A DNA stretch of 64,000 nucleotides from Thelephora terrestris. Its lineage: Eukaryota > Basidiomycota > Agaricomycetes > Thelephorales > Thelephoraceae. The notes below the pieces were generated by a model. That model saw nothing but the letters and a program-made list of their open reading frames with translations. It searched no databases and had not been told where the DNA came from. Below, piece after piece: positions 1 to 64,000 of this stretch. The translations under genes and the position numbers were made by a program. The stretch is taken from the NCBI GenBank assembly GCA_015956445.1, contig WIUZ02000004.1:806001-870000 (forward strand), given 5' to 3'. The first letter of the stretch is position 1. Every line of letters begins with the position of its first letter.

Positions 1-746
1 TAGCCTCCATCATCATGCCCGATGCCGACATGAACTTGGCACTCCCTGCCGTGTTCTTTGGTGCAATCGGCACGGCAGGCCAACGCTGCACATCGACACG
101 CAGACTGTACCTCCACAGGTCGATTGCCGACGAGTTCCTGACCAAACTTCGGAGACTCTACTCTACCGTCCGTGTTGGTGACCCTTTGGCCGATAGCACC
201 CTCCTCGGGCCACTTCACACCACCAAGGCTGTCGAGACGTACGCTGCCGCTATTGGCCATCTCCGTTCCATTGGAGCAGAGATCATCACAGGCGGTGAGA
301 GGTACTTGGACTCGCCTCTGGACCAAGGAAACTTCGTGCAACCCACAATTTCCATTCCGAAATCCGCCAATCCCGCGGACAAGATCTGGCGAACGGAGAC
401 CTTCGCTCCCGTCTTGAACGTTGGAATCTTCGATGAACTCGAACAGGCCATCGAGTGGAATAACAATGTACCACAGGGCCTGTCGAGTAGTCTGTGGACG
501 AGGGACATCAGAAATGTCGGGAAGTGGATCGGGCCCGCTGGCTCTGACGCGGGCATTGTCAACGTTAACGTCGGCACGAGCGGAGCTGAAATTGGCGCCG
601 CTTTCGGCGGAAACAAGAGCACTGGATGGGGTCGCGAGTCAGGAGGAGATGCTTGGAAACAGTACGTTCGTTGGAGTGCTTGCACTATCAACTTCTCGGA
701 CGCCGCTCCTTTGGCTCAGGGAGTCGATTTCTCCATCGACACGTAA
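1..746 (+). CDS. Aldehyde dehydrogenase family 7 (antiquitin-like), 3' part
   Basis: This is the C-terminal half of a NAD(P)-dependent aldehyde dehydrogenase; the gene begins left of the window. The reading frame is open from base 3. The catalytic cysteine lies in G-Q-R-C-T-S (codon 87-89). The later GGNKSTGWGRESGGD and W-K-Q-Y-V-R segments, followed by TINFS, are characteristic of the ALDH7A1/antiquitin group rather than ALDH2-like enzymes. Family members oxidise alpha-aminoadipic semialdehyde in lysine catabolism and other aldehydes in stress; the exact substrate here is inferred. The stop TAA is at 744-746. The gene converges on the JIP5-like gene. An upstream intron could end near base 2, so the first codons are less certain than the rest. 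Confidence 0.9.
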   Translation, partial: ASIIMPDADMNLALPAVFFGAIGTAGQRCTSTRRLYLHRSIADEFLTKLRRLYSTVRVGDPLADSTLLGPLHTTKAVETYAAAIGHLRSIGAEIITGGERYLDSPLDQGNFVQPTISIPKSANPADKIWRTETFAPVLNVGIFDELEQAIEWNNNVPQGLSSSLWTRDIRNVGKWIGPAGSDAGIVNVNVGTSGAEIGAAFGGNKSTGWGRESGGDAWKQYVRWSACTINFSDAAPLAQGVDFSIDT

Positions 747-1223
747 GCGTTGGGCCTTTTCCCGAGATATCTCGCCTTAAATATTGGACCTACGTCCCTA
801 AACAATTTGATCGCGTCATGTCCAAATGAACGATAATCTTGCCTTCAATCCATACGTACACCTTCGGAAATGATCATGGCAGGCGCGCATTCCTCGGCCC
901 GGGGGGGGACTGAATCTGCTCGTGTCATCCAATGAGAGGTTACCGACTAGCCTTACAATGAATTCAAATCACAGGGTCCTCCTACGTTTATGGAACGCCT
1001 CGCAAGGTCTTCGAACAAGTAATTCAACATGTCAAGCTTCAAGTGGCACCCTCATCGATATTCGATGACCTTACGATATCGCGGTCATTGTGCAGGGTTA
1101 CTGAAGATTGCTTCAAGTTTTTGTTTGAGCACATTGGCGGACACCCATGGGTTTGATACTGAGAATGACGTTAAATTTCATTCTTATAAGAACAAGAAAA
1201 CAATACAGTAGCCCAGTGCCGCG
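747..1223. other. Convergent 3' intergenic region
   Basis: This 477-bp stretch lies between the stop codons of the converging ALDH7 and JIP5-like genes and probably holds both 3' UTRs. It has an uninterrupted G tract near 901-909. I see no conserved reading frame or RNA gene in it. Confidence 0.6.
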
Positions 1224-2751
1224 CTACAAACCAGAGAAGAACGAAGGGTCTGTGACGATCTGATTCCTGCCTTTCTTCTCCTTCTTTTTGGCCAACGGGT
1301 CCTTAGCCTGCTTCTTTTTCCGCTTTTTAGACTTGGGATCCTCCGGTTCCGGCTCGTCACTGTCTGAACACTCGTCGTTTTTTTCCTCTTCCACCGGACC
1401 AGGAGCAGTGATGCTTGGTCCCTCATCCTCACTACCCACATGCTCGCTGTCACCCTCCCCCACGCCTCCCTCATCTTCATCCTCGAAGATATCCTTCAGG
1501 TCCGTCAATTTGAGGACATCTTCGTGACCCACGCTACCAACCCAACGTCCTTCTCCTGCGCGGTCTACAACGACGCGCTCGACAGGGAAGTCTCCGTGGT
1601 CGGCAACGATCCCAAGAAGCTTAGTGGGAAGAAGCTGGACTACACGGATGAGACCGTCGGAGGAACCGGTCAATATGGTTGAGTGGGAGGAAGGGTATGA
1701 GGACGGGAGTGTGCACAGGGCGTCAATTGAGTGCGGGTGTCTGGGTGTGTTCAATCGATTTTAGTGGGTGTAGCTTGGGTGAAGATACACTACATACCCT
1801 GGGACACGATCAACACAATCGCCCCAACCACTTTTTCTGTTGAAAATCGAAAGGGTGCCCATTTGCGTCCCGACCACAACTTTCTGCCCACTTAAAAGAT
1901 TGTGAGATCAATGGGATACCCCGAACTAAATTTACCAACCCCTTGATGGCAGTGGCGGACAAGAGCTCGTCCTCCTGGTCCTCTGATTGGGCAAACGGCG
2001 CGGGCTTCCCCGATCTGACATCAAGGACTGACAATGTGCCATCGCCACTGAGGATTTGGAGTACTTTCAGCTAAAGCCAGGCAACTGCAGAAAGCGTAGC
2101 AGAACCTTGTCACGACTAGGTGCTTTTTGTCCGGCAACCATAGAAAGTCGGATATGAAATCAAAATGATGGTTGTACGCTCGGATTTCCGCAGGAGTCCG
2201 GGGGTCCCAGAGCTATAGGAGCAAGAGGAGTGGTCAGAACAAATGAATGAAATTGATGGGTGATGCCTGATGCACCTTCACGGTTCCGTCGTCATCTCCC
2301 GTAGCCAGGAAGTGCTGAGAGATGTACCGAACACGGTTTATTGGAGCACTTTCTCGTACTCAGTGTCCCACAATGCGTTGTAATACCTGAATACCTACTC
2401 GTGTGCGGCCAGTTGAGTATTGGTAATTTGCGCAGTCCTAGTGTCTATTGTGCTAGATCCCCCAAGAAAAAGGCAGGAGTGTGAGCCCACGCAAGTGGAC
2501 TGAGAAAACATGGTTGCTTACCACAAAGACTTTCCTTTCCCAACGGACCAGATGCGGTCTCCCCGTTCGTCGACGGTCAAACCACGGCACGATCTCTTGG
2601 ATGGTTTGAGCGTGAACCTTTGATCGTGTTGACCCTGCTCATCGTAGCCGAAAGCCTTGACCTCCCCCGTGAGTAGTCCAACATACACGATGGACTCTGT
2701 AGGGTGGAAAGTGAGGTCAAAGACTTGCGCCCCGACCGAGATATCAGGCAT
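1224..2751 (-). CDS. JIP5: WD40 ribosome-biogenesis protein, Jip5/WDR55 family
   Basis: The protein starts MPDISVGAQVFDLTFHPTE (ATG at 2749-2751), matching the Jip5/WDR55 N-terminus. It continues through WD repeats such as GDDDGTVK + LWDPRTPAEIRAYNHH, then SGDGTLSVLDVRSGK and FNRKSGWGDCVDRVPG. The C-terminus is acidic and then lysine-rich (KSKKRKKKQAKD), typical of this nucleolar family. I place exons at about 2521-2751, 2399-2452, 2276-2348, then three or four more down to the stop at 1224-1226. All introns are about 50-70 nt with GT-AG ends and restore family motifs. Jip5 acts in large-subunit rRNA processing (family knowledge). An upstream in-frame Met at 2889 is rejected because homologues begin at MPDI. 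The gene is divergent from the neighbour at 2937. Confidence 0.88.
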
Positions 2752-2936
2752 GTCCGCTCTCAAAAGATGAAACGGTCCTTGACCATTGGCGGCTTGGACC
2801 GACGCGTGACAAGACGAGTGCGTGACATGCGTGTGTTGGGCTTCCGTGACATGCGAGAAGGGTGACGCGCTAATAAAAATACTCAACAACCTCCCTTCAC
2901 TTCCCCACCCCGCACGCGCTCTTAATCAAGGTTGCT
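2752..2936. promoter_or_regulatory. Divergent promoter, JIP5-like / acidic protein
   Basis: Only 185 bp separate the two start codons, so both transcripts must initiate inside this stretch. Pyrimidine-rich runs (ctcccttcacttcccc) precede the rightward ATG. No specific factor site is claimed. Confidence 0.55.
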
Positions 2937-3644
2937 ATGTTCAAACTCATTCGACGCATCTCCAGCTCCGTCTTCCCGCGTAACGACAGGCCGTGGGCTG
3001 ATGATGGTGCGCCCGCTGTACTGTCCCTCGATTCGCGTCATTAACACAGACATTGAACAGCGACGTCCACCGCGCCTACGATCGGAGTGAAGCGCAGGCG
3101 AAGTTCAGTCGATGTGGACCTTGAAACCCCCGTAGAGACCTTATCCAAGAAGTCTAGGAGGGTAAAAGGCCCGGACCTCTCAGATGACGAGGAGCCTAGT
3201 TCCTCCCCTGTCGCCTCCTCTCCCCTCCCTCCAAGATCTTCACCTCCACCGGAGGAGGTGAAGGAGGTTACTACTGGCGTCAGGGAGATCGAACTGGATC
3301 GTAAGCTGGACACGCCACTATCGGACCCTTCCGAGGTCGTCCAGCCCCCTGTTACCTTCGACACAGAGACACCCGTTGAATCCGAAGAAGGGGTCAAAGC
3401 CGAGGAGGATGTTGCCCCGGAACAACGGTCCGAAGAGGAGAACACGTCAGAGACACAGGGATCACCGGACCCCGTTGAAGGGGACGTGACAAACGAACAT
3501 CCAGTCGACGCCGAGGACGCCGCAAAGGCCCCCGAGGAAGATGCCAAACCTGCCGCCGTCGAGCCTACGTCACATACCAAGGTACTTCAGTCAAAATCCA
3601 CTGAGCCGGTGACCCCAGAAGGCAAGCCAGAGGTCGAGGCATAG
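2937..3644 (+). CDS. Acidic, Glu/Ser/Pro-rich protein of unknown function
   Basis: I read two exons: 2937-3006 beginning MFKLIRRISSSVFPRND, then a 54-nt GT-AG intron (3007-3060), then 3061-3644, giving about 217 residues. The splice joins PWADDA to TSTAPTIGVKRRRSS in frame. After a basic patch (KKSRRVKG) the protein is low-complexity and strongly acidic (EEVKEVT, EEDVAPEQRSEEENTSE), so it is likely disordered and possibly nuclear. No domain is recognised. The uninterrupted frame alone would start at a GTG, which argues for the spliced ATG. Function unknown. Confidence 0.6.
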
Positions 3645-3779
3645 TCTCCGTCTCTTCTCCTTTCCCCCGGGATTACTGTGCTTCCATATCTTTATCGGAT
3701 ATATACCTGCTGATATTTCTTACACAACGTACATATTCTTGGTTTGAGTGTCTATTGTCACATATTTTCTTATACCACC

Positions 3780-5630
3780 CTATACGCACCCTGTACTTGA
3801 TTTTGTTTGTTCCATGTCCACCGTGCTCTCAATCACGCTCTTCACCAGATCCACATCCGCTGATTCAACGTCAATCACCCGTTGTCGCTTCTGTAACAAA
3901 CCCCGGAACTCCTCTGGGAGCACGTCGCGGTCGAAATCGAATGCAGCGGACGATCTCAAAGCTTTGGCAACAGCTTCTGAGAACTTGGCTGGATGTGCGG
4001 TGGAAAGTGAGACTTGGATGAGTGAAGAGCTCAACCTGGTCCAGAGAATATCAGATGTCTCGCGAATACCGGATTTCCGCCTGAGCGACATACTCTGACT
4101 CTGAGGCAGTGATTTGAGCAGCTGTCAATCCAACGGCGGTATGAGGATCAACGATGTAAGAGGGCTCTGACTCATAGAGCCTCCTTATCGTTGACAGTGT
4201 CTGTGTAGGTCGTTCGTTGAAAATTCGTGGAACGGTGGGTTCCAAACACCCTCACCTGGTCGTCAGAAACCCGCTCAGCGATAAAGTCTCGCTTGGCGAG
4301 TTCAAGGGCTTTTCGGGGCACCTCAACTCGACCGTTGGACTTGACGCTTTTCATCCACCCGTCGACCATGGCGCATGCGTCATCCACAGTTCCTCCACCC
4401 TCTGCTTCGTAGGCAAGATACCACAATAACCTCTCGAAGTTGCTTGAAACGAGGATATCCATGGCGGGACTGAGAGTTTCTTTCACAGCATCCTTTCCAT
4501 CAGAAATTCCGCTTGCGGGGGCAGCAGCTGTTTCAGCCTCCAACTCGACACGTTCGTATTTCCCAGTTTTCCAGAACCGCGCAAGAATATCATTCGAGTT
4601 CGTCGCGATGATGAGCTTATCCGTGGGAAGACCCATGCGCTTTGCATAATATCCTGCCAGAACGTCACCGAAGTTACCCGTCGGGACGACGTATTGGATT
4701 CGCGCTCCAGGAGAGATCGCCTGGACACGGAAATACGAAAGGAAGTAGTATACCGTTTGGGCGAGAATCCTGGCCCAGTTGATGGAGTTCACCGCTCCCA
4801 GGCGATGTTTTTCGTTGAATTCCTTATCTCCGAAGAGTGCCTTGACGACGTCCTAGGCCTCAAATTAGCTAGGCCACGGAAGCTGGTTCTGTTGCGAAAC
4901 AAACCTGGCAATCATCAAATGTTCCTTTGACAGCGATGTTGTGGACGTTTGCATCGGTAATTGTGGTCATTTGAGCTTGCTGAATGGGAGAGATACGACC
5001 CTTTGGATGGAGAATGAAGATCGAAATATTTTCCTTGTTTCGAAGACCGTAAATCGCGGCACTAAGAGTCTTCAGCAAGCGGGTTATCGTGACAGAATTA
5101 GATGCATACCTTCCAGTATCTCCACTGGTCGCTCCAACCACGGTCAATTTTTCCCTCGGTTCTCCGCTCGACTTCTTCGCGTTCCTCCTGACCAGGAAGT
5201 ATTCGAACAGATTTCCAAGAAGCTGAAGGGCGACATCCTTGAAAGCAAACGTCGGACCGTGGAAAAGTTCAAGGACGAACAGTTTTTCGTTCAATTTCTG
5301 AAGCGGCGTGATGTCTGGATGGCGGAACGTGCCGTAGGATTTCTCGACCAGTTTCCGTAGATCATCGCGAGGTATCTCGTCTTCGGAGATGTAAAGAGAT
5401 AGGACCTCGACGGCTAGATCCACGAATGAAAGGGATTTCCATTTCTCCTGCCAATTTGAAGGGAGAGAGGGGATAGATTCTGGAATGTACAATCCTCCGT
5501 TTGGTGCGAGTCCGGTGAGGACGGTCTAAGCAGGCGATCCAGAGTCAGTATAGAGGAGGATGGGTTTCCGTAAACGTACGTCTTCGAACGAGAGCCGTTC
5601 CGAGCCTCCTCTAGTCGAAAAATATTTCAT
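3780..5630 (-). CDS. THR4: Threonine synthase
   Basis: This PLP enzyme converts O-phosphohomoserine to threonine, the last step of threonine synthesis. The start is MKYFSTRGGSERLSFED (ATG 5628-5630) in a short first exon (5580-5630), then a 54-nt intron, then TVLTGLAPNGGLYIPES. The PLP-lysine motif GPTFAFKDVALQLLGN, the phosphate-binding GATSGDTG, GAVNSINWARILAQTVYY and VVPTGNFGDVLAGYYAKRMG are all present in order. The C-terminus STAHPAKFSEAV also matches the fungal family. Introns interrupt after SGDTG, before the GAVNSINW exon, after SDDQ, and before the last exon. Family length is about 510-520 residues, which this model meets. It is divergent from the Asterix gene. Confidence 0.95.
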
Positions 5631-5896
5631 GATTTTCTTTCAAAAGCTTGGGGATCTGGAAGTGGATGCGGGACGCAAAGAAACCGTGGCCTGGGAGTCG
5701 AGTCAGGGCCCTGGTGGTCCAAATTCGCTGTCTGTTTTTGTACTCGCGAATCCGGATTTGCTCGGTCTACACCAAGCCCACCAAAGCTAACTGGAATTGC
5801 AGGAATTTCGCGCAGTGAGTTGGCTTTGGTGGGCTTGGTGTGCCAGGACCGCATCTTGTTATTCAATGAACACATACATTGAAGTGAACGGCCATC
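5631..5896. promoter_or_regulatory. Divergent promoter, THR4 / Asterix
   Basis: 266 bp separate two oppositely oriented start codons. The stretch contains the inverted repeat described separately. No canonical Gcn4 site was identified by eye. Confidence 0.5.
5769..5841. repeat. 24-bp inverted repeat between THR4 and Asterix
   Basis: The left arm 5769-5792 and right arm 5818-5841 are inverse complements over 24 bp with one exception, separated by 25 bp. The exception is a T opposite a G, so an RNA copied in the + direction would still pair (G-U). It lies 56 bp upstream of the Asterix ATG and 139 bp upstream of the THR4 ATG. It could be a 5'-UTR hairpin of Asterix or paired protein-binding sites. 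Confidence 0.75.
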
Positions 5897-6429
5897 ATGT
5901 CCAACCCGAACGATCCGAGGGACGCGTCACTTGAAACCAGGGTCACCTTTCCAAAATCCTGGAGTCGAGAAGAACACGGTCAGTCTTGTAGGGTGTCCTC
6001 TAGAAACATGCACTCAAGTAGTTCGGTCTCCAACAAGATGCATTGGGTTCATCCAATATGATGCTGTCAGGTCTCATTATCGTCACTCGGAACAGGTTCA
6101 CCCATGTTCATACACGACTCAATCCTACAAGGCTAACGGCTAGTTCCATCGTCGGATAGGTATTTGGCGTGGCCAGGACTCTTCCTCGCCATCTCTGGTG
6201 CTATTAACCAACACCCACTTCGCACCAAGGACAGCCCCGCCGGAATAGGTAGTTTCTGGTAAGCTTTCGCTTCATATACCCTTTCAGAACCCGCGCATAT
6301 CCGCCAGCACGCTATCCTGAACGTCCGGCTGACCCCACTCCTAGGTTTTCCGTCTTTGCATTGGTCGCGTCGTATCTCCCGATGATTCTCGTCACGGCGC
6401 CGCAGGCAATCCAAACTCCCCTTCAGTAG
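5897..6429 (+). CDS. Asterix (PAT-complex subunit, WDR83OS / UPF0139 family)
   Basis: A 107-residue membrane protein assembled from four exons: 5897-5978, 6038-6095, 6160-6258 and 6345-6429. The sum is 324 nt, exactly in frame. It begins MSNPNDPRDASLETRVTF, and has D-A-L-G-S-S-N-M-M-L-S-G-L then IIVTRNRY (first hydrophobic segment). It continues with LAWPGLFLAISGAINQHPLR and the conserved TKDSPAGIGSF, ending VFALVASYLPMILVTAPQ (last hydrophobic segment). Length equals animal Asterix (about 106). Asterix works with CCDC47 at the ER translocon, shielding polar transmembrane segments of nascent membrane proteins (family knowledge). The gene is easily missed because no exon exceeds 100 nt. Confidence 0.82.
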
Positions 6430-7447
6430 CTCTCCCGCACAAATCGCTGTCCCTTCCGTGTTCGATTCCGTCTCCCACGAATATATATTCCTATTTTTTA
6501 GCCGGCATACAGTCACACCCCATCCTCCGCAGGCTTCAAGAAAGCTAGCACATCAAGGCATTAAATATGCGGATTGGATACCGACATCAGGTATTGGCGC
6601 TAGATGTACACTGTCACGGCTGGGCCCCTTGGACCCCACTCAAAAATGATCCAACAAGATCGTCGGCCGTATTGTGGGAAGGCAAGACTCAGCTGCACCC
6701 AGACATGAGACTTTCATGAGCCTATCTATCCTCAAACGAACGTGCTTGCCTGCATTTGGTCCATGTACTCAACTACCACATCCTGTTTCTTCTTTGCAAG
6801 TCAAGAGCAGAAGGTGTTTGGTGGTTCTGGAGACTTGAAGAGGTTGTGACGCGGGCGTGCCGGTCTTGTTTCTAATATTGATAGGTTGCATTTCAACATG
6901 TGTTGTATCATATTGTGCAATGACTCTATCCTGCTCGCTCAATGAACGTTACCAGTGGACCCAGCCATGCGGACGAACGACGGATACTAACATCCACTGG
7001 CCATAGGGCTCAACCACCCTTTCCTCCGCTGTGCAGGTAAAGTTAGTAGAAGATCCAAAAGTTTTCGGCAAGTTTTGTTTCCTACCTGTTGCGAGAACTT
7101 ATCCCACAGTTGAACAATCTTGCCTTAAGTCTCGAATGGTTGACCAATTTCCGTACGGTCACCAAGCATTGGGGAAGTTTGGATTTCCCGGGGTTGTTGG
7201 ATAATTCATAGCCAAAGGGCGACTTTATCAACAGACCAACTTTGAGACCAACCAATCCTACCCCGCACAGTGCCTCCGTCAACTGTTTGTTCGTCGAATA
7301 TGTGTTCAAATATCTTGATTGTAAAGTCTCCGGATACAGCGGGAAATTTTCCATACTAGTCCGTTCCTAGTCCATGATGTGTCCTGCGCATACATAGAAG
7401 AATATCCAGGATTTCATACAAACCTCTCCCGAACGACATTGAATGAA
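6430..7447. other. Intergenic stretch without a supported gene
   Basis: About 1 kb between two genes that converge on it. A 90-codon frame on the minus strand (7082-7354) shows no domain, no splice partners and no family resemblance, so I do not call it. No repeat or RNA gene was recognised. Confidence 0.55.
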
Positions 7448-9645
7448 TCAACTCGTGACTACCCCCAGAACGATAACCATCGTAATCAGACCGAGGCCCA
7501 ATATCGTCCCCCCTATAATCGACGCTATCCTGCAGCGTCTGACCCAGGGGTCTGCCACGGTTAATCTGGCCTCCTCAATCTCCATCGGGCACAATGTGGT
7601 GGCGCTGGATATGGAGGGTGCCCTAGCGGTAGCTTTGAAGCTCGATGAAGGGTCTGGCAGAATCCATTTCTTCACCCCAACCCCAGCCCCCCCTGGTGGA
7701 ACCTTCTCTCTTTGCACACCCATGCTAGCCTCTCCTTTCAACTTGGCATACTTCATCTCATCTTCGGGAGCAGAGACGCCTCTCGGAGGCATCCACCCTC
7801 CCACAAGCCAACACCACGGTGCGATGAATCCAACCCAGAATAGCACGCAAGTAGATGATACCGGATACTGCTTTCGATCTCCTTCCTTCACCGTCCAGAA
7901 AAGTGTCTTATCGCCCGACGCTGAGTAGAAGAGGGTTTTCATCCACCTTTCCATGATGAATCCGTCATCTTCTACAATCGTGGCGGTTTCTTCAATGGCT
8001 CGATCCTCTGCAATCGTGGATCCGTTCTTGATTGTCGTCGATCCGATAGACATGACGCTCGCAGTCCCCAACCTGTTATGTTTTTGCACGGTGGCAGGGA
8101 CCGGGTTGTGCCCGTGTTGGGAGTCAGAAGTGACGTTGAAGGTGGTTTCCGATTCGCTGAATGCCTTGTTCTGATGCTGGGTTCTCCCCCGTTCGGTGTG
8201 AAGTTGCTCCGGCACTACGTTGGAGCTCGAAGGCCATTCCTGGGCATTACGTTGGGACCCTTCGACGTTTTCCAGTTGTTCCCCCGTCCGTTCTTGATCA
8301 TCGGGGTAGATAACTAGGTCCACGGTGGACGGTATATCGTGGTTGGCGATGATCCCAGGATCAGGTCCGCTTTCTCCGCTCGTGGCAGTCACAAAGCTTT
8401 TCTCCGAGGCGGAATCCTCGTAAATGGCGGAACACTTGTGGAGATGATCTAAAGATCCGAATCGATGACTGCGTGGCGTTGTGAGTGACTGAGGCGTGTT
8501 CGGTTGGGAATGGGATAGTTGGGAGCGTTGTGGAGAGGTAGAGGTAGAGGGTGGAAGTCTCGTAGAAACCACCACCCTCGGTGGGTGGGGGTTACTGCAG
8601 GTGGTGCCTGGAGGCCCAGGCGGAGGAGTAGATGGAGAAGTAGAAGCGATAGTTCCTATAGAAATCCCGGTGAAAGCAGGTCGGAAATGAAGAGGGGGGA
8701 GTTGAGGTGCGCCAGAGGCTTCAGAGTGAAGCGAGCTGGAGGAAGTTTGGCTGAATGACCTCTTCAGGGGTCGTTTGAGAAATGCCGGATGAGTTGCTAT
8801 TTTTCATTTACATAAAATCGACGCGGAAGAACGGAGACCATGAGATAGGTGGGCGTTGCATGGACTAGAATCAGTCCGAATTCGAATACAAACAGATTTT
8901 TTAATTGCACACCTTGCAGGTTCATTATTCTATCATGAATCGTGGAAGTTGTTGAATGGATCGACGGCGCATGCGCCTTCGGGAACGCCGAGGATTCACC
9001 GGCCCCAGCTTCTTTCTGGGTTGCGGCTAACCCCCTCATATCCGGGTTCGAAGGTTCATAAATAGGTGAAAGGACTCCCAAGCCGTTGTGAATGCCTCCG
9101 GGGCCCAACGACCGGGTACTCCGAGTGCGCTTCGGAGAACGAGACTTGTAGAAGAATCGCGTGTATGAGTGATTGGAAGAAGCAGAGGATGAGGAACATG
9201 TCGCAGTGTAGAAATTATCTTGGTCTTCGAGTTGTCGGAGGTTGGAATCGGCGGGAGGGTTCACGCGTAAGGCCTCAAGAGGTGTGGACGCGGACCTGCC
9301 TCTCGTCTGGAGGGGAAACGCCGTCGTTGCGGATTCTTCGGAGGGAGGACCCACGCCGCATCCGGAAGTGGGAGGATCGTTAGCGAGCTGGTCCCGTGGG
9401 GGATCAGGGAGGTCTCTCTCTCGATCGGCCTCTGTAGTACTCGAGGCGAAGGACTGGGCGACCCGAAAAGAGCTGACGCTCGATAGTCTATCGTCGTCGA
9501 TGAGGGATCGGTCTCCATCCCCGCTCTCCAGGTCGGTGTTCACCGAGCCAGAGGTGGGCTGCTCAGTTCCGGACCAGGGAAGGAAGGAGGCAAATCCGCT
9601 GAACATCGGAAATTGGGTTACGAGGGAATGGGAATGGGGGTTCAA
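7448..9645 (-). CDS. Serine-rich protein with C-terminal membrane segments, unknown function
   Basis: Two exons, 8913-9645 and 7448-8796, joined by a 116-nt GT-AG intron; the sum is 2082 nt, i.e. 693 residues. The join reads MNLQ-A-THPAFLKRPLKR. The N-terminal two thirds are low-complexity Ser/Thr/Pro (SSSSASSNHSYTRFF, GTIASTSPSTPPPGPPG). A hydrophobic stretch CVLFWVGFIAPWCWLVGGWM near residue 560 and a final segment IIGGTILGLGLITMVIVLGV at the C-terminus suggest one hairpin or one anchored tail at a membrane. No catalytic motif is seen. Two separate genes is the alternative, but the in-frame junction favours one. Function unknown. Confidence 0.65.
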
Positions 9646-10617
9646 AGTCTAAACCAAGGGGAGCGAAGGAGTTGAAAATGGATTCGTAAAGTCGTCAAAG
9701 GAACAAATTGGTAGAAGAGGGATAGCGCAAGTATGTCTGCGCCGATGGGGACGCGGGGTGGGGGAAAGGAGAAAACAAGGGCAAGTGTAAAACGCGTGTC
9801 GAGGGGGGCAAATATTCCGGGCGTCGGGTCGCACAAGTGTAAGAGGTTTCGGTCTATGAATACATCATAGGAAGACGGCAGAGGGGTGGAATACATCGCA
9901 AGGCCCTAGATTTCGTTGGTGAAAAGATTACTGGCACGCACCACGCAGACCCCCTTCACACAGGCGAACGCACATTATAGTTCGCGTTCCAGAGAACCAG
10001 AAAATGATCTAGGAGCCTTTCACGTCACCTACATGCAAGCCTGGCATGTTGATGAAGGCACGTATAGGGTTCGGCTATGTAGTGTGTCGAGCAAGCCGCG
10101 TGTGGTCAGACATTTGGGTGAGGCCACGCGCCGCGGTCCCCAATCGAACAGTGTGTGCAGCTCTGAGGGTGTTAATTGGGCTGCACGCCCTATATTATGA
10201 TTCCAAAGGGAAATTCCAAAATGAAAGCGGCGTTAAATACGAGACCACGCATTTCTGGCACGGCGCGTAGTTCGAAAGAAGGCGCATGACTGGGATGATA
10301 CAGATATCGGGGTGATGGAAAGAGTTGATGAAGGGGCGCCAAACCCATGAGGTCGCCGCTCGACATTTCCTTGGAATTGGCAACAGGGTCGCGTGGCCCA
10401 GAACACACTCTGCTCCGCAATTATACAGCCTGCCCCGTCAGCGGCGAGAATGGGGTCACACAGAAGCCCAGAATGAGGATACTCAGACGTTAGGATACAA
10501 AAAACAGTACTGTTACCGTTTGCCGAGGATGATCTATGGGTGACAAGCGTAGAATATTGAAGTAATACATAACCAGTGCCCATAGCCGGGGGTATCGACC
10601 GGCTTCCCTCCCCTCTT
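9646..10617. other. Intergenic stretch without a supported gene
   Basis: About 970 bp holding the 5' flank of the serine-rich gene and the 3' flank of seryl-tRNA synthetase. Frames present on the minus strand (for example 10233-10766) overlap the seryl-tRNA synthetase end in the wrong frame and have no recognisable content. Confidence 0.55.
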
Positions 10618-12346
10618 TCATACCTGTTTCTTCTGCAGTGACTTGGGAAGTGCTTTGACAAAAGGTATGAAGTCCCTCCCCTGCATATACGGCCGAAGTG
10701 GTTCAGGGATGACCAAACCCTGGAGAAGGGCATGAGGCTAGGGTTAGGGCGGAAATGGACAAGCACTAACCTCAGGCGTTTGATAATTCTCTACGATGCA
10801 GCACAAGGCTCTTTCGGTCGCACACAGGGTACCATTCAACATGTGGACGTAGACTTTTCTAGCCTGGTCCTTGGATTTCAGTCCGCAGCGAACTTCAAGC
10901 CTCCTGCTCTCTGTGACCCGATCAGAGAGCCGTGGAAACGAGTAAATTGAAAGGAAGGCGTACGATAATCGGTACAATTCGAGCAAGACACAAGCTCTTT
11001 ATGAGCACCCTGGAAGGGAAACCAAGCCTCAAGATCGTACTTCTGGGAGGCAGCAAGGTTGAGGGCGCTGGAAACGATGGCGACGACCCTATATGGGATC
11101 TTAAGGGACTGGTAGAATTCCTCTGAGCTGGCCACCATCGACTCAAACATCTCCCACGACTTTTCTGGTTCGGTTATACAGAACTGTTCGACCTTTTCAA
11201 ACTGATGCACGCGGAAGATACCCCACATATCTCGACCAGCAGATCCTGCTTCTTTTCGGAAACAGGTTGAGTATCCGGCATACTTAATCGGGAGCTGTTT
11301 CTCTGGGCTCTCAAACCACTCGTCTGAATGGAACGAGGAAATGGGTTGTTCGGAGGTGGCAATGAGGTACTTTTCATCTTCACCGATGACCTGAGGTGAA
11401 GCAGCGTAAGTTTGCAGATCGCAACGTGGGAGGCAATAGACCTTGTATAGTTCCTCGTCAAACTGGTCGAGCTGGGCAGTTTTCGCCATTACGTCCTTGT
11501 TCATGAAGAAGGGAGGCTGGATCTTCTTGTAACCTTTGTTACGCAAAAAATCAAGGCCGTATGAGATGAGGGCCTGGTTGAGATCGACACCGTCATTTGT
11601 GAGGAAATAACCACGATGCCCAGAGATTTTTGAGCCTGCGCGTGGGTCGTTGAATATGGAGGGGAAGGAATGAAGGTGAAGGAATGGCTACCTCGATCGA
11701 GATCCATTGCGTCCAGCCGGAGGAGGACTTCATGGTGGGCGAGGATTCCGGACTTTTTCTCAAAGGTACCATTTGGACCATCCGGGTGCCATGTGCGAAG
11801 GACTTTGTTATCGTCCTAAGGTACGGCCCTTGGAGGTGAAAACTTGGAGAAGAAAACGGGCGATTGACTCACCTCTGTGTTACTGACTGGGACATCCTTG
11901 CCAACGATGTTGCCCACTGTGGAAGCTCTTACGCGCAACGCAACCTCATGCTCCTTGGCCTGTTTTCGCTTCGCCTCTGCCTGTGCGTCGATCTCCTTTT
12001 TCTTGGCGACGAGATCGTCTGCGTTTTCCTTTGCCTGGAAACTGTGTGAGCTGGAGATTAAAATTGCAAAGATTATGATACCTTTTTTTTAACGGCGATC
12101 TCTTTCTGGACCTGGTTGGCTGACTTTGCGAGGGTCGAAGCTTCGTAGTCGACTGTTGTGAAACAGATGAGAGGTGGGTGGTGGATGGCAAGATTGAGAT
12201 TAGTGCATACGCTTGACAAAGTCAGCATACATCTGGGCGACTTCGTCGACGATTTCATCTGAAAGGCCCCTTTTCCTCTGGGACTCCCTTATCTCGTCTG
12301 GGCTGCCGCCCTTCGCCTCGATGAAATGAAGGATGTCGAGGGTCAT
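10618..12346 (-). CDS. SES1: Cytosolic seryl-tRNA synthetase
   Basis: Class II aminoacyl-tRNA synthetase charging tRNA-Ser (and tRNA-Sec where present). The start [20 protein letters not shown] (ATG 12344-12346) and the following helical arm ([18 protein letters not shown]) match eukaryotic SerRS. Motif 2 is clear ([12 protein letters not shown] then [15 protein letters not shown]), as are [18 protein letters not shown] and motif 3 ([19 protein letters not shown]). The C-terminus reads [19 protein letters not shown] then [13 protein letters not shown] see about seven exons with introns of 50-70 nt. The neighbour at 12449 is divergent, only 102 bp away. Confidence 0.95.
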
Positions 12347-12448
12347 TGGTGTAGCACTGTAACTGTGATCGATTACCAGATTGGGAAATTAGAGTGTCCT
12401 CGGGGGAGAAGGCTTCAACGTTGACATAAAAGTTGTCGCGAGTTGAAG
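12347..12448. promoter_or_regulatory. Very short divergent promoter, SES1 / F-box WD40 gene
   Basis: 102 bp lie between the two start codons, so the promoter and both 5' UTRs must overlap or the UTRs must be extremely short. No factor site is claimed. Confidence 0.5.
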
Positions 12449-14248
12449 ATGATGGAGTCCATGTTCGCGCCCTCGTCCCTTTCCTCTCGCGCCCGCCGTT
12501 CTCTTCTTCGCCGACAACACGCCGTGCAAGCCGACTCGGACTTCACCCGCCTCCTCGACTCAGTCCTCGGCTCGCCCTTCCTCACGACACACGACCTCCC
12601 CGACCTCGATGTCGTTGACGGCTCTTTCCAGGCTGTACCCACCGAGCTGGCCGTAACCCGCCCGTCCTCACCTGACATGGCCAACCAACGCCTCACCCGT
12701 CCAAAAGGCTTTATCCCCCGCCTCTGGGACGTACTTCGGAGGTCAAAGCTCAAGACATCAGGGTTCATCGACGACGGACTCCCCTTGGACGGAGAGGAGG
12801 GTGAATTAATTGACGACGAGGCCTGTTTCATCGACGTCGACTACTTCACAACTGCGGTAGACATCGTCGCAAGACTTCCCCCTGAGCTCTCCATCCACAT
12901 CCTCACTTTCCTCGACTTGGACTCCATTATCGCCTGTCTCGCGGTATCCAGAATATGGCGCATATATGCACAAGATAATGCCGTATGGAGAGGTCTCTTC
13001 TTCCTCAGAACCGATTGGCGTCTTGACCTCTCTCGTGCAAGGTTCTCTGCCGCTAGAACCAGACGCGTCTCGTATGTCCCTTCCGTCTCCCCGGAACTTC
13101 CCCCTCTCTCTCTCGATTGGTGGCTCCTCTACAAGTCCCGGACTCAGCTTGACAATCGATGGCAGCAGGGAAAAGCCAAAATGACAAGAATATCTGGTCA
13201 CTCAGATAGGTTCGTTTCCTACTCTCGACCTCTGTCCGATCGGCACTGACGTCACAACACTTAGTGTCTATTGCCTTGAATTCGATTCCAAACGAATAAT
13301 CACTGGCTCACGCGACAGAGCTATCAAAGTCTGGTCATTAAAGACCGGGAAACAATTGGCTTCTTTCAGGCGTCATACTGGCAGCGTTCTCTGTTTGAAA
13401 TTCGACAAGGACTGGGATATCGACAATCCATTCGCCCCTGGGTTCATGGTCAGCGGTAGTAGTGATTGTTCCATCATCGTATGGAATTTACTGGCCAATG
13501 GACGCAGAGCCGAGGTTTCTGCTATACTCCCTGCCCACATGGGAGGCGTCCTTGATCTCCGTATCGACGACAAGCACATTGTCAGCTGTTCCAAAGACAC
13601 CTGGATCCGTGTCTGGGACAGAAGCACCCTAGGCCTCCTCACTACATTTGAGGGGCATCAGGGTCCAGTGAATGCTGTCGGCCTGCAAGGCAATAGGGTT
13701 GTTAGTGCTAGTGGAGACGGCAAGGTAATGATGTGGGATATCACTACCGGGGAACACCTCAAGACTTTCGAGGGTCACGATAGGGGTTTGGCTTGCATAG
13801 AATTCAAGGTTCGTCCTTCGCCCTTCTGGATTATTTATCAGTCGTTAATTCTTCGATAGGGTGACTTGATTGTCTCCGGCTCTAACGACTGCAAGATTAA
13901 AGTGTGGTCCGCCTCACGTGGGGAGTGCATTCAAACCCTCACCGGTCACGACCAGCTCGTTCGTGCTCTCTCTTTCGACCCGGTCACTGGCCGACTCGTC
14001 AGTGCAAGTTACGACAAATCCATCAAGGTTTGGGATCTCAATACCGGCAAGCTCATCACCGAGTTTAAAAATAGTCACGTCAGTCATATATTTGACGTCA
14101 AGTTTGATCTCAGGAGGATTGTCAGGTCAGTCCCCAACCCTCTCCTTTTCCTGAGGCTCTGGTTTCATTCTTCTGCAGCACCTCGCATGATCAGAAGATC
14201 GTCGTGCTCAATTTTTCCGAGGGGTTGGACACCGCCATGTTCGTTTGA
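12449..14248 (+). CDS. F-box/WD40 protein, probable SCF substrate receptor
   Basis: Starts MMESMFAPSSLSSRARRSLL; an in-frame TTG at 12443 is not used. The F-box is at about residues 135-180 (ARLPPELSIHILTFLDLDSI, then W-R-I-Y-A-Q-D-N-A-V-W). Seven WD40 repeats follow, including ITGSRDRAIKVWSLKTG, VSGSSDCSIIVWN, VSCSKDTWIRVWD, VSASGDGKVMMWD, VSGSNDCKIKVWS and VSASYDKSIKVWDLNTG. Introns lie near 13208-13264, 13809-13859 and 14125-14178; the last exon reads STSHDQKIVVLNFSEGL and stops at 14246-14248. Family logic: the F-box binds Skp1 and the propeller binds a phosphodegron. It resembles Cdc4/Met30/Pop-type receptors, but I cannot assign which one. Confidence 0.85.
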
Positions 14249-14714
14249 ATGCCATTTTATATATATCTGTCACTGGATCTCAAGACTAGAGTCACTCCGA
14301 ACAACCTATCGTACAAGCACGAACAGACACGAACGCGTATCATTATTCTGCATCTTTGTATTCCCGTCTACACTTCGCCTTTCGCTTTCTTCGCACCTTC
14401 GGTTGGAGACGGTTCTTAATTTATTCCTCCCCGCTTCCTCGCCGTACTTTTTTTATTCGTACATCCCGCACTGTTTCTTTCCTTTTCCTCCCCATTCCCC
14501 ATTTGTTCTGCCTCTTTCATCCTCTCGCCGTCTAGCCATCAAGCCCATCATCGATCATCTCCCAAGCCTTCCAGACGTCAGAAACACCACCACAAACGTT
14601 CACGAACATTGTAGAATATAGCACGCGACCCTTTGTAATTCCCGTGGAATGCCACTCCATACCCACTTGTATATTAAAATTGACTTCTCGCGTGCTTTCG
14701 AGCGGGAGGCGAGG
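14249..14714. other. Convergent 3' intergenic region
   Basis: 466 bp of pyrimidine-rich + strand sequence (tttcctcctcattccc-like runs) between two convergent stop codons. Probably 3' UTRs; no gene seen. Confidence 0.55.
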
Positions 14715-16506
14715 CTAGTAATCATCCTCTTCGTCCTCATCAAACGGGTTTTCCCAATCCGCCTCGGGAGCTACCTGAGCCTTTCCGAACGTTGCTGAAT
14801 TCGAAATGACTTTGGATGGACCGGAAGGGATATCATTGGGATCTATATCTTCATCGTCTAGTTGAACCGGTGGGGGACTCTTGTCTTCTCGGTTCTTGGG
14901 CTCGTTTTGAGCTCGGGATTCGCTTGAGCCAATTTCCGTGCGCTCTCTAGCTCCTCTTCCCGGACCTTTCTTGGGGAACCGGAGAAGATCAGGTTCCATA
15001 ACTGAACTATTAACCTGCTCAGCGTGAGGCGTTGAGATGTATGCTCTAATGTCAGAGGGGGAAGCACTCGCAGTGAATCACGGACAGGATCTTTCTCTTC
15101 CTCGCTGACTTGTATTCCAAATTTATGGGCCGCAGAGTAGAGGTCCCGCTTGGAATCTCGATACACGGAGACGCTTTCGACAGCGGGTTTGAGGTCCAAA
15201 AGGTATACTTTTCCGTCATCCCGTCTAATTTTCTGACCCTGAACAGTAGCAGGTGGAGATCGACGAGGATCCCGCAGCCGATTCGCATCCCTGTCCTTGT
15301 TGAAGGTGGGCTGTTGCAAGCCAGGCCCTCCAGTGGACCGAGAACCGAGGTCGTAACGTTTAGGAGGGTTGTAGAGTAAGGTGTTGATGCCCTCCTCGAC
15401 CTCTGGGAATGACCCCCTCGGGAAACAGTTCTTCGCCCAGAATACGTCGTACAAGAACAGCACGAGGGGCGAAGCTTCCGACGATCTTGCCCGGACGTAC
15501 GCAGTGATCTTCTCTCCTATGGCGTCTTTACCCACGATTTCTTCGTTGACCGGGACTAGCGAATTCCCGCAAGGTCGTGGACGTGAAGGTCCCAGCGATC
15601 GGAACTCCTTCACGGTGTAACGGGTCGTTTGCAGGGGTTCTAGCCTACCGGCGTTGCTGCGACCCTCTGGGTGCGTTATTTCGAATTCCGTAAGAGTGAG
15701 ATCGAGAAGTCTGCTGGGATCTTGCTCCCAATATGTCCAAACCATCGAAACCCATCTCGCTCTATTCCATGTATGTCGAACAGAGAACAGTTTCCAGTCG
15801 TTTGACTGAATCAGAGCGTGTAAAGTCCTGTATAACCAAGTAAAACTGAGCATCAGTAAACGCGGTAACGCGTTCAGGGATAAAGGCAATACCTTCCTTT
15901 GGTGCTCGTATGCGGCGGTGACCTTCTTCGTTTCTACGCTTTCCAACTGTGCTCGCCACACTTTAGCCTTGTTCTTCTTCGCAAAGCGGGGCCAGACTAA
16001 ATTGCATATTTGGTCGTGTCGCGTTTTATTGTACTCAAGTGGTGAGACGGAGATGAACTGGGATGCCGGTGTAGGCCGAGTATATCCGTGCGATGAGCTG
16101 ACCCGAAGAATCTGGGGATGCCCTGTCTCGGCCTCGTACCCTGTACAACAGAACGTTACACGTGAGCCGCTGAGGCTCACATCTGAAGCGACATCATCTG
16201 GCAGTGATTGGCCGTACCGAGGAGAAGGGTGCGACCAGACTGGTACCCAAGGTCTTTTCTATCGATCGGATAGTATTCTGTGTTGGATGAGTTCATATCA
16301 AGCTCGAGCGTGGAGGGACGATGGTGGTACCGCAGAGATGTCTCCTGGGATGCCGGCGTTGCCACGAGGCAGCGAATTGAATGCGGCACGGCCCTTCGTT
16401 TCCCTTGATCGATGAAAGAAGTATTGAGGAAGACTCGCCGCTCTGCGCTTCTGGTCCACGATACCGTCCTTTTGCAGATACCCCTCATGTTGGCGAGGGA
16501 AACCAT
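14715..16506 (-). CDS. Unknown protein with mitochondria-like N-terminus and acidic tail
   Basis: The N-terminus (MVSLANMRGICKRTVSW..., then RSAERRVFLNTSF) is arginine-rich with few acids, like a mitochondrial presequence (inference). An intron near 16243-16317 restores frame to R-P-W-V-P-V-W-S-H-P-S-P. The main exon has SLSGSRVTFCCTGYEAETG, NLVWPRFAKKNKAKVWRAQL and, after another intron, VLFLYDVFWAKNCFPRGSFP and KVYLLDLKPAVESVSVYRDS. A last intron, probably 15013-15107, leads to the acidic tail DWENPFDEDEEDDY. I recognise no family. The long frame is only slightly interrupted, which supports real coding. Confidence 0.6.
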
Positions 16507-16765
16507 AGAACAGATTAAAGCAACATGATCACTGGGTGACTGTCCGTAGGACTAGATTAGAGTAGGAATATATCATACTTATCGTAGAAGGGTGCCGATT
16601 GCCGGGTTTTGCGGTGTTCCTGAGCCCACGGAGCGGTCGGGGTCCTGACACTGATTGACAGTTCCCTTGAATGTCCTTAGATATTCATCTGGATTCGAGT
16701 GTACACCGTGTAGATCCTACGGACAGTCACCCACTGGGAGCTAGTTACTACTATTTCACAATACA

Positions 16766-18040
16766 TTACAATCTACTCTTGGCAGTGAGGGTAGTTACCG
16801 TCGAATTGAAAGCCTTCAGGATGGCATCTGCAACAGCATCCGGTTGCACCAGCGGTGCGAGGTGTCCGCATCCCGCGATCCGTTGAATTGAGGCGAGTTG
16901 GCCTCTGAACCCATTGTCATGTATATCCCCCTTGACACGGGCGGGACTGGCAGCAAATCAGCGGCGCTCGAGACAGAACATCGGATGTGCTGCTGCTTAC
17001 ATGTAGTCATCAATAGCCCCCCAAATGACATGCACGGGGGTGCCCGAGCACAATGATTCAACAAAGTCAAATGCGAGCACTTGGCTGGTCCGGTCTCTAA
17101 ACGTTGAGGATTCCTGTAATTTCGCGCACTTGAGGGTCACACCAGGTTGGTTGAAAGGGTCATCCTTGGTCGTCTCCCGAAGGCCAAATTCCTGCATGAA
17201 TATCGAAGTGAGCGTCTTGTAATGCGGAACAGGGTCGGAGAGACGCTGGAGGTATCCTGACCACGAAGAGCTTCATCACCCGCTTGTCCCATGACTTCAT
17301 CCCTTTCGTAGAGAACGACGTCAACGCTTCCTCCTTGCTCTCCCAGAAATCCCTACGAGCTAGGGCAATCTCGTGGAGTTTTATATCGTGTTTAAGTGCT
17401 TTAAAGTGCCGCGCGGTGAGCAACATGGGTTCTATGAACACCAAAGAGTCGAACTTGACAGTAGGGTAGAACGTGTGGGCCAGGGCACTCCAGGGTTGTT
17501 TCAGCCAAAGGCTTCGATTACAGGTTCGCGAGAATACGGACGCACAGAGAAACCGCACCCATGGAATGTCCGATCCCAACCAGCCTCCTGTTCGCAAAGT
17601 CAAGCCTCACAAGCCGGTTTTTGCCATCAGTGAATGTTCCCAGTCCTGCGAGAATCAGATTGATGGCTCGGGAATAGTTCTCCCAGCTGACTTTTTCCAG
17701 CTCGATGTCAGCGTTGCGGCAGTTAACCGCGAAAAGCCTCACATGTTATGTCATAGGCACCAGACTTCAAAAGCGCCGCGTTGAGAACAGCAGCGTCGCC
17801 ATGATTGGGTGCATCTATGGCCCATGCATCACGAATCTTTAGTCCGTTGGGCTTCGCGCTCTCCGCAAAAATGCGTTCGATGATGGGCTCCCATACTTCC
17901 TTGTGGAACCCGGTTCCGTGTGCAAGTATCAAGGTGAACCCGGTCTGTTCGGTAACCAAGTTCGGGTAACGTTTCAACGTGACGAGGAAAGGGAACTGAG
18001 GCCTAGGGTCAAAGCCATATTCCTCGAAAGTGAGAGGCAT
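16766..18040 (-). CDS. Alpha/beta hydrolase, Lpx1-like, with C-terminal SRL
   Basis: Starts MPLTFEEYGFDPRPQFPF (ATG 18038-18040). It has the oxyanion motif LILAHGTGFHKEVWEPII, the nucleophile elbow G-I-G-H-S-M-G-A (Ser nucleophile), a probable acid region VHVIWGAIDDYM and the catalytic-His motif AGCGHLAPLVQPDAV. About six exons. The last exon ends TLTAKSRL, and S-R-L is a canonical peroxisomal targeting signal type 1. Yeast Lpx1, a peroxisomal lipase, has the same layout. Substrate unknown; lipid ester or epoxide hydrolysis are candidates. The C-terminus depends on reading through a possible donor at GTAACT just before it. Confidence 0.78.
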
Positions 18041-18216
18041 GTCTTGAGTTATGGCGAGCGAACGAAGATCCAGAAGGAAGGAAAGAAGGGGAACTTGTTT
18101 TGATACCCTTTGGCGACCCGCATGATGGTGAAAATGATCAAGAGCGCAGTGATTAGTATGACTAAACTTCGGCTTCGTTGCCGGTGTACGATGGCCGAAC
18201 AAGTACACTAGAAATA

Positions 18217-19939
18217 TCACAAGCTGTCTACTTGTGTCTGAGTCTCGGGAGCTGGTTGTGGGATATACGGTGGACCTGGAGGGTCCGCCGGGGTAAACTC
18301 CATGATGGTATCGACCCATGCCAACCCCCAGGCTCCGTTTCCTGTCTTGGTTCCACCCAAAATCTTCCTTTCGTCGTTGCGAGGGCCCTGCTCCCACCAG
18401 CTGCGCGTCGGTTGCGTGTCCGAACGATCTGTGAGACGTAAATAGGAGGCATGCAAGCTTTCAAGAAATGTGAACTCACACACGACGATACCGTTGTGCG
18501 GCTCGTACACACCCAACGGAAGTTCAGCCTCCTCGCGCCTTCGTCTCTCTTCTTTCGTCTCTTCGTTCTCGTCCTCAACGGAACGTTTTGGACTGTCGGG
18601 TGTCGAGGAGGGGTCGCATAAAACACCACCACAAGCTCTGAGAGCCTCTCTTCTAAGTCGACCGAATTCTTCACCAGTTTCAATGGTCCTTTGTGCCGCG
18701 ATCAGCATCCAATTTTCCTCAGTGAGACCATCCCTAGTCAACATTGACTTCCGTACAGCATTTAAAGGTCCGTCGCTGTATGGGCCCCAACCAGAGCCTC
18801 CGAATATCGTGGTGGGGCCTCCAGCTCGGTAAATGCCCCCACCCCCACCCCGCTCAACGCGAGATTGTTTATCGACACCAGTAAGTTGCGCAAGCTCTGT
18901 CTGAGTAGAGGGATCTTGGAGGTCCCCTACGAGATCACCAGGTTGTAGACCCATAGCTGTGATCTCTTCCAGAACTTTGTCCTCGTAGTAATCATCCACA
19001 ACCCATCGCCCGTCTGTCGAGTGGTGAGCACTCAAATAAGGTAGGCGGGATGGCCACGCACCAATGAGCATCTTTGCTCCATGAAGCTTATACGCACTCC
19101 GTGCGGTGATGAGTGTGACGCTCCTCGTTCGTAGATGAGGACCAAGTTTTCCTATCTCAATCAGATAATCCTTCTCCGGCTGAGTTGCATTTAACTTGAA
19201 AGCAAGAGGATTTCTGCGGAAGTAGTAGAGCGAGTCTCGAAAACCGGACGTCCTCGCCGCGTCGATGGCCAACATGAACATTTTCTCTGGATGCCTTTGT
19301 GGGAGGTTGAACGTTTGCGCTTTAAAACGTCGGCCCCCTAGAAGTCTCCCCGCAGCATCGATCTTGGTGTTGCCTTTGGGATCCTCTTCGGTAATAAACT
19401 CATCTCCTTCGATAACGTAGACCTTGCCGTTGATCTTGCGAAAGGGCTTGCCGCCACCGATCGGGCCACCTTCTAACCCGTCTTCACCAGCCTCATCTCC
19501 CTCTACAGTTTCATTTTCCACCTCTGCGAACGTGGATCAGTGCAAAGTAACGCGTAAGTCAGAACCACTCACCGCGTCGTGGGCGCCCTCGCTTCCCAGA
19601 ACCCTTTGGGCGGCCCCTGGGTCGGGGAGCGCCAGTTTGCGGGGGTTTTGCCTTCCCGCTACCTTTCGGCCTCCCTCTTGGTCGTGGAGTCTTAACCACT
19701 GGAGTTTCCTCGACTGCGCCGTCGGGGTCACTCGGAGCGCCGTCCTCGGTTGCAGCCACCTCTTCGTTCTCTTCGTTGTTCTCATTGTCATTATCGTCGT
19801 TATTTTCCTCATCTTCCTGCTCCTCCTCAGGCAGCTCTTCGTCCTCAGGATCTGCGGGCTCCGATTCGCTGGCTGGTCGAGGAGATGGGGCAGGAGGCTC
19901 GCGTGAACGGAGTGGGCGAATAATGATCTTCCCACTCAT
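18217..19939 (-). CDS. RSC7: Chromatin-remodelling complex subunit Rsc7/Swp82 family
   Basis: Starts MSGKIIIRPLRSREPP (ATG 19937-19939). Exon 1 holds an acidic run followed by AT-hook cores (two PRGRPKGSGK copies plus RGRPRR), which bind the DNA minor groove. A 45-nt intron leads to EVENETVEGDEAGE and the Rsc7/Swp82 domain: KINGKVYVIEGDEFITEEDP, then GRRFKAQTFNLPQRHPEKMF, MLAIDAARTSGFRDSLYYFR. Later parts include LTEENWMLIAAQRTIETGEEF and VCEFTFLESLHASYLRL. Rsc7 (Npl6) and Swp82 are accessory subunits of RSC and SWI/SNF. The AT-hooks and domain order fit this family; paralogue assignment between Rsc7 and Swp82 is inferred. Confidence 0.85.
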
Positions 19940-19975
19940 GATGTTGTCAGTAAGAATCACTGTTTATTACGTAAT

Positions 19976-20809
19976 TTACATCACTTCATAAAGACCGCTC
20001 ACATGTCGGCGGCCCAGTTGTTCGCTCCAAAACCTCATCATATGTTCCCACTCTTTTTTCGATCGCGGCATCCCTTCACCACCCACCTGGATATCTCTGA
20101 TGGACCCAAAGCCTTTTCTGAAGGCTGCTTTATCGTTCGTAGAGAGTGCAGACTCGGCTGGAGGTGATCTATGGAAGAGTAGTAAAGGAACTGGGCAGGC
20201 TGACTTCAGGGTTGGGTAGGATAACAGCGGGCCACAGACGGAAACAACAGAACCGAGTGGTGAGATAGACGAATCGAAGTTTTTCTGGAGTTGCTGTCTC
20301 CATCTCAGCAGCGCGAACTCAACGGCAACCGTCCCCCCTTGAGCAAACCCAAAGATGTGAACATTCAAGGGAGACCATCTGCAGTCATTGATCAGGTGGT
20401 CAAATATCTTGGCCAGAAGGTCGAGCGCGGGCGTTGGGTTTGGATTTGGGAGAATGTCGCCCAGAGGATCGAATGATTCGTACCACTGGAACGCCTCCTC
20501 GTACAGATAGGGTATTCTGCTCTTGCCTCATTAGAACCAACCCGCACATAATGACCGTAGGAAACAATAGACCGACTTCTCTGGGGCTCGAATTGCAAGG
20601 GTCGCCGTCTGCGGCAACTTGAGTTGCTTTCCCAAGTTGGCGAATGGTGTCTGCGTGTCGCCCAATCCGTGTAAAAGGATCAACAAATTCTCGTCGACAC
20701 CGTCATCGCTTGAGTTGTAAGAAAACGGGACTGGAATCGCGTTTTTACTCGGTGGACTGTGTGTCACCGTCGTTTCGTCCGACGGAGATCGTACGTGAAG
20801 GTGCTGCAT
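19976..20809 (-). CDS. Acyl-protein-thioesterase-fold protein lacking catalytic residues
   Basis: Starts MQHLHVRSPSDETT (ATG 20807-20809). The fold-typical LLILLHGLGDTQTPFANLGK is at about residues 43-62, followed by LPQTATLAIRAP, FQWYESFDPLGD and the elbow HIFGFAQGGTVAVEFALL. In active phospholipase/carboxylesterases the elbow is G-F-S-Q-G; here the serine codon is GCT (Ala, 20342-20344). The usual Asp motif (HGxxDxxV) reads LLLFHRSPPAESAL and the His motif reads VGGEGMPRSKKEWE, so the Asp and His also look absent. About three exons. It resembles the yeast YDL057W-type group. A pseudoenzyme or scaffold role is inferred. Start codon is 82 bp from that of divergent SET1. Confidence 0.75.
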
Positions 20810-20891
20810 GAGAGACGACGCCGAGGGTGGTGGTTGTGGTCAAAGCCGAATCTCTCTTGTTTTCACTTCACCCACGTCGTCGCCCTCGACG
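20810..20891. promoter_or_regulatory. 82-bp divergent promoter, thioesterase-like / SET1
   Basis: The two ATGs are separated by only 82 bp. One or both 5' UTRs probably overlap the opposite gene's promoter. No factor site is claimed. Confidence 0.45.
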
Positions 20892-23800
20892 ATGTCTGGA
20901 AAAGCCCCGCCACGGGCTCCGAGGGCGTTGTTGACCTCACTAGCTCAAGCCAATGCTGCGTCCTCGAGTTCGACGTCTTCAAACACGACACCAAACACGT
21001 CTACCCCCGTTCGGCACCCCATCCCTACTGGACCGAGAAGTCTTACCAACGGTGGAATACAAAGACCGAAATCGTTTCTGAATGGTTTCCTAATGCCTGT
21101 GCCGTCGCTCAAGGGCAAAGAAGTCGACTACAGCGACATTGCACTTCCAAGTCAGGACCAATCCAATCTCGCCACTGTACGCGCATCCTAGCAATGTGGT
21201 TTTTAAAATCGACATCTAACGGATTAGACAGGTTAATGGAGACGAGCCACGACCACCGTCGTCGAAACCACCGCCCCTGCCGCCCCTTTCGATACAACCG
21301 CCTCCACCCCCGCCTCCTCTTCCACCCCCGCCAGATTTAGCGCCGCCACCGCCACCACCATCTACCTCCCCGCAACCTAGACCTCCCCCAGATGCACCAC
21401 CCACTCTACCTCCTCCCCCTCCGCCCCCACCAGACTCACAACCCCCACCCCCTCCACCCCCTTCTGATCCGCGACCACCTCCATTGCCGACCTTGCCCGC
21501 GAAACATGTAATGCAACCCATCCACTTCTCGAAACCCTTAAAGCCAAATCTGATATTACATTCCCCGGTGAGATCACCCGAACCCTCTCCTTTGCCAAAG
21601 CCACTACCAGAGCCCGCGGCCAGACCGCCCTCTCCCCAAATTCCATCACCTCCTGCTCCGCTGCACGTTGAAGAATCCTCATCCCCACCCCCGCCACCGA
21701 AGTCTCCCTCACCTGCACCTGTCTATAGTTTACCATCTCCACCGCCTTGGCCGACCAGTCGATCCGAATTCCCCACACGCGAACGAACCCACAAGATTCT
21801 GTTCGACGCATCCGTCGACAAAGATCGGGACGGTCGCTTCCGTCAATTGATTGAGAAGATTCAGCAGTTAGATCCGAACTCAGAACACAGAATCAAGGGG
21901 AAAGGAAAAGGGAAGGAATTGTTGTATCGGTATGAGGGTGAAGTGGTGGAAGGTGAGCACATGCCGCCTATACGAGATCCGAGGAAGGTTCCAGGTACGA
22001 GGAGGTTACAATCTCTGAGACCTGGAAGAGGGGAATTTCATATCATCAAATACGAAGTAAGTGTATTCGGTCCTCGTGGATTTAAGGTTTACCTCATGGC
22101 TCTGCTAGCACGATCAGCATTCAGTTGGACCACCTCCTCCCACGGCAGTCTTGGCAGTTAATATCTCCCCGCTCACGTCAAACCAACAAATCCGTCGACA
22201 TTTTGCCGTTCATGGTCGTATTCTTTCGTTTGAACCAGAAATAGACAAGACCACTGGTAGCGCATTGGGGATTGTGTACATCAAGTTCTCAACACACGAC
22301 GAAGCGAAGATATGCGTGGAGAAGGAGCATGGTGGAAAGAGCAATGGTCAAGGTTCAACGCTGAGTATCCAAACTATACCTGGCGAAGAACTCAAAGTTG
22401 TTCTCGACGATGATGCCAAATCGAAACTCAGGGCGATCTTGAGGGAGCTGGATGACCGAAGACGGAAGGGAAAAGAGGCTGCTTTAATTAAGAAAAAGGA
22501 GGCTGAAGCCGGAGAGCGTCGAAAAAAGGAGGAGGAGCTGGCTGCGAGGAAGGAGGCAGAAGAGGCAAGAAGAACCCGACCCTCTACGCAGCCTGAACCC
22601 CGACATCGTAGCATTCTTCCCCCAACACGCCATCCACTACCTGCTCATCCTGGGCCTGCTGCTTCAGCTGTCCCAGAATCCAAGCCTCCCCCGCCTGCTC
22701 TGTTACGGACAAGGAATCTGCATTCCACCACAAGGTACTCTTCCCGACCAACTCTGTCCCTACATGACCATTCCTCTTCATCCACACCTATCCACACGAG
22801 AAGCCGACCAAGTGATCGATACAGTGGCCGATCAAGCCACTACTCACGGAGTCGGCACTCCCCTCGTCGGTACTCCCGATCCCGTTCCCGCTCATATTCA
22901 AGATCGAGATCACGATCGAGGTCCCCCTCACCGATCTCCCGCAAACCTGGTCAGTCATCACGGTCCCTCGGAAGGCAAAGTCAACGAGAAGTCGTGGACG
23001 CTGAGCTCGAACGTAATGGCAACGAGTACGTAACGATTGAGGAATCCGGGGGTGGCCAGCTTGGCTCGCATGTGAAGGAAGAGGACGTGCGGCGTTTCTT
23101 CGACGGGTTCAAGGTAGACAAGGTGCGCACCCAACCAACCTCCCCCTGAAAACGTTTTCACTGACGAGGTGTAATTTTGATTCGGCTACGTATTTGTCCC
23201 TCTCCAGGTTCTCCGCGACCACCTTGGATGGTGCGTGACGTTCCAAACGTCGGATTCCGCACGGAAAGCAAAGACGGTGCTGAACGCAGGCACCCGTACC
23301 TTAGCTCACACATCGGTTATGCTAAGTGTTCACACCCCTCCGTCATCATGGACCCCATCTATGCGCGCTGCTGCACCTTCCGCTCGAGAAACCTCGAGGC
23401 GGTGGCGGGACGGCGACATAGCCGAAGAGGCTGAGCGACTCATCCTGAAGGAGCTGCGGACGCTTTTGGAGAGAGATGTGATGGACAGGGTGATTGGCGT
23501 CAAGCTTCGGCAGATGGTCACTGACGAGAAGGAGCGGAAAGCGAGAGGTGTAAAAGTTGACTTCTTGGAAGGCGATGCTGCGTCCGAGGAGAAAGAAAAA
23601 CGGGGGCTCAAAGGGCTTTCCTTCAAGAAGAACAGGGTTGTCAAACCCCAACCTCCACCTACCGTAGAAGAACACTCGGTAACAGAAGTGAGTCCGAGTC
23701 GAGAGGCAGACGAGGATCAAGTGGATGAGCTCGAGGCGGTACAAAGACCAAAGAAAAGGCAAAGGGTTGTCACTGAGGACGTCACCGAGCCTGAGCTCGA

Positions 23801-25095
23801 AGTCTCCCCGGCTGTCGAGGAAGTCGAGGAAGATGACAGCGCCCTTTCCCTGCAGGACAACATAGCGAAGAGAAAGGAGCCCCCACTGGCAGACTCTGAG
23901 GACGTCCGCCCTATCAAGAAGTCGAAGGCGACCGACAAGAAGAAGGCCGAGAGTAAACCGACGGCCGTCGAGGAGCAGTCACCTACGCCAGATGTCGTTA
24001 TTCCTGGGGATATCGATTTCGAGGTCCCCGTCATCACAGAAGTCCGCCTTTCTCCCGAGAGAGACTCCTCAGCCTTTGCCACTCCAGAACCCACTTCCAG
24101 TTGGTCTGACCCGATCAGGGATGGGTTGTTCGAGGATGACGAAGACATGTACTTTGCCAAGCTCGCTCTTTCACGAACATCGGACGGTGAATTTATCGTC
24201 CCCCTCCCTCGTGTATCGGCAGAGGAAGAATCTGATCCCGACGCGCCCCCGCCTTTTCGAGTTCATTCCACTGGGTCCGCTCGCACCGAAGGATATTACA
24301 AGATTACCCACGCCGAGAAAACAGCTTATGTCACGCAATACACCGCCCAGGCAAAGGCCGCCAACAAGGACGTCATTCCCGAACCCGCTGTTGTTGCCCC
24401 AACCCCTACAGTCACGTCCTCGCGTTCCAACCGCGCAAACGCTAGGAGACGCGCCCAGGGTATCGAAGAAATCAACCAAATGCAGCGAGCTATGCAGTTG
24501 TCTCTGGGAGAAACACCGGCTACGGATCAGGTCAAGTTCAATCAGCTCCAGACACGCAAAAAGCATCTCCGGTTCGCTCGGTCCCCCATTCACGACTGGG
24601 GTCTATATGCCATGGAACGGATCGCGCGCGGAGAGATGGTCATCGAGTACGTGGGGGAGGTCATCCGTGCGGCCGTCGCCGACAAAAGAGAGAAGGCGTA
24701 CGAGAGACAGGGAATTGGGAGTAGTTACCTCTTCAGGATTGATGAAGACCTGGTGGTTGATGCTACGAAGAAAGGCAACCTTGGGTATGTACTGGCCCTG
24801 CTATGCTCTGACAGTTTTGTTGACTTGACATGTGACCACAGACGGCTCATTAACCACTCCTGTGACCCGAATTGCACGGCTAAGATCATCACCATCAGTG
24901 GTGTGAAGAAGATTGTCATTTATGCCAAGCAAGAGATAGAGTTGGGGGATGAAATCACATACGGTGCGTCCTAAGCTTCTAGTGAGGCCATTGAACTGAC
25001 CCGGATTCTTGCTCCCAGATTATCATTTCCCAATAGAACAAGATAAGATTCCATGCCTGTGTGGATCTGCGAAATGTCGCGGCTATCTAAACTGA
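20892..25095 (+). CDS. SET1: Histone H3 lysine-4 methyltransferase Set1 (COMPASS catalytic subunit)
   Basis: About 1300 residues in roughly six exons, starting [20 protein letters not shown]. Order: a Ser/Thr-rich start; a long polyproline region (21251-21760); the Set1 N-terminal segment ([18 protein letters not shown]); an RRM-like domain ([20 protein letters not shown], then [14 protein letters not shown]); a lysine-rich coiled stretch; an RS-rich run; a second RNA-binding-like unit ([18 protein letters not shown]); acidic linkers; the N-SET domain ([20 protein letters not shown]). It ends with the SET domain ([68 protein letters not shown]) and post-SET C-x-C-xxxx-C ([13 protein letters not shown]). 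It mono-, di- and trimethylates H3K4. The final Cys-rich exon is separated by a short intron near 24965-25018. Confidence 0.95.
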
Positions 25096-28000
25096 CCTAC
25101 GGTGGGATGTTGCAGTTCCTGGGGAACGGCGTACGTTATTTTTCATTATGCGGGCTTGCATATTCCAGTATATTTCCTTTTACATCGTACCTTCAGATCC
25201 TTGTCGTCTTTGCAACTTGCTGTTTTACTTGCTATTAGGATTATCTTTGTGCGGTTCCGCTATACCCCCTCCTGGCGTCGCTCCGGTGTAGCGCTAGTAA
25301 TCTAATGTTCTGCCTTTATGGAACAACGTTCGGTGAACGGCATTTTTAGTTCAACCGCCGGCTGATATATCGGTGGCATCAACGAGCAAGGTGGCAGTGG
25401 GACAGAGGTGACGGCGACCAGACAATCTATTCTTATACAAATACTCAAAAGGCAGATGATTATAAAACACACCGGTGATCAATCTATCAGAGCTAAGAGG
25501 TGGAGCGAAAACGAGAACACCCTGCATGATGGACCTCCACAATCGCATTCGAGGAGTCAGAAGATTGTGCATATCAGTAGATGCGTCGATGACCAGTGGA
25601 TGAAATATGCGAGCCCAGGCACTGCAACATTCGCAAACGCGTTCGCGGTGACTGGAAGGGTGCACAATGTGCCAATGGCGTGTGGTGACTGTGTTCCAGT
25701 AACTGGGCACGCGTACGTTCTTTTTCCAGATGTACTAGGGTGGGCTCTACAGGTACATCGACAACGAAAACACATCACTAGTGCAAGACTAGGTTCGTTC
25801 CAAAACCACTCCTCTCGGTGAGCTTGTGCCGAGCCTGAGTGCAAGACAACAGTGCTCGTGATATCGGATGTGATCTATTCGATCGATTCGATCATCGATC
25901 ATACTATTATAGTGACTCCCTCAGCCGTCACGCACACTTTCTCCCTCAGGACATCAGCTGCTTCATTTCGAGTGAAACCACGATCCAAGCACGGTCGTCC
26001 TTCCATCATCTTCTGAAATTTGGCTCTTCTACGAGGGTACCCAGCGTTGGTCTTCACAAGGATGTCCAGTACATGACATGCTCTAGCTGACCGAGGGCAA
26101 CGTACGTAGTCTACTCAAAGTCGCGGTTACGATGCGAACTACATCCGTGACAACTAGGCCCAGTGTTATCCCGGTTTTACCTCCAACCGCGGATCAGTCG
26201 ATGAAGGTGGAGTACAAGTTTTCATCCACATGGACCAATATTGAGCGTCACTAACGCAGGCAAACGGAATGGAAAAGATGGGGGGTATCCCTTGGAACGG
26301 GGGCTGGAGTCACTATGGTGGTACGGGGTGAACTAAAGCAACGATGCAGAGCCGGCTGTGATTATTTTCACCACATTCGAGCTCAGCGGGGAGATTGTGT
26401 TGCTCGGTGGATGCAGACGGGTAGGGAGTGAAGTCGAGGGGGGCTTCCTTCCCACGTTTGCGGAGCATATTACAGGGTCGATGGACTGGCCAATCGACTG
26501 GCGCCCCGATTGATATCCAATGGCCACCCCGGTAGCACGTCCAAGCCTTCTCGTTTTATTCCCGGGTCAAATTTAACGCTATCAATCAAGTGGTGCAATA
26601 GACCTCGTAGCCGTTCAGGTTCAGCCCCAAGGTCGGCCTTCACGGAATGCAAGGGAGTGCATCAAGCTTCAAGCTTCACGTTTCAGGTTTCTGTTTGAAC
26701 CCATTGAAGTACCATCGCCATCCCGGATTAAGGGTCGCCACATTTATTCATTCTAGATTTAGATGCGGGGGATAGCGCTGCCTTTGCCCTGGTCCAGATT
26801 CATCCTCTCGCCCCAGGCAATATGAGATACTCAGTTGCCGACCCCCCATGAGCTCTGTCGGATCTCACTCGCGCTCACGTTGGCTGCGCGCAGGTCATCA
26901 TACATCAAGCATCAAGCTCAATCTTCAAGTGTCCCGACCTGATCAAACCTACGAATGCGTCTGTCATTTAATAATTTCCAGAGTTTTTCCACCCCTTCAA
27001 TTGCCTCGATGCGCGTTGCTTGCTCAAACTGGCGGAGTTTACATATCATTGAACAAGTCGCAGGGTCATACGACAAGTGAGCTACGTGGTGATTATCTAC
27101 GGTCAAGGATCGGCCTGATAGAACGTGAGGCCCGGGGATGCTCCTGGCGTATTCAAGATGTTGAAGCGCGCACGGCAGCGTAGTCGGGGGCCTTCTCCTC
27201 CTCTTATTTCTTGTCGAATGTCTGCGGCTAGCAACAGACTTAACACCTGGCGGTGTGCTATACCATAGCCCGCCGCGGGTATGGATCATTATTATATTTA
27301 CTAAGTGCTGACCAAATTCGTTGTCCTCCCACGCACACGCCAGCCACGGTAGACCGAATTCAGCTCCACACACTTTCGAACTAATGATGTTCTCGTGGGT
27401 TCCGACTCACGCCCATACATCAGTCCCTGCAGGGTCGTCCAGGAGAGACGGCCCCCGCATTCAAAAACCAAACGACAGCGTGGGATGCAGGTATTCTAGA
27501 ATCAAGCCGGTGGGGGGGGACCCAAACACGCAGGGATAATCCCGAGCGGAGAGAGAAATGCGTGATGTGCAGATCTGGTTCAAGATCTGAACTCGATCAG
27601 AGCCCGTGTCTTGCAGAGAGGTCCCCCAACCGGAGTACTCAAGTACTCAAGTACTCACCGGCACCCTTAGCGCAGCGCTTGAGAGTTCTTCAAAGAAAAA
27701 AAAACAATGAAACCCGAACCGTTTGGATCGAGACTAGGATGCAGGGACGGCAGACCGACAGCGGAAAGCCGCTGCTTCAAATGTTCATTCAGCCTTCAGC
27801 TTCAGATCCGAGTCGTGAGATTGTTGAAAGGGCATCATCAATAACTTGTGCACGGGGTATGTACGCTCTTATGGCCGGTATGCGCCACATACGTCCGCTG
27901 CTCCTCTCACTTCAAGTTCAGGAAACCACCTCAACTTCGTAACGATTATCATTATGGCAGACAATAGAGGAAATAAGCGCCTTTCCATATCGGGAAGGTC

Positions 28001-28339
28001 AATAGTCGCGCGTTACTCTGCCGAGCTGCGTTTATACTAAGCGCGCCGTCACTGCACCGCTAGCAGCTTCAAGCTTTGATTTTTCGTAGCTGACCCGCTC
28101 CGGTGAGGGAATATTTCGGCTTTCCGTCGTGGCCCTGGGACCTGGGTTTGACAGATCCAAGAAGATTCAAGAGCGTGACTGTGATGCAAAGATGCCGGTA
28201 ATGATCGGGATCACGTGGGAACAATGCCAGGCGATTTTCTATTGTTTCTTCACTCTTTTGTTCTTTAAACACTATCGTACAAAACCATGGGCCAGGGTAT
28301 TATGCACTCCTTGCTCTATCCCCCCCAACTACCATACCT
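25096..28339. other. 3.2 kb gene-poor region upstream of STE6-like gene
   Basis: The longest gap in the window. Open frames are short, lack domains and conflict on both strands. I looked for pheromone-precursor-like frames ending in a C-terminal CaaX box because the next gene is a Ste6-type exporter; only a weak candidate with a CTIF end was found and rejected. No transposase, reverse transcriptase or long terminal repeats were recognised. A short 8-bp tandem repeat lies at 27634-27657. Confidence 0.55.
27634..27657. repeat. 3 x 8-bp tandem repeat (agtactca)
   Basis: Three perfect head-to-tail copies of agtactca in the gene-poor region. Simple-sequence repeat; no function inferred. Confidence 0.85.
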
Positions 28340-31300
28340 ATGCGTCGTCCTCCGTCTATCCAGGTCGACGGCCACGCCCATGTGGGTGACGACCAACGAC
28401 CAACGACTCCTGCTTCGATGACCAGCATTACCCCCTCACCCGTTACCTCAACTACCAAGTTACAGCCACCGTCCTTCAAACCCCTCGAGCCATCACTCAC
28501 CCTCCTCTTCTCGCTCATGTCCCGTCGGGATATAATATGCATCTTCCTTCCAGCCGTCCTTGCTTCTCTCATCTCGGGTGGTGTCGCACCTTTCATGACC
28601 ATTGCGGTCGGTCAAGCCTTCGACGCATTCGCCAAATTCCCCCTCACAAATCCGACCCAAGAAGACAAAGACAAGCTGTTGAGAGGTGTTGGACTTTCCG
28701 CTCTCGAACTACTCAGTCTCGCCGTTGCCGCTCTAGTCCTCAGCAGCGTCACTTCCAGCCTCTGGATTACGACAGGTGAAAAGAACTTGCGAGCTTTGCG
28801 TCGCCGTGTCTACCACGTTATCACAAACAAAGAGATGGTCTGGTTTGACAAGATGGGCTCGGACGATTCTACGACGACAGCCGATGGCGAGGGTTCTTCC
28901 ATTGGCGCTGGTGGCATGATGGCTCAGTACGCCAAGTACGCGTATTTTCGTTCTCTGATTTTCACTGGTAATATCTAACTTATCTGCGCAGGGATACCGA
29001 AGATGTCCGATCTGCGTCTTCCCTTGCCCTTGGGTTGGCCATTCAATATCTAACCACCACACTGGTCGCCCTCATTCTCGGCTTCCAGGGCTCGTGGTCA
29101 CTCGCCCTAGTGGTTTTATCGACCTTCCCCATCCTTGTTCTTCTCGGCGGGCTCTCTCAGGGGCTCTCCCAGGGCCTGCTCGCGGGCGAACGCTCTTACA
29201 CGGCGACCGCAGCAACCCTCGTTGACCGCGCCGTTGCCTCCATCGCTACCGTCAAGGCATTCAACGCGTTCGATCATGAATTGAAGGTCCTCGAGCGCGC
29301 TCTTACCGGTATCAAGACCGCAGCTGGGAAGATAATCACATTATGGGGCGTTAGCATGGGATTCACTCAATTTTTTCTCATGTCCATGTTCGTTCAAGCC
29401 TTCTGGTATGGCTCAAAGCTTGTCCGAGAAGGCCATAACACTCCCGGCCAGGTCATGACCGTCTTCTGGGCTTGCCTAATTGCCACCAGCAATATCCATC
29501 TTGCTACCCCTCAATTTCTCCTCCTTGCCAAGGGCAAGACTGCCATGGCTTCCCTGCTTAACATGATAGAAGCACCCGCTTCTGAAGGTTCTTCACGCAA
29601 TTCCACCCACCTCATTCCCCTCTCTCGGAAAGTATGCAGCTTAAGGAAGATCCACCCTTCGGAGTGCCGAGGGGAGCTGGAGATGATTGACGTCACTTTC
29701 GCATACCCTTCCCGCCCCACCGTCCCCATCCTCGACAACGTGACGATGTATTTTCCTGAAGGCGACACTACTTTCGTTATCGGCGGATCTGGATCTGGGA
29801 AGTCTACCGTTGCTCAACTCCTCGCTGGCATGTACTCCCAACAATCTGGACAGATCACTCTTGATCAGCAAGACATTCAAGTTCTTGACGAGAAGTTCAC
29901 CCGTCAGCACATCGCCCTTGTCTCTCAGTCGTGCATCATGTTCGACATGAGTGTCCACGATAATGTTGCGATGGGACTTGCTGGTTCTCCTTCTGGAAAG
30001 CGTCCCGAGGACGTTACTCGTGAAGAGGTGATCGCTGCTTGCAGAGTTGCTCTGATGCATGAGTTCGTCCGCGACCTCCCGGATGGTTATGATACCATGC
30101 TAGGAAATGGTGGGGCAAATTTATCCGGTGGTCAGAAACAACGTTTGGCGGTCGCCCGCGCTTTCCTGCGTGACCCAACCGTCTTGATCCTCGGTACGTT
30201 AGGTTTTGTCGGACTCATTCACATTTCTAACTGCCCCAATAGACGAGGCCACCTCCGCTCTCGATGCCACTTCCCGAGTCTTGGTCTTCGAGGCTATCAA
30301 GCAATGGCGCAAGAACAAAACCACCATCGTTATCACTCATGACATTAGCCAAATTCGCTCCGAAGACTTCGTGATCGTGATGAAGGACGGTGTCAATGTT
30401 GAAACCGGCTACCGGGATGACTTGGAGTCGATGAAGGGTGGCTACTTCAGGGGGATGGCAGACTCTCAAGGGGCTACCCACCCAGAACGCGATATCAACC
30501 ACGAGATAGCCGAGAAAGAACGAAAGGTCCAAGCGATTCTTGACGAGACGGAAGGGGATAAATTCGAAGTCACTGGTCCATCGGTGCAACCCATCTCTCT
30601 CGGAAACTGGATGTTCGACGTTGTCGCAGACCTCACCGTCCACAACTCTGGCCCTTCGGCCGTTTTCCCCCCTCGGACCAGTGGAATTATTGAAAACGGA
30701 ACTTTCGCCGCTTCCCCCCGGTCGAGGCGACCCTCGAGCGTCCAAGTTTTGCCGCTGGCGGTCCCCCAACCGGCTGCTATGTCCAGTCCCCCTCGTCATC
30801 GTTTAAGCCTCCAATTCTCTCCCACCTTGCCCGTCTTTACCATCCCTTCTCAAGCCTCCTATATTCTTGATGACGATGACTTTGATGCAGAGAAGGATAC
30901 CATCAAGAAGTCCGCCAGTCAAGCGAGCAGTCGCCGGTCAGGACGCAAGCGATCGAAACCTGAACTACAGGCAGTTATCGAGGAATCGGTTCCGGAACTA
31001 CCCTCAGCCGCAGCCCCTGTATCTATCTTCAAACTCTTGTGCGATATCTACCCCACCCTTCCCCACAAATTCTTCGTTTTCCTCGGATGTTTCATTGCGG
31101 CCGCTAGCGGCGCAGTCACCCCTGTTTTCTCTTTCGTCCTGTCAAAACTTATTGTTCAGGTTTCTGCTGGCGCGAAAGATGTCTCGCTTATCAACACTTT
31201 GGGAGGCATCGTGTTGGCGCTGGCTGCCATGGACGGGCTGCTGTTAGGTCTCAAGTACTTTATTCTCGAGAAGATTGCCGTCTCCTGGGTCAACCGACTT

Positions 31301-32874
31301 AGGATGTCCTGCTTCCGCTTGGTCCTGCTCCAGGACAAGAAGTGGTTCGACAAGGTGGACGGATCAAATGGACCCCTTAAGCTGGTTCAGATCTTCATCA
31401 AGGACGGCGATGACGCTAGGAGTTTCCTTGCCACTGTCATTCCACAGGCGATCGTCGTCGTCACCATGATTGGAACTGGATTGCTCTGGGCTATGATCAC
31501 GGGATGGCAATTGACTCTTGTTGGAATGGCCATCGCTCCGGTCTTCGTCGTTACAATGGCCATTCAAACGAATCTAGTCGCCAAATGCGAGTTAAGGAAC
31601 AAACGTGCTCGCGAGCAGGTAGCAAAGGAGTACTACGAGGTAAGATCTACTCTTGCTTGATGTACACTTCATAAGCTGACCTCCTACCTAGGCCATTGCC
31701 AACGTGCGCTCGATCCGTGCCATGGCATTTGAGCGGTTCTTCGAGCAGTCTTTCGAGAAATCTATCCAAGATGCGCATGCCGCGGGAATCAAGGGGGCTT
31801 TCGTTGAAGGTTGCACCCACGGTGTTGCGAGCTCCCTCATCTACTTCTCAGAAGCTGCCTTGTTCTATGTTGGCGCGATCTTTATCGCCCGCGGCACCTA
31901 CTCCTACATCCAGATGGTCGAGGTTCTCAATCTCATCGTTTTCACTGTTTCTCTCGGTTCTCAGCTGATGGGTTTCAGTACGTCGATTCCATATTTGATA
32001 CTCTAACTCCTTTATTGACAACTCCCTAGCCCAACACATTGCTACATCTCTCCAAGCAACTCGTGACTTTCACCGCCTCATGCAGCTATCGACCAACACC
32101 CAGGAGTCGCAAGGATCTGCGTGTCCTCCGATCAGAGGTTCGATCAGGTTGAACAAGGTCTCCTTTACCTACCCCGAGCGGCCTGAAGCTCCAGTCCTCA
32201 AGAACGTTTCTATGGAGGTCCGCGAGGGCGAGTGTGTCGCGATTGTCGGTGCATCCGGATGTGGGAAGTCCACCATCGCCGCTCTCCTCCAACGGCTCTA
32301 CGAACCTACCTCCGGGTCGATTACCATTGGGCCGAACAAGTTGGGATCTATCAACGTAGGCTACCTACGTGATCACGTCGCTGTGGTCAGTCAGAACCCG
32401 AATCTATTCGATGCTCCTATCAGCGAGAACATCGCCTACGGCTCCCAAACGCTACCTCAGGCCCAGATTGAAGAGGCTGCAAAGTCCGCTCAGGTCCACG
32501 ACTTTATCATGTCTCTCCCCAAGGGATACAAAACCTTGGTTGGGGAGAACGCTTCGCTGATTTCCGGTGGTCAAGCACAACGCATCCAAATCGCCCGCGC
32601 GCTCGTTCGCCCCGCCAACGTCCTCATCCTTGACGAGTGCACCTCCGCTTTGGACCCCACCAACCAGGCTGCGGTGTTGGAGACCATCAAGGATGCCAAG
32701 CTCGGACGCACTACGGTGATGGTCACCCACAAGATCCCGGCTATGAAGATGTGTGACCGCATCTTGGTTGTCCACGACGGCGCCATCGCTGAGACGGGCA
32801 CCTTTGACGAGCTCATGGACCGTAAGGGTGTTTTCGCCCAACTTGCGAGCGGTGGTGAATGGTTCTCGGATTGA
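28340..32874 (+). CDS. STE6: ABC transporter, a-factor-exporter (Ste6) type, full-length ABCB
   Basis: About 1400 residues, layout TMD-NBD-TMD-NBD, starting MRRPPSIQVDGHAHVGDD. TMD1 begins DIICIFLPAVLASLISGG. NBD1 has A-loop FAYPSRP, Walker A GGSGSGKST, signature LSGGQKQR, Walker B VLIL-DEATSALD split by an intron near 30193-30241, and H-loop ITHD. A long Ser-rich linker follows. TMD2 starts FFVFLGCFIAAASGAVTP. NBD2 has Walker A GASGCGKST, signature ISGGQAQR, Walker B LILDECTSALD and H-loop VTHK. Further introns lie near 28938-28990, 31639-31691 and 31979-32029. Both ATP sites look intact. In basidiomycetes this type exports farnesylated mating pheromones (family knowledge); the linker motif and sequence resemble Ste6 rather than drug pumps, but drug or peptide export cannot be excluded. 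Confidence 0.85.
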
Positions 32875-33737
32875 TGGATTTATGTTATCTCTTGGGACGT
32901 TCACTTGACGATCTTTTCCTGCCCTGTCTTGTATGTAATACCACCACTTCCATTTACCCTGCGCTACCCTATTCGACCTTCACGACATTCTTTCGACCTG
33001 TTGTACTTTATTTCATCATATTCGCATTCTCTGCAGCATCACGCATCACCTAGACGAATATCTAGCTTATGACATGTATCCGTAACACAAATTAATCGCA
33101 CAGGAATTATTAACCGGTACCGCCGGTATCAGGAGAGAAACCCGCCCTCATGGATGAGACCTGGTAAATACGGAGGCCACCAGTGGTTTACAGTAGGCAC
33201 TGCCAAAGAGTGAAGGCTGTAGAGACATTAACTCCCTCGTGAAACTAGGTACATCTCGGCCAGACCACCACGCTGGACGCGAAGAGTTGGAACCGATGCC
33301 CCCGATGATAAGGGAGGACCCAGGGCGTAGCAAACGATGGGGCTAGCCTTCCCACCGGCCAGTGGGGCAAATGAGTAGCTTGAGATTAAGTAGCCCGAAC
33401 GAGAGATACCGCGACAAGGGCGGTGAGACGGCATTGGTTTCATAGGTACTGATATCTTTCGGCCAACAGAATTCAAAGCAAGCCACATACACAGATTGAT
33501 CAGTGTCCAAGTATGGAAGTGACAATAAACATCAGCCACGTGGAAAATCCTGAGAAACCACGCCCCGCCAGCCGAGCGCTGAGTCTGGTCCAGGAGGAGA
33601 CAACGTGCTCGGAACCAATACCTGGGCACGCTCCCGAATATCCTCCAATATCTCGCTTTCCTCCTCATCCCCTTCCCCCACCATTTTCCATCGATCGCAG
33701 TTACGGCGTGATCTGGTTGTAGCGGATTACGACCACC
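32875..33737. other. Intergenic stretch without a supported gene
   Basis: About 860 bp after the Ste6-type stop. The first 180 bp are pyrimidine-rich, as in a 3' UTR. A 196-codon minus frame (33228-33818) shows no domain and overlaps the next gene's start; not called. Confidence 0.5.
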
Positions 33738-34121
33738 ATGAACATCACCATACGGCTCGAGCTCCAGTACCAAGGCGATAAGGCCCGCAAGATGAATCAC
33801 GACCGCGATCCTGGACACCGAGTCCTCCCTTGGTCTCCCTATGATCCCACTCGTAGCAAGCTTCCCGAAGATGCATTCAGTTGGAGGAGAATGCTCGACA
33901 ATGACCTCAAGGCTCTAGAGTTTGGTCATCCGGAGACTGTTAACTATGTCAAACAGAGCGCCAAGATCTTCTGCAACTATGTGGTCGAGGAGAACGGGGT
34001 GAGTTGTCGTAGGTTGTTTGTCGACGTGGCGAGGACTGATGCAGGCGGAAACATAGCCCGCCCATCGGTCACTATGCGCGAGGATCGCCCAACTCGAGAA
34101 GCCTACTATGCGAGCGTTTAA
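33738..34121 (+). CDS. Short protein or 5' exon of the next gene, unknown
   Basis: An ATG in good context (ccaccatgaac) opens a frame of up to 127 codons: MNITIRLELQYQGDKARK, PGHRVLPWSPYDPTRSKLP, FSWRRMLDNDLKALEFGHPE, TVNYVKQSAKIFCNYVVEEN. A GTGAGT donor right after E-E-N-G suggests that the tail after position 34000 is intronic or alternatively spliced. It may be the first exon(s) of the gene starting at 34223, since only about 100 bp separate them. No family recognised. Confidence 0.4.
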   Translation: MNITIRLELQYQGDKARKMNHDRDPGHRVLPWSPYDPTRSKLPEDAFSWRRMLDNDLKALEFGHPETVNYVKQSAKIFCNYVVEENGVSCRRLFVDVARTDAGGNIARPSVTMREDRPTREAYYASV

Positions 34122-34222
34122 GGAAAACATCTGTTTGTGAGTTTTATCTGGCTATTACATCGTGCAGAGACGACCGTAATCTCGAATATCGACCCCAATC
34201 GTGTAGGAAGTACGTGAAAATC

Positions 34223-36027
34223 ATGTCCTCAAGGTATGAAAGGCGTAGGGAAAGGGATTCTGAGCCCGATGAGAGGACTCAGCGATCAATTTCTCCCGGT
34301 CCTCCACGCAAGAGATCCCGAACAGATGCTGAGCAACCGGGTTCACGGCTGGTGTATCAACGTCCGAGGTCGCCTTCCCCGCAACCACAGCCATCGACTC
34401 CGCGTTATCCAGCCGCGACTACTCAACACAAGCCCTCTGAGACACCGACTCCAAGCGTCAGACCACACCAAGATGACCGCAATAAGCTCAGTCCGAGGTT
34501 GCAAAAAACTGCGCAAAACTCATTCTCTTCGCAAACCTCAACGACCCCGCCGAGGGATCACAAAAATAGTTCGAATCATACACCCGCACCGCAGGCACCG
34601 CTGAAATTATCCAGTGCTCTGGCAACTTTGTCTTCCTCAACCGCCTTGTCTTCAATGCTATCGCGTACAGACGGCGCTGAAAATTCGCAACGAGCTACGA
34701 ACTCTATCTCGCAGAGCCCGACGCGGGCGCCTGCCCCAAAGCCGACCTTGGGCGCGTCTGCCACTCAGTTTGATTTGGCAAAATTACATAGCTTGTCCCA
34801 GGCCTTACAGAACCATGGATCAATATCCGCTCCTTCGACCGACGGCAACGGCAATGCCCATATCCCAAAACAAGCGGTATCAGCGACCGAGCCCAGGTCG
34901 ACGCATCCGATGGCTACCGAACGCTCAAGCTCATCGTTAGTACGTTATTCAAACTCCTGTTCTACATGATTAGTGGTTGATTGTACCAGGCGGAGAAGGC
35001 TTCTGATGCATACCGAGAGTATGTCCGTCCTGTGTACAATGAAGGAGAGTCTCGCCAACGACGTGCTTCGACGAGCTCTCGCACGAGTGAACGACCCTTC
35101 TACGGTGTGTATCGGAAGGAGAGTTTCGGGTCGCGTCCCGATCACCCTCACTATGAGGACCCAGAGGCAACGAACGTTTCTCGGAGACGTTCTAGGTCTC
35201 CTATGCTGATCCCGCGGGGACCCGTGCAAATGAGAGTTCGTTCGCCAGTACGTCATCCGCGGGATGCAAGCAACGGCGATGTTCAGGCGATGTCGTATAA
35301 CGAGAAAGAACGAGATACGACCTGGGAGAGAGAGAGAGGATGGCTGCGCGAGCGTGAGCAAGATAGGGGTAGGGAGTTTGAAAGGGAATGGGAAACCCGT
35401 GAGCATGAACGTGAGAGGCAGTTGGAATGGGAGAGAGCACGAGAGAGGGAAAGGGAGCAAGAACGCGACAGAGAACGAGAGAGAGAGGTCACGACAGGTC
35501 AGCGGTGACCTCAATGGCGTCCATCCGTCTCGCAAAGGTGAACAACCTTACAGACATGTGTCTGTGGGTCTCTTTGCTGATGCCACCTCTTAGCGCTCAT
35601 CGACGATGCACGACATCGGGAAACAGGGGCGCCAATGACATTGGCAATGGACAGCGACAACATGATCAAGAGCCTTCAGGACGAATTGGCCTCTGCCAAA
35701 ATGGCACTGGCTCAAGCTAGAGAAGAACTCGAGGCGGAGAAGCGTTTCTCGGCCAATGAGAAACAATATGCGGCGACCTGCGCACAGAAGTACCTCTTAC
35801 TTCGGGAACGGAGTCAATTGACCAAAGACACTTTGGTGAAGGCTCAAAATGACTTCAAGTCTGAGAAACGAAAAAACGAGGAACTGGAGCAGGTTATCAG
35901 TGACCTGCAGCGAGAGATGACGTCCCCGAAGATGGTACCCGAGGTCCTCGATGCCTTGATCAAGATTGCAGGAATGAGCGTTCGGGTGAAAGATGTGCTC
36001 GATAGGGAAGGTTACATGGTGACCTGA
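34223..36027 (+). CDS. Ser/Arg-rich protein with charged helix and C-terminal coiled coil, unknown
   Basis: ATG at 34223 (MSSRYERRRERDSEPDERTQ). I read three exons: the first ends at S-S-S-S-L with donor gtacgt, the second starts AEKASDAYREYVRPVYNEGE, and the third joins T-T-A-LIDDARHRETGAP to MDSDNMIKSLQDELASAKM. Content: a basic Ser/Pro/Gln-rich N-terminus (ISPGPPRKRSR), a region dense in Arg/Glu (35320-35500, RERERGWLRER and EREREQERDREREREV) likely to form a single long charged helix, then a heptad-like coiled coil (ALAQAREELEAEKRF). RS-like basic N-terminus hints at nuclear RNA work, an inference only. Confidence 0.65.
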
Positions 36028-36437
36028 AAATCTCCTAGGGTTCATATCTGTTACGGTTCCCTCACTCGTCTAGTTTTTGATCGCTTTGTATCGTTTCGTT
36101 CTTTCTTGATCCATTTCAAGTCTCTGGCTGGAACTCGGCATCCGGAGGCGCCATATTCGAGTGAAGCAACCACATTCAATGCATTGCCGAGAAAACGAGT
36201 GTGTGTAGGTGAGTGTGTACAAGTGAACAGAGGATTCTATGTCCGCATGGGTGTGAAATCATAATTCAGGATATTAACCGGCCCGTAAGTCGAGCAAGAG
36301 AGGTTTATGGAGCAATTCGTGTAAAGGAAAGGGATTTAAGAAATATGCGCAAAAGAACCCTAAGGAAGGTGATGATGTTGGAACACAGGATGACTTTTTT
36401 TATTATTAGCGAGGTAAGTGTTTTTCTCCAGAGTAGT
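36028..36437. other. Convergent 3' intergenic region
   Basis: 410 bp between convergent stop codons of the coiled-coil gene and the bestrophin-like gene. AT-richer than its neighbours (a tttttt run near 36395); no gene seen. Confidence 0.5.
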
Positions 36438-38274
36438 CTAAACGTCAAGCGCGCTTTGCATGGAGCCCAGTCCGCGGCGCATCCATTCTCGGGGGGAGGT
36501 GCGGTCACCATCGTCATCCGACTTGCTAGTAGGGGAAGTGAAGACGCAGTTGTTGGCGTCGGCGAAGGCCCAGACGGCTGGATCAGGGGCGGGAGTGGCG
36601 GTAACGGCACGAAGCTCGTTGCCTGGGCGCAAGAATTGAGTCACTCACTCGCGTTTAGGGGGAAAGGAATTGCTTACGGATGATGACATGAGTGAAGTAG
36701 TCCATGTTAAGATCGTTCTTATCGTAGCCGAAGGGGTCTAGTGGGTGGAGTTATGAGGTACGAAGGACAAGGAATTGTCCCGGAACTTACTTTCGATTTC
36801 CTCACCGGCAACCAAGAAACCGAAGAAGACGAAAGCCTGGGGTCGGATAGTTGTTGGTTAGGGGCGGTATGTAAATGGATTAGCGAGTAGTACGTACCAC
36901 CACAGTTGTACCGGGAATCGTTAACCAGCCCATGGTCTTCCAGATTTGGAAGGGAAGGGTCAAACAATAGATTGTGGTGACGGCCCACAGATGAAAGGAG
37001 TACGAGAACGGGATGGGCGTGGTCAAAATACGCTCGAGGCCAGTGAGCGAGTCGGTGAGAGAGAGCAGAGCATTCAGCAAAGCAGCTAAAAAGTGTGAGC
37101 AGAATCCGGAAATCGATTTCCATGGAAGCGCTTACTGGTCGTTCCCGGGTCAATCGCCTTCCTGGTTTGCAAAGCAGAGACGTAGGAGCTCTGTGGGTGA
37201 GGTAAGCACAACAGAAGAACAGATTCAGTCAGAATCCCACCAGGTATAACGAGATTTCGAGAGGGATGTTTTGGGAAACGGCGTGCTCTCTCAGAGCAGC
37301 CCGTAACCTTGCAGCCTTCTTTCCCTTGATCTCTTTCCCACGTTTGGTCAATTGGCGAACCAATAAAGAGAATGGGAAAACGTCGAAGATAGCGAACTTT
37401 GGAGGATTACGAGCAGGCGAAAGGTAAAGTTCTTCGCCTGGGCGAGGTTTGGAAGACTTAGAGTTGGAATATCTTGGGGCCGAAGTAACGGGAGGGGGCA
37501 GTTGACCTTCGGCACTCTTTTCGGATTCGTTACGAGAAACTGAGAGCCGAGTTCCTTCCGAAGAGCGGCCCATCGGCATCTCGGATATATCAGGCATCGA
37601 AGGGCGACCGGCAGGCAAGGCGTAGGGAGGGAGGAACTTCACGAGGTGGTAGAGATCCTCATAGTAGATACCCTCTTCACCACGAAGGTAGTGCTTTATG
37701 GCAACGCTGAATGCCTCGATAAGGTTGAGGACGGTCTTCTTTTCGAGAAGAGTCCTCGCCTTTCGCTCCTGTAAGCTGGCCGCATCTCCCGGAATTTCTG
37801 GCATGACATCTGTGAACGGTGATGAGATGGGCGGGCAGCTTCAAGAATGGGCGCTCTGACCTGGCACGTGGAACCATATGATGCGAGAAAGAGTTCTGCT
37901 GCCAAGAATTATTGCAGACCAGAATCGACGGCCTTCGTTGTACCTTTCGAAACTGGAGGTGGTACGGTACGAGATGACGAAACCAAGCACGGTACCCAGT
38001 CTAAAAGGATATTCTTCAATAAATCAGATGTATAGGTGACAACGGCGGGTACTAACACCGTTAGCAAGGTGGACTGGATGGCGAGAGGGTAGATGAAATA
38101 GGAGATCGCTGTGACCATTGCTCCCCACGCGGTGAAGAAAAGGAGGATGTGCCAGCACCGGAAGAGGGCAGTTGCGAGAAGGGCACTTATAACGGATGAC
38201 CAGAAGCCTCTGCCTCTACCGGTGAAAGGATCTATACCGGAGTGCATCGCGTGCGCAGGGATTGGTGAACTCAT
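36438..38274 (-). CDS. Bestrophin-like anion-channel family protein (UPF0187)
   Basis: Starts MSSPIPAHAMHSGIDPF (ATG 38272-38274). Hydrophobic segments include LLFFTAWGAMVTAISYFIYP and IQSTLLTVLVPAVV. The family hallmark GTVLGFVISYRTTSSFERYN, followed by EGRRFWSAIILGSRTLSRII, is clear, then an intron and DVMPEIPGDAASLQERKART, LNLIEAFSVAIKHYLRGEEG. A Ser/Pro-rich insertion precedes a second membrane half (PFSYSFHLWAVTTIYCLTLP, and AFVFFGFLVAGEEIENPFGY-D). The E-E-I-E-N-P-F-G-Y-D motif is shared with bestrophins. About seven exons. Family members are membrane chloride/anion channels; location in fungi (plasma membrane, vacuole or mitochondrion) is not evident. C-terminus is a hydrophilic tail. 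Confidence 0.85.
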
Positions 38275-38757
38275 AGTGACGATGAAGAAAAGGAGGGGAG
38301 TCGAGGAACAGAGGTGGATTTTTTTCCAAGACCGTCTCGCTTACTATTTACCTCTGTTCCTGGCGCTTGCTGTACTCCTTCATCAGATGAGACAGGATCC
38401 ATCGCAACCGGGTCGATCGGCGCGTCACTAGGCGTTCTCTAATCGTCTTGGCATCCTCGTGTGCAACCTTGAACAACAAAACGTGTCCAAAAATTTGCCT
38501 TTCGCAGGCGTCATCTCACCAAAATGTGTTTCACTTACCTCGACCAGCTGCCCCCGCTGTATGGAATATCTTCTAAAGCCTCTCCAGATCAGGCAATACC
38601 TTTTCTGGTAGAATGATCAGTCGGACTCGCGGAAAATTCTGGCGGAGATCTAAATTTAACGCGATCAACACTGTCACGTGGCGCTCAGTCCACAACGCGT
38701 TCATAGCTTCAGCAAAACTCCAACCCTCTCTTCCCCCAACGCTCATCGTCGATTATC
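38275..38757. promoter_or_regulatory. Divergent intergenic region, bestrophin-like / KPASK-repeat gene
   Basis: 483 bp between two divergent start codons. No gene seen. Contains the cttcctc-like pyrimidine tracts common before ATGs here; no factor site claimed. Confidence 0.4.
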
Positions 38758-39477
38758 ATGGTTGCTAAACCCAAATCCACCTCCGCCCCCGCTGACGCTG
38801 ACACTGCTCCTCGCCGCTCTGCTCGCATCAAGGAGCAACCAAAAGCTGAGCCCGAGCCTGCCCCTAAAAAGGTCCCGGCCAAACCACGCTCTAGGAAGGC
38901 CAAGGCTGATGAGGAGGATAAGTCCGCGGGTGATGAGGCCGCTGCACCTCCCAAATCTCGTGGCAGAAAGAGAAAAGCCGAGGATGCTGAGGAGAGCGAA
39001 CCTCCCGCAAAGAAGGTATGTTCCAATAAACATACTCATAAAATTGGCATCCTCGGCTCAACGTGGTTCCCTGAAAGACCAAGCCTGCTTCCAAAGCTAG
39101 CAAGCCAGCCTCGAAGGCCACCAAACCTGCTTCCAAGGCTACCAAACCCGCATCTAAGTTGACCAAACCAGCCTCAAAGGCGAAGCCCACCTCAAAGGCA
39201 GTAGATGGCACATCCTCCAAGCCCGCTTCTCGCCGGGCTGGTTCTAAACCCCCTTCTAAAGTCGGCACAACTAAGCCTGCTTCTACGGCTAAGAAGCCCT
39301 CTTCAACTGCCTCCCGCAAGCCAGCGTCCAAGGTGAGCTTGTATTTCACCTGACCAGATGTGGGAGATAACATCAGTGATATAGGCCCAGCCCACCACCG
39401 AGGAAAAGGCGGACGTTCCCGTTCCCGAGACTATCGCTGAGGAGCCTGAACCGGAGGCTGAGGCTGCGGCTGCTTAG
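38758..39477 (+). CDS. Lysine-rich, chromatin-like protein with KPASKAT repeats
   Basis: Starts MVAKPKSTSAPADADTAPRR. The N-terminal part (RRSARIKEQPKAEPEPAPKK) and basic patches (AKPRSRKAKAD, KSRGRKRKAED) look like fungal HMG-N/H1-tail-like proteins. Exon 2 is a tandem array of K-P-A-S-K-A-[TS] units (39082-39190), degenerating into KPTSKA, KPASRRAG, KPPSK. Exon 3 ends acidic: EEKADVPVPETIAEEPEPEA. Introns: 39016-39081 (gtatgt) and 39333-39385 (gtgagc). Stop 39475-39477. It probably binds DNA or nucleosomes electrostatically, by analogy with the histone H1 C-terminal tail; no folded domain is visible. Confidence 0.7.
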
Positions 39478-41158
39478 TATGTCGTTCATTTGTCAGCCGT
39501 TACCATTCCTGACTTGTAGCCCTGAACACTAAAAAGGCTGCCCTCCTGATCCACGTTCGCTTTGACATGCACGCTTTCACCGACACCTTTCCGAGGAAAC
39601 CTTTTCCACTGCGATCCCGTCTTCTAAATGCTGTCGTTCGTGCAAGCTCTCGTCCGTCTTATCTGTGCCACACCAAGTGTACCTACATTTCTAAGTTGGC
39701 TTCTGTGATGTCCTGCACGCCGTGTGCTTGTTTTCCCCACTACCCCTCATCTGACATACTGCCTTCCTCTGTCCTGGTCTCTCCTACCTCCTATGTCCAA
39801 CTGCAAACTATGTCTTGATTTTTCAGATGGTATCATGAGTCATCGCCTCCGGTGCCCGAGTTTATGTATTGTCTGTGTTCGACTGAACGCCTCCCAGAAC
39901 TAACGCGGTAGATGAAATATCCCTCGCTTTGTTTTGCAATAGCCTGTAGCCAGTTAAATGCTCAATACCAAACAAATCCCATCTGGTCAATTAATCGATG
40001 AGGTTGTGCGTATGGGTCATTGCCACCCTTGGTGTTTTTTTCTTACTTGCTTCCCAGCCATGGTATGCTTTGACACCCAAGTACTCGTTCTCAATTTCTC
40101 AATCCTTACTTTCACCCCCACAGCGACCTGTTTCTACGCTCACTAGGAGTGGACGAGACATCGATGCTCCATAGGTGCTATAGGTGATTGCCAGTTGCCA
40201 TCTGCGGAAGGCGTCTTTTATCTGTCCATTGTAGCCGCAAAAACGAAACCCATCCGGGCGGGGGTAACCCAGAGGTAGAGCAGAGACGTGGCGGCTTCCA
40301 CGACTGTCTTTCACCTGTGGCGTACGAGAGCAGTTAAAGTTCAGCGAAACCACCGTCACAGCCTCACGAGCACCACGGAACGCCTTCACTTGCCAGGCGA
40401 TCCAAAAGGAGGATATGAAACGCCCACGAAGCTGTCACTCGACCTTTGCACACTCGACTCAGATGCTATAGTAGTTCATAACGAAGCATCCGCTTAGCAT
40501 CCCCCGCAAGGCTCTCTTTGGACGTCCCTTCCAAGTCCGGCAATCTCCCTGGAAGAGGGGGGAAGCGAACTCAGGGAGCAAAAGCCAGGCTGGAAGTACG
40601 TGCGCAAATAGAGACCACTGTAGTCTCGCTAAGGCCAACGAGCTAGCGGCCAGCGGCGTCAAGCACGTTCGACCTGGCGCTCTCAAAGTTTGCAGAGGTG
40701 ACCCAAGCGACATTGTCAGCAGGATGATCTCCTCTCCTAGCGGTCTTCGTCCTGCACCCGAAGTAAGCGTGAAGCCCACAGAGATCCTCAGCCGCATCAG
40801 GGGCATTCTACTCTCCACAAACAGGGCACGAGTCTCCTGTAGAATGGGGAATGGCCTGTATTGAATGCCACTCTCGACCATTTTGAGGTGTATAGAAAAA
40901 GACAGCCGAATGGGATGGGCGGGAAGCGTAAATGTAAATGTAAATGGTCGCTGCGGAAGTCAGGTAGCTCAGCTGAGATATTGTACAGTCAATGATAATT
41001 CTGCTTGCATCTAATTGTTTCAGCTGAAGGGCGGACATTGACAAGAAGTTCGTCCCAACACTTCGTCGGGACATGCCGTAGTGTGGCTGCTTAGTCATCA
41101 CCAAGTCGAGCTTCCCCGCTCATCCTCGCAATCATCAACGTTCTACTCCTACAAGACT
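39478..41158. other. Intergenic stretch without a supported gene
   Basis: About 1.7 kb between the KPASK-repeat gene and the uL2 transcript. The frame 40459-40881 on the minus strand is open for 140 codons but its content is not protein-family-like. No tRNA cloverleaf could be completed; an A-box-like string near 40265 lacks a matching B box. Confidence 0.5.
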
Positions 41159-41328
41159 GTAAGTTCGCCCTCTTAAACCGCCATAGAGAGCTGCTCGCTC
41201 TACGCTAGGGCTGCCCCGCTACCGCTTCCGATAGAAACGGCGTTGAATGCAGTCGTCTAGAGGATGGATGCGTCGCAACTCCTTTGGATGGCCACAATCT
41301 AGATTGATGTTGACTCTTCTTTTTCCAG
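41159..41328 (+). other. 5'-UTR intron of the uL2 gene
   Basis: A gtaagt donor at 41159 and a tttttccag acceptor ending at 41328 flank a 170-nt intron that ends 8 nt before the ATG. Leader introns are common in basidiomycete ribosomal protein genes and often raise expression. I looked for box C/D snoRNA signatures in it and did not find a complete pair. Confidence 0.6.
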
Positions 41329-41336
41329 CTTAAACG

Positions 41337-42330
41337 ATGGGTAGGGTCATTAGGGCACAGAGGCGGTCTCATGCCATCGTATGCCGCCGTTGATTTATTA
41401 TTTTGACGCATTCAAACTTTTCGGTTCTATAGTTCAAGGCACACACCCACCTGAACAAAGCACCCGCGAGGTTACGCCCCCTCGACTTCGCCGAAAGGAA
41501 CGGCTACATTCGCGGTATTGTCAAGGAAATCATTCATGACTCTGGCCGGTACGTCCTGCTGGGTCTCCGATAAGGAGGAGTTGCTGAAAACTAATTCAAC
41601 TCCTAGTGGCGCTCCTCTTGCCCGAGTCGTCTTCCGCGACCCATACCGTTACAAGCTCCGCAAGGAGACCTTCATAGCTACCGAGGGTCTTCACACTGGT
41701 GCCTTTATCTACTGCGGCAAGAAGGCTGCCCTCAACGTGGGGAATGTTCTCCCCGTGAGCCAGCTTCCAGAAGGAACGATCATTTGCGGTGTTGAGGAAA
41801 AGGTTGGAGACCGTGGTTCTCTCGCAAGGACATCCGGAACCTACGCCACCGTCATCGGACACTCTCCTGAAGACGACAAGACCCGCATTCGTCTACCTTC
41901 CGGTGCGAAAAAGACCATCTCTGGCCGTTCCCGTGCCACTGTCGGAATTGTCGCTGGTGGTGGAAGGATCGACAAGCCCTTGCTCAAAGCCGGTAGGGCT
42001 TACCATAAGTACAAGGCCAAGCGTTACAAGTTCGTCTCTACGTGCGCTTGATATAGGGCTTTGCTAACGATAAACCTCACTCAGCTGGCCTCGTACTCGT
42101 GGTGTTGCCATGAACCCAGTTGACCATCCTCACGGTGGTGGTAATCATCAACACATTGGAAAGGCCTCAACAATCGCCCGTTCTGCCGTACCCGGTCAGA
42201 AAGTTGGACTTATCGCCGCTCGCCGGGTACGCGATTTTCCCTGTCCGTGTACTGTCCTGTTTGCTTATCAATTGGTTTCGGTCCACAGACGGGTCTGCTG
42301 CGTGGTTCAGTCAAGGTCAAGGAGGTGTAA
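41337..42330 (+). CDS. RPL2: 60S ribosomal protein uL2 (L8/L2)
   Basis: Cytosolic large-subunit protein near the peptidyl-transferase centre. Starts [14 protein letters not shown], intron, then [39 protein letters not shown], intron, [20 protein letters not shown]. The functional loop [17 protein letters not shown], with the conserved histidine, and the end GSVKVKEV are all present. Five exons, introns at about 41380-41432, 41549-41606, 42032-42085 and 42228-42289. Length about 255 residues, as usual. Stop TAA 42328-42330. Confidence 0.96.
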
Positions 42331-42594
42331 GATGGAGGTTGTGTCTGTATCTTTGTTTTTGCCATGTCGTTACTACACATTCTATTACGCAAAAATTTGC
42401 ATGCAATCATGTTTTTACATTGCATCTATAGCTGCACTTGCAGACTCGCAGCCTGACATTTGCTATCACGTGGTGCTCCCCTTCTGATCTTGTCACGGTG
42501 ACGATGTGAGCTCGACACCAGTTGCAACGTTGCAGCGATTGACTTCAATCCATACCTTCTCTTTAGACATGCATCTCCTGATCCTTATTCGCGC

Positions 42595-45500
42595 ATGAGC
42601 CTTCTACCTCCCATCAAAAGACCGTCGGGAGGCCGCCCTCTACGGACGGCTTCTGTCGACAGCACAATCTCGGATAAATCTCAGCACTCAGTCGACACGC
42701 TCAGAGGAGAATCACGAAAGGCATCCAAGTCGTCCGTTTTACGCCTCGGTGGTGTTCACGAAGTCACAGAGGACTCTGACCCTTTCCACGGCAAAGACAT
42801 CGTCGATTCACCACTTGCCGAGGATCTCACCGAGAACAAGGACAACGATCCTCAATATCTTGACATCGCCACTCCGCGCCCTTTGCGTCCAGATGTAAAC
42901 CCTGAGCCACCGTCCCCCTCCCGAGCGAGATGGGATACTATTCGCCGTCATATCTTGCATAGTCCCTCGCCCTCTGTCACCCAGTCGCTTGCACCGTCTC
43001 TCCAGTCAATCCCGAAACCTTTCACTTCCCCATTACCTGCAGGAGGGAGACCGGGCACGCCAAAATCCTCCAGGTTTCCGAAGTTAGGCATGAGGCAGGT
43101 GGTCGACACTGCTCGGGAGTTTGCTCTGGATGATATGCGCAAATTTGCCCTGGAACTCGAACGCGCGTGCGTGCAGCTCAGGACGCCCGACGGTATCCCT
43201 AATAGATCTCTCCGTGAGGGAAGTATTGGCGGATCTGCTTTATCACTTTCGTTGCCCCAGTCTGCTATCCCTGCATCAACAATCTCATCAACGAACTGGT
43301 CAAAACATTCTGGGGGATCGACCATAATACCTCCTCAGCCTTCTGTCTTGACCTTGCTCAGAACCTTGGAGCAATACGAGGCCTCCCTTCTGCACCTCCC
43401 GAGAATTTTACCGCACGAGAATCAAGTGCTGTCGACACTTTTGGTTCCTTTCATGGTACCGAACCCTTCGGAGCGAGAACAAGACTACGCCCTCACAGCT
43501 TTTACGCTCATAATCAAGACTTGGCGAACTGATTTACCGGAGGTTCGTCAAACTCCCACATTTAGCGAAGTCGCTTATCACTTGCCGTAGGCTGAACTCG
43601 ATCGCTGTCTGTGGTGCTGCAGCGCAGCGGCGCGGCCTTCGGGAATTAGAGCCAAGATCATTGGTGCCATATCTACGCTTTTGTTCTCGCGAGATGCAAC
43701 CTTTCGCACGGAGACTCCTGCCCTCCTTCAGACCATTCTCCAGGCCCTTGTTTTGCTCCTCTCGACTTCCTCATTGGACCCCGGGGAGTTCGAGTCCGTC
43801 AAAGGCTTGATTCTTGAGGTTTGGAATGGAGGGAGCGGGTTGATCTCTAAGGAGTCCATTCAGCAAGAGTTTGGGACGCCTTTCTCGACTTCTGACACTG
43901 AGAACGACATCAGGGAAGCACTTGCAATCGAGAGCATCTTGAAGTGTGTGGCTTACGGTTCATTAAAATCCCGCGCTTGGGTCTTGCGCAATCTTGTTGA
44001 GGTATTTGTGCACTCGCAGTAGAGTAGGGCACAGGTTAACACCAAACACAGGAATACTGGCCTGTGCCGACTTCAACAAAGGCGCTGTCGGCCCTTTCAA
44101 CGAAAGCTCATTCGCGAAAGATTTGTACCTTCGCCCACGCAGGTTTACAGCTGCTTGAATTTGATGGTCTGGATTACTGTTCCACCCTTCTGGGTATCAT
44201 CGAAACGTTGGTACTACCAGAAGTCGCAAGATTTAGCAAGATCAAAGGGAACGAGGCTATGCGTCTAGTTGTTCTCCTCGTGGTTCATATTCTGTGTCTG
44301 GAGGTTAAAGAGGGTGGGATGTCACGTTCTGTTCGCTTGATAACTCAGTGGATACGGGATTCTTCCCCGTGGAAGTTCGAACTGGAGGGTGCCCTTTGCT
44401 ACCTGGTGTGTGACGCACTTTTTGGTTCCCCGCTGCCTAACACGCTTCTAGATCGAAAACTACGAGTTGTCCAGGATTGCTCGCGTGTTCAGCTCCTTGG
44501 TGCCGCTGCCTGGAGACGTACAAAAATCCATTATGGCCGCTTGTTTCCCCAAACTGTGTGATGTGGGATTTTTATGCTCACAATGCGCTCGTTCGCTCAA
44601 CGTCTCCATAGAGGCTGGCTGCGGAATCAATCACAATACCTGACGCGTCTATCACGGAGTTATTGTTGCTCATCGCTAAACGACATCCCCAAATTTTCTT
44701 CAAACCCTTGTTCCTGTGCGCCGCATCGAACAAGGAAGTCATCATCGCCAATTACCTTCGCATCCTCGTCACCCTCTCTACTTATCTACCAAGCCTTTTG
44801 ACTTCTAACGCGGAGATGATGGCAGTTGCGCTGATGGGAAACTTGTCAAACGTTGGCAGCACCAAAGAAACAGGCAATCCGATATGGGAGCAAGCGAGGT
44901 TGGGCCATTGCGTTGTCGTGGTGGAGTTGATTAGTCGCTTGAGGACCCTGAGGAAGAGTGCTGTAGGTCTTCTTGACCTGCTCGTTGAGATCAATCATTT
45001 ACATGAACCTACAGGCCGCAGCGTCAGAAAGCCTTGTTGCGTTCGTCACTGCACTAGAATCTCGGCTGGCTCTCCTGTTGGAAGCGAAAGTATGTTTTCA
45101 AGAGGCTGCACAATACCCCCGTTGCTGAGTCCTGTTGGTAGGAGAGGGCGACTCTCGTTCCATTTTCCCAGCGCGCACTCTACTGCATGCTTTTTCACGA
45201 AATGAGGCTAATCACGCGTTCGCTGAAGCCGTGGGTTGTGCTCCGCTACTTCGTGTCCCGGCCTGATCTTCTTTTACAGGAGCCCATGGGTCAATCGAAT
45301 TTTACAATGGGCTATGCAGTGGAACGAAGAACACGAAGGGGACCTTTCCTTCCAGGAAGAGATCGAAGTAATGGTTTCCAAGTTGCTTGCGCTTTATTCC
45401 ACCGTAGAATTTGGTTCTCAACCCAGCGCCAAGGTGAGGAGGCTTCCCTCCTGCTCCTGGAAGGCGGAGCTCACCTCGAACAACAGCTCAGGAGTACGAT

Positions 45501-48500
45501 GTTCCTTGCTACCTTTTCCATCGTCGAAACGCCATCGACGGGTAACGAGGCTTCAACATTTTTGTCGGACAGGAAGCAACTCTTGCGGTCCTTTAACAAC
45601 CGGTTTGAAGCCGCTTCCTATCCGTTGTTGGTTTTGGTGTGTGGGCTCTTATCCACAAAGGATTATACTACTCTTTGTCCCCTCCTTTGGTCAAATTCCT
45701 TAGCAGACTCTGATCCCAAAATCCTTGCCCCTGTGCGTAGTGACGTCTCCCTAACTCTGACTTCGACTGATCCACTATCAGACGTGCTTTCTAGCTATGC
45801 AATGCGCTGAGAAATGCGGGCAGGATTTCATCAAATGCATCACAGATGACATTTCAAGGTACATACCATTATTTTCCCTCTAGGTATCTCGGTTGAGCTC
45901 CTTATAGCGATAACCCGGGCTTGAGGCATTCGGCGATCGACAAGGTGGCCAAACTGATCAGCTGGAGGTTTCAAATCGGTTCGCAAGTTGTCATCCTTGA
46001 CAAAATCTACAAGCGTCCATTCAAGATGGCCCGCCCATCGATAGCTTTTGTTCCCATGGATATCGGCTCGCCGCTGTTTATCAAGGAGCAAGATGGGACC
46101 ACCGACGACAATAAAAACACGCTCCCGCTCGAACTACGCAAGCGGCTCCTGGAAATTGGATGGGACGATGAGGAAGGGCCACTAGACCAAAGATTGGAGT
46201 GGGCTACAACACCGATGTCCCTCATACCAAGCACGGACCTGGCGAGGGTCGACAACGATGATACCTTTTCCGTAGCAATTCAGCGCCTGGTCTACGATAC
46301 CGCAACGAAGCCAGCCGAACGAGAGGTTTCCATGACAAGGCAGTTAACAACTGATGTGGTAGCCAAACGGCGACCGGTTCTCGTCACGTCCCTGCTTTCC
46401 ATTTTCCCCCAGGTCGTTTCCCTCAATCTTGACCCAGATTTTGTCATCGCAAACGCTGCCCGTAATCTGTTGCTAGAGCTCATGCGCGATGACCCTGCAT
46501 CTCTTTGCCGTCCAGTGCTATCCGCCATGACTGGTAGGGGGGACGAAATGAGCTCTGCTATCTCTACGCTGCGGGAATTCACCCACATCTCACATCGCCT
46601 TCCTCCCGCCACTACGCATTTCGTGTTCGCTCACCTCACCGGATATCTCAAATTCGCTGCGCGGCAAATGGAGACGATTGAAGCTTTGCATGGATTTGCC
46701 TATACGGTTCCCATATTGTCCAAGTTAGTCTCTCAAGTCAACGGCATGGTGATGCGGGAAGTCCGGAAGGCAAAATTGGAGGTTTTTCTTGTTCCTAACC
46801 TGTCATTGTGGTTCCCGCCGACTGCCCCTATCTCCCCAATGTTTCCTCAGTCTCTCGGTGGCATACGCGACTCGTCTACCGCCGCTTCCAAACTCCGCTG
46901 GATGACGATGATCCGAACGGCTCAGAATACCCTATTCCTCTCCATGTTGAAAAAGAACCCGCAAGATGTTCATGCGATTCGGAAGAACCTCGAGGGGTTC
47001 TCCCTGCCTGGGGATGACAATGGCTGGCCCACAAATTTGGCTGACTTTATACCAAAACTGAAGGGCGACCAACGTCAAAGGATAAGGAGCCCGGTCGTCT
47101 ATGGACTTTCGCTGGTCTTATCCCGAAGTTACCTCCTGCTCGTCGCCCAGATTTTTCGATCGATGTCACGGCACACGAATAACAGAGAAGAATTCAGCCT
47201 CCTTGTGGACGGTATCAATCGGATCCTCCTTGTTCACGGGGACGACCTTGGCATAGTGGCTCAGGCGATGATCGGTCAGTTATGCCAAAATTGGGTGTTT
47301 TGCATCTAAGCCTCCTTCACAGCGTTGATGATCGCTAGTACTCGCTTCCGACGGCTGTTTGTTTCTGCTGGTGGATACACGCTATTCATGCCTGCAATAT
47401 TCAAGTCCTATTCCCAGTCTCGCAAGGAATCCGCGATCCGGTTGGCCATCGAATATGGAATTAATCGGTTCTACGCTCAGCACGAAGAGGCCTTCGTCTT
47501 CCAGACTCTCGACGTCCTGTCCCTCATAATTTTTCGGAGAGAGTGTACCGACCAATCCAAGGCTGCGGAGGATGTCTTCAACCTCTTATCCACGCTCAGG
47601 AACACGGCCCCGCAAAATGTGCCAGATCCTGCGGGAATCCATGACGCCAATAAGGTGCATGAATATGAATCCCTGCTAGTGAGCAAGGTCGAGGTCGAGC
47701 CGCACGGTTTCTTAGAGAGAGTACGATCTTCAAAAGGCGAGGCGATCGAACTCCCATTGACGGAGGAACCGGCTGGAAAAGCCTTCAGCGACGACGACAT
47801 GGCACGTCTATTCCTCACAGTCATCGCTCATAACCCGGATATCTACCGCGCACAACTATTCCTCACCATGTTCCGGTACTTTGCACCGCACATATGTGTT
47901 GTGAGCAAGGAAGCCAGGACGGTCGTGACCGAAGGGACAGAGGCCCTTGGATCGATTCTCCTTTCAAAAGTTGGGAAGACGAAACTACCAGATTCGGTGC
48001 ATTCTCGATCAGAAAAGGATCTGAATTTGGAGGATTTTGACAGGCCCATGGATTCCAGTCCTGACGACACGAAGCACCCGAATTCACCTTCTGACCTCCT
48101 GGCGATGCGTTTGGAGTACCTATCCCTGGTGGAAGCCCTCGCCCGACAGGGGGCACAGTTGAGGCCGGCTGGGTTTTATCGAGTCTGGGAGTTAGTGAAG
48201 GTCATTTTCAAGGAAGCTCGCGTCGCAACAGCCCAGATTGGCGATTTCATAGGGAAATGGACAGAAGCTTCCCTGCTCCGCAACAGGACTGCATCCTTGA
48301 GGTTTGTTCTCACCTTCCTTCAAGAACTCGCCCCGGTCCTCCGCTCTATCCTCCCAACTGCAGATCTCTCACTTGTTCTACGCGCCGTTGCTCGGCTTGC
48401 CCAAGACTCTCAGCATTCGAGCGACCCGGCCTTTATGAGCGCTGTGACATCTATTTGCAGCTCCTCCCTTGATGCCTTCAGTTCTATGATCGAGAATTCT

Positions 48501-49877
48501 GACCCGATTTCGCGAGAGATGCAGGCGAGTATCGTGGAATTGATGAAGGGGTGTATATGGGTGGCTGGCGAGGATGTTTTGTCCCCGCTTGAAAGGAGGA
48601 AACCTTCTTACGAGCTCTTATCCGGGGTCGTCCTGCCATTCGCGTTGAGCCTGAAAACGTCTGCTCAGGCTGTGGCGGAGAACGACCTTGCTCACGCTAA
48701 GAATCGGCACACATATCCACGTGTTTGGGTCCGGGTCCTTGCCTATGCCGTTTTGGCGTGCCAGGGAAATGCTAGAGGATCACCGGCCTCGCAGGGAGAG
48801 AAGGGGGCTGAGGACGATCGAGAGGAGAGGTTGGCACTGACGATGGCCGTTGGGCTACAGATAATCAAAGTGGTGGCGATCAGAGCTGGCGACGATGTGA
48901 CTTCCATCCTCCCTGACGTTTGGTGCAGAACTGGAATGGTCCTGAGGGAGGCCTTGAAGGGGGGCAACGCGGCCTTCGCCTCCTCCGCCGGTGACTACTC
49001 CCAGCCTGGCTCACCATTCCAGTCGCCGTCTGTGTCCCCCCGCGCTTCGATGGCGGTAGAACAAACGGGTACCCTCGTCTTCCCTCCTTCACGAAGAACA
49101 AGCACCATCGTTCGGCCAAGAATTCTGGATTATATGATGTGGTCGCTGTTCGAGGTCCTTTGTGTTCATCGAACCCAGCTCCTGTTGGAGATGCGATCGA
49201 TGATGCAAGAAAAGGTCAGGATCCTGGAAGACCAACTCAAGATAGAGAGGCCAGCCTTCCGTCCTACATCAAGCCAGTTCGGTTCTCGCCCCAACTCGGG
49301 GCTTTTTTCAAAACGCGGTCGATCCTCGAGATACCAAGCCATGACCACACCAGATCAGTCGCCAAGGACCCGAACAACGAGCCTGATGTCGTTCGATCCA
49401 GACGTATCCAACATGGCCGTTCGGGGCCGGGATCCTGGATACCTCTACTCTTCGCCTTCCTCTACGTCCCCGGCAGTCGGACTCCCGAACATAGTCCACC
49501 TCGGGCCTGTCAGACATTCCGCTATGTTCAGAGCCTTGGAACATGAGGGGGGCGGTACAATTCAACTGCCACAGTCCGTCGTGATCAAGTCTGCATCCCT
49601 CACCCGTGCTGTATTCAGGAAGATCAGGCGCATTCAGGCGTATCTGGGTTACAGCAGTCTGTTACCAAACCCCGATTCGCTGAGCGTGGACGATGATTCC
49701 GTGGATGTTTCTGGATGGACGAAAGTACGGATCTTGCGGTCGATCATTGACGAGACCAGGGCGTTGGTAGACGAGTTTAGTAAAAGGGCGAACAGTGGCG
49801 AGGACTTTGAGTTTGATGATGTTGGGGACAACACCGTGGTTGTAGATACGGAGAATCCATTCACTTCTGTAGCATAG
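42595..49877 (+). CDS. Giant helical-repeat protein, possibly fungal UNC80-like
   Basis: About 2200 residues in perhaps ten exons, starting MSLLPPIKRPSGGRPL. A disordered Ser/Pro-rich N-terminus leads into alpha-helical repeats (LDDMRKFALELERACVQL, LLRTLEQYEASLLHLPRI). Middle exons carry LAIESILKCVAYGSLKSRAW, LLLIAKRHPQIFFKPLFL, LGHCVVVVELISRLRTL. The long final exons contain VLVTSLLSIFPQVVSLNLD, NAARNLLLELMRDDPASL, then AIRLAIEYGINRFYAQHEEA, VFQTLDVLSLIIFRREC. A gene-end Ser-rich segment and KVRILRSIIDETRALVDEFS follow. The layout and the IEYGINRFYAQHE block remind me of the UNC80 C-terminal family found in some fungi; UNC80 scaffolds the NALCN channel in animals. This assignment is tentative. 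HEAT-type cell-polarity scaffolds (Tao3/Mor2) are an alternative. Confidence 0.7.
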
Positions 49878-50046
49878 ACTATGTATTTGACAAGGAACTT
49901 GCTTGGTAAGGATATTAGTCTGTATGAGGGAGAAGTATCGTAAGGATCGTTGGGGATGCCGTGTGACACGAAAATGTAGTTCGAACAAAGAAAAGGGTAT
50001 ATATACCCAACCCATTAGACACCGGCATGACACTCCCTGAGCGTGC

Positions 50047-51538
50047 CTAGAAAGACAATGTCAAGAAAAGGCTTGCTGCGGTAGCAGCGAGCATGAACAG
50101 AGGGTTAACAATGTAACCGGTGGAAGCACTGTTGATGGTGGTCTGGTTCGAGAACTCGATTCCCGGAGTGAAAGCAGTGACGTTAGGGGTATAGACATAG
50201 GATGTGACATTGTCAGTGGGCTTGACGGGGTCATTGCAGGTGACATTGACAGAGCTGATGAGGGTGTAGAAGTGGCCTGCGGAAGCATAGTCGGGATCGT
50301 TCCAATTGATCATACCTCCAGCCCACTGGACGGTACCCGCAGGACTTCCTTGGATGCCAGCAGGCCAGATGCTAGGGTAGTAATATGATCGTTAGTTCAG
50401 TCCGGGACAAGATAAACATAAGGGGGTTATACCTGATTTGAATACGAGCGGGGGTGGTCGGGTAAAGAGCAACTCCGTTGGAGTTGATGGTATCGGACTT
50501 CTTCAAGGTGCGGACTATGTTTCCGTCAATCAACCATGTCAAGGTATCGGATTGCCAGTCAATCTAAGCGGGGAGTGAATTCAGGATGGCTGTTTTTGGT
50601 GGTTTGAATGGGTTACGAGCTCACGGTGTAGTCGTGGTAATTGCTAAAGGTATCAGTGAGTCCCCCAGTGGTGAGGCCGTTGGTCTGGGCGGCTACGGGA
50701 GGGAGTGAGCACTCCAATAACAAGGAGGGTGGAATGTACATACGAATGAAACCCTGCCAGAAGTAGTTTGTCTGAGCTTGGGTTGTGTTTGCGCCAGGCC
50801 ATTCCCAGTCAATCTCGTCCTTGATGGAAGACATGGTGATGAATGCAGTCACCACGCCACCCCATCTACCGGTCTTGACTAGAAAAAAAGTTGTAGTTCA
50901 GCATTAATCTCCGAAGATTAAGCACGGGCGCTCACTTCTCGCGGTCACGGTCCCGTAGTGGAGGTAGCGAGTAGAGGAGATCCTGCTTCCACCGTTAGTC
51001 TGGGTCAACAGGAGGGCAAGCTCTCCTCCGCTTGTGTTGGTGTTCAGCATGTTGCCCTTATCCAGGGTCCAGTCTAGGGCGGTACCGTAAGCTCGTGTGC
51101 GTTGGTCCGCTTTGTACGATGGACCCACCCCATTCAGTCGCGTTCCCGTCGAAGTGAGTAACGTTGGAGAGAATGCGCGAGTTATCGGTGAAGACGTATT
51201 GTGCGCTTTCGCAGACGGGGTTTGGCATGCAAGAATTGAGTGAATGAGAGTGAATTGGGTTACACCCACCGAGGCAGAACTAGGCAACCATCGAAACGTG
51301 GGATGAACGAACGCGGGAGTGTGCATATATGCGGCTGCTTACCTCGCCAGTTCCACAATAACCATATTCGCTGCAGCAGGGAGCAGAGGTGGGGCATGGG
51401 GAAGTGACATTGCCTATGATTGGGGTGAGTCTCGGCTCAATCTTCGACCTCAAAGGAATCGGACGCACAGGTTATCCCCTGGGCACTGCCGAGGGTTACG
51501 AGCTGTATTAATGGTATGAGGAGCAAGAGAGAAAGCAT
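50047..51538 (-). CDS. Crh-type GH16 transglycosylase with CBM18 and GPI anchor
   Basis: Starts MLSLLLLIPLIQLVTLGSAQ, a signal peptide. A short intron then gives TCNVTSPCPTSAPCCSEYGY + CGTGE, a CBM18 chitin-binding knot. The GH16 domain carries the catalytic D-E-I-D-W-E (in SSIKDEIDWEWPGAN) and FWQGFI, FSNYHDYTIDWQSDTLTWLI + DGNIVRTL, and IWPAGIQGSPAGTVQWAGG. The C-terminus (TINSASTGYIVNPLFMLAAT plus AASLFLTLSF) is a GPI-attachment signal. About seven exons. Crh1/Crh2/Utr2 enzymes crosslink chitin to beta-1,6- and beta-1,3-glucan at the cell wall; the two acidic catalytic residues are intact. Confidence 0.92.
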
Positions 51539-51937
51539 TGTGGGGGGTAAACGAGGGCGGAGAGACGGGAGGTCTGACGGGAAGAGGAGGTTGAAGGTGA
51601 ACAAGTCAGGCGCTTCTCACTGATCTCGGCCAGGTTAAATCCAACTCCGAAGCGGCCTAAAAATAATGGAAACGACCGTGTGGCCGTGATGATGTTTCTT
51701 AAAAGGACTACCGACGCTGGGCCATAATGATGTTTCTTAACAGGACTACCGACGCTGGGCCATAATGAAACGCAAAAGGATCCAGCAGCTCAGGCGCCAT
51801 GGGCCAACTACACGGAACTAATTACGCGTGGGCTCAACGTCAAATAAACGTGACCGAGGACGCGATCACACTCTCACCGCGACCGTTTTGACTCCGCGTC
51901 GCGTCCAGTTCCCCGTCAGCCCACGACAGAAAGAGCC
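51539..51937. promoter_or_regulatory. Divergent intergenic region, CRH-type / MSH6
   Basis: 399 bp between the start codons of the divergent pair. It includes the 38-bp tandem duplication at 51691-51766. An acgcgt-like core (MluI cell-cycle box) near 51826 (ttacgcgtgg) and ctccgcgtcgcgtcc near 51893 could tie MSH6 to S-phase expression; this is only a short-motif match. Confidence 0.4.
51691..51766. repeat. 38-bp tandem duplication (two copies, one mismatch)
   Basis: The unit beginning gatgtttcttaa and ending gggccataat is repeated head-to-tail at a 38-bp spacing (51691 and 51729), with one a/c difference. It lies about 170-245 bp upstream of the MSH6 ATG. Confidence 0.88.
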
Positions 51938-54900
51938 ATGTCTTCATCTAAGCTTAAACCCTCTCAGTCTAAAGAGAATCTCAAACAGAAGAGTCTCATG
52001 TCCTTCTTCTCCAAAGGTCCGCAGACGCAGACGCCAGTGACCCCAGCGGCGAAGCGGCGTCTTCCAGACACATCCTCAGACGCCCCTCTATCTTCTTCGC
52101 CGTTGAAGCAGACTCCGAACCTTCGCAAGGCTAGTTCTTCCTCGGTCATGAGCGCGACGTTCACTGGCTCCTCCGATGGAAAGAGTTACCGTACGGGGAG
52201 CCCTCCTCCCAACAGCGACGTTTTAGATGTCGATATGCTCTCTGACGCAGAAGAACAACCCCAGAAGGTATGTCTATCTGTCTTTGCTCTATGGTAATGT
52301 ATACGATTAGATTTCGCATCGCAGCGAATCAAGAGAAAGGTTTCCGTTCAATACTCTGATGAAAGTGATTCAGTCCTCGCAAAGGCTCCTGGAAAAACGA
52401 AGAAACGCCGTATTATGAGAGCTTCGTCGGAGGGGCCTGAAGAGGATGAAGAAGTTCCTATCGGGGGTAAGGCATTCACAGAGAAGCTCCAGAAGTTCAA
52501 GAAACCTCCGCAGAAGAAGGTGCCATGTATGCGCTTCCTCAGATTCCTCATTGCTCATGACCTCCGCTAACAACCCGCCCAGACAAGAAACGCAAGCCAG
52601 TCGATGAGGACGACTTTATTGTTCCCGACGGCGCGAGCGATTCAGACGTCGCTTCCATCCCTTCTGAGGGTGATCGACGCTCGACATCTCGATCATCCGC
52701 GCGCTCCGCCTCTGGTATGGACTCGGACGAAGATGAGGAGGACGAGGTACCAAAGCGAAAAAAGTCTGCTCCAAAGCCTTCCGCGAAGTCACAGACTTCG
52801 AACCCTGCCGCTGTAGCTTCCTCGCCGTTCCTGACCGCCGCGGAGAGGAACATGCAGGACAAGAAGTTGGAGAAGAAGAATGTTGAAAAGCCTTTTGGTT
52901 TCCTCCGAGATATCAAAGACAAGGACGGAATTCGACCTGGAGAACCTGGATACGATCCAAGGACCATCTTTATTCCTAAAGCTTCTTGGGCAGAGTTCAC
53001 CCCTTTCGAGAAACAGGTATGACGATTCAGGTTTTTCCGCGGGATATCCAGTTCACCCGTGGGTTACTAGTTCTGGGAAATCAAGCAGAACCATTATGAT
53101 ACCGTGGGTGTTACCAACGCCTTTCCTTCCCTCGATCCACTGACACTTTCAATTTAGATCTTGTTCTTCCAAAAAGGGTATGTGTTGTTCTTCTATGAGG
53201 CGGTCTATCTGATTGAAAGTTTTTGCTCCACCACTAGAAAATTCTTGGAGGTAAATGCGATTCGTATCATCAACATCGCTTGCTGACTCGGTCGTTACAG
53301 CTGTACGAAGAGGATGCGATTGTTGGTCACCGCGAGTTTGACCTCAAGCTCACACAACGCGTCAAAATGTCCATGGTCGGAGTTCCTGAAATGTCGTTCA
53401 ACTTTTGGGCTGCGTATGTTTTTTCTCCTTTTTGCTTGTTTTCTCGTCGTTGCTGACGTCCGACCCAGGAAATTCTTGGGCAAAGGTCAGGACTGGTGCG
53501 GGTATTTGCAACCCACACGCTGACCAAAGTTCGATAGGATACAAGGTGGGGCGTGTCGACCAAGCAGAGACAGCACTCGGTGCAGAAATGCGCCTTGCCG
53601 CAGACAAGGGCAAGGGTAAGAAGGCTCCGGCGAAGAGTGGGGGGGACAAGATCGTAAAGCGGTTTGTCATTCTCCGCCGCCATAGTCCAAGGTTGCTCAC
53701 GAGCAGTTCAGAGAACTACACAAGGTGTATACAAACGGGACTCTCGTCGACGAAGAACTCCTCACGGACGATCAAGCTGGTCACTGTATCTCGATCCGCG
53801 AGGGTAGCGGGAAAGACGAGGAGGACGCATTCGGGATATGCGTGCTGGACAGTTCCACCTCGGAGTTCAATCTCAGCGCTTTCACCGACGATGTTTGTCG
53901 AACAAAGTTGGAGACCATGTTAAGGCAGTTGCGACCCAAGGAAATCCTTTTCACCAAGGTTGACCAATCTTTTGGGCTGGTTTCTATACCGACTAACTTG
54001 TAACGGCAGGGTGCGTTGTCCGTTTCGACCACGAGGCTTCTCAAGATGATCCTACCATCGGGGTGTCTGTGGACGGCTCTGCGAGATGTCGAAGGGTTCA
54101 CCTACAATACGACCCTGGAAGAGCTGAAAAAGATGTATCCCCCTGGCGAAGATGATGACATGACCGACGACGTCCTTCCTTCCAGCGTCCCTGAGGCCAT
54201 TCGCAGTATGCTTGGAATGAAGGCTCCGATGGAGGCTTTGGGAGCAATGCTCTGGTACCTGCGTCAGCTCAATATCGACAAGGATATCATGAGCATGAGA
54301 AACTTCAACGTGTATGACCCAATGAAGAGAGGCCAAGGTTTGGTACTTGACGGACAGACCCTTGCTCATGTCGAAGTGGGTATCATAATCTGTGTTTCCC
54401 TTACGTCTCTCACCCTTTTGATGCAGGTCCTCGTTAACAGCGAGGGGACCGAGGACGGGACATTGTTGAAGCTGCTGGGGAGGTGCATGACACCGTCAGG
54501 TTCGTCCGTTCGCCACGCCCCGATGGACTTTTCTGATGATCACGCGATAGGGAAGCGCTTGTTCCGGATATGGCTTTGTATGCCCCTTCGCCAGCCGGAG
54601 GACATCGGCGCAAGGTACGGTTCTCTGGCACGACTACCCAGAGCATTTTGAGACGCTCTGCGCAGGTTGGACGCGGTGGAAGATCTGATGAACAACCCTG
54701 CGTTTGAGGAAGAGTTTACGGCGCTCGTCAAGGGTCTCCCCGATCTCGAACGGATTGTCTCTCGTATCCACGCCAAGAATTGCAAGGTCAAGGATTTCTT
54801 GCACGCTCTCAACGTGAGTTCGCAAGGTGTCTGACGTGTTGCACAGCTGATGAATTGTGTGCCATAGTCTTTCAGAAAGCTGAGCAAGGGCTTGAAGGCG

Positions 54901-57174
54901 CTCGAGAATGCTGCCGAGGGTTTCAAGTCAAAGAACATCTCTGGGCTGTTGAGGTCAGCACCGGATCTGATCCCGAACATTAAACACGTCCAGGATATGT
55001 TTGTGCGAGCGGAGAAAGAGAAAGTATCAGGTAAAGGTCTTCTGCATCAACACCGTGGGAATGATAATAACGTGAAGTTCCGCAGACCCCGACCAACTTC
55101 TGCCGGTGGCTGGGAAGGATAAAGTGTATGACGAAGTACAAGAGGAGATCGAAACGTGGGAACAGAGTTTGGATGAGGAGTTGACAAAGTTAGAAAAACA
55201 AGTGGGGTCAGTGAGTTCAATATTCCAGCCACATCATCCACCTCACTCTCTCCCTAGCTTCAAACTCTCCTACTGGCACAGTCACGTCGGAAACAAGGTA
55301 TCAGTTTAAATTATATATAGACTGTGGGACCAACTGACCTCGCGCAGGATATCTACCTGGTCCAGACGAACGCCAATCAAAAGAAAGTTCCCGCGGATTG
55401 GATCAAGAGCGGGGGTACTAAGGTGGGCTTCAGGCGGTGTCGACCAGCCCAGATTGTTGACCGCATGGTTAGGCTGTCTCGAGATGGAAAGTCAACTCCC
55501 TGGTTCCGATGATTCGAAGCCTGAAGGAGGCGACCGAGAACCGGAACCAAGCTATCAAAACGTTCAAGAACAGGCTGTTCGCCGAATTCGATGCAGATCG
55601 CGGCGTGTGGCTCCGCGCTGTCCGAGTGTTATCTGAACTCGACTGTTTGATATCGTTGGCCAAGTCTTCGGTGGCGCTCGGGGAACCGAGATGCAGGCCG
55701 GAGATCGCGGAAGGAGAGAGCGCGTTCGTGGATTTCAAAGAATTGAGGCACCCCGCCTTAAGTGCGAGCGAGAGATTGAAAGGTGATTTCATTCCGAACG
55801 ACGTTCAGCTCGGTGGAGACAAAGGGAAGATTGCGTTGTTGACAGGTTCGTTAGTTTATTTTTCGGCTGTCAACGGACCTGAATGCCGGTGTTCCCACAG
55901 GCCCGAACATGGGGTGAGGCCCTATCAGCCTGTGACTCTTCTGATCTTCTGACCGTCTTTTGTCCTCGGCGAACAGTGGGAAGTCTACGGTGAGTTTGTA
56001 AAGGTTCCCCCCGTGAGAGCGGTGATCGCTCATGGCTCTCGTCATAGGTTATGAGAATGACTGCTGCAGGCGTGGTCGGTATCCCCGGTCCTCGGCTCAT
56101 CTTTCCTCAGCTGATCACACCCTTCAGATAATGGCTCAACTTGGGATGTTCGTCCCGGCCTCGAGTGCCCGGTTAGTATCCGTGCCAGGCTGCATTCTCG
56201 CGTTCGCGCTGATCGTTCCGTTATGGACTAGCATTTGTCCCGTGGACACGATTCTTACACGTATGGGCGCGTATGACAACATGTTTTCGAACGCTAGTAC
56301 CTTCAAGGTCGAACTCGATGAATGGTTCGCATCGTTCCTACAAAATTTTTGGGGTCATGGACGCCAGACGCTCATTCATTCTTCTAATAGTTGCAAGATT
56401 CTCAGGGATGCAACGCCGAAGTCATTGGTCATTCTCGATGGTGAGGTCGACGCCGCTGCGGATTCATTCGCGCTCGATGTGACTTGTTTGTTCTTGCAGA
56501 ACTCGGAAGGGGTACTTCGACGTACGACGGCATGGCGATTGCAGGGGTACGTCATCTATTCAGTCAGCTGCTTCTGAATCTAAACAGTTACTACCCAGGC
56601 GGTGCTACACCAACTCGCGACGCACACGCTATCGTTATCTTTCTTCGCAACCCATTATGGCTCATTGACGGACGACTTTGCATATCATCCAAACATCCGC
56701 AACATGCACATGAAGACGATGGTGGATGATGAGAAACAAGAGGTCAGCAGATCCTCCATTACTGATTCACCCCTCGGCGTGAGAACGAGTCCGGTTACTA
56801 AAACTCTACCCGATCTCTAGCTCGTTTTTCTATACAAGCTCGTTTCTGGAATCGCATCTTCTTCTTTCGGTACGCACGTTGCGTCACTCGCCGGCGTTCC
56901 TACGACGGTAGTAGACCGGGCCGACGTCGTTTCGAAAGACTTTGCGAAGCAGTTCAAGGAGAAGATCGAAGGGAAGAGGAAGCAAGCCCGATTGCCGTTG
57001 GTCCTCCAGGCCGACTTTGCATATCTGATGGGGTTGGTGAGCGGGAAGGAGATGTTGCCCGAGGACAGGGCAAAGGCGCGGGAGGTGTTGAAGGGCTTGA
57101 AGGGAGCGGTGAGGACGGGATTACTTCACGCTGCCAGGCCCTCTGCCGCTCCCGCAGCAGCAACGAGGGGATAA
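51938..57174 (+). CDS. MSH6: DNA mismatch-repair protein Msh6 (MutS-alpha subunit)
   Basis: Starts [17 protein letters not shown]; the N-terminus has a PCNA-binding PIP box (QKSLMSFF). A disordered Ser/acidic linker leads to [37 protein letters not shown]. The mismatch-reading motif is G-K-F-L-E-L-Y-E-E-D. Connector, lever and clamp parts follow ([34 protein letters not shown] region intron-split). ATPase: Walker A T-G-P-N-M-G-G-K-S-T-V, VPASSARI, Walker [47 protein letters not shown]. With Msh2 it recognises mismatches and small loops. More than 15 exons; four are micro-exons (20, 13, 13 and 13 nt, listed separately). Stop 57172-57174. Confidence 0.94.
53158..53177 (+). other. MSH6: MSH6 micro-exon, 20 nt
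   Basis: Bounded by tttag and gtatgt; encodes I-L-F-F-Q-K and part of the following glycine. Skipping it would shift the frame just before the mismatch-binding motif. Confidence 0.75.
53238..53250 (+). other. MSH6: MSH6 micro-exon, 13 nt, carrying the Phe-x-Glu mismatch motif
   Basis: Bounded by cactag and gtaaat. Sequence AAAATTCTTGGAG completes the glycine codon and encodes K-F-L-E, the MutS-family mismatch-wedging Phe and Glu. The next exon continues L-Y-E-E-D-A. Confidence 0.8.
55901..55913 (+). other. MSH6: MSH6 micro-exon, 13 nt, first half of Walker A loop
   Basis: Bounded by cccacag and gtgagg; encodes P-N-M plus two bases of the next Gly, after T-G from the preceding exon. Confidence 0.72.
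55977..55989 (+). other. MSH6: MSH6 micro-exon, 13 nt, second half of Walker A loop
   Basis: Bounded by gaacag and gtgagt; completes Gly and encodes G-K-S-T, the phosphate-binding core. The next exon starts V-M-R-M-T-A-A-G-V. Confidence 0.72.
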
Positions 57175-57333
57175 ACCCAAACCCTAGATAGTCCATGCCT
57201 GCTTTGATCTTGCTGTTCGATAGTTTTTGGAACGAAATGTTGTCAAGCGTTATATTAGTTAGTATATCTCATGGTTAGATAAGCTATTAGCACGCATCAC
57301 GACGTGGGTAAGGCGGCAGCGGTGGCGAAATTA

Positions 57334-58140
57334 TCAAGTAGATGAATATAGATCAAACTCCCAGGGAACTCGCTGATCCAGGGGCCAGGTTTCGGAGAGC
57401 CAAATCCTACGCAGCCTGCACGTGGCGTAAACCTTGATGTAAGAGACATGCGAGAAGGTGCCACTTGGCACGGGACGAATCGGGCCAGCGGGCCACTCAT
57501 GATCTGGGGTGGACAAGAGTCTCGACGCGGAAAAAGATGGAAGATAGGTGGCGACGTTCAGATCCACACTGCACCACGAGGTTAGGGGGAGTGACGAAGT
57601 AGGCGGAAACATGAGTGGGAGATGGAGAAGCGGTGGCGTATCTGAAGACAGTTTCAATGACGGATGTTTCTAAAGGAGGAGCCGAGATGAGTAACGGGCA
57701 GGAACGGGGTGCAGAGAAGCCGTTACCTTGAATGTGGAACACCGAATGATTCCCTCTCGACCTGCGTGATCAACTATACCAAGTTCGAAAGACCATTCGC
57801 GGCCTAGCCGTTTTACTTGAATGTGGAGCCACGGGTGCTTGAGATGGAGATCTGAATGGACAGAGGGACACCGGATGTAGGTGGTAGGTAGGGTGGGCGA
57901 CTGAATATGAAGGACGGTCTGGTCTAGTCTCGTCCTCTGCCTTGCAGTGGACTCATCTTCAGATACCAGAGTCTGGTCTCTCGGGGGTGGCGGAAGGGAG
58001 GTTTCGTCATTGAGTAGATGAATGAAAGAGTCTTCGGGAAGAGCGTCATCTTTCTGGACTGTCCAAAGGCCGGCGAGCGGGTCAGAACCTGTAGACGAAA
58101 AGAGGGAAACGATGCTCGGTTGGAACGAACTCGAGAACAT
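57334..58140 (-). CDS. CFA20-domain protein, CFAP20 family
   Basis: Starts MFSSSFQPSIVSLFSSTGSD + PLAGLW, closely matching the CFAP20 start (MFSNTFQSGF...GSKPLQIW). Core matches: TTYIRCPSVHSDLHLKHPWL and HIQVKRLGREWSFELGIVDH + the strand REGIIRCSTF. One GT-AG intron (57669-57726) joins FK to KHPSLKLSSDTPPLLHLPL. The C-terminus SYIKVYATCRLRRIWLSETW + PLDQRVPWEFDLY parallels CFAP20's [20 protein letters not shown] + DELPAEFKLYLP. About 249 residues versus about 193 in animals; the extra length is an acidic Ser/Pro loop near residues 30-75. In ciliates, algae and animals CFAP20 sits at the inner junction of axonemal doublets; dikaryotic fungi have no axoneme, so this copy must do something else. 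Divergent from FMT1 (119 bp). Confidence 0.8.
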
Positions 58141-58259
58141 GGTCGCGCAGAGTTGAAGCTACATGTCCATTTTCGATCACACCCGGTGTGGAGATTGTGA
58201 CGTCACGCGGCAAGAAAGCCATCCCGCCGCCAACGCGCACAGCTGAACAAAGAACGCCA
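58141..58259. promoter_or_regulatory. 119-bp divergent promoter, CFA20-domain gene / FMT1
   Basis: Start codons face away from each other across 119 bp, which contains a tgacgtcacg palindrome-like core (CRE-type TGACGTCA at about 58198-58205). This could bind an ATF/CREB-type bZIP factor; short-motif match only. Confidence 0.5.
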
Positions 58260-59813
58260 ATGACGATGTGGCTCTGGACGCGATGTCGTCCAAGTCAACA
58301 TATCCGTAGTGGTTGGGTTGGTGCTCATCGCCGGAGCTTGATGAGTTTACCGCCGGACGAGCGGTTCAAGATCCTGTTCCTTGGAGCAGACGAATTCTCT
58401 TGCTTGGTGCTGAAGCAATTATACGCCGCGAAAGGTATGGCCCGTTTGGCTACGTGTTATCTTGGGCGGATATACGTTGAAAAGACGTGTGGCAGAGCAT
58501 CACCCTCGTGACCCACCCTGACCATCGCACCGGACGACGCGGGAACCAAATATCTATATGTGCGTAAAAACACATTGTCGTTAGCGTTGTTGACGTGATA
58601 GACTAGCACCTTTGAAGTCGCTGGGCCTCGAGCTGTCCCTGGCGACGCACACGATACCTTTGGGGAAATCGGAATTCAAGGGATGGGTCGTAAGTCGTTT
58701 AACAAGTATCGCATGATGTTGAGCGCAGATCAGCTCATCAGCAGCATGGTCGGATGCACGCAGCCTCCAGCGCCCTTCGCGACTCTGGCAGACGAGCCGA
58801 ATCCCAAGTCTAGCCACTTGTTGGTCACGGCATCGTTCGGCCGAATCCTCCGAAAGAGACAGCTCGACAGTTTCCTGCCTGGAAGGAGACTGAATGTGCA
58901 CCCTTCGTTGTTGCCTCACTACCGAGGCCCAGCCCCTGTACAACACGCGCTCCTTAACGGCGAAAGGGAGACCGGGGTGTGCGTTATTGAAATGCTCAAG
59001 ATAAAGGACGGTGCCGTTGACTCGGGTGACATCTGGGGATGCGAAAAAGCGGTGAGACCAAATTTCGACTTATCGAAAAAACAAAAAGATTACGCTTGTC
59101 AATTAGAAAATCGCAGACAAAACCACGTTCAGCCAATTACGGACGGTCTTGGGGAAACAGGGTGGCGATCTCCTTGTCTCCGTTCTCCGACAGATGTCAC
59201 GTTCTACGGTCTGTCACTCTCCTCGCTTTCTCTCCCTTTTCTTAATTCTCTTCACCAGCTCGAGGCGAGGCCACAACAGTTTCAGCAGGGTTTCAAACTG
59301 GCGCCCATGATCACGGCTGCGAACAGCTTCGTCGACCCAAAGTCACAGACGGCGGATCAGATCGCCCAAATCTACCGCTCCCTCGAGGTTGGTCCAGCCC
59401 CCAGAGAAGTCCAATACAATCTCCTTCTCTTTATGTAGAAACCAGTTGTCCTCAAGTTCCACAAGCCGGGCACGAACAAAGACACCGGAGGAACGTTGTT
59501 GCAGCTCCATCAACCACAGGTTCTCGCGCTTCCCAAAGGTCCTGTCGATCGAACCATGGCTCCCCTTCCTTCGACAACGAGAGGGATAGAGATGACTGCG
59601 GAGATGACGGCGAACACTCCAAGACCCCCAGTGGGGTTTGGAATATACGATCGAAAAGGTACGAACAGCCTCATAATCGGCTGCCGCGGCGACACGTACT
59701 TGAGCATCAGATCGGTGAGGCAAGAGAACCGCACTTTGTTGGATGCGCATGAATGGTGGAATGGACTAAACGCTGGCGCCAACCCTATCAGCTTGTCCGG
59801 TTTAGCGTATTGA
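58260..59813 (+). CDS. FMT1: Mitochondrial methionyl-tRNA formyltransferase
   Basis: Formylates initiator Met-tRNA for mitochondrial translation. Starts MTMWLWTRCRPSQHIRSG plus WVGAHRRSL, an Arg-rich presequence. Core: FKILFLGADEFSCLVLKQL, VTHPDHRTGR, TFGRIL-type LLVTASFGRILRKRQLD, the catalytic block LNVHPSLLPHYRGPAPVQHA (Asn and His), and VIEMLKIKDGAVDSGDIW (Asp). The C-terminal OB-like part ends GANPISLSGLAY. About six exons: introns near 58436-58491, 58557-58605, 59050-59110, 59202-59258 and 59385-59438. A 10-formyl-THF-dependent enzyme by family. Stop TGA 59811-59813. Confidence 0.9.
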
Positions 59814-61158
59814 AATTCGCGTCACGCGGCCTTCCTTACATACAACAATCACACAGTGACACACTTTGCCCCTCGAGATCTGATATTTGACGTCGCGCGC
59901 CGAATTTCGGGGTTTCCATTTTCTGTTGATTCAGCAATTACGGGAGAAGCGCTTTGTCCCTCCCCCCTTCTCTCACCCTCTTCATTGGATACGTACATGA
60001 AGGAGGGGCTGTCGTTCCAGGCGTGTGCTTTGCAACGGCTCGGACGGGAGTTGTCGTCTTTTGATGGGGGATACGTGTGTGCACAGGTGTGTAAGAGAAG
60101 CCGAGCGATCCAGGGACGAAGGGTGTCGGGTAACCCTGAATTATCAGGCAACAAGTGTGATGGCAAACGCGCTATTCTCTCCTTCAATTCTATCAGCTGA
60201 ATCCATCCAATGGGTCAGATCGTCGTAGAAGATCGTACAAGTTTAGATCAGGCGCACGTCCCCTTTGTCGTGTGTGCTCCCCAGGGTGAACCATGCGTCT
60301 TTGGTCGTCGTCACAAGTCATCCAGATCATAAACGCGTCGAACAGGGCGAGGATTCAGAGAGAAGGAGAGCTCTGGAAAGACGTTCCCGAGGAGAGCGAG
60401 GAGCGAGAGGGGTTTTTGTAAGATTGAATGTGCAGAATATGAATGGGGGACTCCGATGTCGCATCTGCTGTTGAGTATTTTGACATGTGTTTGATAATCC
60501 GCGCTTGACTAAACCTTCGATCCCGCCCTCCAGTAAATTCTTGACAGGCCCCGGATTCGACATCCTCCTCGTGTCAGGTTCTTTGCGCTTCCACGGTTCT
60601 CATGCCGTACTCGTGGACTCTCTCTCGTCGCATTGCTCACAAAATCTGGTGGATCTCGAGCTTACGTGCCGCCGCCGGAAAATACACCAAGTGTGGCCGC
60701 TTCCTTAATGAAGCACGGCATGCCGGGATTGACTCGTTCGAGGCCCAGCCAACCCATCAACCGGACTGGAACGGTCAAATGAACGTTCGTGGACCAGGTT
60801 TGAATCGGGAATGGTTAAAACACCGGAGAGACACATGCACAGACCCTGGATTGGGTCGATGGATAGATAAAATGCCCGAGTAGCCCGGATGGATTTACGT
60901 CCACGGAGATCAGTTTCCAGATCCGATTTCGAACGTACCCTTGGTGAGCGGGGCTCGGTGAAATGTTGGACCATAGCAATCAGCGGAAGCAATAAAATAT
61001 AATTCTCACGATCGCTGCCTCCTCGCCCATAAAAGGCAATCTTCGCGAACTGATTTGAGCTGATTCCCACACCTTTATTATTTATTTAAGCGGCCTCGTA
61101 AATATATATATATATTGCAGATCGTGTTTTAGAACCGGTACCCTTGCCTTTTGAGCAC
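59814..61158. other. Intergenic stretch without a supported gene
   Basis: About 1.3 kb. Frames on both strands (59849-60200, 60327-60563, 60602-60883) have no domain and no convincing splice partners. An alternating A/T run at 61102-61115 may be the core promoter (TATA-like) of the next gene. Confidence 0.5.
61102..61115 (+). promoter_or_regulatory. Alternating TA run, TATA-like
   Basis: Seven TA/AT steps about 45-57 bp upstream of the ATG at 61159. Position fits a core promoter or a simple-sequence tract; either reading is possible. Confidence 0.4.
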
Positions 61159-62094
61159 ATGATGCAGTCCCCCTTCAACTCTAACGCATCCGAAAGACGC
61201 TGGCCCGGACCCGCCGTCCAAGACGCCCCTTGCGACTACTGGCCGGGGCCAGCCACATCGTCCTCATCCCCATCTCTCTACCACAGCTACTACCCGGATT
61301 ACAACCCCCGCGCTTCCAACTACACATTGCCATCTCTCTCTCCCTCCTCCCCATGTTCTTCGGCAGCCTCATCGAAATCGCCTTCGGCAGACTACATCTG
61401 GAGTAGCGCGAGCCTCTACGTCCTCGATGATGATCAGCACAGGCATTTCTCGTCATCCCACCCGGGAGACAACGACCGGGACGACATGGGGCACGAGAGG
61501 CACGATGCCTGCGTCAAATCAGAACCTGTAGACACCTCTTTCATAATCGAGGCTCCAGCCCCCCTCCCTCACCATTCCGCACCACCCCCGACCACCATGG
61601 CATGTCCCTCACTGCGAGCGACTCATGCGAGCAAGGATATGAAGAAGATGATGGGCGTCTTTCGCCTCGACCCCTTCATCTTCAAGGGAGGATCCTGGCA
61701 ACAAGAAGAGAACACTGGGCTGAAGGAGGAACCAGAGTTTTTGCAGTTTTACCTCGATCTCGACCTGGAAAATATCTTTGAACAGTGCATGTGGTCCCCT
61801 CAACCCGAAGAGCACGTCGATCGCACCTATCGTGAGGAAGTGGAGATCAGGGATCCGTCGCCCTACTCGAATCAACCGACAACATACGCTTACGACGGTG
61901 AGTAGCGATCCGCAATCATCTGTGCATAGCTGAACGTCGATTAGAACCCTACTACGGCGGTGGAGCTTATTATCACGAACCTTCCGACTATCACCATCGC
62001 GCCCTCTACCGAGGTGAGCGCACCGACCATTGATTTGTTTGGCCCTGCCTCTGACCTACCGTTCCGCGTAGATCGCTATTATGATTTCGACTAG
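61159..62094 (+). CDS. Ser/Pro/Tyr-rich protein, unknown function
   Basis: Starts MMQSPFNSNASERRWPGP. Three exons: up to YAYDG with donor gtgagt at 61900, then EPYYGGGAYYHEPSDYHHRA, then a last exon reading DRYYDFD with stop 62092-62094. Mostly disordered (SSSSPSLYHSYYPDYNPRAS). One better-conserved-looking block is MKKMMGVFRLDPFIFKGGSW, followed by EEPEFLQFYLDLDLENIFEQ. A sumo-like KSEPVD site (V-K-S-E) is present at about residue 120. Resembles fungal transcription-factor-like low-complexity proteins, but no DNA-binding domain is seen. Confidence 0.7.
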
Positions 62095-62430
62095 TTGATC
62101 TTTTCCCTTGCTTGGCTTGTTTTCTTGCTGCTCGCCATGATCCGAATGCTATACTGCCGCATGCTGTGATATCATGATGCCAACTATATCCATCTCATCT
62201 TCCGTTTTTGTCGTAACGCTGTGTCTTTGTCTGCTTGGTTGCTGTGTTATTTGGTATAGACCGAGATTAGGTAGCACTTAATGTATGATGCTTTTTGCCA
62301 CCGGTTGTGCGAAACGAGGTCGCGGCGGCGCGTTAAAGTTCAATCCATCCACGTGATCTATTGAACAACTGTCCGAGTTTCCAAATCAAACTCCATACGT
62401 AGGTGGAAGGTATGGATCGCCCGACGTTAT
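62095..62430. other. Convergent 3' intergenic region
   Basis: 336 bp between convergent stops, with a T-rich first half typical of a 3' UTR. No gene seen. Confidence 0.5.
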
Positions 62431-64000
62431 TTAGACGATGAACAGCAGAACAAAGTCTCTTTTAGACACCGGTGAAATACTCTCCCCAGGGAGGTCACGG
62501 AACACGATTGGCGCAAAAATCGCGGCTGTTGTGTGGTCAACTCTCGTTGGGAGGGGTGAAAGTCGACGCACCCAACGCTCTCGCTCGCGCAATCCTCTCC
62601 TCGTGCGAAGCGGACTGCTGGCAAATATAATGCAAGAACGCCGTGAGAGAAATCCAGACCTGTCCAGCATTCGGTCAGTCACTTTGCCTTTATCGCCATA
62701 AACGCATTTGGAGTTCGATGGGGCTTAGTCACCCCCTGGAAAATCAAATAGCAGCATGAGGTCAAGATCCCGACGTACGTTCACGGAGGCATGTGGAAAT
62801 TTGTCCAGAAGCTATCGGGCGCCACGCAATTTCGAATAAGCAACAAGGTGTAAGCGAGCGATCGCCAAGAAGCCCGAGACGGATGCGGTAGGCTCACCTC
62901 AAACCCCTCGTCTTTCGATGTGACCGCCTCGCAAGCCGAATTCAGTGAGGACGGAATGAGCGGCTCTGTCAAAGAGTCGAGGAGCCTTAGCAGCGCCTCC
63001 CCAAACCCTACGGAGATCACCGAGTTCGTGTACTCTTTGGGAAACACAAATTGTTTCCCCGTGTCGAGGCACTAGATCGTGAAATTTTCCGTCAGTTGCC
63101 TGTGTTTCTGCAACGTTACCGGTGAGGTGACCGGCAGAGATTGTATCATACCTCTCGTATGATCTCAACAACCTTCAGGTCTCCGCGTGTCGTGAACAGG
63201 GCAGACTAGCGCCCCACAAAACAAGAATATCAGCGTTCGATCTAGACTAACCGAATTTCAAATAATGTGAGCTCCTTACCGCATCTACTCCGTCACAAGA
63301 CATCAGGCGGTTGACGAGTCTCATGAATTCCTTTGGCGCGTTCTTCGCCTCGTCTTCGGACAACAGGTCGTCCGCAGATTTAACGTCCCTTATCGGCCCG
63401 CTGAGCCGTGTCAAGTAGGAGAGCGTGTTTGCAAAGCACGTAGGTTCTAATCACGCAATGGAAGCTCGCGTAAATCCTTTGGTTCACAAACAGGAATCCA
63501 GGACCCAAAAAGGTGCGCAACATGGGCAGGTGGCGGACGGGCTGGGACATACCGTATTTCGCCGACACGGGCACGAAGTGGTCTTTTCCAAGCCCGACGT
63601 GCAGAATCAGCGTCACTTCTAGCCTTGGTCGGAACCGGTTTAATTCAGCAGCCATTTCACAGTTGATGTCAATCGTGAGCGATACGGTGACGCTCTCGTC
63701 GGGTAACAGCAGACCCTGACGTTCCATTGTTAGTTCCCCCCGTGAATTGAATTATGTCGTACGCGGTGGACGCGAGACGAACCGTCACTGTTCCGATTAG
63801 CAACCACGGAGGACCTGTGGATTCCACGACTTAGCCTCGGCCTGTGGTGCCGCATAGATCTGATCCCTTAAAACCATAAATAGACGCACAGATCAACTCC
63901 TCCACTTCCAGTGGCACAAACCGGAAAGCGCAAGGTATCTGGGGTCCCTCGCACTAATCAACACTAATCGGCGTAAGGAAAATGCGCGGCAGACCGAACC
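62431..64000 (-). CDS. OCRL/INPP5B-like inositol 5-phosphatase, C-terminal part (ASH + RhoGAP-like)
   Basis: Only the 3' part is in the window; the phosphatase domain should lie to the right. Near 63920-63960 I read IPCAFRFVPLEVEELIC, an ASH-domain strand. The ASH domain then gives GLLLPDESVTVSLTIDI, RLEVTLILHVGLGKDHFVPV + SAKYE, and after an intron PTCFANTLSYLTRLSGPIRD. The RhoGAP-like domain follows: LFTTRGDLKVVEIIRE, CLDTGKQFVFPKEYTNSV, GFGEALLRLLDSLTEPLIPS, then LLDKFPHASVN + VWISLTAFLHYICQQS (joined by an intron near 62688-62775). The end reads LAAIFAPIVFRDLPGESISP, VSKRDFVLLFIV with stop at 62431-62433. Family: dephosphorylates PI(4,5)P2 on Golgi/endosomes and binds Rab/Rac through ASH-RhoGAP. 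At least eight exons; exon edges upstream of 63720 are uncertain. Confidence 0.82.

Follow-up and report, generated by a model that had tools for sequence, protein, structure and literature searches.

Exons of only 13 and 20 nt interrupt two functional motifs of the MSH6 gene of the basidiomycete Thelephora terrestris, in the 64,000-nucleotide stretch of DNA analysed here (the window). An initial annotation proposed that splicing fidelity at these exons gates mismatch repair and could tune the mutation rate, and the question raised by this locus is whether the exons act in this way or are merely what closely spaced introns leave behind.

The MSH6 gene and its shortest exons

The gene and the features discussed here are the following, with positions given within the window:

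51938..57174, + strand: MSH6 gene, predicted model with 28 coding exons, 27 GT-AG introns of 50-78 nt and a product of 1246 aa
53071..53103, + strand: E4, 33 nt, 11 protein letters, whose skipping would stay in frame (gene model and aligner)
53158..53177, + strand: E5, 20-nt micro-exon, ILFFQK plus two thirds of Gly340 (gene model and aligner)
53178..53237, + strand: intron 5, 60 nt, with no in-frame stop; retention would insert 20 aa between Gly340 and Lys341
53238..53250, + strand: E6, 13-nt micro-exon, last base of Gly340 plus KFLE (gene model, aligner and shuffles)
53469..53485, + strand: E8, 17-nt micro-exon, (A)KFLGK(G), the most weakly supported of the six short exons
55846..55900, + strand: intron 19, interrupting the codon of the first Walker A Gly in phase 1
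55901..55913, + strand: E20, 13-nt micro-exon, two thirds of Gly986, PNM and two thirds of Gly990, in Walker A (gene model, aligner and shuffles)
55977..55989, + strand: E21, 13-nt micro-exon, last base of Gly990 plus GKST, with the Walker A Lys992 (gene model and aligner)
56048..56074, + strand: E22, 27-nt short exon after Walker A, whose skipping would stay in frame (gene model and aligner)

In agreement with the MutS membership claimed initially, a Pfam search of the joined protein detected MutS domains I, II, III and V, all four models scoring over the cut-off. Among solved structures in the PDB, human MSH6 was the best match (469 and 467 bits), followed by MSH3 (339) and MSH2 (245), which places the protein closest to MSH6. 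The Phe-x-Glu motif and Walker A and B are present in the translation, aligned to human MSH6, and inspection by eye revealed QKSLMSFF near residue 17, which fits QxxLxxFF, presumably the N-terminal PCNA-binding motif of MSH6. When the genome was searched at the DNA level for a second MSH6 copy, only the gene itself was returned. Judged by its sequence, the gene reads as a normal, intact MSH6 (the large subunit of MutS-alpha) in an intron-dense form, with 27 introns in 3.7 kb. No Rfam family was detected at threshold within the window, and in a viral contig collection five pattern matches were obtained, none of them a confirmed relative.

With micro-exons taken as internal exons of ≤30 nt, the four reported initially (E5, E6, E20 and E21) all exist, and their sizes, AG and GT borders and phases proved exact, although two further short exons, E8 and E22, had been overlooked. 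E5 and E6 join in frame as ILFFQKG-KFLE. The Phe-x-Glu motif within KFLE, which we take to be the mismatch-reading motif, does lie on E6, but GKFLE as a whole does not, since its Gly codon is split, with two bases on E5 and the third on E6. Similarly, TGPNMGGKST, which had been assigned to four exons, spans three (the end of E19, E20 and E21) and joins in frame as TG-PNMG-GKST, E22 beginning only at the next residue, V995.

A spliced aligner written for this analysis, which took human MSH6 as query and applied generic splice scores without any training on the gene, recovered all six exons of ≤27 nt, including the four micro-exons named above, and their residues match human GKFYE and GPNMGGKST. 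The probability that these exons carry such motifs by chance is negligible: in dinucleotide-preserving shuffles of the E5-E7 gap, a micro-exon encoding G[KRV]F[YFLW]E appeared in 0 of 20000 sequences, and a 13-nt exon encoding GPN[MAS](G) appeared in 1 of 20000 shuffles of the E19-E22 gap.

Probable intron crowding and alternative readings

Under a broken-stick null, in which the 27 introns are placed at random, 3.5 internal exons of ≤20 nt are expected and five were observed (P = 0.26), and for the core the expectation is 4.0 (P = 0.36). At its own intron density, MSH6 does not have more tiny exons than chance would produce, yet their number is high when compared with other genes, given that the aligned parts of ten comparison genes of the genome contain no internal exon of ≤20 nt against about 7.8 expected (Poisson P(0) = 0.0004); tiny exons therefore seem to be avoided elsewhere, and MSH6 stands out. 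Left out of this count were an 18-nt "exon" at the end of MCM2 and a 24-nt one at the start of gene L028, neither of which is internal, since the reference alignment terminates there; for L028 the best-scoring reference was kept, a lower-scoring alignment to the MCM2 reference having a 6-nt and a 16-nt exon at its end.

The splice sites beside the micro-exons are not weaker on average than those of the rest of the gene, with donor scores of 6.18 at the nine flanking introns and 6.04 at the other 18, and acceptor scores of 4.42 and 4.33, respectively. A consensus branch site was found in seven of the nine flanking introns and in 7 of the 18 others. When the 27 introns are ranked individually, the lowest donor score belongs to intron 7, which precedes E8, and the second lowest acceptor score to intron 20, which precedes E21; the donor of intron 5 has the second highest score.

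We consider it very probable that the micro-exons are a by-product of ordinary intron crowding in an intact MSH6, constitutively spliced and not a mutation-rate switch. Short introns follow one another closely in the mismatch-reading loop and the P-loop segment, and what remains between them are micro-exons of 13-27 nt, presumably constitutive. Most of the introns around the micro-exons were presumably gained. Each intron of 50-63 nt in these segments is probably recognised as a unit, that is, by intron definition, and in that case exon size would hardly matter and the micro-exons would normally be joined. Extracts of one report extend intron definition to basidiomycetes (PMC2397502).

Some observations count against crowding, namely the avoidance of tiny exons in the ten other genes, the weak donor of intron 7, the weak acceptor of intron 20, the intron excess in the P-loop segment described below and the position of introns at conserved residues, where local identity is 0.444 compared with 0.363 at random positions (P = 0.016, uncorrected for clustering).

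According to the alternative closest to the initial proposal, the micro-exons form a regulated switch, whose skipping in some conditions lowers the MSH6 level and raises the mutation rate. Consistent with this, computation of single skips upheld the claim that loss of any one of E5, E6, E20 or E21 shifts the frame, and each truncates the protein; the acceptor before E21 is weak, and exons of <20 nt occur in MSH6 and in the MSH4-like and MSH5-like genes but not in the aligned parts of the ten other genes. A regulated fungal micro-exon that decides protein function, reportedly in a glucose-dependent manner, is described in extracts on Xlr2 of Trichoderma virens (PMC11121469). However, truncation is the outcome of most mis-splicing anywhere in the gene (20 of 26 single exon skips and 21 of 27 single intron retentions), the mean strength of the adjacent splice sites is not low, and the number of tiny exons fits the intron density. 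In addition, exon skipping is a rare class of error in fungal coding regions (PMC5034255; PMC2397502, the latter in extract); in Schizophyllum commune it accounts for 1% of splice events in coding sequence (PMC5034255). We consequently regard a regulated switch as very unlikely. The initial observation of motif-splitting micro-exons is thus partly confirmed and its interpretation partly supported, in that identity, motifs, borders, phases and frame shift hold, whereas the gating of repair and the effect on mutation rate are unsupported.

An equally improbable alternative is that retention of intron 5, or joint skipping of E5 and E6, gives a full-length MSH6 with a broken or missing Phe-x-Glu loop, which would be partner-competent and mismatch-blind. 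Retention would add its 20 residues in frame, and because E5 and E6 together measure 33 nt, their joint loss would remove 11 aa (ILFFQKGKFLE), also in frame; moreover, retained introns make up about 43% of coding splice events in S. commune, more than any other class (PMC5034255). Against this, intron 5 has a strong donor, and since six of the 27 introns would keep the frame if retained, intron 5 is not singled out.

Related genes and known micro-exons

Tiny exons near Walker A are also found in two other MSH genes of the genome, at intron positions other than those seen in MSH6; the names MSH1, MSH4 and MSH5 used for genes of this genome are our own assumption from motifs. In the MSH4-like gene, an 8-nt exon (L017:4574-4581) lies within Walker A and is present in the alignments to all three references. 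The MSH5-like gene has an 8-nt exon behind Walker A (L018:4606-4613), present with two of three references, besides exons of 18 and 27 nt that depend on accepting a GC donor. Three further candidate exons of the MSH4-like gene, one of 7 nt and two of 20 nt, were rejected, each being found with one of the three references only.

Three pairs of introns in the paralogues share alignment column and phase, against 0.67 expected (P = 0.03), and some intron positions look old by this comparison. In the P-loop segment, 30 residues long, six MSH genes together have 12 introns, against 4.2 expected (Poisson P = 0.001, for a segment chosen post hoc). It is hardly to be expected that this segment is an intron hotspot of the MSH ATPases here, that the micro-exons of MSH4, MSH5 and MSH6 jointly make meiotic and mismatch repair sensitive to splicing, and that in-frame retention of intron 5 yields a mismatch-blind MSH6, all at once. 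If inclusion of the micro-exons did vary, splicing state would be linked to mutation rate and meiotic recombination.

In human MSH2 and MSH6, the exons neighbouring the Walker A introns are long, and we know of no micro-exons at Walker A of either gene. Human introns were mapped from variant names, human residue numbering and assumed lengths. By this mapping, and from extracts of PMC3960061, the human MSH2 intron at c.2005/2006 (variant c.2006-6T>C) corresponds in residue and phase to intron 19 of MSH6 here, and c.3438/3439 of human MSH6 is the position of an intron common to the MSH2- and MSH5-like genes of this genome.

Micro-exons that split a conserved motif are already known in basidiomycete P450 genes. 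Extracts of the respective papers describe, in Phanerochaete chrysosporium, P450 exons of 2-10 aa with frequent introns of 45-55 bp (PMC1184071) and, within the conserved AGHETT motif of the I-helix, an exon of eight nucleotides, together with a remark that conserved motifs interrupted by introns perhaps favour such exons (PMC12940212), and, in Cryptococcus, exons down to 1 nt (PMC3990503). Unlike the P450 genes, which form a large metabolic family, MSH6 is a single-copy DNA-repair ATPase, and its micro-exons are distributed over two different active-site motifs within a single protein. Judged by titles and the beginnings of abstracts, the papers found on MSH6 introns and basidiomycetes or on mismatch-repair microexons contain nothing on fungal MSH micro-exons. 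MSH6 offers an example of motifs split by micro-exons that comes from a repair gene and is clean and easy to check.

Support for the exon borders

For annotation these exons are a warning: if a pipeline discarded everything of <20 nt, MSH4, MSH5 and MSH6 of a fungus like this one would look broken, and one might wrongly conclude that mismatch repair had been lost. Aligner and gene model agree exactly on 19 of the 24 internal exons from E4 to E27 (E4-E15 and E20-E26), and differ at E16-E19 and E27. A crude ab initio predictor was trained on the MSH6 gene itself and over-splices; for these reasons it was used for search queries only, and its micro-exons are not evidence.

When splice sites were masked, the aligner score fell by only 4 points for E8 and by 10 for E22, and with a stiffer intron penalty E8 alone of the six short exons was lost, which makes E8 less certain than the other micro-exons. 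The least probable alternative of all is that the gene model is wrong at the micro-exons and that longer exons or other borders are used: the loss of E8 and the borders favoured by the aligner at E16-E19 and E27 speak for it, but shuffled sequence almost never yields such exons, their residues agree with the human motifs, masking the four named micro-exons costs 14, 16, 20 and 28 points, and all four survive the stiffer penalty.

Exon structure of MSH6

Frame reading gave a model of the MSH6 gene with 28 exons (E1-E28) and 27 GT-AG introns of 50-78 nt (intron n precedes exon n+1) in a single open frame of 1246 aa. MutS domains I, II, III and V are all present in the protein, and among solved structures it scores highest against human MSH6 (two chains, 469 and 467 bits; MSH3, 339; MSH2, 245), consistent with the initial annotation of the gene as a MutS-family MSH6. 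The four micro-exons named there (E5, E6, E20 and E21) lie exactly at the coordinates claimed, each with AG before and GT after, and the model contains two further short exons, E8 and E22, absent from that first reading.

51938-57174, +, MSH6 gene, start to end of stop (frame reading)
53158-53177, +, E5, 20 nt; with E6 encodes ILFFQKG-KFLE, including the mismatch loop
53238-53250, +, E6, 13 nt
53469-53485, +, E8, 17 nt
55901-55913, +, E20, 13 nt; with E21 encodes PNMG-GKST
55977-55989, +, E21, 13 nt
56048-56074, +, E22, 27 nt

Walker A had been placed on four exons, but TGPNMGGKST occupies three (the 3' end of E19 followed by E20 and E21), and E22 opens with the following residue.

A purpose-written spliced aligner, using generic splice scores and the human MSH6 letters from the structure match as reference, recovered the six short exons (27 nt at most), borders included. 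Of the 24 internal exons from E4 to E27, 19 came out exactly as in the frame reading; E16-E19 and E27 differed, and E17 (40 nt) accordingly comes from the frame reading only. When splice sites were masked, the score fell by 14 points for E5, 16 for E6, 4 for E8, 20 for E20, 28 for E21 and 10 for E22. Under a stiffer intron penalty E8 was dropped and the other five were retained; E8 is the least certain of the short exons. Shuffled intron gaps yielded a motif-bearing micro-exon in 0/20000 and 1/20000 trials.

Consequences of splicing failure

Loss of any one of E5, E6, E20 or E21 would shift the frame, as had been proposed, and truncate the protein. Nevertheless, micro-exon splicing does not stand out as a special gate on mismatch repair, given that most other skips and retentions also truncate (single skips of 20 of the 26 internal exons, these four included, and retention of 21 of the 27 introns, six keeping the frame) and that the flanking sites are on average as strong as the rest. 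The nine introns beside short exons score 6.18 for donors and 4.42 for acceptors, versus 6.04 and 4.33 for the other 18, and 7/9 versus 7/18 have a consensus branch site. Two single sites run counter to this: the weakest donor of all 27 is that of intron 7, before E8, and the second-weakest acceptor that of intron 20, before E21.

For Schizophyllum commune, PMC5034255 puts exon skipping at 1% and intron retention at 43-44% of coding-region events, and PMC2397502 infers intron definition in basidiomycetes. On these grounds the likely failure mode here is intron retention, for which micro-exons would be no special hazard. Two outcomes would keep the frame at the mismatch loop: retained intron 5 would insert 20 aa after Gly340 and before Lys341, and skipping E5 together with E6 would remove 11 aa. 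Neither is singled out, since frame is kept by 6/27 introns and the intron 5 donor is the second strongest of the 27. We infer that the MSH6 micro-exons are spliced constitutively.

Micro-exon number against chance

With 27 random cuts in 3741 nt as the null, internal exons of MSH6 numbered 3 at 13 nt or less (mean 2.35 expected, P 0.42), 5 at 20 nt or less (3.5, P 0.26) and 6 at 27 nt or less (4.6, P 0.30), and confining the test to the conserved core gave the same outcome. Taken alone, the count is unsurprising.

Set beside other genes, MSH6 looks less ordinary. For comparison, ten other genes from this genome (loci L015, L016, L024-L030 and L032: MSH2, MSH3, RPB2, six loci of the MCM family and the N-terminal part of MLH1) were aligned to PDB references. 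In their aligned parts, where stretches of X in some references possibly hide exons, the shortest internal exon measured 24 nt, giving a count of zero at 20 nt or less versus about 7.8 expected under the random-cut null (Poisson P(0) 0.0004; all five in MSH6 by share, 0.004). For three MCM loci the reference was a paralogue of 43-47% identity, and at one of these a lower-scoring alignment terminates in 6- and 16-nt exons. Intron density in the ten genes was 2-8 per kb versus about 9 per kb in the aligned part of MSH6. The absence of tiny exons from these genes hints at their general avoidance across the genome. Because homology recognises micro-exons only in conserved protein, their occurrence in motifs is partly expected.

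Micro-exons and intron positions among MSH genes

The best candidates of a Pfam MutS_V search comprise at least six MSH loci in the genome. GPNMxGKS lies on a single exon in the MSH2-, MSH3- and MSH1-like genes; short exons occur around Walker A in the following genes, with four introns modelled in the MSH4-like and nine in the MSH5-like gene.

L017:4574-4581 (G000:C6), MSH4-like, 8-nt exon TATGTCAG within Walker A, 3/3 references, shorter than the MSH6 micro-exons
L018:4606-4613 (G000:C2), MSH5-like, 8-nt exon behind Walker A, 2/3 references
L018:4460-4477 and L018:4530-4556, MSH5-like, 18- and 27-nt exons, only with GC donors permitted
L018:4478-4529 (G000:C2), MSH5-like, candidate GC-AG intron
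L015:5025-5139 (G000:C34), MSH2-like, Walker A on a 41-nt exon preceded by a 24-nt exon

The MSH6 gene is a new instance of an already described kind of micro-exon. Micro-exons occur widely among the P450 genes of Phanerochaete (PMC1184071); a conserved P450 motif holds an eight-nucleotide exon, and the authors note that introns falling in conserved motifs may favour such exons (PMC12940212); the smallest Cryptococcus exons are 1 nt (PMC3990503); and Trichoderma virens Xlr2 is reported to have a glucose-dependent micro-exon (PMC11121469). Human introns at MSH2 c.2005/2006 and MSH6 c.3438/3439 follow from variant names tabulated in PMC3960061.

In the paralogue alignment three intron positions match in column and phase versus 0.67 expected (P 0.03): MSH6/MSH3 at FEKQ^, MSH2/MSH3, and MSH2/MSH5 at (R/K)Q^T, the last being the intron after the MSH2-like Walker A exon. 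Judged by residue numbers and lengths, the human MSH2 intron would share residue and phase with MSH6 intron 19 here, and the human MSH6 intron would occupy the MSH2/MSH5 position. Given these matches, some Walker A introns may be old, others having been inserted alongside; convergent insertion is a possible source of the same matches. In the 30-residue P-loop segment, a choice prompted by MSH6, the six paralogues have 12 introns versus 4.2 expected (Poisson 0.001), and 8 versus 3.5 (0.03) without MSH6.

Other genes of the window were also noted. The CFA20 family takes its name from cilia and flagella, and the host here is a fungus; the UNC80_C pair is probably a single large gene.

57670-58158, -, CFA20-domain ORF (PF05018, E 1.3e-14), tail-to-tail just downstream of MSH6
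22109-24971, +, RRM ORF then N-SET/SET ORF, resembling a Set1/COMPASS methyltransferase gene
45897-49874, +, two neighbouring long ORFs, each with UNC80_C (E 1.1e-8 and 1.6e-7, over the Pfam cut-off)
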